From Ruegeria sediminis (GTDB lineage Bacteria; Pseudomonadota; Alphaproteobacteria; Rhodobacterales; Rhodobacteraceae): a stretch of 64,000 nt of DNA. The notes under the pieces are model-generated. The model was not told the origin of the DNA and ran no database searches. It was given only the letters and a program-made list of their open reading frames with translations. Made by a program: the position numbers and the translations under genes. This document shows, in pieces, positions 1 to 64,000 of the stretch; position 1 is the stretch's first letter; every line of letters starts with the position of its first letter. The stretch lies in NCBI RefSeq assembly GCF_005938215.1, contig NZ_VCPD01000003.1, positions 62,001-126,000 of the forward strand. Direction: 5' to 3'.

Positions 1-849
1 ATCGAGTTGGAGACCACCGTGGTCAAGCTGGGCGAGGGCCGCTACTACCTCGTCTGCGCCGCCTTCTTCGAACAGCGGCTGCTGGATCACCTGAACAAGA
101 ACCTCGCGGGCGAGGAGGTCAACATCATCCTCCGCTCGAACGACTGGGCCGCGCTTGCTCTCAACGGTCCCAGGGCCCGCGAGGTTCTGGCCGCCTGCAC
201 CGAGGCCGACCTGTCGAATGCGGGCTTCAAATGGCTGACCGCGCAGCAGATCGACGTGGCGGGCCACAAGCTCTGGGCCTTCCGCATGTCCTATGCGGGA
301 GAGTTGGGGTGGGAGTTGCATATTCCCCGCGAAAGCACGCTCGCCGTCTATGACGCCCTTTGGGCCGCGGGCGGGGCGCATGGCATTTCCGACTACGGCT
401 CTTTCGCGATGAACGCGCTGCGCATGGAAAAGGCGTTCAAGGGGGCCGGCGAACTGACCAACGAAGTCACGCTGGCCGAGGCGGATGTGCTGCGCTTTGC
501 CCGCACCGACAAGGAGTATCTCGGCAAGGACCGGACCCTGAACACCGATCTGCCATGGATCTGCGCCTATCTGGAGATCGAGCCCAACGGGGTCGAGGAT
601 GGCCACGGCGGCGAGGCGATCCGGCTGGGCGGCAAGGTCGTCGGCTCGACGGCCTCGGTCGCCTTTGGCCACACGGTCGGCAAGATCCTGGCCTTCGCCT
701 ACGTCAAGCCGCACGTCAACATGCCGGGTACCGAGGTCGAGGTGATCATCGCGGGCAAGCCCCGCAAGGGCCGCATCCTTGGTGAACCCGCCTACGATCC
801 GCAAGGCCTTCGGCCCCGAGCCGACGCGGTGATGGAGGCGGCGGTATGA
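1..849 (+). CDS. Dimethylglycine dehydrogenase-like protein, GcvT-type C-terminal part (5' end outside window)
   Basis: The reading frame is open from base 1, so the true start lies upstream; only about 282 C-terminal residues are seen. They match the folate-binding aminomethyltransferase (GcvT) half of FAD-GcvT fusions such as dimethylglycine or sarcosine dehydrogenase: a GPRAREVL segment, an SYAGELGWELH segment and an LRMEKAF segment are typical. The same architecture is complete at 37272-39674. Such enzymes oxidatively demethylate N-methyl amines and pass the one-carbon unit to tetrahydrofolate. The stop overlaps the next start (ATGA at 846-849), placing it at the head of the dddQ operon. 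The exact substrate cannot be told. Confidence 0.8.
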   Translation: MELETTVVKLGEGRYYLVCAAFFEQRLLDHLNKNLAGEEVNIILRSNDWAALALNGPRAREVLAACTEADLSNAGFKWLTAQQIDVAGHKLWAFRMSYAGELGWELHIPRESTLAVYDALWAAGGAHGISDYGSFAMNALRMEKAFKGAGELTNEVTLAEADVLRFARTDKEYLGKDRTLNTDLPWICAYLEIEPNGVEDGHGGEAIRLGGKVVGSTASVAFGHTVGKILAFAYVKPHVNMPGTEVEVIIAGKPRKGRILGEPAYDPQGLRPRADAVMEAAV

Positions 850-1928
850 CCATCCCGCCGAAAATGAAGGCCATGGTCCTCATGGGGCATGGCGGTCTCG
901 ACAAGTACGAATGGCACGAGGATTGGCTGACACCCTCGCCGGGGCCGATGGAAGTCCTGATCCGGGTCGGGGCCTGCGGTCTGAACAACACCGACGTGAA
1001 CACGCGCACCGGCTGGTATTCCAAGGCGGTGAGCGAGGCCACGACCGGCGGCGCCTATGCGGACGTGGCCGAAGAGGATCCGACCTGGGGCGGCCGCCCG
1101 CTGACCTTTCCCCGCATCCAGGGGGCGGACGTGGTCGGCATCGTCGTGGCTGTCGGCGAAGGCGCGGATGCGACGCTGATCGGCAGGCGCGTCATGGTCA
1201 ACGGCTGGCTGCGCGACTGGGACGATCCGGACAACATGGACAAGACGGGCTACTACGGTTCGGAATGCGACGGCGGCTTCGCCGAGTTCGCCACCGCCGA
1301 TGCGCGCAACGTGGTGCCGGTCGACTCCGACCTGTCGGATGCGGCCCTCGCCACGTTCGCGTGCTCCTACTCGACGGCCGAAGGGATGCTGTCCCGCGCC
1401 AACGTAGGTGCGGGCGACACGGTGCTGGTGCCGGGCGCCTCGGGCGGCGTCGGCGGCGCGTTGGTGCAGCTGGCGAAACTGCGCGGCGCGCGGGTCATTG
1501 CCATGGCCTCCGAGGCCAAGCATGACGAGGTGGCGAAGCTCGGCCCGGACCGCATCCTGCCTCGCGCGCCGGCGGACCTGCGGGCGGCGCTTGGCGACGA
1601 GAAGGTCACCGTCGTCGCGGATGTAGTCGGCGGGCCTTGTTGGCCCAGGCTGATCGACATCCTCGAACGCGGCGGGCGCTACACCTGTTCCGGCGCCATC
1701 GCGGGCCCGATCGTCGAGTTCGATTTGCGTACATTCTACCTGCGCGACCTGACCTTCACCGGCTCGACGGTTCTGTCGCCGCAGGTGTTCGAGAACATCG
1801 TGCGCCACATCGAGCAAGGAAGGCTGCAGCCGGTTCTGGCCGCGACCTATCCCCTGCGCGAGCTGCGCGAGGCGCAGCAAGCCTTCATCGACAAGACCCA
1901 TACCGGCAACATCGTGGTGATCCCATGA
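846..1928 (+). CDS. Medium-chain dehydrogenase/reductase (alcohol dehydrogenase / quinone reductase family)
   Basis: This 360-residue protein has the GroES-like N-terminal domain and a Rossmann domain with a GASGGVGG nucleotide-binding turn near residue 198, as in the MDR superfamily. The four-cysteine structural zinc loop of classical alcohol dehydrogenases is absent, so it is nearer the zeta-crystallin/quinone reductase side; a CGLNNTD segment replaces the usual CH-S-D catalytic zinc site. It probably reduces or oxidises a carbonyl/enone with NAD(P)H. It overlaps both neighbours by 4 bases. An acryloyl-CoA reductase (AcuI-like) role would suit a DMSP operon, but the sequence does not look specifically like AcuI, so this stays a guess. 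Confidence 0.85.
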
Positions 1929-2506
1929 CGACACTCGAAGACGTTCTCGAAGCCGCGCGCCTGCTGCATGCGGCGCATCCCGACCTCGCTGCCTTCGCGC
2001 CCTGGCCCAGGGACCTGACCCCGAGCGGCCTGCAGCCCCGCCCGATCCCGGCGACGGATCTGGTGGCGGCTTTCGCCCATTCCGGCACGCCGCTGACCAA
2101 TGCCTTGATCGACGCGGTCAGGGCCACGGCGCATCTGGCGGAATGGAAACGCACTTATACCGAAGAAGAGGTCGGCGCGGATTTCCGCAATCGCTACGGC
2201 TATTTCGAGCTGTTCGGCCCGACCGGACATTTCCACTCGAACCAGCTGCGCGGCTATGTCGCCTATTGGGGCGAGGGGCTGTCCTATGACTGGCACAGCC
2301 ACCAGGCGGAAGAACTTTACCTGACCCTCGGCGGCGGCGCGCTGTTCAAGGTCGACGGCGACGAGGCCCATGTCGGTCCCGGCCAGACCCGCGCCCATGC
2401 CAGTTGGCAGAGCCATGCGATGATCACCACCGAGCAGCCGATCCTGACTTTCGTGCTCTGGCGCGGCGAAGGCATGGCCGATCTGCCTAAAATGGACGCC
2501 GCATGA
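1925..2506 (+). CDS. dddQ: Dimethylsulfoniopropionate (DMSP) lyase, DddQ-type cupin
   Basis: This 193-residue protein has the size and the single C-terminal cupin domain of DddQ, which cleaves DMSP to dimethyl sulfide and acrylate in roseobacters. The metal and catalytic residues fit the DddQ pattern: His126, Glu130 and His164 as metal ligands and Tyr132 as the general base, inside a [10 protein letters not shown] motif. Their spacing equals what I recall for the structurally studied DddQ (His125, Glu129, Tyr131, His163). The region before the cupin ([10 protein letters not shown]) also fits. The start is fixed by the ATGA overlap with the upstream stop, and the stop overlaps the next start. 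Cytoplasmic; no signal peptide. Confidence 0.88.
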
Positions 2507-3609
2507 AGATCACCCGCATCTCGGTCTACCATGTCGATCTGCCGCTCGAGCATCCCTACTGGCTGTCCGGCGGGCGGCTGAAGTTCGAGGTGCTGGACGC
2601 GACCTTCGTCAAGCTGGAGACCGACGAGGGATTGACCGGCTGGGGCGAAGGCACGCCCTGGGGGCACACCTATGTGCCTGCGCACGGCCCCGGCATCCGC
2701 GCCGGCATCGAGACCATGGCCCGCTTCGTGCTGGGACTGGATCCGCGCAAGGTGCTGGAAGTCGAGCGGGCGATGGATCTGGCCTTGCCCGGGCATCTCT
2801 ACGCCAAATCCCCGATCGACATGGCCTGCTGGGACATCGCCAGTCAGGCGGCGGATCTGCCGATCGCCGACCTGATGGGCGGCGGTTCGCGGACGCCCGC
2901 GCCCATCGCCTCGTCGGTCGGAGCCAAGACGGTGGAGGAGACGCGCGAAGTCATGGACCGCTACCGCGCCCGCGGCTACCACGTGCATTCGGTCAAGGTG
3001 GGCGGCGACGTGGAGCGCGACATCGAACGCATCCGCGACGTCGAGGCGCACCGGCCGCGCGGCGAGCGCATCCTCTATGACGTGAACCGCGCCTGGACCC
3101 GACAGCAGGCGCTGCGGGTGATGAAGGCGACCGAGGATCTGAGCGTGATGTTCGAGCAGCCGGGCGAAACGCTGGACGACATCGCGGCGATCCGGGCGCT
3201 GCATTCGGCCCCGGTCAGCGTGGATGAATGCCTTGTCACCCTGCAGGATGCGACCCGTGTCGCGCGCGACGGTCTGGCCGAGGTGTTCGGCATCAAGCTG
3301 AACCGTGTCGGCGGTCTGACCAAGGCCGCGCGGATGCGCGACATCGCGTTGGCGCATGGCATCGACATGTTCGTGATGGCGACCGGCGGGTCGGTCCTGG
3401 CCGATGCCGAGGCGCTGCACCTGGCCGCCACCATCCCCGATCACAATTTGCTGGGGATCTGGGCCTGTCAGGACATGCTGACGCTGGACATTGCCGGCGG
3501 TCGTGGCCCGCGCAACGCGGACGGATACCTGAACCTGCCCGAAGCGCCCGGTCTGGGCGTCGCCCCTGATGAGGAGGCGCTGGGCAAACCTATGGCGGTT
3601 TATCAATGA
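2503..3609 (+). CDS. Enolase-superfamily enzyme, mandelate racemase/muconate lactonizing type, betaine-epimerase-like (first copy)
   Basis: This 368-residue protein has the N-terminal capping domain and the (beta/alpha)7-beta barrel of the enolase superfamily. Candidate acid/base lysines are Lys165 (HSVKVGG) and Lys265 (GIKLNRVGG), with metal ligands near Asp193, Glu218 and Asp241. This layout equals that of 4-hydroxyproline betaine 2-epimerase (HpbD; Lys163 and Lys265 as I recall), which abstracts an alpha proton next to a carboxylate. It diverges from the second copy in the seventh/eighth strands (MATGGS instead of EDTWGSD), so the two likely differ in substrate. It is coupled by 4-base overlaps to dddQ and to the next gene. 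Confidence 0.85.
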
Positions 3610-4712
3610 CGCGGATCGTTCGCATATCGCTGTGGCACATGCCGCTGACCAGCCACGAGGCTTATTACATGGCCGACGGCAAGACTTGCGACACGGTGGA
3701 AACGGTCGTGCTGGCGCTCGACACCGATGACGGGCTGACCGGCTGGGGCGAGGTTTGTCCCATCCCGCATTACCTGCCGGCCTACGCGCGCGGCGTGGCC
3801 CCGGCGCTGCAGGAACTGGCCCCGGTGCTGCTGGGCGCCGATCCGGTCGGCCCCGAGGCCTTGATGGCGCGGCTCGACCGGCATCTGCAGGGGCATGTCT
3901 ATGCCAAATCGGCGCTGGACATCGCGCTCTGGGATCTGACCGGGCAGGTGGCGGGCCTGCCGCTTTTTGCGCTGCTGGGCGGGCGGCGGGCCGAGACCAT
4001 GCCGCTCTATCATTCGATCACCTGCGTCGCGCCCGACGAAATGGCGCGCATCGCGCGCGAGGCGAAGAACCAGGGCCTGACCCAGTTCCAGGTCAAGCTG
4101 GGCGCGGACAGGGACTGGCAGGCCGATGTCGCCCGCCTGCAGATGGTGCGCGAGGCGGTGGGCGACGGGCCGCTTGTTTATGGCGACTGGAATTGCGGCG
4201 CATCCTCGCTGGACGCGACGCGGGTAGGGCGTGCGGTCGCCGATCTGGACGTGATGCTTGAACAGCCCTGCGCCACCATCGAGGATTGCGCGCGGGTGCG
4301 CGCCGCCACGAACCTGCCGATGAAACTGGACGAAAGCGCCCATGACACGGCCAGCCTGCTTGCAGGGCACGCGCACGGCTGCATGGATGCGGTCGCGATC
4401 AAGCTGTCGAAATTCGGCGGCCTGTCCGCGGCGCGGCGGGCGCGCGACCTGTGCCTGCATCTGGGGGCCAAGATGTGCATCGAGGACACCTGGGGCTCGG
4501 ACATCACCACCGCGGCGCTGCTGCATCTGGGCGCGACGACGGATCCCGCGCGGCTGATGAACGTCTGCGACCTGTCCGGCTATGTCGCGCCGCGGCTTGC
4601 GCCCGAAGGGCCGGTGCGCAAGGCTGGACGCATCGCGCCGCCCGACGGCGCCGGTCTCGGGGTCGCGCCGGACCGCGACGATCTGGGCGAGCCGGATCTG
4701 ATTTTGGACTAG
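3606..4712 (+). CDS. Enolase-superfamily enzyme, 4-hydroxyproline-betaine-epimerase-like (second copy)
   Basis: This 368-residue protein is the closer of the two tandem copies to HpbD. Lys164 (FQVKLGAD) and Lys266 (AIKLSKFGG) would act on opposite faces of the substrate; Asp194, Glu219 and Asp242 bind the metal; an EDTWGSDI stretch matches the DDAWGGDI stretch I recall from HpbD. HpbD epimerises trans-4-hydroxyproline betaine and proline betaine, compounds used as osmolytes or as carbon sources. Finding it beside dddQ suggests that the operon handles onium osmolytes more broadly. Racemase, epimerase or cycloisomerase activity is well supported; the substrate is inferred. Confidence 0.83.
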   Translation: MTRIVRISLWHMPLTSHEAYYMADGKTCDTVETVVLALDTDDGLTGWGEVCPIPHYLPAYARGVAPALQELAPVLLGADPVGPEALMARLDRHLQGHVYAKSALDIALWDLTGQVAGLPLFALLGGRRAETMPLYHSITCVAPDEMARIAREAKNQGLTQFQVKLGADRDWQADVARLQMVREAVGDGPLVYGDWNCGASSLDATRVGRAVADLDVMLEQPCATIEDCARVRAATNLPMKLDESAHDTASLLAGHAHGCMDAVAIKLSKFGGLSAARRARDLCLHLGAKMCIEDTWGSDITTAALLHLGATTDPARLMNVCDLSGYVAPRLAPEGPVRKAGRIAPPDGAGLGVAPDRDDLGEPDLILD

Positions 4713-4721
4713 GAGGCCATC

Positions 4722-6002
4722 ATGCTCACGAAACTCAGCCAGGCCGATTGGATCGAACGTGCCAAGGCGGTGCTGCCCGGCGGCGGCTTCGGCAATTTCG
4801 ACCCCACCAAGTTCATCCGCGAGGGCAGCGGCAGCCGGGTCTGGGACGAGGACGGCAAGGAATATGTCGATTTCCTCATCGGCTCGGGGCCGATGTTGCT
4901 GGGCCACGGGCACCCGGAAGTGATGGAGGCGGTGCTGGAGCAGCTGCCCAAAGGCATGACGTTTTTTGCCAACAACGCCCGCGCCGTGGAACTGGCCGAG
5001 GAAATCTGTTCGGCCGTGGCCTGTGCGGATCAGGTGCGCTACGTCTCGTCAGGCGGCGAGGCGGACATGTACGCGATCCGGCTGGCCCGCGCCTTCACCG
5101 GGCGCGACCGGATCGTCAAATTCGAAGGCGGCTATCACGGCATGTGCGCCGAAGCACAGATGAGCCTGGCGCCGACCAGGATGGTGAACTTTCCGCAGGC
5201 GGTGCCGGACAGCGCCGGCATCCCCGAAAGCGTCCGCGCCGAGATGCTGATCGCGCCGTTCAACGATCCGGATTACATCCGGTCGCTGCTGGCCGAGCAT
5301 GGCAGGGACGTGGCCGCGATCATCGTCGAGCCGCTGCAGCGGATCATCCCGCCCGTGCCCGGTTTCCTGCAACTGCTGCGGGACGAGGCCGACAAATACG
5401 GCATCGTGTTGATCTTCGACGAGGTGGTGACCGGGTTCCGCTTTTCCTATGGCGGCGCGCAGGAGCTTTACGGCGTGACGCCGGACATCGCCACGCTGGG
5501 CAAGATCATCGGCGGTGGTTTCCCTCTGGCCGCGATCGCTGGCCGCGCGGACATCATGGCGCATTTTGACAAGGCAGCGGTCGGGGCGGAAAAATGGCTG
5601 ATGCAGCTGGGCACGCTGTCGGGCAACCCGGTGGCCGCGGTGGCGGGGCTGAAAACGATGGAGGTGCTGCGCCGCGACGGACAATATGACAGGCTGCGCG
5701 CCAACGGACGCCGCCTGATGAACATGGCGAAGGCGGCGCTGGATGCGCAGGGCATCGCGCATCGGATCGTCGGTGACCCGACCCTGTTCGAGATCGTGTT
5801 CACGACCGGCGAGATTCGGGATTACCGCGATGTATTCGGGTCGGATACCGCCAAGGCGGCCAGGTTCAACGCGGTCCTGATGCAGAACGGCATGTTCAAG
5901 TCCCCCGGCAAGACATACCCGTCGCTGGCGCTGACCGAAGAGGATTTCGAGCTTTGCCAGGCGGCCTATGAAAGAGCCGCCGAAGCTATCGCGCAAACCT
6001 AG
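4722..6002 (+). CDS. Class III aminotransferase / glutamate-1-semialdehyde aminomutase-like protein
   Basis: This 426-residue PLP enzyme has the fold-type I features of class III aminotransferases: SSGGEAD for phosphate contact, an FEGGYHG segment, the IFDEVVTGFR motif whose Asp binds the pyridine nitrogen, and the Schiff-base lysine at about residue 261 in LGKIIGGGFP. It resembles HemL-like proteins, but the operon context points to a catabolic transaminase or aminomutase rather than haem synthesis. An SD-like GGAGG lies just ahead of the ATG, 9 bases after the previous stop, so it is the last gene of the dddQ operon. Substrate unknown. Confidence 0.85.
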   Translation: MLTKLSQADWIERAKAVLPGGGFGNFDPTKFIREGSGSRVWDEDGKEYVDFLIGSGPMLLGHGHPEVMEAVLEQLPKGMTFFANNARAVELAEEICSAVACADQVRYVSSGGEADMYAIRLARAFTGRDRIVKFEGGYHGMCAEAQMSLAPTRMVNFPQAVPDSAGIPESVRAEMLIAPFNDPDYIRSLLAEHGRDVAAIIVEPLQRIIPPVPGFLQLLRDEADKYGIVLIFDEVVTGFRFSYGGAQELYGVTPDIATLGKIIGGGFPLAAIAGRADIMAHFDKAAVGAEKWLMQLGTLSGNPVAAVAGLKTMEVLRRDGQYDRLRANGRRLMNMAKAALDAQGIAHRIVGDPTLFEIVFTTGEIRDYRDVFGSDTAKAARFNAVLMQNGMFKSPGKTYPSLALTEEDFELCQAAYERAAEAIAQT

Positions 6003-6066
6003 GCCGGACGGAGCCGGGTCCGCTTCGGCGCTGACCGGCGCGAGCCTTGCGCGGCAGGGCGGTGCG

Positions 6067-6285
6067 TCAGATCGCGTCCGCCATCACCAGTCGGATGATG
6101 TCCTCGCGCTGGAACCCCCGTGCCGCCAGTTCCGTGTCGGACATCGCGCTGTAGGCGTTGATGCGGCGGACCTTGGCGGTTGCCTCGCCAATGCGGGTAA
6201 GCGCATCCCAGATGCCGGCCAGAATGTCGCCGGCGACCTTCAGAAGGGCAGGCAGCGAGGCGGGTTGTGCGGTCGAATGTGCCAT
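6067..6285 (-). CDS. DUF1127 small protein
   Basis: This 72-residue protein ends in the DUF1127 pattern (YSAMSDTELAARGFQREDI followed by a short tail), an arginine/leucine-rich motif of many alphaproteobacterial stress-induced small proteins. The longer open frame reaches 6426, but the internal ATG at 6285 has a good ribosome site (GAGGACGAG) and gives the usual family length. DUF1127 proteins in Rhodobacter have been tied to RNA turnover and to stress-regulated sRNAs; I see no sRNA here. It is convergent with the aminotransferase gene. Confidence 0.8.
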   Translation of the reverse strand: MAHSTAQPASLPALLKVAGDILAGIWDALTRIGEATAKVRRINAYSAMSDTELAARGFQREDIIRLVMADAI

Positions 6286-6327
6286 GTCTGACTCGTCCTC
6301 TGGCGAATGAAAGGTTCGACCGGATTT

Positions 6328-6345
6328 ATGCTGCATTTGCAGCAT
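6328..6345. repeat. Perfect 8-bp inverted repeat, possible operator
   Basis: ATGCTGCA and TGCAGCAT flank a 2-base centre. The site lies 43 bases upstream of the DUF1127 start codon, where a regulator could act. The binding protein is unknown. Confidence 0.5.
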
Positions 6346-6485
6346 TGGGTAGGGCGGCCTGCGAATAGCTGCCGTGCATTCGTTGCAAATCTGCAGGGAA
6401 ATTGTTTCTTTTCCGTGTCGTGCCACGCGAACGAAACTCGGTGCAAACCGCCGGGTTCATGTGCAGTTGCGGCGAATGCGAACCG

Positions 6486-6514
6486 TTTACCAATTTATGC
6501 ATTCATGATATACA
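6486..6514 (+). promoter_or_regulatory. Candidate sigma-70 promoter for the diheme cytochrome gene
   Basis: A TTTACC -35-like box and a TATACA -10-like box are separated by 17 bases, about 85 bases ahead of the cytochrome start. Each box matches the consensus at 4 of 6 positions. A TTATGCA/TGCATAA inverted pair (6495-6501, 6520-6526) spans the -10 box and could be an operator. Confidence 0.4.
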
Positions 6515-6599
6515 TTTTCTGCATAAGTCTCTGATGCACTTATGTTTTCACTGTGCCGCGCGGGGGTGATGCGCGGCACGTGTTTTTGGGGGGAAGTCA

Positions 6600-7439
6600 A
6601 TGAAGAACGTAGCGCACGCCGCTGCGGTGCTGGTTGCCGGCGCAGGGTTTGCCTGTGCGGAACCCAGCGTCGAGCGAGGAGAATACCTGGTGCAGGGCCC
6701 GATGGGCTGCGGCAATTGCCACACGCCGTTCGGGGCCAAAGGGCTGGACATGAGCCGGGATCTGGCCGGCCGCGAGGTCGAGGAGACCGAGCATTTCATC
6801 GCGATTTCAGCCAACATAACGCCGGCCGGGCGGGTTTCGGACTGGAGCGACGAGGAACTGGGCCGCGCGATCCGAGAATGCATCCGGCCGGACGGAACGG
6901 TGATCGGGCCGCCGATGCCCTGCCTCGTCTATCGCGGATTGGGCGACGAAGACCTGGCTTCGGTGGTGATGTATCTGCGCACGGTTCCGCCGGTCGAGAA
7001 CGATCCGGGCCAATCCACCTACAAGATGCCCCTGCCGCCCGCCTACGGGCCACCCGTCGGCAGCGTCACCGCACCCGAACGCGCGGTGTCGGTGGAATAT
7101 GGCGCCTATCTCGCCAGCAGCATCGCGCATTGCGTCGAATGCCACTCGCCGATCGGGCCGGAAGGCCCGATGTTGGATGCCGCGCACCTTGGGGCCGGTG
7201 GCTACGAATTCGTGGGCCCCTGGGGCACGGTCGTCGGACCCAACATTACAAGTCACGAGGACGGTCTGTCGGGTTTTTCCGACGACGAGATCAAGACCAT
7301 GGTGGCCAGGGGCGAAAGGCCGGACGGCAGCCGGATGCTGCCGCCCATGCCCTATCCCTATTTCGCGCGGTTGACGGGCGAGGATCTGGATGCGCTGGTG
7401 ATGTATGTCCGCACCTTGCCGCCGCTGCCGGACCCCTGA
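6600..7439 (+). CDS. Periplasmic diheme c-type cytochrome
   Basis: This 279-residue protein starts with a short signal peptide (cleavage expected after about residue 20, AGFACA) and has two haem c sites, CGNCH at residues 37-41 and CVECH at 178-182, each in a separate cytochrome c domain with an MPPMP-like methionine loop (PPMPC and PPMPYP). The two-domain layout resembles cytochrome subunits of periplasmic alcohol or aldehyde dehydrogenases, which pass electrons to the respiratory chain. No partner dehydrogenase is adjacent. A G-rich SD (GGGGGGAAG) precedes the ATG. Confidence 0.85.
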   Translation: MKNVAHAAAVLVAGAGFACAEPSVERGEYLVQGPMGCGNCHTPFGAKGLDMSRDLAGREVEETEHFIAISANITPAGRVSDWSDEELGRAIRECIRPDGTVIGPPMPCLVYRGLGDEDLASVVMYLRTVPPVENDPGQSTYKMPLPPAYGPPVGSVTAPERAVSVEYGAYLASSIAHCVECHSPIGPEGPMLDAAHLGAGGYEFVGPWGTVVGPNITSHEDGLSGFSDDEIKTMVARGERPDGSRMLPPMPYPYFARLTGEDLDALVMYVRTLPPLPDP

Positions 7440-7445
7440 ACCGGG

Positions 7446-7841
7446 TCAGGCCCGGAACGCATCATCGACAGGCACCTGCAACGCGGTGACGATCCCGTTC
7501 GTCTGCATCGCCATTCCGATCACGGCCAGCAGTTCGCCATGCTGGGCGGTGGTCATGCCCTTGGCCCTTGCGGCGGCGGTGTGGGAATGCACGCAATATT
7601 CGCAGCCATTGGCCGTCGAGACCGCGACATAGATCATCTCCTTGACCAGCGGATCCAGAGCGCCCGGCCCCATCACCTGTTTCAACCGCTCCCAGGTGGC
7701 CTTGAGCAGAGCGGGGTCGTGGGCCAGCGCCCGCCAGAAGTTGTTGACATAGTCGGTGCCGCGCACCGTCCTTATGTCATCGAAGACGGCCAGCGCCTCG
7801 GCGCTGGCCTCCTCGTCCGACAGCAGTGGTACCGTCGCCAT
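7446..7841 (-). CDS. Carboxymuconolactone decarboxylase / AhpD-family protein
   Basis: This 131-residue protein carries the AhpD-type motif CEYCVHSH (cysteines near residues 80 and 83), found in peroxidase-related CMD-family proteins that use a cysteine pair and a nearby His for redox chemistry. The ATG at 7841 lies 2 bases after the stop of the upstream cyclase gene, so the two form an operon. The family includes alkylhydroperoxide reductase partners and peroxidase-like proteins; the actual substrate is not evident. Confidence 0.82.
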   Translation of the reverse strand: MATVPLLSDEEASAEALAVFDDIRTVRGTDYVNNFWRALAHDPALLKATWERLKQVMGPGALDPLVKEMIYVAVSTANGCEYCVHSHTAAARAKGMTTAQHGELLAVIGMAMQTNGIVTALQVPVDDAFRA

Positions 7842-7843
7842 GC

Positions 7844-8662
7844 TCACACCATCGCGAAAATGCGCGCGGGGCCGCCCGACCCGCCGCGATGGGCGGGCGC
7901 GCCGACGACCAGCGTCGCTCCGCTGGCCGGCACCTTGTCCAGGTTGGCGAGGTTCTCGATCCCGTAGCGGTTGGTCGGCAGCCAGGCGTAATGCGTGACG
8001 AAATCGGCCGAGGGCCCGTGATCCAACGACAGGGTATCGACGGCCAAGGCCACCGCGCCGGACTGTTCGAGCAGCATCTGAGCGGCTTCGACGTGGAAGC
8101 CGGGGAAATGCATCTTGCCCTCGGCGTCCGCGTTGCGGAACTCGTCGCTTCCGGTCTTGCCGGCCCAACCGGAATGCATCGCGACGCAGGCACCGTCCGG
8201 AATCGGCCCGTTGGCGTCGATCCACGCCTTCAGGTCGTCGGGGGTCACCTGCGCATCAGCATCCTCGGCCGCGCGTGCGGCGATGTCGATCACGCAAAGC
8301 GGACAGAACAGGTTCGAAACCGGAATTTCGTCCACCGCCTGACCGTCCGCCGAAAAATGCAGCGGGGCATCGACATGCGTGCCCGTGTGCTCGTTCACCG
8401 CGAGATTGAACAGGTTGAAGCCGTTTTCCTTGAAATTGAACGCCTGCGTCGCCTCGATTCCGGGTGCCCCGAAATAGGTGGGAAACTCGGCGTCGTAGAC
8501 ATGGGTCATGTCAACGACCTCGCCGTGGCCCATGGCCATGGCCGGGGTGGTCAGACCGGACCCAAGCGCGGTTCCCGCAACCGCGGCGGCGCCGGCCTTG
8601 AAGAAGGACCGCCGCGACAGCATCCGCTCCTTGACGGCATTCATCACGCAAATATCGCACAT
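7844..8662 (-). CDS. Tat-exported metal-dependent cyclase-family hydrolase
   Basis: This 272-residue protein belongs to the cyclase/kynurenine-formamidase-like family, shown by the metal-binding HTGTHVDAPLHF motif and a later AMHSGW stretch. Its N-terminus has a twin-arginine signal (SRRSFFKAG followed by a small-residue hydrophobic run ending TPAMA), so the folded enzyme should be exported. Ahead of the Tat motif lies an unusual MCDICVMNAV segment with a CxxC pair. The ATG at 8662 was chosen because a GGGAG ribosome site lies just upstream; the frame is open further. The substrate is probably a small amide, ester or lactone. Confidence 0.8.
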   Translation of the reverse strand: MCDICVMNAVKERMLSRRSFFKAGAAAVAGTALGSGLTTPAMAMGHGEVVDMTHVYDAEFPTYFGAPGIEATQAFNFKENGFNLFNLAVNEHTGTHVDAPLHFSADGQAVDEIPVSNLFCPLCVIDIAARAAEDADAQVTPDDLKAWIDANGPIPDGACVAMHSGWAGKTGSDEFRNADAEGKMHFPGFHVEAAQMLLEQSGAVALAVDTLSLDHGPSADFVTHYAWLPTNRYGIENLANLDKVPASGATLVVGAPAHRGGSGGPARIFAMV

Positions 8663-9074
8663 TCCATTGCTCCCAATTGCTTTTTCCCGCTGCCGGTTAG
8701 GGCCCGAATGCGCCTGCCTCGGACCGAGACTAACACGATTCCGCCAGATTCGATCGGTCTGCATGATCCGGGGTTTCCCGCCGGCGCGAACATCGTCGCG
8801 GCGCCTCATCTGTCCAAGGTTTCCCGGCCGGCGCGTTCATGGCAGAACGAAGGGTACGGACGCTGCGTCGCGGGGGTGAATTCCGCTTGCCATCCTTGGG
8901 TGTCCGGGCCACCTTTTCCGCGTGAAACAGGATTTCGCAAAGCGGAATGGATGCCCGCAGCCTGCGCCGGTGACGCAAGGTTTCCTGCGCCTGCGATGTC
9001 ACGGCGTCTAGTCTTTGAAGGGCGGACACGGCCGAGTCGCCGGACCGCAGGTCAGACAAGGGAGGACGGGCCGC
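8663..9074. other. Intergenic region upstream of the beta-oxidation operon
   Basis: This 412-base divergent spacer contains no supported gene. One structure stands out: a 9-base inverted repeat, ATTCCGCTT (8880-8888) and AAGCGGAAT (8940-8948), with about 51 bases between arms. No clear -35/-10 pair was recognised. It presumably holds the promoters of both the cyclase operon and the fatty-acid operon. Confidence 0.5.
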
Positions 9075-11171
9075 ATGCCAGAGGCCATCGAATACGAACG
9101 GATTGGTGACATCGCGGTGCTGGCCGCCAACAACCCGCCGGTGAACGCGCTGGGCGTGGACGTACGCCGGGGGCTGCTTGCGGGCATCGAACGGGCCGAG
9201 GCCGAGGGCGCCAGGGCGGTGCTGATCTACGGCAAGGGCCGGACTTACTTTGCGGGCGCGGATATCCGCGAATTCGGCAAGCCGCCGCAGGACCCGTGGC
9301 TGCCCGAACTTTGCGCGCGGATCGAGGCGTCGCCGCTGCTGGTGGTCTCGTCGATCCACGGAACGGCGCTGGGCGGCGGGCTCGAGGTGGCATTGGCCAC
9401 CCATTACCGCGTGGCCCTGCCATCTGCCAGGGTCGGCCTGCCCGAAGTGCATCTGGGCATCCTTCCCGGCGCGGGCGGCACACAGCGCCTGCCGCGGGTG
9501 GCCGGGACCGAGGCGGCGCTCGACATGATCACCACCGGCCGTCACGTGCGCGCGGACGAGGCGCTGGTGCTGGGCGTGATCGACGAGGTCGCCGACGGCG
9601 ACCCGCACGAGGTCGGGCTGAACTATACGCGCGAACTGCTGGAAAGCGGCGCGTCCCGGCGGCCCGTCAGCGAGATGCCGGCGCCCGAGCAGGTGAATTT
9701 CGATGCGGTCTACGACGAGGTTCTCAGGAAGGGCCGCGGCCAGATTTCGCCCGCCACCGCCGTTCGCGCGGTGCAGGCGGCCTGCGAATCCGAAAGTTTC
9801 GATGCCGGCATGAAACGCGAACGCGAACTGTTCATGGACCTGATGGCCTCGGATCAGCGCAAGGGGCTGATCCATGCCTTCTTCGCCGAGCGCGCGGTGG
9901 GCAAGCTGCCCGAATTGCAGGGGGTCGAGCCCCGGATGCTGCATCAGATCGGCGTGATCGGCGGCGGCACCATGGGGGCGGGGATCGCGACGGCGGCGCT
10001 GCTTTCGGGCCTGCCTGTCGTGCTTCTGGAAATGTCGCCCGAGGCGGCGCATGCGGCCAAGGGCAGGATCGAAGCCAATCTCAGCGGCGCGGTGAAGCGC
10101 GGCAAGCTGAGCCAGGCGCGGTATGCCGAAATCATGGGCAGCGACCTGAAGCTGGCGACCGGCTATGGCGCGCTGAGCAACGTGGACCTGGTGATCGAAG
10201 CGGTGTTCGAGGACATGGACATCAAGAAACAGGTCTTCGCCAAACTGGACGAGATCTGCAAGCCGGGCGCGGTTCTGGCGTCGAACACCTCGTACCTGGA
10301 CATCAACGAGATCGCGGCGGCCACGAAACGGCCCGAGGACGTGATCGGACTGCACTTCTTCTCGCCCGCCCACGTGATGAAACTGCTCGAGGTCGTGGTT
10401 GCCGACAAGACCGCGCCAAACGTGGTGGCGACCGGCTTCGCGCTCGGTCACAGGCTCAAGAAGGTGACGGTGCGCGCCGGCGTCTGCGACGGGTTCATCG
10501 GAAACCGCATCCTCAGCACCTACCGCACCTGCGCCGATCACATGATCCTGGACGGCGCCAGCCCCTTTCAGATCGACAAGGCGCTGACCGATTTCGGTTT
10601 TGCCATGGGGCCGTTCGCGGTCGCCGATCTGGCCGGGCTCGACATCGGCTGGGCGGTGCGCAAGCGCAAGCGGGCCGAAGGGCTGGACCCGCGCGCCCGC
10701 GACAGTTCCTACGCCGACAAGCTGTGCGAGGCCGGTCATTTCGGCCAGAAGACCGGCAAGGGTTACTACGTCTACGAGGCCGGCAAGCGCGGCGGCGTGC
10801 CGAACCCCGAGGTGCTGCCGCTGATCGAGGCCGAGCGCGCCGAACAGGGGATCTCGCCGCGCGAATTCTCGGATGAAGAGATCGTCCGCCGTTACATGGC
10901 GGCGATGGTCAACGAGGCGGCCAAGGTGGTGGGCGAGGGGATCGCGCGCCGGCCGCTCGACGTGGACGTGACGCTGCTCTACGGCTACGGATTCCCGCGC
11001 TACCGCGGCGGGCCGCTGAAATGGGCGGATCTGCAGGGCCTGCCCGGGTTGCTGGACGACATCAGGAAATGGGCGGCGGAAGACGCCTATTTCTGGCAGC
11101 CCGCGCCGCTGCTGGAGCAACTGGTGGCCGAGGGCCGCACATTCGACGATCTGAACAAGGAAGCCTCGTGA
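9075..11171 (+). CDS. Bifunctional enoyl-CoA hydratase / 3-hydroxyacyl-CoA dehydrogenase
   Basis: This 698-residue protein is a FadB/FadJ-type fusion. The N-terminal crotonase domain (about residues 1-180) has the oxyanion-hole segments AGADIREFG and GGGLEVALA; the NAD-binding dehydrogenase domain starts near residue 294 ([12 protein letters not shown]), followed by the catalytic [10 protein letters not shown] region and the C-terminal 3HCDH domain. It hydrates enoyl-CoA and oxidises the 3-hydroxyacyl-CoA. The ATG at 9075 follows an AGGGAGG ribosome site; an upstream in-frame extension to 9015 has no such support. It shares one base with the thiolase gene, so translation is likely coupled. 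Confidence 0.92.
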
Positions 11172-12346
11172 TGAAACAAGCCGTCATCGTATCCGCCGCC
11201 CGCACGGGCCTCGCCAAGTCGTTCCGGGGGTCGTTCAACGTCACCCACGGCGCCACCATGGGCGGTCATGCAGTGAAGGCCGCCGTGGAACGCGCCGGAT
11301 TGGACGGCTCGGAAATCGAGGATTGCATCATCGGCTGCGGCTTCCCCGAGGGCGAGACAGGCGGCAACATCGGCCGCCAGATCGCCATCCGCGCCGGACT
11401 GCCGGTGACGGCGTCGGGGATGACGGTGAACCGGTTCTGCTCGTCGGGGCTGCAGACCGTCGCCATGGCCGCGCAGGCAATCACCGAAGGCGGCTCAGGG
11501 CCGATGGTCGCGGGGGGCGTCGAAAGCATCTCGATGGTGCAGCCCAGGACGCGGCCCGCGCCCGAGGCGTGGATCCAGGATCACAAGCCGGCGATCTACA
11601 TGACCATGATCGAAACCGCGGACATCGTTGCGCAACGCTACGGCATCACCCGCGAGGAACAGGACGCGTACGGCCTGCGCTCGCAGCAGCGGATCGCGGC
11701 GGCGCAGCAATCGGGCAAGTTCGATGACGAGATCGTGCCGATGCAGGCGACGATGATGGTGAAGGACAAGGAAACCGGCGACATTTCCTACAAGGACGTC
11801 ACCGTGGACCGGGACGAATGCAATCGTCCGAACACCACGCTCGAAGGTCTGGCCGGGCTCGAGCCGGTGCGCGGAGAAGGCAATTTCATCACCGCCGGCA
11901 ACGCCAGCCAATTGTCCGACGGGGCGGCGGCGGTGGTGCTGATGGACAGCGCCGAGGCAGGAAGGCGCGGGCTGGAACCAATGGGCGCGTTCAAGGGGTT
12001 CTGCGTCGCCGGATGCGAACCGGACGAAATGGGCATCGGCCCCGTTTTCGCGGTGCCGCGGCTGCTGGAACGGCACGGGCTCAAGGTGGACGACATCGAC
12101 CTGTGGGAGCTGAACGAGGCGTTTGCCAGCCAGGCTCTCTATTGCCGCAACCGGTTGGGCATCGACGACGAAAAATGCAACATCAACGGCGGTTCGATCG
12201 CCATCGGCCACCCGTTCGGCATGACCGGGGCGCGGATGGTCGGCCACATGATGCGCGAGGGCAAGCGGCGCGGGGCCAAGCTGGGCGTCGTGACAATGTG
12301 CATCGGCGGCGGCATGGGCGCGGCGGGCCTGTTCGAGATCTACTGA
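11171..12346 (+). CDS. Acetyl-CoA acyltransferase (thiolase)
   Basis: This 391-residue thiolase has the acyl-accepting Cys90 (NRFCSSGLQ), the catalytic His347 (GHPFGMTG) and the second cysteine Cys377 (CIGGGMG). It cleaves 3-ketoacyl-CoA to acetyl-CoA and a shortened acyl-CoA, completing the spiral begun by the upstream fusion enzyme. The start overlaps the previous stop by one base (TGATG). The family also makes acetoacetyl-CoA in the reverse direction, but the operon favours a degradative role. Confidence 0.92.
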
Positions 12347-12383
12347 ACGGGACCGTGCCCGCAGTTTGGGGAGGAGAGCGGCA

Positions 12384-13574
12384 ATGGATCTGAACTACAC
12401 GGACGAGGAAAAGGCGTTCCGCGAGGAAGTGCGCGCCTTTCTGGCCGAGAAACTGCCAAAGGAGGTCTCGGACAAGGTGCGGGCCGGCATCAGCCTAGGC
12501 AAGGAAGGTCACGAACGCTGGCACGCGACGCTGAACGAAAAGGGCTGGCTCAACTACAACTGGCCCAGGGAATTCGGCGGCGCCGAATGGAACGCGGTGC
12601 AGCGCCACATCTTCGAAGAGGAATGCGCGATGGCCCATGCTCCGCGCATCGTGCCCTTCGGCCTGTCGATGCTGGGGCCGGTCCTGCAGAAATTCGGCTC
12701 AAAGACGCAGCAGGATTTTTTCCTGCCGCGCATCCTGAACGGCGCGCACTGGTGGTGCCAGGGCTATTCCGAACCGGGGGCGGGGTCCGACCTTGCCTCG
12801 CTCAAGACCCGCGCGGTGCGCGACGGCGATCATTACGTGGTGAACGGCCAAAAGACCTGGACCACGCTGGGCCAATACGCCAACTGGATCTTCTGCCTGG
12901 TGCGCACCGACCCCGCTGCCAAGCAGCAGGAGGGGATTTCGTTCCTGCTGATCGACATGGACACTCCGGGGATCGAAGTGCGGCCCATCGTGCTGCTCGA
13001 TGGCACCCCGGAAGTGAACGAGGTGTTCTTCGACGACGTACGGGTGCCTGTCGAGAACCTGGTGGGCGAAGAGAACAAGGGCTGGACCTATGCGAAATAC
13101 CTGCTGACCCACGAGCGGACCAACATCGCCGGGGTCGGGTTCAGCCAGGCCGGGCTTGACGCGGTCAAGCGCATCGCGCGGGTCGAATGCGCGAATGGCC
13201 GGCCGCTTGCCGAAAACCCGCATTTCGCCGCGCGACTGGCGCGGGTCGAGATCGACCTGATGGCGATGGCGACGACCAACATGCGCATCATCTCGAGGGC
13301 CGCAGCCGGTCAGGCGCCGGGCGTCGAAAGCTCGATGCTGAAGGTCAAGGGCACGATCATCCGGCAGGAGATCAACGACCTGGCCCGGCGCGCAGTGGGT
13401 CCCTACGCGATGCCGTTTGCCTCGGAAGCCGTCGAAGGCGACAACGACCCCATCGGGCCCGACTATGCCGGACCGGTGGCGGCGCAGTATTTCAACAACC
13501 GCAAGCTGTCGATTTTCGGCGGCTCGAACGAGATCCAGCGCGGGATCATCGCCAAAGTCAGGATGGGGGGCTGA
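12384..13574 (+). CDS. Acyl-CoA dehydrogenase (first of an adjacent pair)
   Basis: This 396-residue flavoprotein has the FAD-contact segments WCQGYSEPGAGSDLA and GQKTWTT and the C-terminal FGGSNEIQRGI signature. Glu244 in LLTHERTN is a candidate catalytic base at the position used by isovaleryl- and steroid-type enzymes. It introduces the alpha,beta double bond in acyl-CoA. The ATG at 12384 follows GAGGAGAG. A second, quite different acyl-CoA dehydrogenase begins 4 bases after its stop, as in heteromeric alpha2beta2 enzymes of branched or steroid side-chain degradation. Confidence 0.9.
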   Translation: MDLNYTDEEKAFREEVRAFLAEKLPKEVSDKVRAGISLGKEGHERWHATLNEKGWLNYNWPREFGGAEWNAVQRHIFEEECAMAHAPRIVPFGLSMLGPVLQKFGSKTQQDFFLPRILNGAHWWCQGYSEPGAGSDLASLKTRAVRDGDHYVVNGQKTWTTLGQYANWIFCLVRTDPAAKQQEGISFLLIDMDTPGIEVRPIVLLDGTPEVNEVFFDDVRVPVENLVGEENKGWTYAKYLLTHERTNIAGVGFSQAGLDAVKRIARVECANGRPLAENPHFAARLARVEIDLMAMATTNMRIISRAAAGQAPGVESSMLKVKGTIIRQEINDLARRAVGPYAMPFASEAVEGDNDPIGPDYAGPVAAQYFNNRKLSIFGGSNEIQRGIIAKVRMGG

Positions 13575-13578
13575 GGGC

Positions 13579-14706
13579 ATGGATTTCACGCTGACCGAAG
13601 AACGCCAGATGCTGCAGGACACGCTGCGGCGCTATCTGGCGGATCGCTACACGACGTCCGTCCGCAACGGGATACTGGCCGGCGACACGGGGTTCAGCCC
13701 CGACATCTGGCGCGAACTGGCCGAGCTTGGGCTGGTCGGCGCGCTGTTCTCCGAGACCGATGGCGGCTTCGGCGGGGCGGGGTTCGACATCGCGACCGTG
13801 TTCGAGGAACTGGGGCGCGCGGGCGTGGTCGAGCCTTTCCTGGACACCGCCATCCTCGGCGGCAGGTTGCTGGCGGCGCTGGGGAACCCGGAACAGAAGC
13901 CGTTGCTGGAAAGGGTCATTGCGGGCGATCTGCATCTGGCGCTGGCGCACGGGGAACCGGCCAGCCGATACGACCTGAGCCGGGTCGAAACCACGGCGCG
14001 GGCGGAGGCGGGCGATATCGTCCTGAACGGGCGCAAGGCGGTCGTGGTCAATGCCGAGGCGGCCGGGTTCCTCATCGTCTCCGCAAGGGAAAGCGGCGGG
14101 TTCTTCGATCTGGACGGGATCTCTCTGTTCCTGGTTCCCGCCGACAGCGCGGGCCTCAGCCTGCGGGGCTATCCCATGCTGGCTGGCGGGCGGGCCGCCG
14201 AGGTCACGCTGGACGAGGTGCGCCTGCCCGTGTCGGCGCGGCTGGGCGAGGCCGGGAAGGGGTTCGGCCCCCTGATGGATGCGCTGGGCGCCGCGCATGT
14301 GGCGCTGGCCGCTGAAACGCTGGGGGCGATGGAAACCGCTGTCGAACTGACCCGCCAGTACCTGCTGACCCGACATCAATTTGGTCGGCCAATCGGCACG
14401 TTCCAGGCCCTTCAGCACCGTTTCGCGGACATGCTGATCGAGCTGGAGCAGGCGCGCTCGGCCGTCATCAATGCCGCAGGTCATCTGGAAACGGCGGACC
14501 GCGACCGCCAGAACGCCGCCGCCCGCAACCTGATCTCGCGCGCAGGCAGGCTGGTGGCGGAAGAGACCATCCAGATGCATGGCGGTATCGCGATGACGCA
14601 GGAATACGAACTGGCCCATATCGCCAAGCGCATCGTGATGGCCGAACACCGGTTCGGAGACGCGGATTACCACCTGGAGCGATTCATTGCCCTCGGCGCG
14701 GCCTGA
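13579..14706 (+). CDS. Acyl-CoA dehydrogenase (second of an adjacent pair)
   Basis: This 375-residue protein has the acyl-CoA dehydrogenase N-, middle and C-terminal domains, with the FAD/ADP-contact region RHQFGRPIGTFQA and the IQMHGGIAMTQE segment. It lacks an obvious counterpart of the catalytic glutamate in THER of the upstream gene and is much diverged from it, which fits a structural/FAD-binding partner subunit; alternatively it is an independent enzyme. It follows the first dehydrogenase by 4 bases and overlaps the downstream thioesterase gene by 20 bases. Confidence 0.85.
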   Translation: MDFTLTEERQMLQDTLRRYLADRYTTSVRNGILAGDTGFSPDIWRELAELGLVGALFSETDGGFGGAGFDIATVFEELGRAGVVEPFLDTAILGGRLLAALGNPEQKPLLERVIAGDLHLALAHGEPASRYDLSRVETTARAEAGDIVLNGRKAVVVNAEAAGFLIVSARESGGFFDLDGISLFLVPADSAGLSLRGYPMLAGGRAAEVTLDEVRLPVSARLGEAGKGFGPLMDALGAAHVALAAETLGAMETAVELTRQYLLTRHQFGRPIGTFQALQHRFADMLIELEQARSAVINAAGHLETADRDRQNAAARNLISRAGRLVAEETIQMHGGIAMTQEYELAHIAKRIVMAEHRFGDADYHLERFIALGAA

Positions 14707-15112
14707 AGACGGTCGGCCCGCGGTGAAACGCTCGGGCTGCCAGAACGCGGTCGGGTATGAAATCGACCTGTGCGATCCGGACGGATTCGCACGTTGCCAT
14801 CTGGACATCGGCCCCGGCCATCTCAACAGCCAGGACGTTCTGCACGGCGGCGTCATCGCCATGCTGCTGGACGTGGCCTGCGGCAATGCCGCCTCGGCCT
14901 TTTTCGACCGGGAAGAACATCCCGTGGTCCTGACCATCTCGCTCAACACAAGCTATGTTTCGGCGGTGCGCCAGGGGCGCGTCACGGCGATCGGACGGCC
15001 CGCGGGCGGCGGCAGCAAACTGGCCTATGTGAACGGCGAGTTGCACCACGAGGACGGAACCCTGATCGCCACCGCGGCGGGCGTTTTCAAGCGTCACCGG
15101 CTGACGAGGTGA
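14687..15112 (+). CDS. Hotdog-fold acyl-CoA thioesterase (PaaI family)
   Basis: This 141-residue protein has the PaaI-type motif LHGGVIAMLLD near residue 52, the site that positions the thioester and the attacking water. Such enzymes rescue CoA from dead-end acyl-CoA esters. It overlaps the preceding dehydrogenase gene by 20 bases and precedes the acyl-CoA ligase, so it belongs to the same operon. The ATG at 14687 is taken as start; a slightly later start would also keep the fold. Confidence 0.8.
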   Translation: MPSARPEDGRPAVKRSGCQNAVGYEIDLCDPDGFARCHLDIGPGHLNSQDVLHGGVIAMLLDVACGNAASAFFDREEHPVVLTISLNTSYVSAVRQGRVTAIGRPAGGGSKLAYVNGELHHEDGTLIATAAGVFKRHRLTR

Positions 15113-15149
15113 CGCGGGCACCATGCTCAGGCAGGGGAGGGCTCGGCGG

Positions 15150-16640
15150 ATGAGCAAATGGCACGACTACCCGGATACGCAGATCGCGCAACGCCCGGAT
15201 GCGCCCGCATTCAAGGACGATGGGGGAACTATATGGACCTATGGCGATCTGGGTGCAGCGATTGCGGAACTGTCACTCGTGTTGACCGAGACCGGTGTCC
15301 AACCCTGCGACCGCGTTCTGATCCTGGCCGAAAACTGCTGCGCGGCGGTGGCGGCCGTGTTCGCCTGTTCCCGGATCGGGGCCTGCGCGGTACCGGTCAA
15401 CGCGCGCCAGACCGAGGCCGAGGTGCAGAGGGTCGTCGATCACGCGCGGCCCGCGGCAATGCTTATTACCGCGGCGGCGTCACCGGACGCCAGCGCCCAT
15501 GCCGGGCATCTCGAGGCCAGCGAGATCTCGGGCGCGTTCGGACGGCTTCACCTGGCCCTGCCGTTTCCCAGCGATCCCGACCCGGTGCTTGAGGATGTCG
15601 CGGTGATGCTGTTTACCACAGGAACAACGGGAACGCCCAAGGGGGTGATGCTGACGCATGGCAACCTGCTGTTCGCCGGCCGGTCCTCTGCCCGGCTCAG
15701 GGAAATGACGCACGCGGATGTGATCTACGGTGTCCTGCCGATCACCCATGTCTTCGGCCTTGCCTCGGTTGTGACGGCGGCGACCTACGTAGGAGCGCCT
15801 GTGCGGCTCGACGCGCGGTTCACGGCGGCGCGGACCTATGCGACCCTGACCTCCGGTATCACGCTGTTCTCTGCCGTCCCGCAGATGCACGCGCTGCTGA
15901 TGCAATACACGAAGGAACAGGGATTCTCGCGGCTGCCGGGCGGCACGCTGCGCTATACCTCCTCGGGCGCCGCGCCACTGGACCCGGCGTGGAAGCGGCA
16001 GGCGGAGGCTTTCTATGGCATCGCAATCCAGAACGGCTATGGCCTGACCGAAAGCACGGCGGGTGTATGCGCCTCGCGCAACCGGATCGGCGATCCCGAC
16101 ATCTCGGTCGGACCGCCCCTGCCGGAGGTCGAGGTGCGCATCGACGAAACGGCCGCAGGCGGCGGCGATAGGGTCGGAGAGATACTGACCCGCGGTCCGC
16201 AGGTGATGAAGGGATATTATCGGAACCCCGAAGCCACGGCTGCCGCGTTTGCGGATGGCTGGCTTCGGACGGGTGATCTGGGCTTTTTCGACGACCGGGG
16301 GCACTTGCATATCGCGGGGCGCTGCAAGGAGCTCATCATTCACGGCGGCTTCAACGTCTATCCTCCGGAAGTCGAAGCGGCGCTGAACGGTCATCCCAAG
16401 GTGATCCAGGCCGCGGTCGTCGGGCGCGTGGTGGACGGTGATGAAAAGGTGGTCGCCTTCGTGCAGGCGGCGCCGGGGGATGAACCGACGCCGGAGGAGC
16501 TACGCGACTTCGCGGCTCGGCGGCTGGCAGGGTACAAGCGGCCCAGCCAGATCATCGTCGCGACCGAATTGCCCGCCGCGCCGACCGGCAAGATCCTGAA
16601 GCACAGGTTGCTGGACCATTTCGCCGACCGTCTGAGCTGA
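15150..16640 (+). CDS. Acyl-CoA synthetase (class I adenylate-forming enzyme)
   Basis: This 496-residue protein has the adenylate-forming motifs in order: phosphate loop TTGTTGTPKG, a GYGLTES motif that binds the adenine/carboxylate, TGDLGFFD at the domain hinge, and the C-terminal catalytic lysine in PTGKILK. It activates a carboxylic acid to its CoA thioester with ATP, feeding the upstream beta-oxidation enzymes. The ATG at 15150 is preferred over the one at 15123 because an AGGGGAGGG ribosome site lies about 9 bases ahead of it. The acid is not identifiable by eye. Confidence 0.88.
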   Translation: MSKWHDYPDTQIAQRPDAPAFKDDGGTIWTYGDLGAAIAELSLVLTETGVQPCDRVLILAENCCAAVAAVFACSRIGACAVPVNARQTEAEVQRVVDHARPAAMLITAAASPDASAHAGHLEASEISGAFGRLHLALPFPSDPDPVLEDVAVMLFTTGTTGTPKGVMLTHGNLLFAGRSSARLREMTHADVIYGVLPITHVFGLASVVTAATYVGAPVRLDARFTAARTYATLTSGITLFSAVPQMHALLMQYTKEQGFSRLPGGTLRYTSSGAAPLDPAWKRQAEAFYGIAIQNGYGLTESTAGVCASRNRIGDPDISVGPPLPEVEVRIDETAAGGGDRVGEILTRGPQVMKGYYRNPEATAAAFADGWLRTGDLGFFDDRGHLHIAGRCKELIIHGGFNVYPPEVEAALNGHPKVIQAAVVGRVVDGDEKVVAFVQAAPGDEPTPEELRDFAARRLAGYKRPSQIIVATELPAAPTGKILKHRLLDHFADRLS

Positions 16641-16663
16641 GGCCCGCCGCCCCGGCGGATGCG

Positions 16664-17353
16664 TCAGACCAGGACGCCCTCGACCGCGGCGCGGATCGCC
16701 CGCATGTTCTGCCCATAGACTTCCGGTGCCGAGACCGAGCCGCCCTTGAACACCGCCGATCCGGCGACCAGCACGTCGGCGCCGGCTTCGGCCACCAGCG
16801 GCGCGGTCCCGGGATCGACGCCGCCGTCGATCTCGATATGCACCGGGCGGTCCCCGATCATCTGGCGCAGGCGGCGGATCTTCGCGGTCATGTCGATGAA
16901 CTTCTGACCGCCGAAGCCGGGGTTCACGGTCATGACGCAGACCAGATCGGCCAGGTCCAGCACATGTTCCACGGCCTCGGCCGGCGTGCCCGGGTTCAGT
17001 GCGACGCCGGCCTTCATCCCGGCCGCGCGAATGGCCTGCAACGTGCGGTGGATATGCGGCCCGGCCTCGACATGGGCGGTCAGGATGTCGGCCCCGGCCT
17101 CGGCATAGGCGTCGATGTAGGGGTCCACGGGCGTGATCATCAGGTGCACGTCCATCACCGTCTTCACATGCGGGCGGAACGCCTTGACCGCCGGCGGACC
17201 GAAGGTGAGGTTCGGCACGAAATGCCCGTCCATCACGTCCACATGGACCCAATCGGCCCCCTGCGCCTCGATGGCCTGGATCTCCTGCCCGAAATTGGCG
17301 AAATCCGCCGAGAGGATCGACGGAGCGATCTTGATCTTGCGGTCAAAGCTCAT
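16664..17353 (-). CDS. rpe: Ribulose-phosphate 3-epimerase
   Basis: This 229-residue TIM-barrel enzyme has all Rpe signatures: PSILSADF at the N-terminus, [11 protein letters not shown] with the catalytic Asp, [14 protein letters not shown], and EIDGG with the second catalytic Asp. It interconverts ribulose-5-phosphate and xylulose-5-phosphate in the pentose phosphate pathway or Calvin cycle. It is convergent with the acyl-CoA ligase gene and divergent from the EamA transporter. Length is normal for the family. Confidence 0.95.
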
Positions 17354-17561
17354 GGGCCCACCTGTGTTTTGCCGAGTCGCTGCGCGTATACCCGCTCTGG
17401 CGCCGGAACGGTAGGGGCAGGACGCCTGACCCGTGGGGCCTATTGTCGGCCTCGCCCTGCCCGGCTAACACTTGCCCGGACAGGTTGAACGCTCCGACGG
17501 CGCGGGCGGTGGAGGACCAGATGGCAGGCACCCCGGCGGCTGGGTATTCGGCGGCCTCGGC

Positions 17562-18407
17562 ATGAGCGGCACCGTCTTTTTCGTCGTCCTCTGCGCCGCG
17601 GCGCTTCATGCGTCATGGAACGCTCTGGTCAAGGGCGGGGCCGACAAGGCCGCCGCCATGGTCGCGGTGGTGATCGGCCAGGGCCTTGCCGGGGCGGCCC
17701 TGCTGCCCTTTGCGCCGCCGCTCGACCCAGCCTGCTGGCCCTACCTGCTGGCCGGGCTGGGGTTGCATCTGGGCTACCAGCTTTTCCTGATCCAGTCCTA
17801 CCGGTTCGGCGACCTGACCCAGGTCTACCCGATCGCCCGCGGCGTCTCGCCCCTTCTGGTCGCTTTGGGATCGGTGGTCGTTCTGGGGGCCGAATTCACG
17901 GGGCTCGAGGTCGCGGCGATGGCGATGATCTCGATCGGGATCGCATCGATCAGCCTGGTGCGCCGGGCAGACGGCGTGTTTCAGGCCAAGGCCGCAGGGC
18001 TGGCGCTGATTACCGGCATGTTCATCGCCTCCTATTCGCTGGTTGACGGGCAGGGCGCGCGCATCGGCGGTACGGCGCTGGGCTTTTTCGGGGTTCTGGC
18101 GGCGCTTGATGCGGTGGTCTTCGGCCTCTGCGCGCACCTGATCCGGCCGGGAATGCTGGGGCGGGCGCTGGCGCTGAAGAAGCATCTGTTTCTCGGCGGC
18201 GGCGCCTCGTTCACCGCCTATGTGCTGGTGGTCTGGGCCTTCACCCAGGCGCCGATCGCCTTGGTGACGGCGCTGCGCGAAACCTCGATCATTTTCGCGC
18301 TGGTCATCGGCGTGACGGTGCTGCGCGAACGGCTGGACCTTGCAAAGGTGCTGGCCACCGCCCTGACCCTGACCGGCGCCCTGCTGCTGCGCCTGTCGCG
18401 GCTCTGA
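17562..18407 (+). CDS. EamA-family (drug/metabolite) transporter
   Basis: This 281-residue protein consists of about ten hydrophobic helices in two EamA repeats, with a SWNALVKGGADK opening typical of the family and a LRETSIIFALVIG segment in the second repeat. EamA proteins export or import small metabolites across the inner membrane. The ATG at 17562 begins the first helix; the frame is open to 17472 but the extension is arginine/glycine-rich and unlike a coding start. It stands alone between rpe and the glycosyltransferase operon. The substrate is unknown. Confidence 0.85.
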   Translation: MSGTVFFVVLCAAALHASWNALVKGGADKAAAMVAVVIGQGLAGAALLPFAPPLDPACWPYLLAGLGLHLGYQLFLIQSYRFGDLTQVYPIARGVSPLLVALGSVVVLGAEFTGLEVAAMAMISIGIASISLVRRADGVFQAKAAGLALITGMFIASYSLVDGQGARIGGTALGFFGVLAALDAVVFGLCAHLIRPGMLGRALALKKHLFLGGGASFTAYVLVVWAFTQAPIALVTALRETSIIFALVIGVTVLRERLDLAKVLATALTLTGALLLRLSRL

Positions 18408-18410
18408 GCC

Positions 18411-19094
18411 TCATCCGGAAAGCCCGAGCCGGCGGATCAGGTGAAAGCGTCCGTCCCCGGCTTCGCCTACCAGGCCCAGATCGCGGATGACGAAGGGCGC
18501 GGGCAGCAGCGGGCCCAGCCGGCGGTCGAGCGCGGCTTGAACCGCGGCCATCGTCGGTTTGTCCAGCCTGCCGGTCAGCGTGATGTGAAACCGGAATTCG
18601 TCCAGGACATACGGGTAGCCCCAGTTCACGAGGTTCGCCTCCTGCGCCGCGCTCAGGCCGTTGGCGCGGCGGCGGGTCAGTTCCGCATCCGGCGTCGGGG
18701 CGCGAAACCCGTCAAGGTCGCGGACACAGGCGGCCGCCAGTTCGTCGAGCGCCGAGGCGTCGCCAAGCGGACGCAGCGCCAGGAAACGGCCAAGCCGGGC
18801 GATCTGCAGCCCGTCCAGCGTGACCGGCGGCAGGCGCGCCGCAAGATCCGCGCAAGCTTTCAGCAGCGCGTCCGGGCTTTGCCCGTCGGCCAGGCGGAAC
18901 GGCGGTTTCAGCGTCGCATGCAGGCCGTATCTGCGCGGCGTCTCGGTGATCGCGGCAACGTCAAGCCCGTCCATGTGCGGGTGCGCGATCTCCGCCCCGG
19001 AGTCCATGTCCCATCCCAACCAGGCCGTTGCGAACCTGGCCCAGTCTTCGTCCGCCGGCGCGGCGAAGTAGATCGCGTATCTTTCGAAGTTCAC
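18411..19094 (-). CDS. DUF1045 protein (phosphonate-metabolism-associated family)
   Basis: This 227-residue protein matches DUF1045, a 2H-phosphoesterase-like family often found with phn genes: it has the RYGLHATLKPPF and FRFHITLTGRL motifs, the two H-x-T tetrapeptides expected of a 2H active site. No other phn gene is present here. The start is a GTG at 19094 with GGAGGG just upstream; the nearby ATG is out of frame. It lies 20 bases after the methyltransferase-like gene and ends the long minus-strand operon. Confidence 0.82.
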   Translation of the reverse strand: MNFERYAIYFAAPADEDWARFATAWLGWDMDSGAEIAHPHMDGLDVAAITETPRRYGLHATLKPPFRLADGQSPDALLKACADLAARLPPVTLDGLQIARLGRFLALRPLGDASALDELAAACVRDLDGFRAPTPDAELTRRRANGLSAAQEANLVNWGYPYVLDEFRFHITLTGRLDKPTMAAVQAALDRRLGPLLPAPFVIRDLGLVGEAGDGRFHLIRRLGLSG

Positions 19095-19114
19095 ATCGCC
19101 CTCCGGTGGCCGGA

Positions 19115-19591
19115 TCAGGCGCGGTAGAACAGGTAGCGGTCCGGCGCGATGCTGTCCGGGCCGGTGATCCGCTCGAACCCCACCAGCGGCTGTCCCGAAA
19201 TCAACAGCCCGCCGGCCTGCATCACCCTTGCGATCAGCGGGCTGAGCCGCGCGGCCTCGGCCACGTCGTCCTCCTTGATTCCCATGCCGAAATCGTAATG
19301 CGCCAGGGCGATCCGATGCCCGTCCCTTGCCAACCGTTCCAGCATCGGTTCGGCCTCGCCCTGCAGGAAATCCTCTTCGGGCGGTTCGCAGGACGGATGG
19401 CATTGCAGCACCCGGTCCATCACCCAGATTCGGCGGTCGGGCAGGATTTCGCGCAGATGGTCATAGGTGCGACCATTGCCGAGGCCCATGTCCAGCACGT
19501 CGCCCTCGTGATCCGCGATCTGCGCCGCGGCCCAGTTCAGACCGTCCCTCTGGGCGGTCAGGCGGCGCAGCATGGAATCCAGTCGGCTCAT
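19115..19591 (-). CDS. Class I SAM-dependent methyltransferase-like protein
   Basis: This 158-residue protein has the SAM-binding glycine loop LDMGLGNGRTYDHL near residues 34-47 followed by an acidic/aromatic motif (WVMDRVL). It is short for a methyltransferase and lacks an obvious substrate domain. A clear paralogue sits at 35931-36428, sharing the GLGNGRTY motif and a closing RYLFYRA/RCFVYRR end. The ATG at 19591 is chosen, with AAGGGA 6 bases ahead, over an upstream TTG. Target unknown. Confidence 0.72.
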   Translation of the reverse strand: MSRLDSMLRRLTAQRDGLNWAAAQIADHEGDVLDMGLGNGRTYDHLREILPDRRIWVMDRVLQCHPSCEPPEEDFLQGEAEPMLERLARDGHRIALAHYDFGMGIKEDDVAEAARLSPLIARVMQAGGLLISGQPLVGFERITGPDSIAPDRYLFYRA

Positions 19592-19602
19592 CGGCAATCC
19601 CT

Positions 19603-20361
19603 TCAGGTTCGGTCCGCCGGCGCGGTCCAGACGCGCACGGGCCCGGCCATGAGGCGGCGGATCAGCGCCCCGGTAAAGTTCCAGATGTCTTGATCATGGA
19701 CCAGGTGATGCGTCAACAGCCCGAACGGCTCGGCATTGTCCGCCCAGCCCTCGCGGCGCTGCTGCAACAGGGATGCGAGCCGCGCAACCAGAATCTCCGG
19801 GTTCGTCAGCCCCCTAGTCCCGCGCCAGTCGATCGGGTCGAGATGGGTGTTGACCTGCTCCAGCCCCGGCACCGCCAGACGCGCGGTGCGGGGTGTGGCC
19901 GTTGAGAGAACGCGAAACCCCAATTCAGGCAGTCTGGCCACGACCTCGGGCGCGATCCGGTTCCACGGCGGCACGAAGATCGGTCGCAGGGCCGGGCCGA
20001 ACAGCGCGGTCAGCCGCGCCAGCCCCGCCTCGGCATCCGCCAGAATCGCCTCCAACGGGCGATGCAGCCGGAATTCGGCCTTCTTTTCGCCTGCCGGGGC
20101 ATGGTTCCGGTGCGCCCAGCCGTGAACGACAGGGATCAGATGCGGCCGCGGCTGCAGGTATCCCGCCAATTCAATATCGGCAGGTTGCGGTATGACGGCC
20201 AGATGCACGGGCAGGCCGATGCGTTCGGACAGGTCCGACAACCGGTCGAGTTCCGGCGTCGGGGCGACCGCGTCGTCGTCGCGCCACCAGAGGGGCAGGA
20301 TCAGCCCCTCTTGTTGCCAAAGCTCCAGTTCGCGGTCCAGCGGCGTCCAGTCGGGTATCAT
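19603..20361 (-). CDS. Polysaccharide-deacetylase-like protein
   Basis: This 252-residue protein resembles the NodB-like carbohydrate esterase fold: LWWRDDDA supplies the metal-binding Asp pair near the N-terminus, VVHGWAHRNH supplies the His ligands, and RPIFVPPWNR is the typical arginine-proline motif. These enzymes remove N- or O-acetyl groups from glycans. Its start overlaps the upstream glycosyltransferase stop by 4 bases. No signal peptide is seen, so a cytoplasmic substrate such as a sugar or lipid-linked intermediate is likely. Confidence 0.8.
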   Translation of the reverse strand: MIPDWTPLDRELELWQQEGLILPLWWRDDDAVAPTPELDRLSDLSERIGLPVHLAVIPQPADIELAGYLQPRPHLIPVVHGWAHRNHAPAGEKKAEFRLHRPLEAILADAEAGLARLTALFGPALRPIFVPPWNRIAPEVVARLPELGFRVLSTATPRTARLAVPGLEQVNTHLDPIDWRGTRGLTNPEILVARLASLLQQRREGWADNAEPFGLLTHHLVHDQDIWNFTGALIRRLMAGPVRVWTAPADRT

Positions 20362-21500
20362 CGCAGCGCCCCGACCAGGGATTCGGTGATCGCGACCGAG
20401 CGCGCCGCGCCGTCGAAGGACAGGGCCAGGTCCGGGCGGGGACCGGCGGTAATCACCCGGCCGACAGCATCGGCCAGAGTGGCGCCGGTCAGGTCCGCGC
20501 TTGCCAGCACCTCGATGGCGGACAGGTGCGCAAGGCTCTGGGCCCGCAGGCCCTGTTCGACCTCCTTGCCGTCGTCGAACGGGATGAAAACGGCCGGAGT
20601 GCCGCCTTGCAGCAGGTCGAGTGCGGTGTTGTAGCCGCACATGCTGACCGATGCGGCGGCAAGCGGCAACATCTGCCGAAAGTCGGGACGCGTGGGCTCG
20701 ATCAGGATGGGCGTGTCGCCGGCCAGCCGCTCCAGTTCGCGGATGCGGTCCGCGGCATCGCGCCCGCCCACCAGCAGCCGCCAGCGCCGGTCGGTGATCC
20801 TGCCGGCGGCCTCGACGGCGGCGCGGAAGATCGGATCGCCCACCGACCCGCCCCCGGCGCTGACCAGGATTTCACCCGCCCCGAGGTTTTCGGGATGCGG
20901 TGCCGCCGGGGCCGGGGCGACATAGCCGGTATAGTGCAGCCGCTCCGCCAGGGTATCTGAGACCGGCCAGCTGGTTTCCAGCCGCGTGCCTTGGGGGTCG
21001 GAATGCACCAGCACGCCGTCATAATGGCGCGCGACGACCGCCTCGGTGCGCGCGACCTTGGACGGCTTCGAAGGCGGCGCAAGGATGTCCCGGATCGAAC
21101 TCAACACGACCGGGCGCGGCGTCAAGGTGTGCGCCGCATCAAGCAGCGTCTCGAATTCCGACGACAGGACCCTGCGGCCGAAGGGGAACAGCTCTGTCAG
21201 CAACACATCCGGCGCGAACCGGGTTACGGCGCCGGCAAGAGCGTCGGCGCGGGACTGCAGGTAAGCCGGATCCGCGACCTCGCCGGTCTCGGTCAGCAAA
21301 CGGGTGAAGTCGGTTCCGTCCGAGCGCAGCGGCGGCAGCCCGAGCATCTCGATGCCGACGGCGCTCAGCTGTGGGGCGGGCATTCCGCCCGACACCAGCA
21401 AAACCTCGTGACCGGCTTTCCGGAACGCGTGCCCCAGCGTCAGTGCCCGGCTCAGATGGCCGGTGCCCAACAGATGCGTGACGACGATCATCACTTTCAT
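20358..21500 (-). CDS. GT-B glycosyltransferase, MurG/family 28-like
   Basis: This 380-residue protein has the GT-B layout: an N-terminal acceptor domain opening with VVTHLLGTGHLSRA and a C-terminal nucleotide-sugar domain with GGGSVGD and the SMCGYNTALDLL/GGTPAVFIPF pattern also seen in MurG-like enzymes. The gene at 24398-25612 is a related protein (GLGHLRRS, GGYNTFCEVL). It overlaps the deacetylase and histidine-phosphatase genes by 4 bases each. Donor and acceptor cannot be assigned. Confidence 0.8.
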   Translation of the reverse strand: MKVMIVVTHLLGTGHLSRALTLGHAFRKAGHEVLLVSGGMPAPQLSAVGIEMLGLPPLRSDGTDFTRLLTETGEVADPAYLQSRADALAGAVTRFAPDVLLTELFPFGRRVLSSEFETLLDAAHTLTPRPVVLSSIRDILAPPSKPSKVARTEAVVARHYDGVLVHSDPQGTRLETSWPVSDTLAERLHYTGYVAPAPAAPHPENLGAGEILVSAGGGSVGDPIFRAAVEAAGRITDRRWRLLVGGRDAADRIRELERLAGDTPILIEPTRPDFRQMLPLAAASVSMCGYNTALDLLQGGTPAVFIPFDDGKEVEQGLRAQSLAHLSAIEVLASADLTGATLADAVGRVITAGPRPDLALSFDGAARSVAITESLVGALR

Positions 21501-22081
21501 GCGGCACCCTCCTTGCGCGGCAGCCGCACCGGTTCCGGCGCGGGCCGCATGTGGTCGAGGTCGATGACATAGAGACGGTTGCGCTTGATCCGGAATGGGG
21601 CGGGGCCATCGAAGTCCCATCCCCAGGCTTTTGCCAGGATCACCCGCATGATGCCGATATGGCAGACCGCCAGCGTATCCGCGGACAGCCCCTCCAGCCA
21701 CGGCCGCAGGCGCAGCCAGACCTCGGCCGGGCTTTCGCCGGCGGGGGGGCGGAAATCCCAGCTCCAGTCCTCGATATGCCGGTAGCCGCTCTCCGGTTCG
21801 GCGATCAAGTTCAGGCCGCGCTGACCTTCCCATTCGCCCCAGTTCATTTCGATCAGTTCGGCAGCGAGGCGGGGTTCGCGCCGTGCCACGAGCCTTGCCG
21901 TTTCCCGCGCCCGCGCCAGCGGGCTGGACCAGAGTTCGGCCTTGTCCCAGGGTTCGGGCAGGCCGTAGCCCGCCAGGTCCGCCCGGGCCTCGGTGTCGAG
22001 CGGTATGTCGCTGCGCCCCTGGATCCGGCCGGCGCGGTTCCAGTCGGTATGGCCGTGGCGCAGCAGGGCGAGGCGGGTCAT
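21497..22081 (-). CDS. Histidine phosphatase (phosphoglycerate mutase-like)
   Basis: This 194-residue protein begins with the histidine phosphatase signature LLRHGHTDWN, whose His is phosphorylated in catalysis; the second catalytic His lies in VCHIGIMRV. Members dephosphorylate sugar phosphates and cobalamin precursors among others. Its place inside a glycosyltransferase operon, with 4-base overlaps on both sides, suggests a sugar-phosphate or similar substrate. Confidence 0.85.
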   Translation of the reverse strand: MTRLALLRHGHTDWNRAGRIQGRSDIPLDTEARADLAGYGLPEPWDKAELWSSPLARARETARLVARREPRLAAELIEMNWGEWEGQRGLNLIAEPESGYRHIEDWSWDFRPPAGESPAEVWLRLRPWLEGLSADTLAVCHIGIMRVILAKAWGWDFDGPAPFRIKRNRLYVIDLDHMRPAPEPVRLPRKEGAA

Positions 22082-23154
22082 GTCGCGCCCTCCAGCAACG
22101 GGTTCACCGCGGTCCAGAAGGTGCGGGTGGCGGATGGGATCAGGTGCCGTTCGGCGATGCGGGCGCGCGCCTTGGCCCCCGTGGCGCGACGCAGGCCGGG
22201 ATCGGCGCGCAACCGGTCTATGGCGCGGGCCAGCGCGGCGGGACCATCCTCGACGGACGGGTAGCGGGCCGGCAGCAGAACGTCGCGCACGCCGGGCCGG
22301 TCCTGCGCCACGACCGGCAGTCCCACGGCCTGCGCCTCGAGATAGACCATGCCGAAGGCTTCGTTGACGCCGGGCCAGAAGAACAGCGAGGCGCGGGCAT
22401 AGGCCGCCTGCAACGCATCCCGGTCCAGTTGGCCCAGGAACCGGACGCGATCGCCAAAGGGGGCCAACAGCGCCTCGACCTCGGCGCGCGCCGGGCCGTC
22501 CCCGGCGATTTCCAGCGTCCAGTCGTCTGCCAGGTGGCCCAGGGTCTGGGCGATGATCCGGTAGGAACTCAGCTTGTCGCCCGCCCGCATCATCCCCGCC
22601 GCCAGCATCGGCCCCTCGCAATCCGAGGCTTCGGGCAGGCCGGAAGCCGGCAGGAACGGGGTGAGATGGACGAGGGACTGATCGCCGAACCGCTCCCGCT
22701 TCAGCGTGATCAGGTCGTTGGCCGTGTGGTAGAAGATCACGCGGGCCGCATCGCAGGCGTCATGCGCGGCCTTGGCGAAACCGGCCCACGGTCCGTCAAG
22801 CCGGCTGGTGGCGCGGGTGCTTTCCAGTTGGACATAGGGGATCCCGCGGGCGCCGCAGACGGCGGGGCCAAGCAGATCGGGCGCCTTGTAGTAGTTGTGA
22901 TAGGTGACCCAAAGGCCGAAATCGTCGGGCAAGGTGTCGATCAGCCGCTGCGCCTCGGTTTCGGCGGCCTCCCGCAGCCGGGCCTGAAGCCCTGCATCCC
23001 CGGACTTGTCGTAGATCCGCAACTCCGACACCAGGTCCACCTGCGCCCCGTCCGCCCGGATCGCGGCCATCAGGTTGCGCGCCATTTCCCGGTCGCCCGA
23101 CGGGACCGGGCTGTGGGGGGACTTCATGGGGGCGTAGAAGGCGACGCGCGTCAT
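22078..23154 (-). CDS. Family 4-type glycosyltransferase
   Basis: This 358-residue protein has the GT4 C-terminal features: an EIAGDGPARAE segment, VRFLGQLD, and the donor-binding FFWPGVNEAFGMVYLEAQA motif with its conserved EAFG..E glutamates. The N-terminal domain starts AFYAPMKSPHSP and holds VTYHNYYKAPD. It probably transfers a hexose from a nucleotide-sugar to an acceptor at the inner face of the membrane. It overlaps the phosphatase gene by 4 bases. Confidence 0.85.
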   Translation of the reverse strand: MTRVAFYAPMKSPHSPVPSGDREMARNLMAAIRADGAQVDLVSELRIYDKSGDAGLQARLREAAETEAQRLIDTLPDDFGLWVTYHNYYKAPDLLGPAVCGARGIPYVQLESTRATSRLDGPWAGFAKAAHDACDAARVIFYHTANDLITLKRERFGDQSLVHLTPFLPASGLPEASDCEGPMLAAGMMRAGDKLSSYRIIAQTLGHLADDWTLEIAGDGPARAEVEALLAPFGDRVRFLGQLDRDALQAAYARASLFFWPGVNEAFGMVYLEAQAVGLPVVAQDRPGVRDVLLPARYPSVEDGPAALARAIDRLRADPGLRRATGAKARARIAERHLIPSATRTFWTAVNPLLEGAT

Positions 23155-23159
23155 GACCG

Positions 23160-24401
23160 TCAACCGCAGCACAAATCGTGCAGGCGCCCGGACAGGCGCG
23201 CGATGCCGGGGGCCATGCGGAACTCGGAGACAAGGCGGGATCGGGCCGCCTGCGCCATTGATGCCGCACCGCCGGGGTCCCGGGCGATCGAGGCGATCGC
23301 CCGGGCCAGGGCGTCGGGCGCGTCGTCGCAGAGGGTTCCGTGCCGACCGTGCTCGACGAATTCCGGAATGGCCGAGACCGGGGTCGCCAGGATCGGCAGC
23401 AGTTGCGACGCGGCCTCCATCAGCACGTTCGGCAACCCGTCGCGATCCCCGTCCGAGGCGATCCGGCTGGGCAGCACGAACAGGTCCGCCTGCCGCATTT
23501 CGGCGATCACTTCGGGCTGATCGCAGGCGCCGCGCCACGTGATCCGGTCGGCCACCCCGGCGGCTTCGGCCTGCGCCTGCAATCGGTCGCGCAAGCCGCC
23601 GCCGCCGATATGGGTCCAGCGCCAGTCCAGGCCGCTCGGCAGGCGGCTGAACGCCTCGATCAGCCGGTCAAAGCCCTTCTTCTCGACCAGCCGGCCGACC
23701 GACAGCATGTGAAACGGATCCTGCGGCGCGCGCGGCGCGCGTTCCGGGGGCAGGGGAAACCGCGAAAGGTCCAGCCCGTGATAGATCAAGTCGATCCGTG
23801 CCGGGTCGTCCGCCAGTTCCCGCAGATGCCGCGCCCCGATGCCGGTGCATGTCGCGCCGAAGACCGCCCCGTGGGTCGCGGCCTGCAACTTCTCCCGCTT
23901 TTCCCATTCGGGCGAGGTCCAGATGTCCTTGGCGTGGGCGGAAAAGCTCCAGGGCAGGCCGCGCATGATGGCCGTGTAGCGCGCAACGGACGAGGGCGTG
24001 TGCATGAAATGAGCATACAGCGCACGGGTTTCCGCGGGCAGTTCCGCAGCCAGCACGCAGGCCTGCCCGAAACGGCGGATCCGGTTGGGCGTCCGGTCGC
24101 GCCGCAAATCCGCGCGCCAGACCTCGTAGGCCCGGGCATAGCCGGGCAGGCGCTGCGCCGCCGCGCGGGCGCGCCAGACGCGGCCGGGTTCCTCGTAGAG
24201 GTATTCGGGCAGGTAGTGGACCCTGGCCCTGAGCCGGTCATGCAGGGGATGCCGCTTGGTGTCGGTCGGATGCCGCAGCGACCAGATGTCGAACCGGTGG
24301 CCGGCCTCTTCCAGCGCGACGAGTTCCTGCGCGATGAAAGTCTCGGACAGGCGCGGCCACCCCTTGACCAGCACCGCCAGTTTCGGCGCCTTTCCGTTCA
24401 T
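23160..24401 (-). CDS. Family 4-type glycosyltransferase
   Basis: This 413-residue protein opens with LVKGWPRLSETFI, the typical start of colanic-acid/exopolysaccharide GT4 enzymes, and has a SAHAKDIW acceptor-domain motif, SVGRLVEKKGFD in the donor domain, and DGLPNVLMEAAS as the EX7E-like motif. It overlaps the upstream glycosyltransferase gene by 4 bases and precedes the next by 5. With two GT4 and two GT28-like enzymes the operon could assemble a four-sugar unit. Confidence 0.86.
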   Translation of the reverse strand: MNGKAPKLAVLVKGWPRLSETFIAQELVALEEAGHRFDIWSLRHPTDTKRHPLHDRLRARVHYLPEYLYEEPGRVWRARAAAQRLPGYARAYEVWRADLRRDRTPNRIRRFGQACVLAAELPAETRALYAHFMHTPSSVARYTAIMRGLPWSFSAHAKDIWTSPEWEKREKLQAATHGAVFGATCTGIGARHLRELADDPARIDLIYHGLDLSRFPLPPERAPRAPQDPFHMLSVGRLVEKKGFDRLIEAFSRLPSGLDWRWTHIGGGGLRDRLQAQAEAAGVADRITWRGACDQPEVIAEMRQADLFVLPSRIASDGDRDGLPNVLMEAASQLLPILATPVSAIPEFVEHGRHGTLCDDAPDALARAIASIARDPGGAASMAQAARSRLVSEFRMAPGIARLSGRLHDLCCG

Positions 24402-25612
24402 CCGGTGGCCCGTTCCCTGTCCTCGCCCAACATCAAGCTGATCCGCTGCGTCACGTAATCCAGACCGTCCAGTAGCCCCGCGCCGATCGCCTGCGACGGC
24501 AGAGGCTGGCTGGGCAGGGCGCGGATCGCTTCGATCATGGAGCCCGCCGTCAGCCCGTCGCGGTATTCGTCCAACATCCGGACCAGCCCCAGTTCCTCGG
24601 CCCGCGAGGCGCGGATCCATTGTTCCAGCCGCGGCACGGTGCGCGGCACGATCACCGCGCGCTTGTCGAAGGACAGGACCTCGCAAAACGTGTTGTAGCC
24701 GCCCATGCAGACGACGCCGGCGGCCCCGGCGAACAGCGTCTCGATCTGCGATTCGAAGCCCACTGCCGTGACCCTGCCGCCCAGTGCGGCGACCCGCGTC
24801 TCGAATTCGGCGCGCAACTCGCCCGACAGGAACGGCCCATAGACCAGCACCGCGCGCGGCTCCAGTTCGGGGTCCATCTCGTAGGCGGACAGGACCAGGT
24901 CCACCATCGCGCGGCCATCGCCGCCGCCGCCCGGCGTTATCAGGATGTACGGCTGTTCCGGCGGTTTCCCGACCGGCCCCAGATCGCGGCGCAGATACCC
25001 CGTCCAGTGCATCCGGGCCTGCGCCCCCGGACTCAGCGGCAATCCCGACGTGGGATCGTAGATCGAGCGCAAACCATAGACCCAGATTTCGTGATAGAAC
25101 CGCTCGGTTGCCTCAACCGCGCCCTTTCGCGCCCATTCGGCGGCCAGCACTTCGGGCTCGTCCAGTACGTCGCGAAGCCCCAGCACAAGCTTGGTCTTGC
25201 CCTGCCTGAGCAGGAAGTCCAGCGTCGGCAGCAGTTCGCCGCGAAATCCGGTCGGTTCCTTGTCGACGATCAGAACGTCGGGATGGTACTGCTCGACCGC
25301 CGTGCGGATCAGGCTCGAGCGCAGTTCGGTGACCTCTTCGATCCCCATGCCGATGGTCTGCGCCACGTAGGACCCGTCGGCGCGTTTTGTGACGCCGGGC
25401 AGGCGCACGTGGTCGACACGGCGCGGAAAGGTGAAGCGGCCCGCGACCGGCGAGCCGGTGAGGATCAGCGCCGAAGCGGTCGGATCCGCCTCGGTGATGG
25501 CCGATGCCAGCGCACGCGAGCGCCGCAGGTGACCCAGCCCGAACGTGTCGTGACTGTAGAAAAGAATGCGCGGTGCGCGGCCAGAGTGGTTCAGGTTGCT
25601 TGTCAGGCTCAT
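24398..25612 (-). CDS. GT-B glycosyltransferase-family protein, MurG/family 28-like
   Basis: This 404-residue protein opens with ILFYSHDTFGLGHLRRS, a pattern of glycosyltransferases related to MurG, and carries TPGGGGDG and CMGGYNTFCEVL in the donor domain. It is the first gene of the operon running down to 18411 and follows a plausible promoter at 25666-25694. It is related to the product of 20358-21500 but longer. The ATG at 25612 is used; a GGAGG lies unusually close to it. Confidence 0.8.
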   Translation of the reverse strand: MSLTSNLNHSGRAPRILFYSHDTFGLGHLRRSRALASAITEADPTASALILTGSPVAGRFTFPRRVDHVRLPGVTKRADGSYVAQTIGMGIEEVTELRSSLIRTAVEQYHPDVLIVDKEPTGFRGELLPTLDFLLRQGKTKLVLGLRDVLDEPEVLAAEWARKGAVEATERFYHEIWVYGLRSIYDPTSGLPLSPGAQARMHWTGYLRRDLGPVGKPPEQPYILITPGGGGDGRAMVDLVLSAYEMDPELEPRAVLVYGPFLSGELRAEFETRVAALGGRVTAVGFESQIETLFAGAAGVVCMGGYNTFCEVLSFDKRAVIVPRTVPRLEQWIRASRAEELGLVRMLDEYRDGLTAGSMIEAIRALPSQPLPSQAIGAGLLDGLDYVTQRISLMLGEDRERATG

Positions 25613-26086
25613 GCCTCCGCCCGTGAGTTCGGTTCCGATACAGGGTCCGCGCGATGATCCCTGTTATCGTATTTTCTTTCCGTTTGAATGCCAAACGCTG
25701 CGGAAATCGCGCCCGTGAACGCGCGGCATTGCGAATGGGCAACAGGCTTGCCGACCGCGCCGTCGCCCTGCCGGGGCCGCGTGCGTCCTGCGCTTTCGCC
25801 GGCCGCGGATGCTGTCACCTCTCGGCGCGCCATCGCGAATTCCCGTTCCGGTCCTGCGGGCAAGCCTGGATTTGCCGCCGCGTCGTTGCATTTCGCGCCC
25901 GTTCCCCTGCCGGGCCATGTGCTGCGGTCATATTCAAAACCGGCAGGGTTGGAAACACCCTTCTGGGACGCAGGGCAACAAGAACACGCACCGACACGTT
26001 CCTGCGATGCCAAATCGTAGTGGTTTGATCCGCATCCGCCACTCCTGTAGCGTTGCAATTACCACTCGAACCGGACGCAAGGCCCT
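25613..26086. other. Divergent intergenic region between glycosyltransferase operon and MscS gene
   Basis: This 474-base stretch has several open frames but none with a good ribosome site or a recognisable protein. It carries a good sigma-70-like promoter on the minus strand (25666-25694). I see no convincing promoter box pair for the plus-strand MscS gene and no stable hairpin. Confidence 0.5.
25666..25694 (-). promoter_or_regulatory. Candidate sigma-70 promoter of the glycosyltransferase operon
   Basis: Read on the minus strand, TTGGCA (-35, 5 of 6 consensus) and TACGAT (-10, 4 of 6) are separated by exactly 17 bases. Transcription would begin near 25659, giving a leader of about 47 bases before the ATG at 25612. 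Confidence 0.5.
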
Positions 26087-28465
26087 ATGAAGCAAACGTT
26101 TCTTTTCAGACTCGCCCTGGCATTATGGGTCGCGGTCATGGCGCTCGCGCAGGTCGCGGACGCCCAGACGGCACTGTTGCCCGGCGGTACCTCCGGCAAC
26201 GCGGCCGAAACATCCGCGGCAGGCACGGACGGCGAATTGGCCGAGGCGATCCGCAAGGCCACCGAAGCCGGCGCCAGCGTCATCGTGATCGACAGCGCCG
26301 GCAAGCTCGTGTCCGACGCGCCCGTCTCCGGCGCCACCGGCGAAGGCGGCGGTGCCGACGCGATGTCGGAAGGTTCGCAACTGATGAAGGCGCAGGAGCA
26401 GCTTTCGCAATTCCGCGAGCGGCTGGAAGCCCGGCTCGAAGCGTGGCCCCATTCCGTGTTCGAGGTTCAGTACATTCTGCGCCAGACCAGCCCGGACGGG
26501 CGCATCCAGACCTATGTCGAGGTGCTGTTCTGGAATATCCTGCTGCTGCTGCTCGGACGCTGGCTGTCGGTCGAGCTATACGGCAAGCGTTTCGCCAAGC
26601 GGTTCGTCGTGGCGCGGATCAAGGAAGACCCGGTCGGCTATCGCGAAAAGATGCCGTTCCTCGTGTTCCGCTTCCTGATGGGGATCGGCGCGACCGTCTT
26701 TGCGATGCTGATGGCGCTGATCGTCGGGTACCTCATCTTCGGCCGGGCCGAGGACATCTCGATCCAGTTCACCGTGACCGCGATCTTCACCGCGTTTTTC
26801 CTGGCCCGTACGGTTTCGGACCTGTGGCGGATGGTGCTGTCGCCCTTCCTCAGCCAGTACCGCCTGCCGCCCTTCTCGGACAAGGACGCCAAGCGCCTGT
26901 ATTTCTGGGCCGCGGCGCTGGCGACCTATGAAATCGTCGTGGTCCTGTTCTCGACCTGGGTGGCCGATTTCGGGCTCAACTACAACGTCTACGCGCTGGT
27001 CTATGGCGGCCTGACGCTGATCGGGGCCTGCGGCAACATCCTCATGGTGCTGTTCAACGCGCGCGCGATCTCCAATGCGATCCGGGGCGGCAGATCGGCG
27101 GATCAGGTATCGTGGATCCTGCGCTTCGTCTCCTTCGCCTGGGCGCCGGTTCTGATCGTCTACGTCCTTTTCAGCTGGTTCGAACTGGCCCTCGACCTGG
27201 TGCTTGAGAACCCGGTCTCGATCCCGCTGGTGGTAGGAACCTATGCCGTCTTCATGTCGGTGGTCGTCGCCTATGGCGCGATGAACTATCTGCTCGAACG
27301 CTATTTCGACCGCTACCGCCAGATCGAGGAAATCAACGCCGAAGCCGCCGAAGAGGCGGTGGACGAAGACGGCATTCCGCTGGATAAGCCGGAAGTGCCT
27401 CACTACAAGATCGCGACCTACGAAGACCTGGCGCGGCGGGTGGCGGGCATCCTGGCCTTTGTCGTCGGCGCCTATGCGCTGGTCGAGATCTGGTATCCCA
27501 AAGCGAACTGGGCCGATGACCTGCCGGTGGAACGCGGCCTCGACGTCATGGTGATCCTGTTCATCGGCTATATCCTGTTCCACTTCTTCCGGATCTGGAT
27601 CGACAGCAAGATCGCCGAGGAAACCGACGACGGCGCGGCCGAGGCCGAGATGGGCGACGAGGGCGGCGAAAGCGGGCAGAGCCGCCTGGCCACGCTGCTG
27701 CCGCTGTTCCGGGGCGCGATCCTTGCGGTCGTTGTCGTCTCGATCGCGCTCATCGCGCTGATGGAACTGGGGATCAACGTCAGCCCGCTGTTCGCCGGCG
27801 CCGGTGTCGTGGGCCTCGCCGTGGGCTTTGGCGCGCAGACGCTGGTGCGGGACATCTTCTCGGGGGCGTTCTTCCTTATCGACGACGCTTTCCGCAAGGG
27901 CGAATACATCGATATCGGCGAGGTGAAGGGCACCGTCGAAAAGATCTCGGTCCGCTCGATGCAGCTGCGTCACCACCTGGGCGCGCTCAACACCATTCCC
28001 TTCGGCGAAATCAAGGTGCTGACCAACTATTCGCGCGACTGGGTGATCATGAAACTGCCGCTGCGAGTGACCTATGACACCGATGTCGAAAAGGTGCGCA
28101 AGCTGATCAAGAAGCTAGGCCAGGAACTGCTGAGCGACCCGGTGATCGGGGAAAATTTCATCCAGCCGCTGAAAAGCCAGGGCGTGATCGAGATGCAGGA
28201 TTCGGCCATGATCATCCGGGTCAAGTTCATGACCAAGCCGGGCGATCAGTGGCTGGTGCGCAAGAAGGTCTACCAGGAGATTCGCGAACTTTTCGCCCGC
28301 GAGGGCATCAAGTTCGCCCACCGCGAAGTGACGGTCAGACTGGCCGACGAGAAGGATCCCAACGATCTGACCCCGAAACAGCGCGAAGCCGTGACCGGCG
28401 CGGTTCAGGCCGCGATCGACGAGGAATACCTGGACGACATAGGCCCGGGCGACGACGACCGCTGA
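26087..28465 (+). CDS. Large mechanosensitive ion channel (MscS family)
   Basis: This 792-residue protein has a signal peptide (first 26 residues, ending VADAQ), a periplasmic segment with a likely coiled coil around EQLSQFRERLEARLEA, many transmembrane helices between about residues 140 and 560, and a C-terminal MscS domain starting near residue 569 (GAGVVGLAVGFGAQTLV, the pore helix) followed by the beta domain (GEYIDIGEVKGTVEKI). It should open on membrane tension to release solutes during hypo-osmotic shock. It belongs to the long, MscK/YbiO-like group. Monocistronic, convergent with the CoA-transferase gene. Confidence 0.88.
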   Translation: MKQTFLFRLALALWVAVMALAQVADAQTALLPGGTSGNAAETSAAGTDGELAEAIRKATEAGASVIVIDSAGKLVSDAPVSGATGEGGGADAMSEGSQLMKAQEQLSQFRERLEARLEAWPHSVFEVQYILRQTSPDGRIQTYVEVLFWNILLLLLGRWLSVELYGKRFAKRFVVARIKEDPVGYREKMPFLVFRFLMGIGATVFAMLMALIVGYLIFGRAEDISIQFTVTAIFTAFFLARTVSDLWRMVLSPFLSQYRLPPFSDKDAKRLYFWAAALATYEIVVVLFSTWVADFGLNYNVYALVYGGLTLIGACGNILMVLFNARAISNAIRGGRSADQVSWILRFVSFAWAPVLIVYVLFSWFELALDLVLENPVSIPLVVGTYAVFMSVVVAYGAMNYLLERYFDRYRQIEEINAEAAEEAVDEDGIPLDKPEVPHYKIATYEDLARRVAGILAFVVGAYALVEIWYPKANWADDLPVERGLDVMVILFIGYILFHFFRIWIDSKIAEETDDGAAEAEMGDEGGESGQSRLATLLPLFRGAILAVVVVSIALIALMELGINVSPLFAGAGVVGLAVGFGAQTLVRDIFSGAFFLIDDAFRKGEYIDIGEVKGTVEKISVRSMQLRHHLGALNTIPFGEIKVLTNYSRDWVIMKLPLRVTYDTDVEKVRKLIKKLGQELLSDPVIGENFIQPLKSQGVIEMQDSAMIIRVKFMTKPGDQWLVRKKVYQEIRELFAREGIKFAHREVTVRLADEKDPNDLTPKQREAVTGAVQAAIDEEYLDDIGPGDDDR

Positions 28466-28472
28466 GGCGCGC

Positions 28473-29828
28473 TCAGGACTTGGCGCGGGGCCACTCGGCC
28501 GGGCTGGTGCCGACCGGGTTGGCGGGCAGGGCCCATTTCATTTCCGCCTTTCCGACACGCAGGGCCGGCAGCAGGCGGCGGCCCGGCCCCCACCCTGACG
28601 GTTCGGGAACGGGTGCATGGTCCGCCTGTTCCGCGGCCAGGATCTCGTCCCCGTCGGCGGACATCTCCAGGCCGGCCAGCAACTCGGCAGTCCGGGCCAG
28701 CGACAGATGCGCGTCCGCGATCTCCAACCCTCTGGCCGCCCGCGTCATCGCGGACAGAACCGCCGCCGCCATCAGATACCCGGTCGCGTGATCCAGCGCC
28801 TGCACCGGCAGCGGCGTGGGCTTGTCGGCCCCGGCCCAGATCCGCCCGGCATCGGCGATTCCCGCGCTCATCTGCACCAGGCTGTCGAACCCGCGCCGCC
28901 CGGCCCAGGGTCCCTGCCAGCCATAGGCGTTCAGCGTGACCTCGATCCGGTTCGGCGCGATGGCGTCGCGGGTGGCGCGGTCCAGCCCCAGCCCGTCGAG
29001 CGCACCGGGACGATAGCCGTGGACCAGCACGTCGGCCTGTGCCAGCAGGTCCTTCAGCCGGCCCAGCCCCTCCGGCGCGCGCAGATCCAGATAGGCGCAC
29101 CGCTTGCCAAGGGAAATGTCGGGTATCACGCCCGGCTCGTCCCATCCGGGCGGGTCGATCCGCAGCACCTCCGCCCCGAATCCGGCAAGCGTGCGGGTCG
29201 AGACCGGACCGGCCAGAACCCGCGTCAGGTCCAGAACCCGCAGCCCGGTCAGCGGGCGCTCGGGCGTCGCGTCTGCGCGGTGCCTCAGTTCGACGCGGCG
29301 CGGCGCGCGCCAGCCGATCAGCGGATCCGCCGCCACCGCCTGCCCCTGCGGATGCGCCTGCCACTCGGCCTGGCTGCGCATCGCCGCGGCGACGCCGCCT
29401 TCCGCGACGATGGCAGTCTCAAGCGCATTGGACCGCCAGCCGGCGACGGCCTTTGCCACCGCCGCGCGATCGGCATCGGTCTTGAGCACGCGCAAGGCGG
29501 CCGCGCGGTGATGTGGCAGGTTCGTGTGCAGCCTGATCCAGCCGTCCGCGGTCGGATAGTCCCCGGCGATCGGGTCCCACAGGTTCGGCATGTCCCATCC
29601 GTCGGGCCGGAAGGAAAAGCCATACCAGAGCGAGGCGAGGCGATGATCGACCGTCACCTCGGGCGGTTCCTGAACCAGGCCGAGCGCCGCCATCAGCGCC
29701 GCCATCTGCTGCCCGACCGCCGCGAAGGACGCGGTGGCCAGTTCCGACACGGCGAAGGCGCTGGGCCGGTGGCCCGAGCCCGTCACGCGAAAGGCGCCGG
29801 TATCGGCAAGTCCGGTCAGCAGGCTCAT
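28473..29828 (-). CDS. CoA-transferase family III (CaiB/BaiF-like) protein with unusual domain order
   Basis: This 451-residue protein contains the CaiB/BaiF opening signature (GLRVLDLTRVLAGPVSTRTL) but near residue 200 rather than at the N-terminus. The first 190 residues (DPIAGDYPTADGWIRLHTN) resemble the C-terminal part of the family, so the protein looks permuted or duplicated. In the expected VDVSLLD region it reads IADAHLSLAR, so the catalytic aspartate may be missing. It is the last gene of the peptide-type ABC operon, overlapping the permease stop by 4 bases. CoA-transferase activity should be treated as doubtful. Confidence 0.75.
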   Translation of the reverse strand: MSLLTGLADTGAFRVTGSGHRPSAFAVSELATASFAAVGQQMAALMAALGLVQEPPEVTVDHRLASLWYGFSFRPDGWDMPNLWDPIAGDYPTADGWIRLHTNLPHHRAAALRVLKTDADRAAVAKAVAGWRSNALETAIVAEGGVAAAMRSQAEWQAHPQGQAVAADPLIGWRAPRRVELRHRADATPERPLTGLRVLDLTRVLAGPVSTRTLAGFGAEVLRIDPPGWDEPGVIPDISLGKRCAYLDLRAPEGLGRLKDLLAQADVLVHGYRPGALDGLGLDRATRDAIAPNRIEVTLNAYGWQGPWAGRRGFDSLVQMSAGIADAGRIWAGADKPTPLPVQALDHATGYLMAAAVLSAMTRAARGLEIADAHLSLARTAELLAGLEMSADGDEILAAEQADHAPVPEPSGWGPGRRLLPALRVGKAEMKWALPANPVGTSPAEWPRAKS

Positions 29829-30979
29829 TGCTGATAGGGGTCGAGGCTGTCGCGCAACCCGTCGCCAAGGAAGTTGAAGGCCAGAACCACGATGATGATC
29901 GGCAGCATCGGGATCGCCGTCCACGGGTAGATCTCGATCGAGGCGAGGTTCTGGGCGTCGTTCAGCATCACCCCCCAGCTGACCGCCGGGGCGCGCAGGC
30001 CGAGACCGAGGAAGCTGAGCGCGGTTTCCCCCAGGATCATCGCCGGGATCGACAGCGTCGCCGAGGCGATCAGGTGCGACATGAAGTTGGGCAGCAGGTG
30101 CTTGCGGATCACCCGCCCCGAGGTCGCGCCCATCATCTCGGCCGCCCGCACGTATTCCTCTTCGCGCAGGGACAGGAACTTGGCCCGCACCGACCGCGCG
30201 AGGCCGGGCCAGTCCAGGATCCCGAGGATCACCGAGATGATGAAGAACACCGCGACCGGGCTCCAGTTCGACGGCACCGCCGCCGACAGCGCCAGCCACA
30301 GAGGCAGTTCCGGCAGCGACCGCAGGATCTCGATCACGCGGTTGATCACCCAGTCGATCTTGCCGCCGAAATAGCCGGCGACGCTGCCGAAGAAGATGCC
30401 CAGAATGAACGAGACCGTGATGCCGATCAGGCCCACCGTCAGCGACAGCTGCGCCCCGTAGGAAACGCGGCTGAACACGTCCCGGCCCAGGCGGTCGGAG
30501 CCCATGATGAAGATCGTCGCGTCGTCATGCGCGCAGAACAGGTGGCGGTTCGACTCGATGAACCCGGCCAGCTGGTAGGTGCTGCCTTCGCAGAAGAACT
30601 TCAGCCTCAATGGGCGCGACGTGTCCGGTTTGAACTCCCACTGAAAGGTTTCCAGGTTGGCCTCCGAGGTCATCGGATAGACGAAGGGGCCCAGGAACTC
30701 GCCCTCGTGGAAGAACTTGATCGACTGCGGCGGCGAATAGAGATGGTCCGAGAACCGCTCGTTGGGTCCGTAGGGCGCGATGAACCCGGCGAACGGGATC
30801 AGACCATAGGCGATCAGCAGGAAGATGCCCGAGACCAGGCCCAGCTTGTGTGTCTTGAACTTGCGCCAGACCAGCAGCCAGTTCGGCGCATCCAGATCAC
30901 GGCGTTCGAGTTGCTGGATCGAAGCCTGCGGGTCATAGGGGGCGTCGTCGACGTAGCGGCCATCGGGCAGTTTGGTCAT
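29825..30979 (-). CDS. ABC transporter permease, DppC/OppC type
   Basis: This 384-residue inner-membrane protein has the OppC N-terminal segment, a long periplasmic loop between the first two helices, and the EAA loop RAAEMMGATSGRVIRKHLLPN that docks to the ATPase. It is longer than typical DppC (about 300) because of that loop, a feature of permeases paired with large family-5 binding proteins. It overlaps both the upstream DppB-like gene and the CoA-transferase gene by 4 bases. Confidence 0.9.
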   Translation of the reverse strand: MTKLPDGRYVDDAPYDPQASIQQLERRDLDAPNWLLVWRKFKTHKLGLVSGIFLLIAYGLIPFAGFIAPYGPNERFSDHLYSPPQSIKFFHEGEFLGPFVYPMTSEANLETFQWEFKPDTSRPLRLKFFCEGSTYQLAGFIESNRHLFCAHDDATIFIMGSDRLGRDVFSRVSYGAQLSLTVGLIGITVSFILGIFFGSVAGYFGGKIDWVINRVIEILRSLPELPLWLALSAAVPSNWSPVAVFFIISVILGILDWPGLARSVRAKFLSLREEEYVRAAEMMGATSGRVIRKHLLPNFMSHLIASATLSIPAMILGETALSFLGLGLRAPAVSWGVMLNDAQNLASIEIYPWTAIPMLPIIIVVLAFNFLGDGLRDSLDPYQQ

Positions 30980-32004
30980 GTCTCGCGCCCCTCGTAGCGG
31001 ATGCGCGGATCAAGCATGACCAGCAGCACATCGGAAATCATGGTGCCCACGAGCGTAAGCAGGGCGACGAACATCAGCACGAAGCCGGACAGGAACTGAT
31101 CCTGCGTCTTGAGCGCGGTCAGCAGGGTGGGGCCGATGGTCTGCAGACCCAGCACCACCGACACCAGAACCGAGCCCGAGACCATCGACGGCAGCAGGTT
31201 GCCGATATCGGCCACGAAAGGGTTGAAGGCCACGCGCAGCGGGTATTTCGCCAACATGCGCGAGGGCGACATGCCCTTGGCGATCGCGGTCTCCACATAG
31301 GGCTTGCCCAACTCGTCCAGCATGTTTGCACGCAGCCGCTGCATCATCGCCGAGGCGCCCGACGTGCCGATGACGAAGGTCGGCACGATCAGGTGAACCA
31401 GGATCGACTTCATCTTGTCCCAGGTCAACGGCTGTCCCTCGAACCGGGGGTCCATCAGGCCGCCGATGGGAATGTCGAAATAGCGGTGCCCGTAGTAGAA
31501 CAGGATCAGCGCCAGCAGAAAGTTCGGCGTCGCCAGCCCGAGATAGCCGATGAAGGCCGAAGTATAGTCGACCCAGGTCCGCGACCGGGCGGCGGCAAGC
31601 ACGCCCAGCGGCAGCGCAACCGCGTAGACGAACAGGACCGCGGCGAGGTTCACCACCACCGTCAGCCACAGGCTTTCGCCGACGATTTCCGAGACGGGGC
31701 GGTCGAATTCGAAGGACCATCCGAAATTGCCCTGGATCAGGCCGGAAAACCCGTGGGGCCCCGGCATGAACCCCATCCAGATCATGTACTGTTCCCACAA
31801 CGGGCTGTCGAGCGCGTATTCCTTGCGCAGGAACTCGGCCTTTGCCACGCCGGCCGACTGGCCCGAGGCCTGCAACTCGGCGATCTGGTTGCTCAGATAG
31901 TCGCCGGGCGGCAGGTTGATGATCACGAAGACCATCGCCGACACCACCAGCAGCGTGAGCAGCATGGTGAACAGGCGATAGGCCGTGTAGCGCAGCAGTA
32001 GCAT
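30976..32004 (-). CDS. ABC transporter permease, DppB/OppB type
   Basis: This 342-residue permease has six predicted helices and the conserved EAA-loop region (ETAIAKGMSPSRMLAKYPLR). It pairs with the DppC-like permease to form the channel for peptide-, opine- or sugar-oligomer-type solutes. The gene starts 13 bases after the binding-protein stop and overlaps the next permease by 4 bases. Confidence 0.9.
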   Translation of the reverse strand: MLLLRYTAYRLFTMLLTLLVVSAMVFVIINLPPGDYLSNQIAELQASGQSAGVAKAEFLRKEYALDSPLWEQYMIWMGFMPGPHGFSGLIQGNFGWSFEFDRPVSEIVGESLWLTVVVNLAAVLFVYAVALPLGVLAAARSRTWVDYTSAFIGYLGLATPNFLLALILFYYGHRYFDIPIGGLMDPRFEGQPLTWDKMKSILVHLIVPTFVIGTSGASAMMQRLRANMLDELGKPYVETAIAKGMSPSRMLAKYPLRVAFNPFVADIGNLLPSMVSGSVLVSVVLGLQTIGPTLLTALKTQDQFLSGFVLMFVALLTLVGTMISDVLLVMLDPRIRYEGRET

Positions 32005-32017
32005 TCAACTGCCCCCG

Positions 32018-33934
32018 TCAGTCGGCAAAGAAGAACTCGTCGATGCGGTGTATCCCGAAATGCGCCCCCGGATCCCACGCCCAGATGCCCTTTTCAGGCA
32101 CGTTGCGCAGCCGGTTCGAGACCACGATGGGCTGCGGAGCGCCGGCCAGAATGCCGATGCCGAAGATCTGATCGGCGTGGATCGCAAGCATCTCCTTCCA
32201 GGCGGCCGACCGCTCTTCGTCGGTGGTCGCCGTGTCCCAGGCATGCGCCAGTTCCATCAGGCGCTGCGCTTCGGGCATGTCCGGCGCCTCGCCGGCGTCA
32301 CCGCCTGTCTGGTAGTGCTGACCCCATTTCGGCCATGCCAGAAAGACCTGGTCGGTCGGCGCCAGATAGGCCGGCGAGGTATAGACCTGCGGGATGCCGT
32401 TGTCCCAACCGAACCAGACCGACGCCATTGTGTTGCCGGCAAAGACCCGGTTGCGCAGGATGTCGCGGTCGAGCGGGCGCATGACCAGCTTGACGCCGAT
32501 GTCGCGCCAGTTGTCGGTCACGATCTGCAGGGCGTTTTCAACTTCCTGCCGCTCGCCCGCGGTCTCGATGATCAGCTCCATCGGCCGTCCGTCCGGCAGC
32601 AGCCGGATGCCGTCGCCGCCGCGCTTTTCTAGCCCCGCCTCGTCCAGCAGCCTGTTGGCCTGTTCCACGTCATAGTCGGACCAGGCTTTGAGGTTCTTTT
32701 CGTCGAAAAAGGGCGAAGACGGCAGGACGGTCATCGCCCCCGGTTTGCCCAGCTTGAAGTAGAGCGCCTGGTTGATCGTGTCGCGATCGATCGCCAGCGA
32801 CAGCGCCCGGCGGACGCGGACATCCCGCAGGACTTCGCGCCAGGCGTCGTCGGAATAGTTCAGGTTCGGATAGATCGCGATCTGCGAGGCGACGCCGGTG
32901 TCCCAGAGATAGGTCTTGTAGCCGCCCTGGGCCTCGCCCTTTTTCAGGATCGAAGCGTCGCGGAAATCCAGCCCGCGCCCCTGCAGATCGGCCTCGCCGG
33001 CATTGGATTTGGCGGCCACCAGGCCGGGCGCCACGATCTCCATCTCGACGATGTCGATATAGGGCAGCTGAACGCCCTTGGCGTCGATGCGGTGGTAGTA
33101 GGGGTTGCGGACGAAGTTGTGACGGATCTTCTTGCCCGAGCTCGCGTTCAGCCACGGCTGCAGCGTGGGCAGCTCGTGGTTGTCGTATTTGTACATGTTG
33201 TCGAGCTTGTTGTGCAGCGCGGCCCAGCTTTTGACGCGGGCATCGTCGACAAGCGCCTTCAGTTCCTCGGTGTCGGCATAGTCGGCGTGGTACTGCTTCA
33301 GGAAGGCAGCCGGCCGGTAGATGAACGGCGGGCGGGCCTGCGCCAGGCTCTGCAGGAAGTTCGGATTGGGCTCTTTCCACTCGAAGATGACGGTGGTCTC
33401 GTCCGGGAACGAGACCTCGGGCAGTTCGCCGTTCACCCGCAGGAAATCGGGCGGGCCGGTGGGGCTGAGCAGATCGTTGTTGGCGACGTCCTTCCACCAG
33501 TATTCGAAATCGGCCGAGGTGAAGGGCGATCCGTCGGACCACTTGTGTCCCTTGCGAAGCTGCAGGGTGAATTTCCTGTTGTCCTCGTTCTCGTAGTCGG
33601 CCAGCAGGTCGGGGACCAGTTCATAGTTCTCGTTGTAGCCCACCAGCCGCGCGTAGCCGTAGACCACCATCTGCCGGATGTCTTTGGACCGGGTGACCAT
33701 CGTGCGCAGCGTGCCGCCCTGATTGCCGAATTCGCGCCCCTTGGCGGCAAGGTCGACGACCAGCGGGTTCTCGGGAATCCGTTCGGCCACCGGGGGCAGG
33801 TGGCCCAGGTCGACTTCCTGTTTCCAGAAGCTGCTTTCCTGCAGGGGAGGCAACGGCTCGGATCCGGCCGCCATCGTGGCCGCCAGGGCCATCGAGACGG
33901 CGAGGAGAATGGATTTGCGGGTGGTCTTAAACAT
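32018..33934 (-). CDS. Extracellular solute-binding protein, family 5
   Basis: This 638-residue periplasmic protein has a signal peptide (first 24 residues, ending MAAGS), then the SBP_bac_5 fold. The KWSDGSPFTSADFEYWW motif and VRRALSLAIDRDTIN are typical. It is longer than DppA/OppA (about 530), resembling binding proteins of roseobacter peptide/opine and alpha-galactoside uptake systems. Its start overlaps the ATPase stop by 8 bases. The ligand is not evident. Confidence 0.9.
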   Translation of the reverse strand: MFKTTRKSILLAVSMALAATMAAGSEPLPPLQESSFWKQEVDLGHLPPVAERIPENPLVVDLAAKGREFGNQGGTLRTMVTRSKDIRQMVVYGYARLVGYNENYELVPDLLADYENEDNRKFTLQLRKGHKWSDGSPFTSADFEYWWKDVANNDLLSPTGPPDFLRVNGELPEVSFPDETTVIFEWKEPNPNFLQSLAQARPPFIYRPAAFLKQYHADYADTEELKALVDDARVKSWAALHNKLDNMYKYDNHELPTLQPWLNASSGKKIRHNFVRNPYYHRIDAKGVQLPYIDIVEMEIVAPGLVAAKSNAGEADLQGRGLDFRDASILKKGEAQGGYKTYLWDTGVASQIAIYPNLNYSDDAWREVLRDVRVRRALSLAIDRDTINQALYFKLGKPGAMTVLPSSPFFDEKNLKAWSDYDVEQANRLLDEAGLEKRGGDGIRLLPDGRPMELIIETAGERQEVENALQIVTDNWRDIGVKLVMRPLDRDILRNRVFAGNTMASVWFGWDNGIPQVYTSPAYLAPTDQVFLAWPKWGQHYQTGGDAGEAPDMPEAQRLMELAHAWDTATTDEERSAAWKEMLAIHADQIFGIGILAGAPQPIVVSNRLRNVPEKGIWAWDPGAHFGIHRIDEFFFAD

Positions 33935-35699
33935 GACAACGTACCTTATGGCCAGGTTCCAGCTCCACGAGTGAGGGTATCATGGAGTCGGTGAAACGAA
34001 AGGCTTCGGACCAACTGTCCGGCGATCCCGCGCCCAAAGCCACCAGTTTCAGGTTTATCGGGCGATTGATGTCGGGTTCCGGCTGCGCGGCGATCAGCGC
34101 TTTCGTGTAGGGATGTTGAGGGTTGTAGAACAGCGTGTCCGGCGGCCCCTGCTCGACGACGAGGCCCTGCCGCATCACCGCGACCTCGTCCGCGATGCGG
34201 GCGACGACGGCCAGGTCGTGCGAGATGAAGAGATAGGACAGGTTGTGGCCGTCCTGCAGGTCTTCCAGCAGGGTCAGGATCTGATCCTGCACCGACACGT
34301 CGAGCGCCGAGGTGGGCTCGTCGCAGACGATGAGGCTCGGGTCCAGCATCATCGCACGGGCGATCGACAGGCGCTGGCGCTGCCCGCCCGAGAAGGCGTG
34401 CGGGTAGCGTTTGAGCATGTCGGCGTTCAGCCCCACGCGCTGCAGCATCGCGGCCGCCTGGTCGCGCTGTTCGGCCGGGGTGCCGATCCCGTGTATCTCG
34501 AGCGGTTCGGTCATGGCGTCCTGGATGCGCATCCTGGGGCTGAGCGAACTGTAGGGATCCTGGAACACCATCTGCGCCTGCCGCTGAAAGGCCGTACGCT
34601 CGGCCTTGGTCATCTTGTGCACCGTGGTCGGCTTGGCATCCGGGTCGGCCCAGAACAGGACTTCGCCGCCGGGGTCGGGCGGCTCGGCCCCCAGCGCGAT
34701 GCGGGCGGCGGTGGTCTTGCCCGAGCCGCTTTCGCCGACGATGGCCAGGGTCTTGCCGCGCGCCAGCTTGAAGTCGACGCCGCGGCAGGCGTAGATCAGC
34801 TTTTCCGCCTTCCACCCCCGGCCCGAGCGCATCGTGTAGGTCTTCGAGACCTGCCGCATGTCGAGGATCAGGTCTTCCGCCGGCATTGGCAGCCCGACGG
34901 TCTGCTGATCGGGGATGGCCGGGGCGGCGTTGAAAAGCTGCTGCGTGTAGGGATGCGCCGGTTCTTCGAGGATCAGGTGGGCCGGACCCGATTCCATCAC
35001 GCGCCCCTTGTGCATCACCACGACCTGTTCGGCCATGTTGGCCACCACGCCCAGATCGTGCGTCACCAGGATCAGCGCCATGCCGGTTTCCTGCTGCAGG
35101 TCCTTGATCAGCCCCAGAACCTGCGCCTGGGTGGTGACGTCCAGCGCCGTCGTCGGCTCGTCCGCGATCAGCAGTTCGGGTTTCGACACCATCGCCATGG
35201 CGATCATCGCCCGCTGGCGCATACCGCCCGACAACTCGAACGGGTAGGAATCGTAGGCCCGTTCGGGATCCGGAAACCCGACCCGGTCGAACTGTTCCAG
35301 TACCGTGCGCCTGGCCTGCCGTTCCGAAACCCCGCCGTGCAGCCACAGAACCTCGCTGACCTGGTTGCCGATCTTGTGCAGCGGCGACAGCGACCGCATC
35401 GGTTCCTGGAAGATCATCGAGATGCTGTCGCCCCGGACGTTCCGCATCTGCCGCTCGGTCAGTTGCGACAGAACCAGCTGCCCGTCTTCGCCGGAAAAGG
35501 TGATCACGCCGCTGCGGAACTGCGCTGTGCGCGGCAGGATGCGCAGGACCGCGCGGCAGGTGATGGTCTTGCCCGAGCCGGATTCGCCCACCAAAGCAAG
35601 CGTTTGGCCGGGCATCACGTCAAAATTGACGTCCTGCACGACGGGCTCCGCCCCGCCAAAGCCGATGCTCAGATCTTTGACGGACAATAGGGGCGTCAT
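33927..35699 (-). CDS. ABC transporter ATP-binding protein with two fused ATPase domains (DppD-DppF type)
   Basis: This 590-residue protein carries two complete ATPase domains: Walker A GESGSGKT (about residue 36) and GESGSGKTT (about 339), signatures LSGGMRQR and FSGGQRQR, Walker [11 protein letters not shown] and CDEPTSALD, each followed by an oligopeptide-type C-terminal extension. The fused form replaces separate DppD and DppF subunits. The ATG at 35699 gives the natural start [14 protein letters not shown]; a TTG at 35795 would add 32 unlikely residues. It is the first structural gene of the transporter operon and lies behind a short leader ORF. Confidence 0.9.
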
Positions 35700-35762
35700 G
35701 CGGGCTTTCCACCCGGCTGGCCGTGGGTCGACATCGGTCTTCGGAACTCCCTGATTTTTAGT

Positions 35763-35778
35763 GGCAGTTTCACCTGCC
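35763..35778 (-). other. Small hairpin in the leader of the ABC operon
   Basis: GGCAG and CTGCC pair around a 6-base loop, lying between the leader mini-ORF stop (35788) and the ATPase start. Read on the minus strand it is followed by an A-rich run, not a T-run, so it is not a classical terminator. Confidence 0.3.
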
Positions 35779-35787
35779 GGGACCCGT

Positions 35788-35829
35788 CTAGTCAAACCCG
35801 TTCTTCGGTCTAAACGTCGCGGAAATCAT
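35788..35829 (-). CDS. Possible 13-codon leader ORF upstream of the ABC operon
   Basis: An ATG with a very strong ribosome site (GGAAGGAGG, about 6 bases ahead) opens a 13-residue frame that ends at a TAG, about 90 bases before the ATPase start and in another frame. The ribosome site is stronger than that of the ATPase gene. It may be a translated leader or chance. Confidence 0.35.
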   Translation of the reverse strand: MISATFRPKNGFD

Positions 35830-35930
35830 GAAATTCCTCCTTCCGTGACTACACAAGTTCTTGAGGATTTGGCATGAGTGCGGGGCCGGCCACGATCCGG
35901 CAGCCGTTTTTTCTGAAGGAGAATCCACCA

Positions 35931-36428
35931 GTGTCCGACGATCAAAGCCGCCTCGATCTGTTCATCGACCGGATGGTGTCGCAGCGCGCCTGCCTCGATT
36001 TCGCGATTGCCGAAACGGCCGCGATGACCGGCCCGGTCTTCGAACTGGGGCTGGGCAACGGGCGGACCTACCACCACATGCGCCAGCGGATTTCGGGCCG
36101 GCCGATCCACGTGTTCGAGCGCAAGATGGCGTCGCATCCCGACTCCACCCCGCCGGACGAGATGCTGATCCTCGGCGACGTCCGGGAAACGCTGCCCGCG
36201 TCGCTGGACCGCTTCGGACCCTCGGCCAGCCTGATCCATGCCGATCTCGGCGGGCACAATCTGGAAAAGAACGACGCCTTCGCCCGTCTGATCTCGCCCC
36301 TGGTCGAACCGCTTCTGGCGACGGGGGGGCTGATGGTGTCGAGCGACCGGATGTATTTCGACACGCTGACCGAGTTGCCCGTGCCCGAAGGCGCCGTCGA
36401 AGGGCGCTGCTTCGTCTATCGCCGCTGA
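35931..36428 (+). CDS. Class I SAM-dependent methyltransferase-like protein (paralogue of 19115-19591)
   Basis: This 165-residue protein has the ELGLGNGRTYHHMR SAM-loop motif and aligns over its full length with the product of 19115-19591. The GTG at 35931 is taken as the start because AAGGAG (35916-35921) lies 9 bases ahead; the in-frame ATG at 35874 lacks such a site and would add 19 residues absent from the paralogue. It is divergent from the ABC operon. Target unknown. Confidence 0.72.
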   Translation: MSDDQSRLDLFIDRMVSQRACLDFAIAETAAMTGPVFELGLGNGRTYHHMRQRISGRPIHVFERKMASHPDSTPPDEMLILGDVRETLPASLDRFGPSASLIHADLGGHNLEKNDAFARLISPLVEPLLATGGLMVSSDRMYFDTLTELPVPEGAVEGRCFVYRR

Positions 36429-36490
36429 CGGGCCATCGCACCGGGCCGGCGGTTCTGCCGCAAGGTCAAGCGGCCGGGGACTCGTCAGGG

Positions 36491-36519
36491 CTGCCGCAAC
36501 GGGCATAACCTTGCGGCAG
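36491..36519. repeat. 9-bp perfect inverted repeat ahead of the GST gene
   Basis: CTGCCGCAA (36491-36499) and TTGCGGCAG (36511-36519) flank an 11-base centre, ending 22 bases before the GST start. A further direct copy of CTGCCGCAA lies at 36456-36464. It could be a factor-independent terminator stem for the methyltransferase-like gene or an operator; no T-run follows. Confidence 0.5.
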
Positions 36520-36541
36520 GTTCACAGGAAAGGCCCCGGAA

Positions 36542-37171
36542 ATGCTGTTCTACGACTGCTCGACCGCCCCCAACCCCCGCCGCGCGCGGATGTTCATTGC
36601 GGAAAAGGAGCTAAAGATCGAAACGCGCGACATCTCGATCGCCAAGGGCGAGCAGTTGGACGATGGGTTCCGGGCGGTCAACCCGCGCGCGACCATTCCG
36701 GTTCTGGTGACCGAGGAAGGCACGGTTCTGACCGAGAACATGGGCATCGCGGCCTATCTCGAGGCGCGCTTTCCCGAACCGCCGCTGATGGGCCGCACGC
36801 CCGACGAAAAGGGCCTGGTCCTGATGTGGAACGCCATCGTCGAGCAGCAGGGCGGGGCGCCGATCGCCGAGGCCCTGCGCAACGCGCACCCGGCCTTCAA
36901 GGACCGGGCGATTCCGGGGCCGGTGAATTATGAACAGGTGCCCGAACTGGCAGAGCGCGGCCTCGATCGCGCCAGGCGGTTTTTCCAGCTGCTCGAGGAC
37001 CGGTTGCGGGAAAGCGCCCATGTCGCCTGCGATCACTTCACCCTGGCGGATATCTCGACCTTCGTGTTCGTGGACTTCGCCCGTGTCGTAAAACTGCGCA
37101 TTCCCGAAGAAAACACCGCCACCAGGGGCTGGTTCGAGGCCATCCGGGAACGCCCCAGCGCCAACCTGTAA
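36542..37171 (+). CDS. Glutathione S-transferase family protein
   Basis: This 209-residue protein has an N-terminal thioredoxin-like domain (MLFYDCSTAPNPRRARMFI; cis-proline in ATIPVLV; glutathione contact in TENMGIAAYLE) and an all-helical C-terminal domain with the N-capping motif FTLADIS. The catalytic residue is uncertain: Ser7 or Cys6 near the N-terminus is likely. It conjugates or reduces electrophiles with glutathione in the cytoplasm. It stands alone between the inverted repeat and the amine cluster. Confidence 0.88.
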   Translation: MLFYDCSTAPNPRRARMFIAEKELKIETRDISIAKGEQLDDGFRAVNPRATIPVLVTEEGTVLTENMGIAAYLEARFPEPPLMGRTPDEKGLVLMWNAIVEQQGGAPIAEALRNAHPAFKDRAIPGPVNYEQVPELAERGLDRARRFFQLLEDRLRESAHVACDHFTLADISTFVFVDFARVVKLRIPEENTATRGWFEAIRERPSANL

Positions 37172-37210
37172 CCGCGCCCGGCCAAGCTGCGCCGCAGCAA
37201 TGTACAATTA

Positions 37211-37220
37211 TGTCTAGACA
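37211..37220. promoter_or_regulatory. Perfect 10-bp palindrome upstream of the amine-catabolic cluster
   Basis: TGTCTAGACA is fully self-complementary and lies 52 bases ahead of the dehydrogenase start. Its core fits GTNTANAC, the site recognised by HutC-type GntR regulators, but the regulator encoded in this cluster is TetR-type, so the partner is uncertain. Confidence 0.4.
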
Positions 37221-37271
37221 GATGTGACCAGCGGATTTAGCGTCCCCTCCGAGCCATCCTAGGAGGAACGG

Positions 37272-39674
37272 ATGAAATCCCATTATCGCGTTGTGGTCAT
37301 CGGCGGTGGCGTGGTCGGCACCTCGGTTCTGTATCATCTGGCCAAGTTCGGCTGGACCGATGTGGTCATGCTGGAACGGCGGCGGTTGGCGTCGGGATCG
37401 TCCTGGCATGCCGCCGGCGGGATCCACGCCCTGAATGCCGATCCGAACATGGCGGCGCTGCAGGCCTATACCATCGACCTGCTGAGCGAGATCGAGAAGG
37501 AGTCGGGCCAGAACATCGGGCTGCACATGACGGGCGGGCTGACGCTGGCCGGGACGCCCGAACGCTGGGAATGGCTGCAGGCGAATTACCGCATCTTCCA
37601 GTCGATCGGCATCGACGACTGCGAGCTTCTGACCCCGCAAGAGGCGCAGAAACGCTGCCCGATCATGTCCACCGACGGTGTGCTGGGCGCCATGTGGGCC
37701 GACCGCGAAGGCTATATCGACACCACCGGCACCGTGCAGGCCTATGCAACGGCCGCCAGGAAACGCGGCGCGGAATATTACGAGGACACCAAGGTCGAGG
37801 ATCTGATCCAGACCGCCGATGGCTGGCAGGTCGTCACCGACAAGGGCACGATCACCTGCGAACATGTGGTCAATGCCGCCGGCCTCTGGGCCAAGCAGGT
37901 GGGCCGCATGGCCGGGATCGAGCTTCCGGTCTCGCCGCTCAAGCATCACTACCTGATCACCGACACCGTGCCCGAAGTCGCCGCGGCGGATTTCGAGATG
38001 CCGATGACCGTCGATCTGGAAGGCTTCACCTACATGCGCCAGGACCAGAAGGGCATTCTGGTCGGCATCTACGAGGTCAACCACGAGCATTGGGCGATGG
38101 ACGGCGCACCGTGGAACTATGGCGAGGAACTGTTCCAGGAACAGCTCGACCGGATCGAAAACGAACTGACGCTGGGCTTCGAACGCTACCCGTCGATCCA
38201 GGACGTCGGCATCAAGACCTGGGTCAACGGCGCCTTCACCTTCTCGCCCGACGGCAATCCGCTGGTGGGTCCGGTCCCCGGCAAGCGCGGCTACTGGTGC
38301 GCCTGCGCGGTCATGGCGGGGTTCCTGCAGGGCGGCGGCGTCGGCAAGACGCTGGCCGAATGGATGATCCACGGCGAGCCCGAGGCCGACGCCTGGCCGA
38401 TGGACGTGGCGCGCTACGGCAAGTACGCGGAAAACAAACGCTACATCCGCGAGACCACCGGCCAGTTCTATTCGCGCCGCTTCGTGATGACCTATCCCAA
38501 CGAACAGCTGCCCGCCGGCCGTCCGCTCAAGATGGCCCCGGCGCATGATGCGATGACCGAGGCCGGGTGCAAATGGGGCGTCAGCTGGGATCTCGAGGTG
38601 CCGCTCTACTTCGCGCCCAAGGGGTTCGAGGAAACGCCGACGCTCAAGCGTTCCAACGCCCACGACATCGTGGCCGAGGAATGCAAGGTGATCCGCGAAG
38701 GCGCCGGCCTGTTGGACATCACCGGCTTCTCCCGCTACGAGGTGACCGGCCCCAATGCCGAGACCTGGCTCGACCGCATCATGGCCTCCAGGCTACCCGC
38801 AACGGGCCGCGCCAGGCTGGCGCCGATGCTGGCCGAGACCGGGCGTCTCAAGGGCGACCTGACCGTGCTCAACTGGGGCGACGACACGTGGTGGATCATG
38901 GGCAGCTACTACCTGCGCGCCTGGCACATGCGCTGGTTCGACGATCACATGATGGAGGGCGTCAGCATCCGCGATCTGGGCGAGGAATATTGCGGCTTCG
39001 CCGTGGTCGGCCCGAAATCGCAGGCGGTGGTCGAAAAGCTGGCCGAGCAGGACATCTCGGGCCTGAAATTCATGGGCTGCGGAGATTTCGACATCGGCCT
39101 CGTACGCGCCCGCGTCGCGCGCATGTCGGTCACCGGCGAAAAGGGATACGAGATCAACTGCCGCATGGGCGATCATGTCAAGCTGCGCCGGATGCTGCTG
39201 GACGCCGGGGCCGATGTCGGCATCCGCGAATGCGGCTTCAACGCCATGCTCTCGACCCGCCTGGAGAAAAGTTTCGGCATCTGGTCCGCCGAGTTCACCC
39301 AGCTCTATACCCCCGGCATGACCGGCATGGATCGCTGGATCGACTGGGACAAGGATTTCGTCGGCAAGCAGGCGGCCCTGGCCGAGCGCGACGGCAACGG
39401 CCCGGACCAGATCCAGGTCACGCTCGAGGTGGACGCGCTGGACGCCGATGCCAGCGGCTACGAGCCGGTCTGGGCCAATGGTGAACGCGTCGGGTTCGTC
39501 ACCTCCGGCGGGTACGGGCACTATACCGGCAAGTCGCTGGCGATGGCGCTGGTCGATCGCGACAAGGCCGCCGTGGGCACCGAATTGTCGGTTCACGTCG
39601 TCGGGGTCGAGCGCCCGGCGCGGGTGATCGCGCCGTCGCCCCACGATCCGGAGGGAAAGGCGATGCGGGCATGA
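37272..39674 (+). CDS. Dimethylglycine/sarcosine dehydrogenase-like FAD-GcvT fusion protein
   Basis: This 800-residue enzyme has an N-terminal DAO flavoprotein domain (VIGGGVVG at residues 9-16) with His46 in SGSSWHAAGG, the position where dimethylglycine and sarcosine dehydrogenases bind FAD covalently, a linker domain, and a C-terminal GcvT domain (about residues 430-790) that takes the methyl-derived carbon to tetrahydrofolate. It oxidatively demethylates an N-methyl amino acid. The window begins inside a second member of this family. A GGAGGAA ribosome site precedes the ATG. It overlaps the MttB-like gene by 4 bases, so both act on linked substrates. Confidence 0.88.
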   Translation: MKSHYRVVVIGGGVVGTSVLYHLAKFGWTDVVMLERRRLASGSSWHAAGGIHALNADPNMAALQAYTIDLLSEIEKESGQNIGLHMTGGLTLAGTPERWEWLQANYRIFQSIGIDDCELLTPQEAQKRCPIMSTDGVLGAMWADREGYIDTTGTVQAYATAARKRGAEYYEDTKVEDLIQTADGWQVVTDKGTITCEHVVNAAGLWAKQVGRMAGIELPVSPLKHHYLITDTVPEVAAADFEMPMTVDLEGFTYMRQDQKGILVGIYEVNHEHWAMDGAPWNYGEELFQEQLDRIENELTLGFERYPSIQDVGIKTWVNGAFTFSPDGNPLVGPVPGKRGYWCACAVMAGFLQGGGVGKTLAEWMIHGEPEADAWPMDVARYGKYAENKRYIRETTGQFYSRRFVMTYPNEQLPAGRPLKMAPAHDAMTEAGCKWGVSWDLEVPLYFAPKGFEETPTLKRSNAHDIVAEECKVIREGAGLLDITGFSRYEVTGPNAETWLDRIMASRLPATGRARLAPMLAETGRLKGDLTVLNWGDDTWWIMGSYYLRAWHMRWFDDHMMEGVSIRDLGEEYCGFAVVGPKSQAVVEKLAEQDISGLKFMGCGDFDIGLVRARVARMSVTGEKGYEINCRMGDHVKLRRMLLDAGADVGIRECGFNAMLSTRLEKSFGIWSAEFTQLYTPGMTGMDRWIDWDKDFVGKQAALAERDGNGPDQIQVTLEVDALDADASGYEPVWANGERVGFVTSGGYGHYTGKSLAMALVDRDKAAVGTELSVHVVGVERPARVIAPSPHDPEGKAMRA

Positions 39675-41200
39675 CACGGATCGAAAGGCGCGGGCGGCGG
39701 GGGCGCACAGGCGCCGCCGACGCGCCGCGGCGCAAGGTGAACTACCACGATCTGCGCAACCCGTTCCCCGCCATGAACGCCTTCACCGAAGACCGGATCG
39801 AGGCGCTGCACCAGGCGTCTCTGACGGTGCTCGAGGAGATCGGGATCAAGGTGCTTCTGCCCGAGGCCCGCAAGCTGTTCCGGCAGGGCGGTGCGCGGGT
39901 CGAGGGCGAGATGGTCCATATCGGGCGCGAGACGGTCGAGGCGGCGCTGGCATCCGCGCCGCCATCCTTCACGGTCAAGGGCGCGCGCCCCGACAAGGAC
40001 ATCCTGCTGGAGCTTGGCCGGCTGGTGTTCCAGCCCGGCGCCGGTGCGCCGCACGCCACCGATCTGGTGCGCGGACGCCGCCCGGGAACGCTGGGCGATT
40101 TCCGCGAGATGGTGCAGATCACCCAGTCCTTCGACGTGCTGCACATGGTGCCGCCCCTGGTCGAGCCGCAGGACATACCCATGCACCTGCGCCACTACGC
40201 GATGACCGAGGCGGTGCTGACGCAAAGCGACAAGGTGCCCTTCGTCTATTCCCGCGGCACGCCGCAGGTGCGGGACGGGTTCGAGATGATCCGCGACTTC
40301 CGCGGCTTGTCGGATGACGAGTTCCACGCCCAGTCCTGGTGCTACACCATCATCAACACCAACTCGCCGCGGGTGATCGACATGCCGATGGCGCAGGGGC
40401 TGATCGACTTTGCCCGGGCCGGGCAGATGTCGATCGTGACGCCGTTCACGCTGATGGGGGCGATGGCCCCGATCACGGTGGCCGGGGCCATGACGCTGAG
40501 CCATGCCGAGGCGCTGGCGGCGATCACCCTGACGCAGCTGGCCCGGCCGGGCGCGCCGGTCTGCTACGGCACCTTCACCAGCAACGTGGACATGAAATCG
40601 GGCGCGCCCGCCTTCGGCACGCCGGAACATTTCACCGCCTCGCTGGTCGCCGGGCAGCTGGCCCGCAAGCTGGGCCTGCCCTGGCGGTGCGCCGGCGGCA
40701 GCGCCGCCAACATCAACGACGCACAGGCCGCCAACGAAAGCCAGTTCGGCCTCTGGGGCTGCCTGCTGGCGGGGGCGAGCGTGATCATCCACTCGGCCGG
40801 GTGGCTCGAAGGCGGGCTGACCGTGTCCTTCGAAAAGATCATCACCGATCTGGAAGTGCTGCAGATGGTGGCCGAGCTATGCGCCGGAACCCCCGCCACC
40901 GACGCGGACATCGCGCTGGACGCGCTGCGCGAAGTGGCGCCTTCGGGACATTTCTTCGGGGCGGCGCACACGATGGAGCGGTACCAGACGCAATTCTACG
41001 AACCGCTCGTGGGCGACTGGTCGAATTTCGGCACCTGGACCGAGCGCGGCGCCTTCGACGCCAATCACCGGGCCACGGGCATCTGGCAGAACATCGTCGC
41101 CAATTTCGAGCCGCCCGCGCACGACCCTGACCGGATCGACGGGCTGCGGGACTACATCGCGCGGCGAACCGCCGAAGGCGGCGCGCCGCCGGAAAGCTGA
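39671..41200 (+). CDS. Trimethylamine methyltransferase-family (MttB) homologue, non-pyrrolysine
   Basis: This 509-residue protein belongs to the MttB superfamily, seen from the LEEIGIKVLLPEA opening, the GAMAPITVAGAMTLSHAEALA segment and the SQFGLWGCLLAGA region. No in-frame TAG interrupts it, so it has no pyrrolysine. Non-pyrrolysine members demethylate glycine betaine, proline betaine, carnitine and similar quaternary amines, passing the methyl group to a corrinoid protein. No corrinoid protein is encoded nearby. Its start overlaps the upstream dehydrogenase stop (ATGA). Likely substrate: a betaine. Confidence 0.85.
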   Translation: MTRIERRGRRGRTGAADAPRRKVNYHDLRNPFPAMNAFTEDRIEALHQASLTVLEEIGIKVLLPEARKLFRQGGARVEGEMVHIGRETVEAALASAPPSFTVKGARPDKDILLELGRLVFQPGAGAPHATDLVRGRRPGTLGDFREMVQITQSFDVLHMVPPLVEPQDIPMHLRHYAMTEAVLTQSDKVPFVYSRGTPQVRDGFEMIRDFRGLSDDEFHAQSWCYTIINTNSPRVIDMPMAQGLIDFARAGQMSIVTPFTLMGAMAPITVAGAMTLSHAEALAAITLTQLARPGAPVCYGTFTSNVDMKSGAPAFGTPEHFTASLVAGQLARKLGLPWRCAGGSAANINDAQAANESQFGLWGCLLAGASVIIHSAGWLEGGLTVSFEKIITDLEVLQMVAELCAGTPATDADIALDALREVAPSGHFFGAAHTMERYQTQFYEPLVGDWSNFGTWTERGAFDANHRATGIWQNIVANFEPPAHDPDRIDGLRDYIARRTAEGGAPPES

Positions 41201-41213
41201 AAATGAGGAACGC

Positions 41214-41888
41214 GTGAGCACCAAACCCATCCTTCACCGCGACGACCCGGATGCAGAACCCCTGGTGGGCAACGTCAAGGTCACCCGCGACGATTGGCTG
41301 AACGTGGCGATGGACGTGCTGATCTCGGACGGGGTCGAGCAGGTCAAGGTGCTGAACCTGGCCGAACGCATGGCGGTGTCGCGCTCGTCCTTCTACTGGT
41401 ACTTCAAGTCGCGCCAGGAACTGCTCGATGCGCTGCTGGCGCGCTGGCAGGCGACCAACACCGCCGCGCTGATCGCGCAGGCCGAGACGCCGGCGGACAC
41501 GATCACCGCGGCGGTCTGCAACGTGCATCGCTGCGTGGTCAATTCCGGCCTCTTCGACACCGCGCTGGATTTCGCGGTGCGCGACTGGGCGCGCCGGTCC
41601 GGCAAGGTGCGGCGGATGCTGGACCAGTCCGACGCCCACCGCCTCGAGGCGCTGCAGGCCATGTTCATGCGCTACGGCTACGAGGAGGTCGAGGCGGTGA
41701 CCCGCGCCCGCGTGCTGTATTACATGCAGATCGGGTACGATCTGGCGCAGCTGAACGAGCCGGTGAAGTTCCGGCTCAAGCTGCTGCCCTATTACCTGCT
41801 GGTTTTCACCGGCGTCGAGGCGCGCGCCGAAGAGATCGAGGAATTCAGCGCCTACGCCAGACGGTTCTGGGAAGGAGAGGCGACATGA
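41214..41888 (+). CDS. TetR-family transcriptional regulator
   Basis: This 224-residue protein has the TetR helix-turn-helix near residues 35-72 (NLAERMAVSRSSFYWYFKSRQELL) and a helical C-terminal ligand domain. The start is the GTG at 41214 with GAGGAA just upstream. It lies between the MttB and DAO genes and overlaps the DAO start by 4 bases, so it most likely controls this amine cluster in response to a substrate or intermediate. Confidence 0.88.
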   Translation: MSTKPILHRDDPDAEPLVGNVKVTRDDWLNVAMDVLISDGVEQVKVLNLAERMAVSRSSFYWYFKSRQELLDALLARWQATNTAALIAQAETPADTITAAVCNVHRCVVNSGLFDTALDFAVRDWARRSGKVRRMLDQSDAHRLEALQAMFMRYGYEEVEAVTRARVLYYMQIGYDLAQLNEPVKFRLKLLPYYLLVFTGVEARAEEIEEFSAYARRFWEGEAT

Positions 41889-43189
41889 GCAATCCGGACG
41901 CAATCATCATCGGGACCGGCGTGATCGGTGCCGCCATCGCCTTTGAAATGGCCAAGGCGGGATGGAAGACCCTGTCGCTGGACCGGAACGCGCAGGTGGG
42001 CCACGGCTCGACCGCCGGGTCCTGCGCGATCATCCGGATGCACTATTCCACCTTCGACGGCACCGCCTTCGCTTGGGAGGGCTATCACTACTGGCACGAC
42101 TGGGCCGATTACCTGGGGCTGCCCAAGGACGCGGATCTGGCGCAGTTCCGCCAGACCGGCTGCCTGGTCATGAAGACCGAGGCGAACGGGCATCTCGAAA
42201 AACACATGAAATACAGCGCCGAGTTGAACTGCCCGTACGAGGAATGGTCCGCCGAACAGGTTCAGGACCGCCTGCCGATCTACGCGCTCGACAGTTTCGC
42301 CCCGGCGAAACGCCTCGACGATCCTGATTTCGGCAAGCCGAACGGCAGGCGGATGGGAGGCGCGGTCTTCTGGCCGCAGGCCGGATACGTCACCGATCCG
42401 GCGCTGTCGGCGCAGAACCTGCTGGACGCCGCGAAACGGCATGGCGCCGCGGTCCGGACCGGGGCCGAGGTTGTCGAAATACTGCAGGCCGATGGCCGCG
42501 TGCAGGGCGTGAAGCTGGCCTCGGGCGAGGAGATCCGTGCGCTGGTGGTCATCAACGTGGCGGGGCCGGGATCATCGATCATCAACCGCATGGCCGGGGT
42601 GCTGGACGACATGACCATCGAAACCCGCCCGCTGCGGCAAGAGGTGGTGCATGTCCCCGCGCCCGAAGGCTTCGATTTCGAGACGCTGGGCACCATCGTC
42701 TCGGACAGCGACATCGCCTGCTATTGCCGGCCCGAGCACGGCAACCACATCCTGATCGGCTCGGAAGACCCCGAATGCGACCCGCATCAATGGTGCGAGG
42801 ACGACATGCACTACGACCGCGACTTCACCGACCAGTGGACGACGCAGGCGATGCGCTATGCGCAACGGGTGCCGTCCCTGGGCATCCCGTCCAGAATGCG
42901 TGGCGTCGTCGACCTTTACGACGCCTCGACCGACTGGATCCCGATCTACGACAAGTCCAGCCTGCCGGGGTTCTACATGGCCTGCGGCACTAGCGGCAAC
43001 CAGTACAAGAACGCGCCCATCGCCGGCAAGCTGATGGCCGCGCTGGTGGCCTATTGCGAGGGCGGGGCCGATCACGACGCCCGGCCCCTGCAATTCGACC
43101 TGCCCTATATCGGGCGCACCATCGACGCGGGCTTCTATTCCCGCAAACGGCCCGTCAACGAGGAAAGCAGCTTCTCGGTCCTGGGTTAG
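41885..43189 (+). CDS. FAD-dependent oxidoreductase (DAO family, sarcosine-oxidase-like)
   Basis: This 434-residue protein opens with IIIGTGVIGAAIAFEMAKAG, the FAD-binding Rossmann loop, and has the DAO C-terminal segment GFYMACGTSGNQYKNAP. It lacks the GcvT extension of 37272-39674. It probably oxidises an N-methyl or secondary amino acid produced by the upstream enzymes. The ATG overlaps the TetR stop by 4 bases; the 3' end meets the oppositely directed indolepyruvate oxidoreductase gene with a 4-base overlap. Confidence 0.86.
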   Translation: MSNPDAIIIGTGVIGAAIAFEMAKAGWKTLSLDRNAQVGHGSTAGSCAIIRMHYSTFDGTAFAWEGYHYWHDWADYLGLPKDADLAQFRQTGCLVMKTEANGHLEKHMKYSAELNCPYEEWSAEQVQDRLPIYALDSFAPAKRLDDPDFGKPNGRRMGGAVFWPQAGYVTDPALSAQNLLDAAKRHGAAVRTGAEVVEILQADGRVQGVKLASGEEIRALVVINVAGPGSSIINRMAGVLDDMTIETRPLRQEVVHVPAPEGFDFETLGTIVSDSDIACYCRPEHGNHILIGSEDPECDPHQWCEDDMHYDRDFTDQWTTQAMRYAQRVPSLGIPSRMRGVVDLYDASTDWIPIYDKSSLPGFYMACGTSGNQYKNAPIAGKLMAALVAYCEGGADHDARPLQFDLPYIGRTIDAGFYSRKRPVNEESSFSVLG

Positions 43190-46100
43190 GACAGGGCCTT
43201 TTCCACGCTCGCGCGGGTCTTTTTCACGGCCTCTTCCCGAACCGGGCCATAGCCGCGGATCTCGTTCGCAGCGGCAAGAGCGGCCAGCCATTTTTCCTGA
43301 CTGTCGGCGGTGAACTCCTGCTGCGCGCGGTCCAGCAGCGCCTCGTACCAGGCAAGGGTTTGGCGGTGCATCCGTGCCTCGCCGTGATATCCGAACGGGT
43401 TCAGGGCCGAACCGCGCATCGACCGGAACCGGGCCAGATTGCCCAGCACGGGCCGCAGCCATGCTCCGAAGGCGCGTTTGGCCGGACGGCCGCGGGCATC
43501 CTTGCGCCAGTTCAGGACCGGCGGCGCCATGTGGTACTTGATCCGGAAGTCGCCTTCGAACTGCTCCGCCAGCTCCTTGGCAAAGGCGTCGCCGGTCATC
43601 AGGCGTGCCACCTCGAACTCGTCCTTGTAGGCCATCAGCTTGAACAGGTTGCGCGCTGCGGTGCGGACCAGATCTTCGGGCGCGTCCGGCAGGGCGGCGC
43701 GGAAGGCGGCGATGCGGTCGGTGTAGCGCCGGGCATAGGCCGCGTCCTGATACCCGGTCAGGAATTCGGCGCGCCGGGCGATCATCTGGTCCAGCGTTTC
43801 CGCTTCCGGCCGCGGGTCCCTGTACCCGTCCAACCGCGCCGGGTCGGCGGCCATGCAGCGGCCGATGGCGAAGGCCAGCCGGTTCTTCTCGACCGCGACT
43901 CCGTTGAGCAGGATCGCCTGCCCCAGGGCCGCGTCGGACACCGGCACCAGCCCTTTCTGCCAAGCATAGCCCAGCATCATGACATTGGCGAACACGGCGT
44001 CGCCCATCAGCGCCTCGGCGGCGGCGTTCGCATCGAAGCCGGTCACGTTCTCGCGGCCTACGGCGCGTGCGATGGCCTCTTCGCGCTCATCGACCTTCAG
44101 CTGCGCGTCGCGGCGCAGCACCAGATCGCCGGTCGGCATCTCGGCGCGGTTCAACACGACCTGCGTGCCCTTTCGGTAGTGGGCCGAGGCCTTGGGCGCC
44201 GAGCTGACCACCACGTCGCAACCGATCACCGCATCCGCCGCGCCCTGATCGATCCGCACCTGGTACAGCGCCTCGGGCGCGGTGCCAAGGCGGATGTAGC
44301 TGAGAACGGTGCCGAATTTCTGCGCGAAGCCGGTGAAATCCAGAACCGAGGACCCCTTGCCCTCGAGATGCGCCGCCATGGTGATCAGCGCGCCGACGGT
44401 GACGACGCCGGTGCCGCCCACGCCGGTGACCAGCAGGTCGAACGGCTCGGCCAGCGACGGCTGCTCCGGGGTCGGCAGGCCGGCCTCGAGCGTGTCCAGG
44501 TTCAGCTTGACCGCGCGCTTGCGCCGGGTGGCGCCCTCGACGGTGACGAAGCTGGGGCAAAAGCCGTTCAGGCAGGAATAGTCCTTGTTGCAGGTGGACA
44601 GGTTGATCTTGCGCTTGCGTCCGAACGGCGTCTCGCGCGGCTCGACGCTCAGGCAGTTCGACTCGACCGAGCAGTCGCCGCAGCCTTCGCAGACCAGATC
44701 GTTGATCCAGACGAACCGCTTGGGGTCCATCATCGTGCCGCGCTTGCGGCGGCGGCGCTTTTCCGTGGCGCAGGTCTGTTCATAGATCAGGACGGTGACG
44801 CCCGGGATCTCGCGCATCTCCCGCTGCACCGCGTCCAGTTCCGCCCGATCGTGGAACGAGGTCTGCGATGGGAAATCCGCATGATGAAACTTCGAGATGT
44901 CGTCCGAGACGACGGCGATCCGCTCGACCCCCTCGGCGCGGCAGGTCTGGGCGATGCCCGAGACGCTGATCGGCCCGTCCACCGGCTGACCCCCGGTCAT
45001 CGCCACGGCGTCGTTGTAGAGGATCTTGTAGGTGATGTTGGTGCCGGCGGCGACGGCCTGCCGGATCGCCAGCGAGCCGGAATGGTACCAGGTTCCCTCT
45101 CCGAGATTCTGGAAGATGTGCTTGCCGCCGTTGAATTTCGACGCCACCACATGCGGCACGCCCTCGCCGCCCATCTGGGCATATCCGACCGTCTGCCGGT
45201 CCATCCACGACGCCATGACGTGACAGCCGATGCCGCTGGCCGCCATCGAGCCTTCGGGCACCTTGGTCGAGGTGTTGTGCGGGCAGCCCGAGCAGAAATA
45301 GGGGGTCCGCGTCGCGCCGGGCACGTTGATCAGCTGCGGCGGGTGATCGGTCAAAGCCTTGGCTTTGGCGGGCAGACCTTCCTCGGGGAAGAACTTGTCC
45401 AGCCGCGCCGCCACGATCGGGGCCAGCATCAGCGGGCTGAGTTCGCCGGTCCACGGGATCAGCGGCTCGCCGTGGCTGTCGTATTTGCCGACCATCTTGT
45501 GCGGCTTGTCGCCGGGCCAGTCGTAGAAATATTCCTTGAACTGGCTTTCGATGATGCCGCGCTTTTCCTCGACGACCAGCACCTCGGCCTTGCCGCGCAC
45601 GAAGCGCAGCGCGTTGCGGCGGGCCAGCGGCCAGACCATGCCGACCTTGTAGATGTCGATGCCCAGCTCGCGGCACTTGGCCTCGTCCAGACCCAGCAGG
45701 CGCAGCGCCTCCATCAGGTCCAGGTGGCCCTTGCCGGTGGTGACGAAACCGAACTTGGCCTTGTCGATGCCGTAGATGCGCCGGTCGATCGGGTTGGCCT
45801 CGGCAAAGGCGCGCACGGCGCGCAGCTTGTGCTGGATGCGGGTCTCGATCTCGGGCGAGGGCAGGTCGGCCGACCGCACGTGCAACCCGCCAGCAGGCAG
45901 GTCGATCTCGGGCAGGGTGAAGGGGCGGTCCGGGCGCAGATCGACCGAACGCGCGCTTTCGACGGTTTCCGAAATCGCCTTGAACCCGACCCAGGTGCCG
46001 GAAAAGCGCGACAGCGCAAAGCCGTATTCGCCGAATTCCAGGTATTCCTCGACCGAGGCCGGGTTCAGCGTCGGCATGAACCACGTCATGAAGGCCACGT

Positions 46101-46593
46101 CCGACTGGTGCGGCATGGACGAGCTGACGCAACCGTGGTCGTCGCCCGCAACCACCAGAACGCCGCCCTTCGGCGCCGAGCCATAGGCGTTGCCATGTTT
46201 CAGCGCATCGCCCGAGCGGTCCACCCCCGGCCCCTTGCCGTACCACATCGAAAACACGCCCTCGACCTCGCAATGCGGGTCCAGCGAGGCCTGCTGCGCG
46301 CCCAGCACGGCGGTCGCGCCGAGGTCCTCGTTCACCGCGGGCATGAAGGTGATCCGGTCCTCCTTCAGCCGCTCCCGCGCCCGCCACAACTCCAGGTCCA
46401 GACCGCCCAGCGGCGAGCCGCGATAGCCCGAGACGAAGCCCGCGGTGTTCAGCCCGGCCTCGCGGTCGCGGCGGGCCTGGTCCATCATGATCCGGGCAAG
46501 CGCCTGCGTTCCGGTCAGGAACACCCGGCCCTGGTCGAGAAGGTAGCGATCCTCCAACTGGTAGGTCTTGAACTCGGAGGAATGGCGGGTCAT
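43186..46593 (-). CDS. Indolepyruvate:ferredoxin oxidoreductase, fused alpha/beta type
   Basis: This 1135-residue protein combines the thiamine-pyrophosphate-binding halves of the 2-oxoacid:ferredoxin oxidoreductase family, a cysteine cluster near residue 628 (CEGCGDC, then CNKDYSC and NGFC) for iron-sulfur clusters, and the C-terminal gamma-type domain (VTGVGGTGVVTVGALI). It decarboxylates arylpyruvates from aromatic amino acids to arylacetyl-CoA. The fused long form is common in aerobic proteobacteria. It is divergent from an Lrp/AsnC regulator. Confidence 0.9.
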   Translation of the reverse strand: MTRHSSEFKTYQLEDRYLLDQGRVFLTGTQALARIMMDQARRDREAGLNTAGFVSGYRGSPLGGLDLELWRARERLKEDRITFMPAVNEDLGATAVLGAQQASLDPHCEVEGVFSMWYGKGPGVDRSGDALKHGNAYGSAPKGGVLVVAGDDHGCVSSSMPHQSDVAFMTWFMPTLNPASVEEYLEFGEYGFALSRFSGTWVGFKAISETVESARSVDLRPDRPFTLPEIDLPAGGLHVRSADLPSPEIETRIQHKLRAVRAFAEANPIDRRIYGIDKAKFGFVTTGKGHLDLMEALRLLGLDEAKCRELGIDIYKVGMVWPLARRNALRFVRGKAEVLVVEEKRGIIESQFKEYFYDWPGDKPHKMVGKYDSHGEPLIPWTGELSPLMLAPIVAARLDKFFPEEGLPAKAKALTDHPPQLINVPGATRTPYFCSGCPHNTSTKVPEGSMAASGIGCHVMASWMDRQTVGYAQMGGEGVPHVVASKFNGGKHIFQNLGEGTWYHSGSLAIRQAVAAGTNITYKILYNDAVAMTGGQPVDGPISVSGIAQTCRAEGVERIAVVSDDISKFHHADFPSQTSFHDRAELDAVQREMREIPGVTVLIYEQTCATEKRRRRKRGTMMDPKRFVWINDLVCEGCGDCSVESNCLSVEPRETPFGRKRKINLSTCNKDYSCLNGFCPSFVTVEGATRRKRAVKLNLDTLEAGLPTPEQPSLAEPFDLLVTGVGGTGVVTVGALITMAAHLEGKGSSVLDFTGFAQKFGTVLSYIRLGTAPEALYQVRIDQGAADAVIGCDVVVSSAPKASAHYRKGTQVVLNRAEMPTGDLVLRRDAQLKVDEREEAIARAVGRENVTGFDANAAAEALMGDAVFANVMMLGYAWQKGLVPVSDAALGQAILLNGVAVEKNRLAFAIGRCMAADPARLDGYRDPRPEAETLDQMIARRAEFLTGYQDAAYARRYTDRIAAFRAALPDAPEDLVRTAARNLFKLMAYKDEFEVARLMTGDAFAKELAEQFEGDFRIKYHMAPPVLNWRKDARGRPAKRAFGAWLRPVLGNLARFRSMRGSALNPFGYHGEARMHRQTLAWYEALLDRAQQEFTADSQEKWLAALAAANEIRGYGPVREEAVKKTRASVEKALS

Positions 46594-46646
46594 CTGGTCA
46601 ATCCTTTTCGTGCGCGCGTCTGAAGCGGAACTTTAAACCGGCCAGT

Positions 46647-46663
46647 TTGGAAAATGGATCCAA
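46647..46663. promoter_or_regulatory. Candidate operator between indolepyruvate oxidoreductase and Lrp-type gene
   Basis: TTGGA and TCCAA flank a 7-base centre and overlap an 8-base palindrome, TGGATCCA (46655-46662), in the 134-base divergent spacer. Local AT content is raised. A site for the adjacent AsnC-family regulator is a natural guess. Confidence 0.3.
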
Positions 46664-46727
46664 TTTGGGTTGCGGCGCAGCACGTTCGTGGTGAAAATGA
46701 CCAGAATCAGACCGTCGGAGGGAAATC

Positions 46728-47198
46728 TTGACCGGTACCATCCAGCTGGACGCACGCGACCGCCGCATCCTGACCCTGCTGCAGCAGGACAGCCGAATCT
46801 CGAACGCCGATCTGGCCGAGGCGGTCGGCATGTCTCCGTCGGCGCTCTGGCGGCGGGTGCGCAGCCTGGAAGAGGCGGGGGTGATCGAAAGGTACGGCGC
46901 GGTGGTCAGCCCCTCGGCGATGGGCCTGCAATTCCAGGCGATCGTGCATGTCCACCTGACCCGCCATGACCCGGACGGGATCGTCGAGTTCATTCGAGCC
47001 GTCGAGAACTGCGCCGAGGTACAGGAATGCTACGCGACGACGGGGCAGGCGGATTACCACCTGCGCGTGCTCTGCGCCGACCTGACCGCCTACAACCGGT
47101 TTCTCGAAGGGTTCCTGTTCCGGCTGCCCGCCGTCGCCAGCGCCCAGACAAACGTCGTGCTGCGGACGATCAAGCGCAACCGCCCCGTCGAACTCTGA
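46728..47198 (+). CDS. Lrp/AsnC-family transcriptional regulator
   Basis: This 156-residue protein has the N-terminal AsnC helix-turn-helix (LDARDRRILTLLQQDSRIS, then SPSALWRRVRSLEEAGVI) and the C-terminal RAM ligand/oligomerisation domain. The start is a TTG at 46728 with GGAGGG 6 bases ahead. It is divergent from the indolepyruvate oxidoreductase gene and probably activates it when aromatic amino acids are plentiful. Confidence 0.9.
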   Translation: MTGTIQLDARDRRILTLLQQDSRISNADLAEAVGMSPSALWRRVRSLEEAGVIERYGAVVSPSAMGLQFQAIVHVHLTRHDPDGIVEFIRAVENCAEVQECYATTGQADYHLRVLCADLTAYNRFLEGFLFRLPAVASAQTNVVLRTIKRNRPVEL

Positions 47199-47211
47199 AA
47201 GCCGCGCCCGC

Positions 47212-47601
47212 CTATTGCGCGAATACGAGCCAGGCCCAGGCCATGGCGATGTAGGTCAGGTTGTGCAGCAGCTGGTCCAGCCCCGCCGCCCGCCAGAAGG
47301 CGGCCTGATTGGGCTGCAACTGCTTCTTGTCGGAATAGTGGGCCTTGGCGAAATCGATGTTGAAATGGATCACCCATTCCAGCACGCCGATCACCAGGAT
47401 GAACAGCAGCGGCGTTCCGACGATCAGGAAGACGAGGGCCGATCCGATCACGTGCACGCCGGCGTGCTGCGCCCGGCCAACGTGGAAATACTCGCCGCGG
47501 CCCGCCAACATCTTGGGGGTCTGCAAGTAGTAATCGGCAAACATATGCTTGATCTGCAACAGGCAGAGCAACAGAAATACGGTGCCAAGCGGTGCAGGCA
47601 A
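47212..47601 (-). CDS. DUF3307 membrane protein
   Basis: This 129-residue protein has three or four hydrophobic helices and the LQIKHMFADYYLQT/HAGVHVIGSALV pattern of the DUF3307 family, small inner-membrane proteins of unknown role. It is convergent with the Lrp-type gene 13 bases away. The ATG at 47601 gives the family's usual length. Confidence 0.75.
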   Translation of the reverse strand: MPAPLGTVFLLLCLLQIKHMFADYYLQTPKMLAGRGEYFHVGRAQHAGVHVIGSALVFLIVGTPLLFILVIGVLEWVIHFNIDFAKAHYSDKKQLQPNQAAFWRAAGLDQLLHNLTYIAMAWAWLVFAQ

Positions 47602-47705
47602 GGCGTTCCTCCCGATATCGTCCTGGGTTCAGACTAGGGGGATATTTCGCTTGGCGCAAATGAACTTGGTCACACAGCGCGAAGAACCGCACACGGGGAT
47701 TCCAT

Positions 47706-47733
47706 TTGCCTCGCGCGACACGGATGCGATAAC
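47706..47733 (+). promoter_or_regulatory. Candidate promoter of the ABC-like/cNMP gene
   Basis: TTGCCT and GATAAC (each 4 of 6 consensus) are 16 bases apart in the 203-base spacer that follows the DUF3307 gene. Transcription would start near 47740. Confidence 0.3.
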
Positions 47734-47804
47734 CTGAATACCGCGAAGATCCGTGGCGGAAATGCAGGATGGTTCAACAAGGTTAATCATTAGGGGCCGG
47801 TCCT

Positions 47805-50800
47805 ATCGAACGCACGATTTTCCGCTTCATCTGGAAATACTCGAAACGCGATCAACTGATCCTGCTGGCGGTGACGTCGACGCTGTTTCCGCTGCTGTAC
47901 CTGACGCTGGAACTGCCCAAGCGGATCATCAACGACGCGATCGGCGCCACCAGCGCGACCGTCGAGGTTCTGGGCTATTCGCTCGACCGGACCACCTTCC
48001 TGATGATCCTCTGCTTCGCCTTCCTTCTGGCCGTGCTCGCGCACGGGCTGATGAAGATGCGCATCAACACGATGAAGGGCGTCCTCAGCGAAAGGATGCT
48101 GCGCCGGTTCCGCTACCAGCTGATCAGCCGCATCCTGCGGTTTCCGCAGCCCTATTTCGAACGGGTCAGCCAGGGCGAGCTGGTCTCGATGGTGACCGCC
48201 GAAAGCGAACCGATGGGCGGGCTGATGGGCGACGCGCTGAGCCAGCCGGTGCTGCAGGCCGGGCAGATGCTGACGATCCTGTCCTTCCTGTTTCTGCAAA
48301 GCGTCTGGTTCGGGTTGGCGGCGGTGGCGCTGATTCCGCTGCAGGCGTGGCTGATCCCGAAACTGCAGCGCCAGATCAACCTGCTCAACAAGAAGCGCAT
48401 TCAAGAGGTGCGGGTCCTGGCGGCCCAGATCGGCGAGAACGCGGCCGGGGCATCGACGCTGCGCGGCAATGCCGGCTGGCGCTATCGCAGCGCGATGGTG
48501 TCGCATCAGCTGGGCCGGCTGTTCGACATCCGCTTCGACATCTACCAGAAAAAGTTCTTCATGAAGTTCCTCAACAACTTCATCTCGCAGCTGACGCCCT
48601 TCCTGTTCTATTCGGTCGGCGGCTTTCTGGTGCTGCGCGGACAGGTTTCGCTGGGGGCCTTGGTGGCGGCGCTGGCGGCTTACAAGGATCTCAGCTCGCC
48701 GTGGAAGGAACTGCTCGCCTATTACAACCAGACGCAGGACATGTCGCTGCGGTGGGACGTGGTGATCGAACGCTTCGCGCCGCCCGGCATGATCGACGAT
48801 GCGCTGTTCGAGGGCGAGCCCAAGGAACGCCCGCGCCTGAACGGCGACATCGTGCTGGACCACGTCTCGGTGCGCGACGCCGACGGCAACCATGTGCTTG
48901 ACGATCTCGACATCACGCTGCCCGGCGGCGGCATGATCGGCATTTCCGCCCCCAGCGAGGAAGACCGCCGCGCCATTGCCGACCTGCTGCGGCGCGAGGT
49001 TCTGCCCAGTGCCGGCAAGGTGAGGATCGGGGAAACCGACCTGTCCGGCGTGCATCAGGCCGTCCTTGCCTCGCGGATCGGCTATGCAAGCTCGCGCCCC
49101 GTGATGTTCCAGGGCACCCTGGGCGACAACGTGATGATGCCGATGCGCTACAAGCCGTTGCAAGAGCCGCCCGACGACCCGTTCTTCCACGAGACCCTGC
49201 GCGCGGGCAACAGTTCCGACCCGTTCCACGCCGAATGGCTCGACCCTTCGCTCGCCGGCTTCGAGGACGTGTCGGAGTTGCGCAACTGGTGGCTGCGCCT
49301 GATCGAGGGCATGGGCTCGGGGGCCGCGCTGTTGCGGCGCGGCGCGGATCAGGTCTTCGACGCCGACAAGTATCCGCAACTGGCCGCCAAGCTGGTCGAA
49401 CTGCGCCCGCTGGTGCAGGACGAGGTGCGCAAGGCCGGTCTCGACAAGCAGGCCTACATCTTCGACTGGGACACCTACAACCCCGCGCTGCCGGTGGCGG
49501 AAAACCTGCTCTTCGCCACGCCGCGCGTGCCGGTGACGCAGGAGCTGCTGGCGAAGCAGACCGTGTTTCTGGCGCAGTTGCGGGAACTGGGGCTGGACGA
49601 GACTTTGGTTGGCCTGACCCGCGACGTGATCGACATGCTGCGGCAGATCTTCGGCCTGGACGGCACCGATCACCCGCTGTTCCGTAAGCTGGGACTCGAG
49701 GCCAAGACCTACGAGACAGCCGTCGAACTGGTCGAGAAGACCCGCAGCGAGGGCGCTTCCGCGCTGGACGACACCGAACTGGCCAGCTTCCTGGCCGTGC
49801 CCTTCGTGATTTCGGCCGAACAGATCGGGCCGGCCTTCTCCGCCCAGCTCAAGTGCCGGATACTCGAACTGCGCCACAGCCATTCCAAGAAGCTGCTGGA
49901 AAGCCTGCACGATGTCTTCGCGCCGCTTGAGCCCGGCGATTTCGCGCCCGGGCTGACGGTTCTCGAAAACGCGCTTTTCGGCAAGGTCAGCCAGGTCGGC
50001 GGCGCCCGCACCGACGAATTGCGCAAGCTCATTGTCAACATCCTGTCGGAACAGGGCGCGCGTCCCTACGTGGTCGAACTGATCTACGACGTGCCGGTCG
50101 CGCTGGGCGGCCAGAACCTGCCCGCCGTCTTCGCGGAACCCCTGTCCTTCACCCGCGCGACGATCAAGAAGCCCGACATCCTGATCCTGGATTCCGCGCT
50201 CGCCAGCTTCGACATGAAGACCCAGGTCGCGGTCTACAAGAACCTGCGCGAATTGCTGCCGGACACCACGGTGATCTACATAAACGATCAGTTCCAGGCC
50301 CCCGAGGCCTTCGATTTGCACATCGAGATCCGGCAGGGCAGGATCGTGAGCGAGGAGGCTCCCATGGAATTCGAGGAAGACAGCGCCGCCTCGGCCGACC
50401 TGGCACGCAAGTTGCGGTCGCTGGAACAGACGCCGCTGTTTTCGGGGTTGGACCGGCGGCAGCTGCGGCTCCTGGCCTTCGGCGCGCGTTGGTACAACGC
50501 CAAGGCGGGCGAGGTGGTGTTCCTCAAGGACGATCAGCCGACCGACGGCGCCTACATGATCATCGAGGGCGAGGCCGGGCTGTACCTGCCCAAGGAGGAC
50601 GAAGAGGACCAACTGGTGGCCCGAGTCGGGCCGGGCACGCTGGTGGGCGAGCTGGGCCTGATCCGCAAGGAACCGAGGGCGCTGAGCATGATCGCCGAAA
50701 CCGACCTGACCTGCCTGCGCATCGGCGAAGAGGAATTCCTGGCGGTGGTGGAAAACGACGCCGCGACGGCGTTCAAGCTGCTGCAGGTCGTCGCGGGCTA

Positions 50801-50813
50801 CGTGTCGAACTGA
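47805..50813 (+). CDS. ABC-exporter-like protein with degenerate ATPase motifs, long insertion and C-terminal cNMP-binding-type domain
   Basis: The frame encodes about 1002 residues. Residues 1-330 form an ABC exporter membrane domain. The following ATPase-like domain is abnormal: where Walker A should be (about residues 377-390) it reads GISAPSEEDRRAIA with no GK[S/T]; Walker B ends LILDSALAS, so the usual catalytic glutamate is serine; only LGGQN remains of the signature. About 290 extra residues lie between these sites. The C-terminus (from about 870) is a cyclic-nucleotide-binding fold with GELGLIRKEPRAL. Coding homology extends to residue IERTIFRFIW, with AGGGG 8 bases ahead of an ATC at 47805; the next canonical start is GTG at 47871. 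Confidence 0.8.
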   Translation: MERTIFRFIWKYSKRDQLILLAVTSTLFPLLYLTLELPKRIINDAIGATSATVEVLGYSLDRTTFLMILCFAFLLAVLAHGLMKMRINTMKGVLSERMLRRFRYQLISRILRFPQPYFERVSQGELVSMVTAESEPMGGLMGDALSQPVLQAGQMLTILSFLFLQSVWFGLAAVALIPLQAWLIPKLQRQINLLNKKRIQEVRVLAAQIGENAAGASTLRGNAGWRYRSAMVSHQLGRLFDIRFDIYQKKFFMKFLNNFISQLTPFLFYSVGGFLVLRGQVSLGALVAALAAYKDLSSPWKELLAYYNQTQDMSLRWDVVIERFAPPGMIDDALFEGEPKERPRLNGDIVLDHVSVRDADGNHVLDDLDITLPGGGMIGISAPSEEDRRAIADLLRREVLPSAGKVRIGETDLSGVHQAVLASRIGYASSRPVMFQGTLGDNVMMPMRYKPLQEPPDDPFFHETLRAGNSSDPFHAEWLDPSLAGFEDVSELRNWWLRLIEGMGSGAALLRRGADQVFDADKYPQLAAKLVELRPLVQDEVRKAGLDKQAYIFDWDTYNPALPVAENLLFATPRVPVTQELLAKQTVFLAQLRELGLDETLVGLTRDVIDMLRQIFGLDGTDHPLFRKLGLEAKTYETAVELVEKTRSEGASALDDTELASFLAVPFVISAEQIGPAFSAQLKCRILELRHSHSKKLLESLHDVFAPLEPGDFAPGLTVLENALFGKVSQVGGARTDELRKLIVNILSEQGARPYVVELIYDVPVALGGQNLPAVFAEPLSFTRATIKKPDILILDSALASFDMKTQVAVYKNLRELLPDTTVIYINDQFQAPEAFDLHIEIRQGRIVSEEAPMEFEEDSAASADLARKLRSLEQTPLFSGLDRRQLRLLAFGARWYNAKAGEVVFLKDDQPTDGAYMIIEGEAGLYLPKEDEEDQLVARVGPGTLVGELGLIRKEPRALSMIAETDLTCLRIGEEEFLAVVENDAATAFKLLQVVAGYVSN

Positions 50814-50819
50814 CGCCGG

Positions 50820-51161
50820 TCACATTTCCGGGCTGCAGAACTGCCGGTACAGCAACTCGATCACTTCGGCGGCCCTTCCGTCGGTCAGCGAATAGTAGAT
50901 CGTCTTGCCCTCGCGCCGGGTGCTGACCAGCCCTTCCTCGCGCAGCCGCGCCAGCATCTGGCTGACCGCCGCCTGCCGCATGTCCAGCAGGCTTTCCAGT
51001 TCTCCGACCGATTTTTCTCCGCCGCCGAGATGGCACAGGATCATCAGCCGGCCTTCATGCGCAAGCGTCTTGAGAAAGGCCGCGGCCTCGCAGGCGCTGC
51101 GCTTCATGTCGTCGGCGGTGGCGGGCGACAATGATTGGAAAACAGTCGGTTGACTCGTCAC
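50820..51161 (-). CDS. ArsR-family repressor, SqrR/BigR-like persulfide sensor
   Basis: This 113-residue protein has the ArsR winged helix (SVGELESLLDMRQAAVSQMLARLREEGLV; wing TRREGKTIYYS). Cys43 (ILCHL) and Cys109 (RQFCS) are 66 residues apart, the same spacing I recall for the dithiol pair (Cys41/Cys107) by which SqrR senses persulfides; metal-binding ArsR motifs are absent. It likely represses sulfide-oxidation or related genes until reactive sulfur forms a link between the cysteines. It is convergent with the ABC-like gene. Confidence 0.82.
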   Translation of the reverse strand: MTSQPTVFQSLSPATADDMKRSACEAAAFLKTLAHEGRLMILCHLGGGEKSVGELESLLDMRQAAVSQMLARLREEGLVSTRREGKTIYYSLTDGRAAEVIELLYRQFCSPEM

Positions 51162-51219
51162 GGTTCACTCGTTTGCAACTCAGGGTAGGTACAAATATGC
51201 CCCAGATCCGCCTGTGATG

Positions 51220-52452
51220 TCACCCCTCCCGTGCCGGTGCGCCCCCCTGGAAAGCGTTTCCGTTCACGTAGTCGCAGGGCGCTTCCTGCATCTGCAGATG
51301 CAGCCCGTCGCCGGTGTAGGGATGCGCGCGGGCCAGCTCCTCGTCCACCTCGATGCCCAGGCCGGGGGCGTCCGGCGGGGTGACGAACCCGCCCTCGACC
51401 CGGATCGACCCCTTGATGAGCTGGTCGTGGAACTGGGTTTCGATGCTTTCCAGCAGCAGGATGTTCGGGATCGACGCCGCCAGATGGATGTTGGCGGTCC
51501 ATTCGACCGGTCCGGCATAGAGATGCGGCGCCATCTGGGCGTTGAACACCTCGGCCATCGCGGCGACCTTCTTCATCTCCCAGATGCCGCCGGCGCGGCC
51601 CAGCGCGGGCTGCAGGATTTCCGCCGCACCGGCGCGCAGGACCGCCCCGAACTCGGCCTTGGTGGTCATCCGTTCGCCGGTGGCGACGGGGATGCGGACG
51701 TTGCGGGCGACGCGGGCCATGTCCTCGATCATGTCGGGCGGCGTGGGCTCCTCGAACCAGAGGGGCGAGTAGGGCTCCAGCGCCTGGCCCAGCCGGATGG
51801 CGCCGGCGGTGTTGAACTGGCCGTGCGTGCCGAACAGCAGGTCGGCCTTGTCGCCCACCGCCTCGCGGATCGCCTTGCAGAAAGCGACCGAGAGCGAGAT
51901 GTCGGTCATCGCCGGCATGTGGCCGCCGCGGATCGTGTAGGGGCCGGCGGGGTCGAACTTGACCGCCGTATAGCCCTGCCGGACCATCTCGGCCGCGCAT
52001 TCCCCGGCCTGCTCGGCCGAGGTCCAGAAGTCGTTCAGGTTGTGCTGCGGCAGCGGGTAGAGGTAGGTGTAGGCGCGGATGCGGTCATTCATCCGCCCGC
52101 CGATCAGCGCATGAACCGGGCGGCCGCGGTCCTTGCCCAGAATGTCCCAGCAGGCGATCTCAAGCCCGGAAAACGCGCCCATGACCGTCAGGTCGGGTCG
52201 CTGGGTGAAGCCGCTGGAATAGGCGCGGCGGAACATCAGCTCGATGTTCTCGGGGTTCTCGCCCGCCATGTGCCGCTCGAACACGTCGCGGATCACATGT
52301 TTCATCGCTTCCGGTCCCACCGACGAGGCATAACATTCGCCCCAGCCGGTGATGCCGGTATCTGTCGTCACCTTGACCAGTATCCAGTAGCGCCCGCCCC
52401 AGCCCGGTGCGGGCGGCGCGGTGACGATGATGTCGAGATCCTGCAGTTTCAT
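51220..52452 (-). CDS. Enolase-superfamily dehydratase (mandelate racemase / sugar-acid dehydratase type)
   Basis: This 410-residue protein has the capping and barrel domains, with TAVKFDP on the second strand, WFEEPTPP and ATGERM for the second and third metal ligands, and MAPHLY providing a probable catalytic His. At the first ligand position it reads LLFGTHGQFN instead of the common D-x-N or D-x-H. It resembles acid-sugar dehydratases (gluconate/mannonate/galactonate group) rather than the lysine-lysine epimerases at 2503-4712. It follows the alcohol dehydrogenase gene by about 20 bases. Confidence 0.82.
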   Translation of the reverse strand: MKLQDLDIIVTAPPAPGWGGRYWILVKVTTDTGITGWGECYASSVGPEAMKHVIRDVFERHMAGENPENIELMFRRAYSSGFTQRPDLTVMGAFSGLEIACWDILGKDRGRPVHALIGGRMNDRIRAYTYLYPLPQHNLNDFWTSAEQAGECAAEMVRQGYTAVKFDPAGPYTIRGGHMPAMTDISLSVAFCKAIREAVGDKADLLFGTHGQFNTAGAIRLGQALEPYSPLWFEEPTPPDMIEDMARVARNVRIPVATGERMTTKAEFGAVLRAGAAEILQPALGRAGGIWEMKKVAAMAEVFNAQMAPHLYAGPVEWTANIHLAASIPNILLLESIETQFHDQLIKGSIRVEGGFVTPPDAPGLGIEVDEELARAHPYTGDGLHLQMQEAPCDYVNGNAFQGGAPAREG

Positions 52453-52473
52453 CCGTAGTCCTCCGTTCCGCGA

Positions 52474-53580
52474 TCACCCGGCCGCCGCGCCGCGATCGAA
52501 CAGGATCACGTTGCGCTTGGCGCTGCCGGTCTTGGTGTCCTCGATCGCCTCGTTGATCTGCTCCAGCGTCCAGCGGCCCGAGATCAGCTCGTCCAGTTTC
52601 AGGCGGCCCTGCTGGTAAAGGTCGATCATCCACGGGATGTCGCGCTGGATCACCACGTCGCCCATCTTGGACCCGATCAGCCCCTGGCCGATGGCGGCCA
52701 GTATCACCGGCTCATAGCTCGCCTGCGCGCCGGAATGGGGCATGCCGATCATGATCGCCTTGCCGCCGCGGCCCAGGTATCGCGGCGCCTGCTCGTAGGC
52801 CGGGATGGCGCCGACGGTGATCAGCACCGCATCGGCGCCGCGCCCGCCAAGCGCCTTGTAGGACGCCTTCCACGGCTCTTTCGCCGTCGCAAGCACGCCG
52901 TGGGTGGCGCCGAACTCCTTGGCGATCTCCAGCTTTTCCTCGGTCATGTCCACCGCCACGATGCGGCGCGCCCCGGCCAGCCGCGCGCCCTGGATCGCGT
53001 TCAGCCCGACGCCGCCCGCGCCGATCACCACCACGTCCTGTCCCGGGCGCAGGCCCGCCGCGTTGACCGCCGCGCCGACGCCGGTGATCACGCCGCAGGA
53101 CAGCAGGCTCGCCACGTCCTTGGCCATGGTGTCTGGGATCTTCACGATCTGGCGATGGCTGACGACCACCTTTTCCGCAAAGGCGCCGCAGGCCATTGCC
53201 TGTTCCAGCGGCCCGCCATCGGCGGTGCGCAGCGGCCCCTTGACCGTGTCATAGGGGGTTTCGCAGATCGTCGGCTTGCCTCCGGCGCAGGACGGGCACG
53301 AGCCGCAGGCGCGGATCAGGGTGACGACGACCGAGTCGCCGACCTTGAAATCCCCAGCCGCGTCGCCCACCGCCGAGATCACCCCCGCCGCCTCGTGGCC
53401 GTAAACCGCCGGAAGGAAACCGCCCCATGCCCCGCTGGCATAGGTGATGTCGGAATGGCAGATCGCCACCGCATCCAGCGTCACCTCGACCTCGCCCATG
53501 CCCGGAGGCGCGATCTGAACCTCTTCGATGACCAGCGGCTTGTTGAATTCCCGGCACACGGCCGCCTTGATGGTTTGCAT
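52474..53580 (-). CDS. Zinc-dependent alcohol dehydrogenase, class III-like
   Basis: This 368-residue MDR enzyme keeps both zinc sites: catalytic ligands in AICHSD and GHEAAG, structural ligands in CGSCPSCAGGKPTIC, and the NAD-binding GAGGVGLNAIQGA. It oxidises a primary or secondary alcohol, or reduces an aldehyde. The ATG at 53580 has GGGGAGGAAACC just ahead, so the longer frame to 53649 is rejected. It sits between the enolase-type gene and an MFS carrier, forming a catabolic unit. Confidence 0.9.
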   Translation of the reverse strand: MQTIKAAVCREFNKPLVIEEVQIAPPGMGEVEVTLDAVAICHSDITYASGAWGGFLPAVYGHEAAGVISAVGDAAGDFKVGDSVVVTLIRACGSCPSCAGGKPTICETPYDTVKGPLRTADGGPLEQAMACGAFAEKVVVSHRQIVKIPDTMAKDVASLLSCGVITGVGAAVNAAGLRPGQDVVVIGAGGVGLNAIQGARLAGARRIVAVDMTEEKLEIAKEFGATHGVLATAKEPWKASYKALGGRGADAVLITVGAIPAYEQAPRYLGRGGKAIMIGMPHSGAQASYEPVILAAIGQGLIGSKMGDVVIQRDIPWMIDLYQQGRLKLDELISGRWTLEQINEAIEDTKTGSAKRNVILFDRGAAAG

Positions 53581-53662
53581 GGTTTCCTCCCCTTGCTTGG
53601 CGGCCACGGTGGCGCGACGACAGATCGCTCGCAAGGCGGAAAACGTCACACGCGTGTCGTTC

Positions 53663-54862
53663 TTACGTCACGGCACGGGGTCCGCGCAGAAAGATCGCGA
53701 ACCCGACCAGCATCAGCACCAGCGCCACCAGAAACGGCGCGCCGGGCAGGTAGACCGGCGCGTCCTCGCGGGCGAACCATGCAAACACCGCCGTCATGCC
53801 GAGCGGCGAGATGATCATCGACAGCGCGTGGATCGCGGCCAGCACGCCCTGCAGCTCTCCCTGCCGGGAATCGGGAACCGCCCTCGACATCATCGCCTGC
53901 AGCGCCGGCGTGACGACGGCGCCCAGCGCGGTGACGGGGATCAGCATCAGCGCGATGATCCCGTTGGTCAGAAAGGCAAGGATGCCGAAGCCCACGATGT
54001 CGAAGACCTGTCCCCAGATGACGGTTCCGCGCTCGCCCAGATGCCGGGTCGCGGGCCGGATCAGGCCGCCCTGCACCGCCGCCATCCCGATGCCGTATAT
54101 GCCAAGCGAGATGCCGATGATCTGCGGCGACCAGCCGAACCGCTCCTGCGTGAAGTAGGACCAGATCGCGGGATAGACGTAGATCGCGACCGAATAGAGG
54201 AAATAGACCCACAGAAGCGGCCGGATGCCGGGCAGGATGCCGATCGCGCGGAACGCGCCGAACGGATGCGCCTGACGCCACTGGAACGGCCTGCGGGTCG
54301 CCTCCGTCACCGTCTCGGTCATCACCAGAAGACCCGCGACGAAGTTCAGCCCGGCCAGGATCGCCGCCGCCCAGAACGGCGCGCGGGTGCCGTATTCGCC
54401 CAACAGCCCGCCCATCAGCGGCCCCAGCACGAAGCCGACGCCGAAGGCCGCGCCGATCAGGCCGAAATTCGCGGCCTTCTCATGCGGCTTCGAGACATCC
54501 GCCATGAAGGCGGCGGCGGTGGAATGGGTGGCCGCCGTGATGCCGCCGACGATGCGCCCCAGCAGAAGCAGCCAGATCGTGCCCGCCAAGGCCATGACCA
54601 CGTAGTCCAGAACCATCACGAACAGCGACACCAGCAGGACCGGTCGGCGGCCGAAGGCGTCCGACAGGTTGCCCAGAACCGGTCCGAACAGGAACTGCAT
54701 CGCCGCGAAGGCGGTGCTGAGAACGCCGCCCCAGATCGCCGCATCGGCCAGCGACCCGCCTTGAACCTCGACGATGAGGCTCGGCATGATCGGCATGATC
54801 AGACCGATGCCCATGGCGTCGATCATCACCGTGCTCAGAACGAAGAGATAGGGCAGGCGCAT
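53663..54862 (-). CDS. MFS transporter, TetA-like 12-helix type
   Basis: This 399-residue protein has 12 predicted helices, the MFS loop 2-3 motif ([14 protein letters not shown]) and a second-half GYGIG-like repeat. It resembles tetracycline-efflux and multidrug carriers, but the catabolic neighbours make an aromatic-acid or product carrier possible. It is oriented with the pca-like genes, 69 bases after pcaB. Confidence 0.88.
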
Positions 54863-54931
54863 TCGGTCGGGTCCCGGTTTGGCGCAAAGCCTAGCGGCGC
54901 AGGGCAGGGCGGGGAAGGGCCGCCGGTGGCG

Positions 54932-56269
54932 TCACCCGGCGGGACGTCCCGTCACCTGTCGGGCGAAACGCCGCGCCTCGTCGGGCGCCAGGCCAAGCTG
55001 CTCGGCCGGATCGAACAGGCGCTCGCAGTCGATCTGCGGCCAGGCGCGGGCCACGACCTCGCGCAGCGGCACGCCCGTCTCGGCCGCCTCCCGGCAGAGC
55101 GCCTTGGTGGTTGCCTGCGCCTTTGGCCGCGGCATGTGTTGCGCCAGCGCGAAACTCAGCGCCTCGGCGTGGATCATGCCGCCGTTCTGCTCCAGCGCCG
55201 CGCGCATGGCATCGGGATTGGGCGCAATCCCCTGAACCAGCCCCATGGCGGTCCGGCAGGCGGCCCCGGCCCCCAGCACGATCTGCGGCAGGCACATCCA
55301 TTCGGTGAACCAGGCGGCCCCGTCGCGCTGGTGCCGCTGCAGCGCCGCGCCCTGCAGGTTGCCGAACAGGCCGGCCTGCTGCCGCGCCAGCGCCACCAGC
55401 ACCGACGGCGCGACCGGGTTCTGTTTCTGCGGCATCGTCGAGGACGCGCCGCTGCCGCCAAGGCTGATCTCTCCGATCCCGGTCTGGGTCATTTGCACCG
55501 CGTCCTCGCCCAGTTTGCCAAGGGCCAGCGTGACCCTCGTGAACCAGTCGCACAGGCGCAGAACCGGCGTCCGGTCGGTGTGCCAGCTGCGCCCGGGATC
55601 CTGCAGGTTGAGCAGTTGGGCCAGCTCCCTGCGCGTATCCGCCGCCTTCGGCCCCAGCGCGCCGCTGGTCCCCGCCGCGCCGGACAGCGAGACCAGAAGG
55701 CAGGTCCGGCGCAACTCCGGCAGCTCGTCCAGCAACCCCAGCAGCGGCATTCCCCAGCCGGCCACCACCGCGCCAAAGCTGGTGGGCGTCGCGTGCTGGC
55801 CATAGGTGCGCGCGGCCATGGGCAGCGCGGCATGGGTTTCGGCCAGTTCCGCCAGTCCGGCCAGAATGGCCGACAGGTCCTTTTCCGCCAGCCCCAGCGC
55901 CTGCCGCAGCCGCAGCATCAGCCCGGTGTCGATGATGTCCTGCGATGTCGCACCCCAATGCACGTAGGCCGCGTGTTCCGGCGCCTGCATCTCGGCCCGG
56001 AAGGCCGCGACCAGCGCCGGAACGCTGACGCCGTTTTCGCCCGTGGCCTGCGCCAGCGCGCCGGGATCAAGCTGCACCTCCATCGCCGCGTGTGCGATGG
56101 CCTGCGCGCTTTCCGGCGGGATGATCCCCTGATCGCCCTGCACCTTGGCCAGCATCCCCTCGACCAGAAGCATGGCGCGCAGTTCGGCGCTGTCGGTGAA
56201 CAGCCGCCCCATCTCGCCGGTGGGAAAAAGCCGCGAAAACAGCGCACTGTCGAATACGGAACCGGTCAT
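54932..56269 (-). CDS. pcaB: 3-carboxy-cis,cis-muconate cycloisomerase
   Basis: This 445-residue protein of the fumarase/aspartase superfamily has VHWGATSQDIIDT and the signature GGSGASSTMPQKQNP, both typical of PcaB. PcaB lactonises 3-carboxymuconate in the protocatechuate branch of the beta-ketoadipate pathway. The C-terminal part (LPQIVLGAGAACRTAMG) also fits. Its start overlaps the alpha/beta-hydrolase stop by one base. pcaC, pcaG and pcaH are not in the window. Confidence 0.88.
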   Translation of the reverse strand: MTGSVFDSALFSRLFPTGEMGRLFTDSAELRAMLLVEGMLAKVQGDQGIIPPESAQAIAHAAMEVQLDPGALAQATGENGVSVPALVAAFRAEMQAPEHAAYVHWGATSQDIIDTGLMLRLRQALGLAEKDLSAILAGLAELAETHAALPMAARTYGQHATPTSFGAVVAGWGMPLLGLLDELPELRRTCLLVSLSGAAGTSGALGPKAADTRRELAQLLNLQDPGRSWHTDRTPVLRLCDWFTRVTLALGKLGEDAVQMTQTGIGEISLGGSGASSTMPQKQNPVAPSVLVALARQQAGLFGNLQGAALQRHQRDGAAWFTEWMCLPQIVLGAGAACRTAMGLVQGIAPNPDAMRAALEQNGGMIHAEALSFALAQHMPRPKAQATTKALCREAAETGVPLREVVARAWPQIDCERLFDPAEQLGLAPDEARRFARQVTGRPAG

Positions 56270-56982
56270 CAGAACTGCCTTTCGGTCTGTGCCAGCAGCC
56301 GTGCCAGCCGTTGCGGGTGCGAGAAGAACGGAGAATGCGAACTGTCGATCTCGTACAGGGCGTCGCTAGGGAACCCCCGGCTCATCTCGGCCTGGTACTC
56401 CGGCGGAACGGTCCGGTCGTCGGTGGTGCGGATATAGGCGCGCGGCACGCGGGCATAGCGTTCCGTCAGGTGCAGCGGCGTGTCCTGCGGCCCGATCGCC
56501 TGCGGGCAGAGGCGCGGCATCGCGTATGCGACGGCTTCGGCAGGGCAGTCGTGATAGAACAGGGCCGGGGCCTGCTCGGGGTCGACCGTGTAGGACAGCC
56601 CGTCCGGCGCCTTGCGGATCGCGCCCACCAATGGCTGGCGCGCGGCGCGTTTGCGCATCTGCGCGATGGACAGGCCCGAGATCGGGACGTAGGCGCACAG
56701 GTAGATCAGGCCGCGCATCGCGTCCGGCGCGGCCTCGGCGGCGGCGCTGATCGGGTAACCGCCCCAGGAATGGCCGACGACGACCGTTTCCGGGGTCGAG
56801 GCCGCCAGAATGGCGTCCCGGCAGCTGTCCAGCGTGACATCCGCGACCGGCGTCCTGTCCTCGCCGTGGCTCGGCATGTCGATGGCGCGCGCGCCGTGGC
56901 CGAGCGCCGCAAGTTCGGGGATCAGGTCGCGCCAGCACCAGGCGCCGTGGCACGACCCGTGAACCAGAAGAAAATCAGCCAT
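56269..56982 (-). CDS. Alpha/beta hydrolase (esterase/hydroxynitrile-lyase-like)
   Basis: This 237-residue protein is a compact alpha/beta hydrolase of the plant esterase/hydroxynitrile-lyase-like group: LVHGSCHGAWCW near the N-terminus, nucleophile Ser72 in VGHSWGG, Asp in TTDDRTVPP, His in DSSHSPFFSHP. It presumably hydrolyses an ester of an aromatic or aliphatic acid to feed the pcaB/pcaD pathway. It lies between pcaD and pcaB with 1-7 base spacing. Confidence 0.85.
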   Translation of the reverse strand: MADFLLVHGSCHGAWCWRDLIPELAALGHGARAIDMPSHGEDRTPVADVTLDSCRDAILAASTPETVVVGHSWGGYPISAAAEAAPDAMRGLIYLCAYVPISGLSIAQMRKRAARQPLVGAIRKAPDGLSYTVDPEQAPALFYHDCPAEAVAYAMPRLCPQAIGPQDTPLHLTERYARVPRAYIRTTDDRTVPPEYQAEMSRGFPSDALYEIDSSHSPFFSHPQRLARLLAQTERQF

Positions 56983-56989
56983 TCCGCAC

Positions 56990-57784
56990 CTATCCCCGGA
57001 CGTGCCCGACGTCCCGCAGGAACTGCGTCAGGACCGCCGCGTATTCCGCCGGTTTCTCCACGCAGGGCAGATGTCCCGCCTTGCGGATCAGTTCGAACCG
57101 CGAGCCGGGGATCAGGTCCACGGTCTCGCGCACCAGGTCCGGCGGGGTGGATCCGTCCTCGCTGCCCGCGATGCCCAGCGTCGGCAGGCGCAGCCCGCTG
57201 GTGGGCGTGTAGAAATCGGTGCCCGAGATCGCGGCCGAGCATCCCGCGTAGCCGTCGGCCGGCTGCCGGACCAGCATGTTGCGCCACAGCGCCAATTCCG
57301 GCGTGGCGCGGAAATCCTTCGAGAACCACCGCTCCATGATGCTGTCCGCCAGCGCCTCGATCCCGCCCGCGCGGACCGCCTCAATGCGCTCGTTCCACAT
57401 TTCCGGCGTGCCGATCTTGGCGGCGGTGTTCGACAGGACCAGGGCGCGGATCTGGTCCATGCGCTTGACCGCAAGCCCCTGCGCGATCATGCCGCCGATG
57501 GACAGCCCGACGAACACGCAGTCGCGGATCTCCAGCCGGTCCAGCAGGGCCTCGGCGTCGCGCACCAGCGCGCCCATGGAATAGGGGGCGGGCGGCTGCG
57601 AGGACAGCCCGTGCCCGCGCTTGTCATAGCGGATGAGTTTCAGACCGGCGGGCAGCAGCGGCAGCACTGCGTCCCACAGGCGCAGGTCGGTGCCCAGCGA
57701 GTTGGCGAAAACGACCGGCGCACCGTCGGGATCACCGTCGATCCGGTAGTGAAGCTGGACATCTCCAAGGTCGGCGATCTGCAT
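56990..57784 (-). CDS. pcaD: 3-oxoadipate enol-lactonase
   Basis: This 264-residue alpha/beta hydrolase has the PcaD pattern: LRYxxDG-like opening, IRYDKRGHGLS, nucleophile Ser95 in GLSIGGMIAQG, acid in GSEDGSTPP and His in AGHLPCVEKP. It hydrolyses 3-oxoadipate enol-lactone to 3-oxoadipate. The ATG at 57784 is chosen because AGGATGAG lies just ahead; two earlier starts (57793, TTG 57808) are less well placed. It is 7 bases upstream of the second hydrolase gene. Confidence 0.85.
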   Translation of the reverse strand: MQIADLGDVQLHYRIDGDPDGAPVVFANSLGTDLRLWDAVLPLLPAGLKLIRYDKRGHGLSSQPPAPYSMGALVRDAEALLDRLEIRDCVFVGLSIGGMIAQGLAVKRMDQIRALVLSNTAAKIGTPEMWNERIEAVRAGGIEALADSIMERWFSKDFRATPELALWRNMLVRQPADGYAGCSAAISGTDFYTPTSGLRLPTLGIAGSEDGSTPPDLVRETVDLIPGSRFELIRKAGHLPCVEKPAEYAAVLTQFLRDVGHVRG

Positions 57785-57905
57785 GGCGCTCATCCTGTCG
57801 TCGTGCAAACTAGGGTTCAGGGGTTTCGGACGGTATAAGACACGATCCTCGCGCGTTCCACCGGGACTTGTCCGAACCCGCCCCGAGTCCGGTGCTGGCG
57901 TGTGG

Positions 57906-58880
57906 TCACCGGAGATGTTTCAGGGCCGAGGCAAACAGGTCCGGGTCCACGTTGCCGCCTGACGCGACCACGATGACCGCATCGCCCGCAATCTCGTCCT
58001 GCCGGAACAGGGCCGAGGCCAGCGCAACCGCGCCGCCCGGTTCCAGAACGATCTTGAGCCGCAGGAAGGCCAAAGCCATCGTGTGCAACGCTTCATCTTC
58101 GCTGACGCTCAGCCCCGGGCCGCACAGGCGTTGCAGGATCGGAAAGGTGATCTCGCCCGGCTGCGGCGTCAGGATGGCGTCGCAGATATTGCCCGAGATC
58201 GACGGGTTCCGCTCGATCCGGCCGGAAATCAGCGACCGCTTGGTGTCGTCGAACCCCTCGGGCTCGCAGGGCCGGGCGCGCAGGCCGGGCGCGTGGCCTT
58301 CCAGTGCCAGCGCAATCCCCGAGGTCAGGCCGCCGCCGCCGCAGCACACCAGCACATCGGCCCGGTGAATGCCCAGTTCGGCGGCCTGTTCGGCGATCTC
58401 CAGCCCCGTGGTTCCCTGGCCGGCGATCACCTGCGGCTCGTCATAGGGTCTGATCAGGGTCAAGCCCCGCTCGGACGCCAGCGCCTCGCCGATCTCCTCG
58501 CGGCTTTCGGTGGCCCGGTCGTACAGGACCACCTCGGCCCCCAGCGCGCGGGTGTTGTCGATCTTGAGCTGCGGCGCGTCCGAAGGCATGACGATCACCG
58601 ACGCGATCCCGTGTCCCGTTGCGGCCATCGCCACGCCCTGCGCGTGGTTGCCCGAGGAAAAGGCGATCACGCCGCGTCGCCGCGTCTCCGGGTCCAGAGC
58701 CGAGATCGCCGACCAGGCACCGCGAAACTTGAAGCTGCCGGTGTGCTGCAGGCATTCCGGCTTGACCAGAACCCGACGCCCGGCGATCTCGTCCAGGAAC
58801 GGCGAGCCGAGCAGGGGCGTGCGCCGGGCATGGCCCTTCAGCCGCGTGGCGGCGGCTTCGATCATTTCAAGGCTGCTCAT
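57906..58880 (-). CDS. Threonine/serine dehydratase-like PLP enzyme
   Basis: This 324-residue fold-type II enzyme has the PLP lysine Lys51 in GSFKFRGA, SSGNHAQG for the substrate carboxylate and CGGGGLTSG for the PLP phosphate. It lacks the regulatory domain of IlvA, so it is the short catabolic type, like serine racemase or threo-3-hydroxyaspartate dehydratase. It eliminates water from a beta-hydroxy amino acid. The start overlaps the upstream hydrolase stop by 4 bases. Confidence 0.87.
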   Translation of the reverse strand: MSSLEMIEAAATRLKGHARRTPLLGSPFLDEIAGRRVLVKPECLQHTGSFKFRGAWSAISALDPETRRRGVIAFSSGNHAQGVAMAATGHGIASVIVMPSDAPQLKIDNTRALGAEVVLYDRATESREEIGEALASERGLTLIRPYDEPQVIAGQGTTGLEIAEQAAELGIHRADVLVCCGGGGLTSGIALALEGHAPGLRARPCEPEGFDDTKRSLISGRIERNPSISGNICDAILTPQPGEITFPILQRLCGPGLSVSEDEALHTMALAFLRLKIVLEPGGAVALASALFRQDEIAGDAVIVVASGGNVDPDLFASALKHLR

Positions 58881-59704
58881 GAAGTCTCCAGAATGCGGCG
58901 GATGATGGCAAGGGATTCGGCTTCGTCCAGAAACGGGGCGTGGCCGCGGTCGGGCACTTCGGCCGAGATCAGTCCCGGGTGCCGCCGGTGCATCTCGGCC
59001 AGCGTCTCCGCGCTCAGGATGTCGGAATTGGCGCCGCGGATCGCGCCGGTCGGAATGTCCTTCAGCGCCTCGTAGAACAGCCACATGTCCGGGATCGCGC
59101 CGGTCGCCGACTGTTCCAGCAGCGCCTTGTGCAGCGCGTCGTCGTAGCGCAGCGCCAGGCCGTCCGGCGTCGCCTCGTACTGGATTTCCGCCTGCTTGCG
59201 CCAGACGTCCAGCGGCACGCCGGGAAACTGCGGCTCCATGGCCTCCTTCAGGACGCGCGCGGCCTGATCGTGGGTTCTGGATGCCGGTTTCCTGCCCAGG
59301 TAATCCATGATCCGCGCGATGCCGACGGGTTCGATCACCGGGCCCACGTCGTTCAGGATCACGCCGGACAGCCGCTCGGGATGGGTGGCGGCAAGCGCCA
59401 TGGCGATCAGCCCGCCCCGCGACGTTCCCAGAACCGTCACCTGCGCGAGCCCGAGATGGTCCAGCAGTTCGATCGCGTCGCGGGATTCACGCGGCACGTT
59501 GTAGTTCATGAAATCCGGGTCGTAATCCGACCGGCCCCGGCCCCGGTAATCCATCGCGATCATGCGCAGGTCGGTCACGTGCGGCGCGAGGAACGAGAAA
59601 TCCCGGCTGCACCGCGTCAGCCCGGCCAGGCACAGCAGCGGCTGCCCTTCGCCCGTGTCCTCGAAATAGATGCGCCGGTCGTCGGAAGTGGTGAAGTAAG
59701 GCAT
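58877..59704 (-). CDS. Alpha/beta hydrolase
   Basis: This 275-residue alpha/beta-hydrolase has MDYRGRGRSDYD, nucleophile Ser95 in LGTSRGGL, and a C-terminal DRGHAPFLDE holding the catalytic His. The cap region (MDYLGRKPASRTHDQA) is variable and gives no substrate. It overlaps the dehydratase gene by 4 bases and shares one base with the haloacid dehalogenase gene, so the three are one operon. Confidence 0.87.
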   Translation of the reverse strand: MPYFTTSDDRRIYFEDTGEGQPLLCLAGLTRCSRDFSFLAPHVTDLRMIAMDYRGRGRSDYDPDFMNYNVPRESRDAIELLDHLGLAQVTVLGTSRGGLIAMALAATHPERLSGVILNDVGPVIEPVGIARIMDYLGRKPASRTHDQAARVLKEAMEPQFPGVPLDVWRKQAEIQYEATPDGLALRYDDALHKALLEQSATGAIPDMWLFYEALKDIPTGAIRGANSDILSAETLAEMHRRHPGLISAEVPDRGHAPFLDEAESLAIIRRILETS

Positions 59705-60390
59705 CAGCCTCCTGCCAGTTCTGGAATCGTGGTCAGATCGGACAGTACATGCGCCGGTCGCCACGGCAAGCGGTCCATCGGCTCTCCCGCCCTGTTGACC
59801 CAGGCGGTGACGAAACCGTAACCGCTGGCGCCGGCAGCGTCCCAGCCGTTGGAGCTGACGAACAGAACCTCGTCCTTCGCGCAGCCGAACCGTTTGAGCA
59901 CAAGTTCGTAGACGCGGGCGTCGGGTTTGAAGATGCCGACGCTCTCGACCGACAGCACGTCGTCCAGAACATCGCCGATACCGGCCGACTGCACCGCGCC
60001 GTCAAGCATCGCCGGCGAGCCGTTCGACAGGATCGCCGTCTGCTTTCCCGCGTCCTTGAGGGCGCGCAGCATCGCGGGCACTTCCGGATAGGCCTGCAAT
60101 TCCCAGTAGAGATCCAGCAACCGCTGGCGCAGCGCGGCGTTGCCGTCCAGCCCAGTCGCCTCGAGCGCCCAATCCAGCCCGTTCTGGGTCACTTCCCAGA
60201 AATCCGTATGCGCGTCGGCAATGGCCCGCAGCCAGGTGTATTGCAGCTGCTTCAGGCGCCAGTGGTTGGCCAGTTCCGGCCATTTGTCGCGCAACTCGGC
60301 GTGCGCGGGCTCGCTTGCAGCCTGCCGCGCGGCGGCGGCAACGTCGAAAAGGGTGCCGTAGGCATCGAAAACGCAGGCGGTGATGGGCAT
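59704..60390 (-). CDS. Haloacid dehalogenase, type II
   Basis: This 228-residue protein has the L-2-haloacid dehalogenase motifs: nucleophile Asp9 in VFDAYGTLFD, SNGSP, the lysine in GIFKPD and SSNGWDAAG. It hydrolyses 2-haloalkanoic acids to 2-hydroxyacids, though members can act as phosphatases. The ATG at 60390 has GGAGGACATC just ahead; the upstream frame to 60432 is rejected. It opens the minus-strand catabolic run and is divergent from the FKBP gene. Confidence 0.9.
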   Translation of the reverse strand: MPITACVFDAYGTLFDVAAAARQAASEPAHAELRDKWPELANHWRLKQLQYTWLRAIADAHTDFWEVTQNGLDWALEATGLDGNAALRQRLLDLYWELQAYPEVPAMLRALKDAGKQTAILSNGSPAMLDGAVQSAGIGDVLDDVLSVESVGIFKPDARVYELVLKRFGCAKDEVLFVSSNGWDAAGASGYGFVTAWVNRAGEPMDRLPWRPAHVLSDLTTIPELAGG

Positions 60391-60514
60391 GATGTCCTCC
60401 CTGATCCGGCGCAGATTTGCACAGTCGGGCACGAGGGGGAAGGCCGGGGTTTACAACGGGACCTCAGCCTTTAGGTTGGGCCGTTCAACTCAATCGCAAC
60501 GGACCGGAGATCCT

Positions 60515-60943
60515 ATGACCGAAATCAAGCAAGGCGACACGGTTCGCATTCACTACACCGGCACTTTGCAGGGCGGCCAGACTTTCGACAGCTCCGAAGG
60601 GCGCGATCCGCTGGAATTCATCGTCGGTTCGGGGCAGATCATCGCCGGGCTCGACGCCGCGATGCCGGGCATGACGGTGGGCGAGAAAAAGCGCGTCGAA
60701 GTGCCCTGCACCGAAGCCTATGGCCCGATCAATCCGGCCATGCGGCAGGCCATTCCGCGCGAAGGCATTCCCGACGACATCCCGCTGGATCTGGGCACGC
60801 AGCTGCAGATGCAGACGCCGGAAGGGCAAGCCCTGCCGGTGACCGTGGTCGAGGTGGACGAAGCCACCGTGACGCTGGACGCCAATCATCCGCTGGCGGG
60901 GCAGGACCTGATCTTCGACATCGAGATCGTCTCGATCAACTGA
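60515..60943 (+). CDS. FKBP-type peptidyl-prolyl isomerase (SlyD-like)
   Basis: This 142-residue protein has the FKBP core (IHYTGTL, FDSSEGRDPLEFIVG, GSGQIIAGLD, MTVGEKKRV) interrupted by an insert-in-flap region as in SlyD, but without the C-terminal His/Cys-rich metal tail. It should speed proline isomerisation and help folding in the cytoplasm. The ATG at 60515 has GGAGA ahead. Monocistronic, ending in a hairpin terminator. Confidence 0.92.
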   Translation: MTEIKQGDTVRIHYTGTLQGGQTFDSSEGRDPLEFIVGSGQIIAGLDAAMPGMTVGEKKRVEVPCTEAYGPINPAMRQAIPREGIPDDIPLDLGTQLQMQTPEGQALPVTVVEVDEATVTLDANHPLAGQDLIFDIEIVSIN

Positions 60944-60966
60944 CCGGCGGCAGGTTCGGAAATTCC

Positions 60967-60991
60967 CGAGGGGCACTTCCCGCGCCCCTCG
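60967..60991. terminator. Bidirectional hairpin between convergent genes
   Basis: CGAGGGGC (60967-60974) and GCCCCTCG (60984-60991) form a perfect 8-bp GC stem with a 9-base loop, between the FKBP gene and the minus-strand small membrane protein gene. There is no long T-run, so efficiency is uncertain. Confidence 0.6.
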
Positions 60992-61000
60992 CATGTGTGA

Positions 61001-61225
61001 TCAGTTGGTGGCGGCCAGCACCTGGCTGCTGGCGGCCTGGAAGGCGCCATCCAGCCAGTCGATGACCTGTGGCTGCGACAGCAGCACCAAACCCGCCACG
61101 AACATGCAGAGGCCCAACAGGGCCAGGCGCAGGGCGTCCTTCGGCTGGACCGAGGCCCGTTCCCGCGCCTGTTTCGCCTTGCCACGCTGCGCGGCCGCGC
61201 TGAGGATCAGATCGACTTTGCTCAT
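61001..61225 (-). CDS. Small single-pass membrane protein, unknown function
   Basis: This 74-residue protein has a charged N-terminal segment (residues 13-31), a single hydrophobic helix (about residues 32-50, LRLALLGLCMFVAGLVLLS) and a short tail. The ATG at 61225 has AGGAAA ahead. I do not recognise the family. It follows fabI on the same strand and may be in the fab operon, separated by 58 bases. Confidence 0.6.
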   Translation of the reverse strand: MSKVDLILSAAAQRGKAKQARERASVQPKDALRLALLGLCMFVAGLVLLSQPQVIDWLDGAFQAASSQVLAATN

Positions 61226-61283
61226 GCTGATTTCCTGCTCCCAGACTGTGGTCAAATCTTGGCAGGGGCAGGGAAAAATGCGG

Positions 61284-62075
61284 TCACATGAAATCGGGTT
61301 GCGGCATTCCCAGAACGTGGAAACCGCCGTCGACCCGGATGATCTCGCCCGAGGTGCAGGCGCCCGCGTCCGAAGCCAGGTAGACGGCCGTGCCGCCCAC
61401 CGCCTCGAGCGTGGCATTCGCGCGCAGGGGCGCGTTCTGGTCGCAGAACTTGTAGGTCTTGCGCGCGCCGCCGATGGCTGCCCCGGCCAGCGTCCGCATC
61501 GGCCCGGGTGAGATCGCGTTGACGCGGATGCCGTCGGGCCCCAGATCGTTGGCCAGATACCGGGTCGCGGATTCCAGCGCCGCCTTGGCCACGCCCATCA
61601 CGTTGTAGTTCGGCACCACCCGGTTCGATCCCTGGTAGGTCAGCGTCAGCAGCGTGCCGCCATTGTCCTTCATCAGCGGGTAGGCGCGGCGGGCCACCTC
61701 TATGAAGGAATAGGCCGAGATGTCCATCGAATGCTTGAAATTCGCGCGCGTCGTGTTCAGGAACCGGCCCGTCAGTTCGGACTTGTCCGAATAGGCGATC
61801 GCATGCACCACGAAGTCGATGGTGGGCCAGCGCGCCGCCAGTTCGCCAAAGGCGCGGTCGAGCGAGGCGTCGTCGGTGACGTCCGCGTCCACCATGAAAT
61901 CGCTGCCGATGCTCTGTGCCAGCGGCTCCAGGCGCTTGCCGAAAGCCTCGCCCTGATAGGTGAATGCCAGTTCGGCCCCGGCCTGGTGCATGGCGGTGGC
62001 GATGCCCCACGCGATGGAGCGGTCATTGGCCACGCCCATGATCAGGCCGCGCTTGCCTTTTAGAAGTTCTGACAT
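61284..62075 (-). CDS. fabI: Enoyl-[acyl-carrier-protein] reductase [NADH]
   Basis: This 263-residue short-chain-dehydrogenase has the FabI cofactor motif GVANDRSIAWGIA, catalytic Tyr157 and Lys164 (Y-x6-K) and the SISAYSF-type region. It reduces enoyl-ACP in the last step of each elongation cycle and is the usual triclosan target. The ATG at 62075 gives the common MSELLKGKRG start; a GTG at 62084 would add MKE. It lies 5 bases after the fabB stop. Confidence 0.95.
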   Translation of the reverse strand: MSELLKGKRGLIMGVANDRSIAWGIATAMHQAGAELAFTYQGEAFGKRLEPLAQSIGSDFMVDADVTDDASLDRAFGELAARWPTIDFVVHAIAYSDKSELTGRFLNTTRANFKHSMDISAYSFIEVARRAYPLMKDNGGTLLTLTYQGSNRVVPNYNVMGVAKAALESATRYLANDLGPDGIRVNAISPGPMRTLAGAAIGGARKTYKFCDQNAPLRANATLEAVGGTAVYLASDAGACTSGEIIRVDGGFHVLGMPQPDFM

Positions 62076-62080
62076 TTCTT

Positions 62081-63310
62081 TCACCCGTGATACTTGGAAA
62101 GGACCATCGACCCGTTCGTGCCGCCAAAGCCGAAGCTGTTGGTCATGACGCTGTCGAGTCCTGCATTTTCAACGACTTCGGTCGCCACTTCCCCGGGCAG
62201 GATGCCTTCGGCAAGCGTATCGACATTGATCGAAGGCGTGATGAAGTCGTGGTGCAGCATCAGCAGGCAGAAGATCGCCTCGAGCGCGCCGGCCGCGCCC
62301 TGCGCGTGGCCTGTCATCGATTTCGTGGACGAGATCGGCGGCACCTTGCCTTCGCCGAAGATCCGGCGGACCGCCTCGACCTCGCCGACATCGCCGACCG
62401 GCGTCGAGGTGCCATGCGCGTTGATGTAGGACACCCTGCGCCCCTCGGGCAGCGTGGACAGCGCCAGCCGCATCGCCCGCTCGCCGCCTTCGCCCGACGG
62501 CGCGACCATGTCGTGCCCGTCCGAGGTGGCGGCAAAGCCGGTGACTTCGGCATAGATCTTGGCGCCGCGGGCCTTGGCGTGCTCCAGATCCTCCAGGACC
62601 ACGATGCCGCCGCCGCCCGAGATCACGAACCCGTCGCGGTCCTGATCGAAGGCGCGCGAGGCTTTCTCGGGCGCGTCGTTGTATTTCGAGGACATCGCCC
62701 CCATCGCGTCGAACAGGCAGGACAGCGTCCAGTCCAGCTCTTCGCCGCCGCCGGCGAACATCACGTCCTGCTTGCCCATCATGATCTGCTCCGCCGCATT
62801 GCCGATGCAGTGCAGCGAGGTCGAGCAGGCCGAGGTGATCGAATAGTTGATGCCCTTGATCTTGAAGGCGGTCGCAAGGTTGGCCGAGATGGTCGAGCAC
62901 ATGCACTTCGGCACCGCGAAGGGGCCGATCCGCTTGGTCGCGCCGCTTTTCAGCACCGTCTGATGCGCCGTCAGCATGGCGCTGGTCGATGGGCCGCCCG
63001 ATCCGGCCACCAGCCCGGTGCGCGGGTTGACCACCTGGTCCTCGGTCAGGCCGGAATCGGCGATGGCCTGGCTCATGGCGATATGGGCATAGGCCGCGCC
63101 CGGCCCCATGAAGCGCAGGGTGCGCTTGTCCACATGCTCGGCCACGTCGATCTTCAGGTTGCCGGCCACCTGGCTGCGGAACCCGTGTTCGACCATCTGT
63201 TCATTGGCCTCGATGCCGGATTTCCCCGCCTTCAGCGAAGCAAGGACCTCTTCCGCATTGTTCCCGATGGAGGACACCACCCCCAGACCGGTGACGACGA
63301 CGCGACGCAT
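62081..63310 (-). CDS. fabB: 3-oxoacyl-[acyl-carrier-protein] synthase I
   Basis: This 409-residue condensing enzyme has the Cys-His-His triad at Cys162 (SACSTS), His299 (NAHGTSTP) and His335 (TGHAQGA). As the partner of FabA it elongates unsaturated acyl-ACP made by the FabA dehydration/isomerisation, so the cell can make unsaturated membrane lipids anaerobically-style without a desaturase. The gene follows fabA by about 47 bases and precedes fabI by 5, in the standard rhodobacterial order. Confidence 0.95.
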   Translation of the reverse strand: MRRVVVTGLGVVSSIGNNAEEVLASLKAGKSGIEANEQMVEHGFRSQVAGNLKIDVAEHVDKRTLRFMGPGAAYAHIAMSQAIADSGLTEDQVVNPRTGLVAGSGGPSTSAMLTAHQTVLKSGATKRIGPFAVPKCMCSTISANLATAFKIKGINYSITSACSTSLHCIGNAAEQIMMGKQDVMFAGGGEELDWTLSCLFDAMGAMSSKYNDAPEKASRAFDQDRDGFVISGGGGIVVLEDLEHAKARGAKIYAEVTGFAATSDGHDMVAPSGEGGERAMRLALSTLPEGRRVSYINAHGTSTPVGDVGEVEAVRRIFGEGKVPPISSTKSMTGHAQGAAGALEAIFCLLMLHHDFITPSINVDTLAEGILPGEVATEVVENAGLDSVMTNSFGFGGTNGSMVLSKYHG

Positions 63311-63357
63311 AAGCGTACTCCTGTGTTCCGTTCCTGTTGCCTGCCCGTCAGCTGGGA

Positions 63358-63867
63358 TCAGCTTTCCGACAATGCAACCTTCATGTCCTTGACTTGATAG
63401 ATCACTTCTCCGTCGGCTTCGACCCGGCCATCCGCCACACCCATGGTCAGGCGGCGCGTCTGAACGGCCTTGGTGAAGTCCACGTGATAGGTCAGCATCC
63501 TGCGGTCCGGGCGGACCATTCCGGTCAGCTTGACCTCGCCGACGCCCAGGGCATAGCCGCGCCCCTGCCAGCCGCGCCAGCCCAGGTTGAAGCCGGTCAG
63601 CTGCCAGAGCCCGTCAAGCCCCAGGCAGCCCGGCATGATCGGATTGCCCGGAAAGTGGCATTCGAAGAACCACAGGTCGGGCTTGATATCGAATTCCGCG
63701 ACGATGTGGCCCTTGCCGTGGGCGCCGCCATCGGCCGAAACCTCGGTGATCCGGTCTATCATCAGCATCGGCGGCGCTGGCAGCTGCGCGTTGCCGGGGC
63801 CGAAAAGCTCTCCGCGGGCGCATTTCAGCAGATCGTCCTTGTCAAAGCTGCTAGGGAATTGGGCCAT
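63358..63867 (-). CDS. fabA: 3-hydroxydecanoyl-[acyl-carrier-protein] dehydratase/isomerase
   Basis: This 169-residue hotdog enzyme has the FabA active-site His71 ([13 protein letters not shown]) and Asp85 (LGLDGLWQL), matching His70 and Asp84 of E. coli. It dehydrates 3-hydroxydecanoyl-ACP and isomerises the product to cis-3-decenoyl-ACP, starting unsaturated fatty acid synthesis. A GGAGAGG ribosome site precedes the ATG at 63867. A leader mini-ORF overlaps its start. Confidence 0.95.
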
Positions 63868-63901
63868 TCTGCGCCTCTCCTGCCAGGGGTCCGTTCGTCA
63901 T
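63851..63901 (-). CDS. Possible 16-codon leader ORF overlapping the fabA start
   Basis: An ATG at 63901 preceded by AGAGGAGG (about 6 bases ahead) opens a 16-residue frame that ends at a TAG at 63851-63853, inside the fabA coding region and out of frame with it. Its ribosome site is at least as strong as that of fabA. It may couple or attenuate fabA translation. Confidence 0.4.
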
Positions 63902-63982
63902 ATCTGGCCTCCTCTAACACCCGTGCGCAAGGTCCTGCAAGAGCGGCCGAACCACATCCTTCGGCGGTAAGGCGTTCTTGCG

Positions 63983-63995
63983 AATGAAATTCATT
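63983..63995. repeat. AT-rich inverted repeat at the right edge of the window
   Basis: AATGA and TCATT flank a 3-base centre within an AT-rich run upstream of the fab genes. It may be part of a promoter or of an operator for a neighbouring gene beyond the window. Nothing else is seen between 63902 and 64000. Confidence 0.35.
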
Positions 63996-64000
63996 TGAAT

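Follow-up and report, generated by a model that had tools for sequence, protein, structure and literature searches.

A gene in the window (the whole stretch of Ruegeria sediminis DNA analysed, 64,000 nucleotides) encodes an ABC-exporter-like protein whose ATPase motifs are replaced, as they are across its homologues, and which is fused to a C-terminal cNMP-type domain. We consider this protein a constitutively ATPase-incompetent derivative of the type-IV ABC exporters, probably under nucleotide control and linked to a glycan pathway, a reading to which we give about even chances. It is based on motif loss with conserved replacement, predicted folds, the association with a cNMP domain and co-occurrence with glycosyltransferase genes. 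There is good support for the view that the protein does not work as a normal ATP-driven pump, since the catalytic motifs are lost throughout the family sample, the replacements are fixed in close homologues, dN is lowest in the membrane and cNMP domains and relatives exist that consist of the membrane domain only. In this sense the suggestion of an earlier note on this DNA, that the protein may be something other than a pump, stands; between a sensor, a scaffold, a gated channel and a non-ATP transporter the sequence does not decide. Three findings go beyond that note: the window's glycosyltransferase operon, the cNMP gene that is separate in relatives, and the unusual start codon.

Domain architecture and ATPase motifs

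The Pfam family ABC_membrane (PF00664) matched residues 40-290 with 60.5 bits (cut-off 28), placing the protein in the type-IV ABC exporter superfamily and agreeing with the exporter-type membrane domain described earlier. Two stretches of this domain (residues 158-174 and 287-296) were of low confidence in the predicted fold. The second family, cNMP_binding (PF00027), matched residues 900-985 with 64.9 bits (cut-off 27.5), and together with the phosphate-binding cassette VGELGLIRKEPRALSM this bears out a cNMP fold with an intact-looking GEL...PRA. At E<=1 Pfam listed these two families and no others; neither is a peptidase, and ABC_tran was absent even at that threshold. NCBIfam exporter models gave partial matches in both NBD halves, every one below its cut-off among the 25 matches listed. 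The predicted fold contains a full NBD, interrupted after the Q-loop region by an insertion of about 285 residues, near the 290 estimated earlier (Table 1). No Pfam family was found within the insertion and it had no Foldseek match at E<=0.001 and no confident match to a solved structure, so there is no sign of an ATP site formed by the insertion, which was the case that would have spoken against the earlier note.

Table 1. Features of the ABC-like gene and the glycosyltransferase operon, in window positions.
Feature	Position	Strand	Residues	Remark
Shine-Dalgarno-like AGGGG upstream of the ATC codon	47792..47796	+		
Probable non-canonical start codon ATC	47805..47807	+		ATA/ATC in 49/52 window-type Rhodobacteraceae rows including this one
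ATPase-dead ABC-exporter-like protein fused to cNMP domain	47805..50813	+	1002 aa + stop	Frame open
Type-IV ABC exporter transmembrane domain	47805..48785	+	1-327	
NBD N-terminal half	48786..49142	+	328-446	
Degenerate Walker A, APSEEDRR	48948..48971	+	382-389	
Insertion	49143..50003	+	about 447-733	Partly internal duplication of an NBD segment
NBD C-terminal half	50004..50369	+	734-855	
Degenerate signature motif LPAVF	50118..50132	+	772-776	
Walker B Asp, then Ser in place of Glu	50190..50195	+	796-797	
cNMP-binding-type domain	50412..50810	+	870-1002	
Phosphate-binding-cassette-like GELGLIRKEPRA	50646..50681	+	948-959	
GT28-like glycosyltransferase, first operon gene	24401..25612	-		Pfam 19.5, just under cut-off 22
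GT4 glycosyltransferase	23163..24380	-		
GT4 glycosyltransferase	22081..23151	-		
Histidine phosphatase (branch 1)	21500..22072	-		
Second GT28-like glycosyltransferase	20361..21494	-		
Conserved operon protein	19606..20331	-		No Pfam or NCBIfam match
Methyltransf_17 (PF12692) methyltransferase	19118..19597	-		

The earlier note had reported a missing Walker A Lys, a Ser after the Walker B Asp and about 415 residues between the two motifs. With residue numbers read off alignments, Arg388 takes the Lys position in APSEEDRR, which does not conform to GxxGxGK[S/T], Ser797 follows Asp796, and the motifs lie 408 residues apart, compared to about 120 in ordinary ABC proteins. The losses extend further than the note had recognized: the signature reads LPAVF instead of LSGGQ, the H-loop His is replaced by Asp, and in the alignment Ser occupies the Q-loop Gln position.

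Motif loss across homologues

The proposed check on conservation of the degenerate Walker positions found the Walker A replacements fixed in close homologues. Walker A columns G4, G6 and Lys are E, D and R in 120/120 of the best 120 listed of 2562 hits (P0001-P0120, with P0001 the window's own protein). Among the more distant members from a profile search (P0121-P0240, the best 120 listed of 6880 hits), the Walker A Lys is retained in 115/120; D, E or N replaces the Ser/Thr in 110/120, and N or S replaces the Walker B Asp in 115/120. The Walker A Ser/Thr and Walker B Asp are Mg2+ ligands. As judged from the alignments, most distant members have lost these ligands with the Walker A Lys kept, so nucleotide binding without hydrolysis would be possible in them.

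LSGGQ occurred in 0/358 family sequences, a redundant set with near-copies included; in this set Lys plus Ser/Thr were present in 7/358 and a Walker B D-E in 5/358. Lys, Ser/Thr, Asp and Glu occurred together in a single sequence of the 358 (L090), which lacks the signature and the H-loop His. In the 8 canonical exporters of the tree used as a control, GxxGxGK[S/T] and LSGGQ were found in 8/8. The counts give no support to a single decayed copy surrounded by homologues with intact motifs.

Conservation, selection and distribution

The membrane domain is the most conserved part of a 70-sequence alignment, with 27% of its columns at least 95% identical; the NBD halves and the insertion reach 4-5%, and the cNMP part, which too few rows carry, was left unscored. 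This ranking of the membrane domain above the NBD is the inverse of that in active exporters. Pairwise dN/dS against L104 was 0.066 in the membrane domain, 0.077 in the cNMP domain and 0.065-0.135 in the NBD halves and insertion. Five other pairs gave 0.09-0.21, 0.09-0.14 and 0.10-0.39, respectively, with two values of the last set not computable and some synonymous distances saturated. In every part computed dN/dS was at most 0.39, and the two lowest dN values belonged to the membrane and cNMP domains in 6/6 pairs.

A full-length copy without internal stops (80-100% identity) is present in 25/25 genomes of the genus including this one, as is a second paralogue (51-55%). Within the class, 96/289 genomes had a match at E<=1e-40, some in pieces on separate contigs, and in a draw from the phylum 19/200 genomes matched, the sole one marked as outside the class (G420) having a membrane-domain-only piece. 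By named loci, the close relatives belong to Ruegeria and other Rhodobacteraceae. An extra family copy in another genome (G019; L025 3867-5779) is apparently broken, in fragments covering query residues 390-595 and 602-1001.

Membrane-domain-only relatives

Ten proteins whose open frames span about 315-425 residues have this membrane domain alone (L026 and L186 being near-copies). In the ten stretches fetched (3-12 kb), a test that detected both of two canonical controls found no frame with Walker A and signature together, and tblastn found no family-type NBD in the eight membrane-only stretches tested. In the tree a branch with support of 100/99 split the 10 membrane-only and 16 family rows from the 8 canonical exporters, with the branching on the family side not resolved and long branches flagged. 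A 309-residue relative of this kind is encoded in the strain's own genome (contig C1; L184 5114-6040), with a listed match of that type and extent in every one of the 25 genomes of the genus; judged by eye, a neighbour of this gene resembles elongation factor P. Other membrane-only relatives, of about 400 aa with no NBD frame, lie at L026 3601-4821, at L185 5543-6781 and in L186. Those of L026 and L185 appear, by eye from the ORF list, to stand beside copper-resistance-type genes.

The cNMP domain as fused or neighbouring partner

At all 42 loci compared (40 chosen stretches, L021 and the window, with three genomes contributing two loci each) a cNMP domain is paired with the ABC protein, fused in 14 and encoded by a separate adjacent gene in 28. 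The separate gene lies downstream at a distance of at most 90 bases in 24/25 counted (the exception, L072, being 619 bases away) and overlaps the chosen ABC end via alternative starts in L065, L085 and L086. GE and PR are kept in 25/28 separate cNMP genes, typically as VGEIAILCDVPRTATV; L085 has GD, L088 has ER and L089 has no match to the pattern used. The window type retains GEL...PRA; the cassette is weakened in the second Rhodobacteraceae paralogue (GDL...R), which argues against universal cNMP binding. Class III nucleotide cyclase domains gave 25 hits over the family cut-off in the strain's own genome (G000), so a cyclic nucleotide could be available.

Co-occurrence with glycosyltransferase genes

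A glycosyltransferase operon lies at 19118-25612 on the minus strand of the window, 22 kb from the ABC gene. According to our reading of clustered neighbourhood rows, genes of two glycosyltransferase clusters lie upstream and divergent in 24/28 loci with a separate cNMP gene, directly or within a few genes (L091), and a Methyltransf_17 gene follows in 12/28. The divergent operon of L062 has glycosyltransferases of two kinds, two GT28-like and two GT4, along with a histidine phosphatase and proteins of unknown family, and this is the set that recurs in the window. Among 289 genomes of the class, GT28a was present in 93, the ABC protein in 96 and both in 90, leaving 6/96 with the ABC protein but no glycosyltransferase. 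Among 149 genomes of the family, the ABC protein was present in 31 and GT28a in 39, with both in 31/31 ABC genomes; the glycosyltransferase occurred without the ABC protein in 8/39, 3 of these 8 having a weak glycosyltransferase match only. Fisher p values were 3e-63 and 6e-25, with genomes treated as independent despite shared ancestry. The two loci do not form a single operon in Rhodobacteraceae, where 10/31 genomes have them on one contig with 17-40 kb between them and the others on different contigs or far apart. Apart from the operon copy, the window has a second Methyltransf_17 gene (35874-36425, plus strand), and a gene for an MscS-type mechanosensitive channel protein (26087-28465, plus strand) is divergent from the glycosyltransferase operon.

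Proposed mechanism and alternatives

Two copies of the protein would probably dimerize via their membrane domains and NBD-like halves, forming an NBD pair predicted to be unable to carry out the usual cycle of Mg-ATP hydrolysis. The likely control input is the C-terminal cNMP domain, or in many relatives the product of the separate neighbour gene, and the membrane domain would change shape in response to a cyclic or similar nucleotide. As a result, a glycan or glycolipid, the product of the co-occurring glycosyltransferase, phosphatase and methyltransferase genes, would probably be passed through, flipped or gated. In this scheme we infer the dimer, the ligand, the cargo, the absence of ATP energy and the direction. 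A more specific version, which we offer tentatively as possible rather than probable, is that a large family of alphaproteobacterial descendants of ABC exporters gave up ATP hydrolysis, that the cNMP-type domain drives or gates the movement or flipping of a glycan produced by the co-inherited glycosyltransferase operon, that the insertion arose in part by duplication of a segment of the protein's own NBD and has an undescribed fold, and that a conserved ATA/ATC start throttles synthesis of the protein in one lineage.

The loss of motifs beside an intact-looking cNMP cassette, the high conservation of the membrane domain including its intracellular stretches, and the co-occurrence with glycosyltransferases would also suit a regulator or scaffold without transport, in which the ABC frame, as in SUR proteins, senses a nucleotide and controls a partner, perhaps a membrane glycosyltransferase complex. 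We regard this as a serious but somewhat improbable alternative, because conservation of the whole membrane domain and the persistence of membrane-only relatives in other gene neighbourhoods fit a transport-type function better. Heterodimeric exporter pairs can have one degenerate site, and the heterodimeric exporters TmrAB and TM287/288 were among the structural matches of the window protein; the genome also has canonical exporter-like matches, one of which (L192) has Walker A and LSGGQ. It is, however, unlikely that the protein is the degenerate half of such an exporter with the active canonical half encoded elsewhere, given that the composite site has lost both its parts, Walker A/B as well as the signature. 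The 42 neighbourhoods yielded no recognized partner gene, a weak point because ABC proteins were merged into a single cluster.

A non-standard ATPase, in which the acidic residues of the altered Walker A and others rebuild a Mg-ATP site, could draw on the distant members, with their retained Lys and their substitutions at the Walker A Ser/Thr and Walker B Asp. The window's lineage, however, has replacements at Lys, at both Gly, in the signature and at the H-loop, and the insertion has no ATP-site match; we think this reading very improbable. The unusual motifs and the absence of ATG at the expected start position could point to a decaying or mis-sequenced pseudogene; intact copies throughout the genus, replacements fixed among the best listed homologues and the low dN/dS leave this next to no probability, and it was rejected.

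Relation to known systems

ATP hydrolysis is taken to be the defining feature of ABC transporters. The type-IV exporters TmrAB, PCAT1, TM287/288 and MsbA share with the window protein the PF00664 membrane family and a complete NBD fold; unlike them, it lacks the standard Walker A, Walker B Glu, signature and H-loop His, and has the insertion and a cNMP domain. SUR and CFTR are ABC frames repurposed for regulation or gating in which the NBDs keep nucleotide binding; the likeness is in the reuse of the frame and the difference in the loss of the standard NBD motifs here. PMC13316013 describes SbmA/BacA (SLiPT) as an ABC-type membrane domain that functions without ATP, has a glutamate ladder and is proposed to descend from ABC transporters after NBD loss, and this paper and PMC12003926 make it a known precedent for membrane-domain-only relatives. 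PF05992 (SbmA/BacA) was not listed for the window protein at E<=1 and had 0 matches in the genome, with one in the E. coli control; the window protein also differs from SbmA/BacA in keeping the NBD fold and adding a cNMP domain. HetC of Nostoc, which contains a peptidase, likewise combines an ABC exporter with a cNMP-type domain, but its cNMP domain is N-terminal, it has a C39 peptidase and an ATPase residue is essential for its function. PMC10986499 reports that the HetC cNMP-type domain bound ppGpp in vitro and that cAMP gave no significant thermal protection, so the ligand of an exporter's cNMP domain can be ppGpp rather than a cyclic nucleotide.

The conserved replacement of the ATPase motifs and the attached or neighbouring cNMP-type domain suggest a pump framework reused for a role that does not burn ATP. 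If true, this would be another route, besides SbmA/BacA, by which a primary pump turned into something different, here with its NBD retained: a widespread family keeps the whole architecture, including the NBD fold, with replacements fixed at the catalytic residues. It makes testable an ABC membrane domain that switches on a cyclic-nucleotide-type signal instead of ATP, and the product of a conserved glycosyltransferase operon may need this ABC-like protein.

Start codon

The frame 47805..50813 given earlier is open, but its first codon, ATC, is not a standard start and the ORF lister places the start at GTG 47871. In the 52 rows of the window type (L104-L154 plus the window; types assigned by identity rather than by tree, and the rows related to one another), codon 1 is ATA in 33, ATC in 16, ATG in 3 and ATT in 0; ATA makes up 3.0% of Ile codons elsewhere in these genes. 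In the genus set (L001-L020) it is ATA in 18 and ATC in 2. This conservation argues for a start at 47805 rather than at GTG 47871. An in-frame upstream ATG, GTG or TTG is absent from 26/49 ATA/ATC rows (25 of which also have none in codons 2-16) and present in 23/49, and a Shine-Dalgarno-like motif occurs at -16 to -5 in 34/49 compared to 5.2% at control positions. The close lineage thus appears, from these codon patterns, to begin translation at ATA/ATC. PMC13009471 reports conserved AUA starts that limit initiation in S. aureus infC and ccpN. At the same position L155-L183, mostly the second paralogue, have ATG in 27, ATT in 1 and ATA in 1, and 31 other homologues have ATG in 24, GTG in 4, CTC in 2 and ATC in 1, so a normal start was seemingly swapped for a near-cognate one in the close lineage and then kept.
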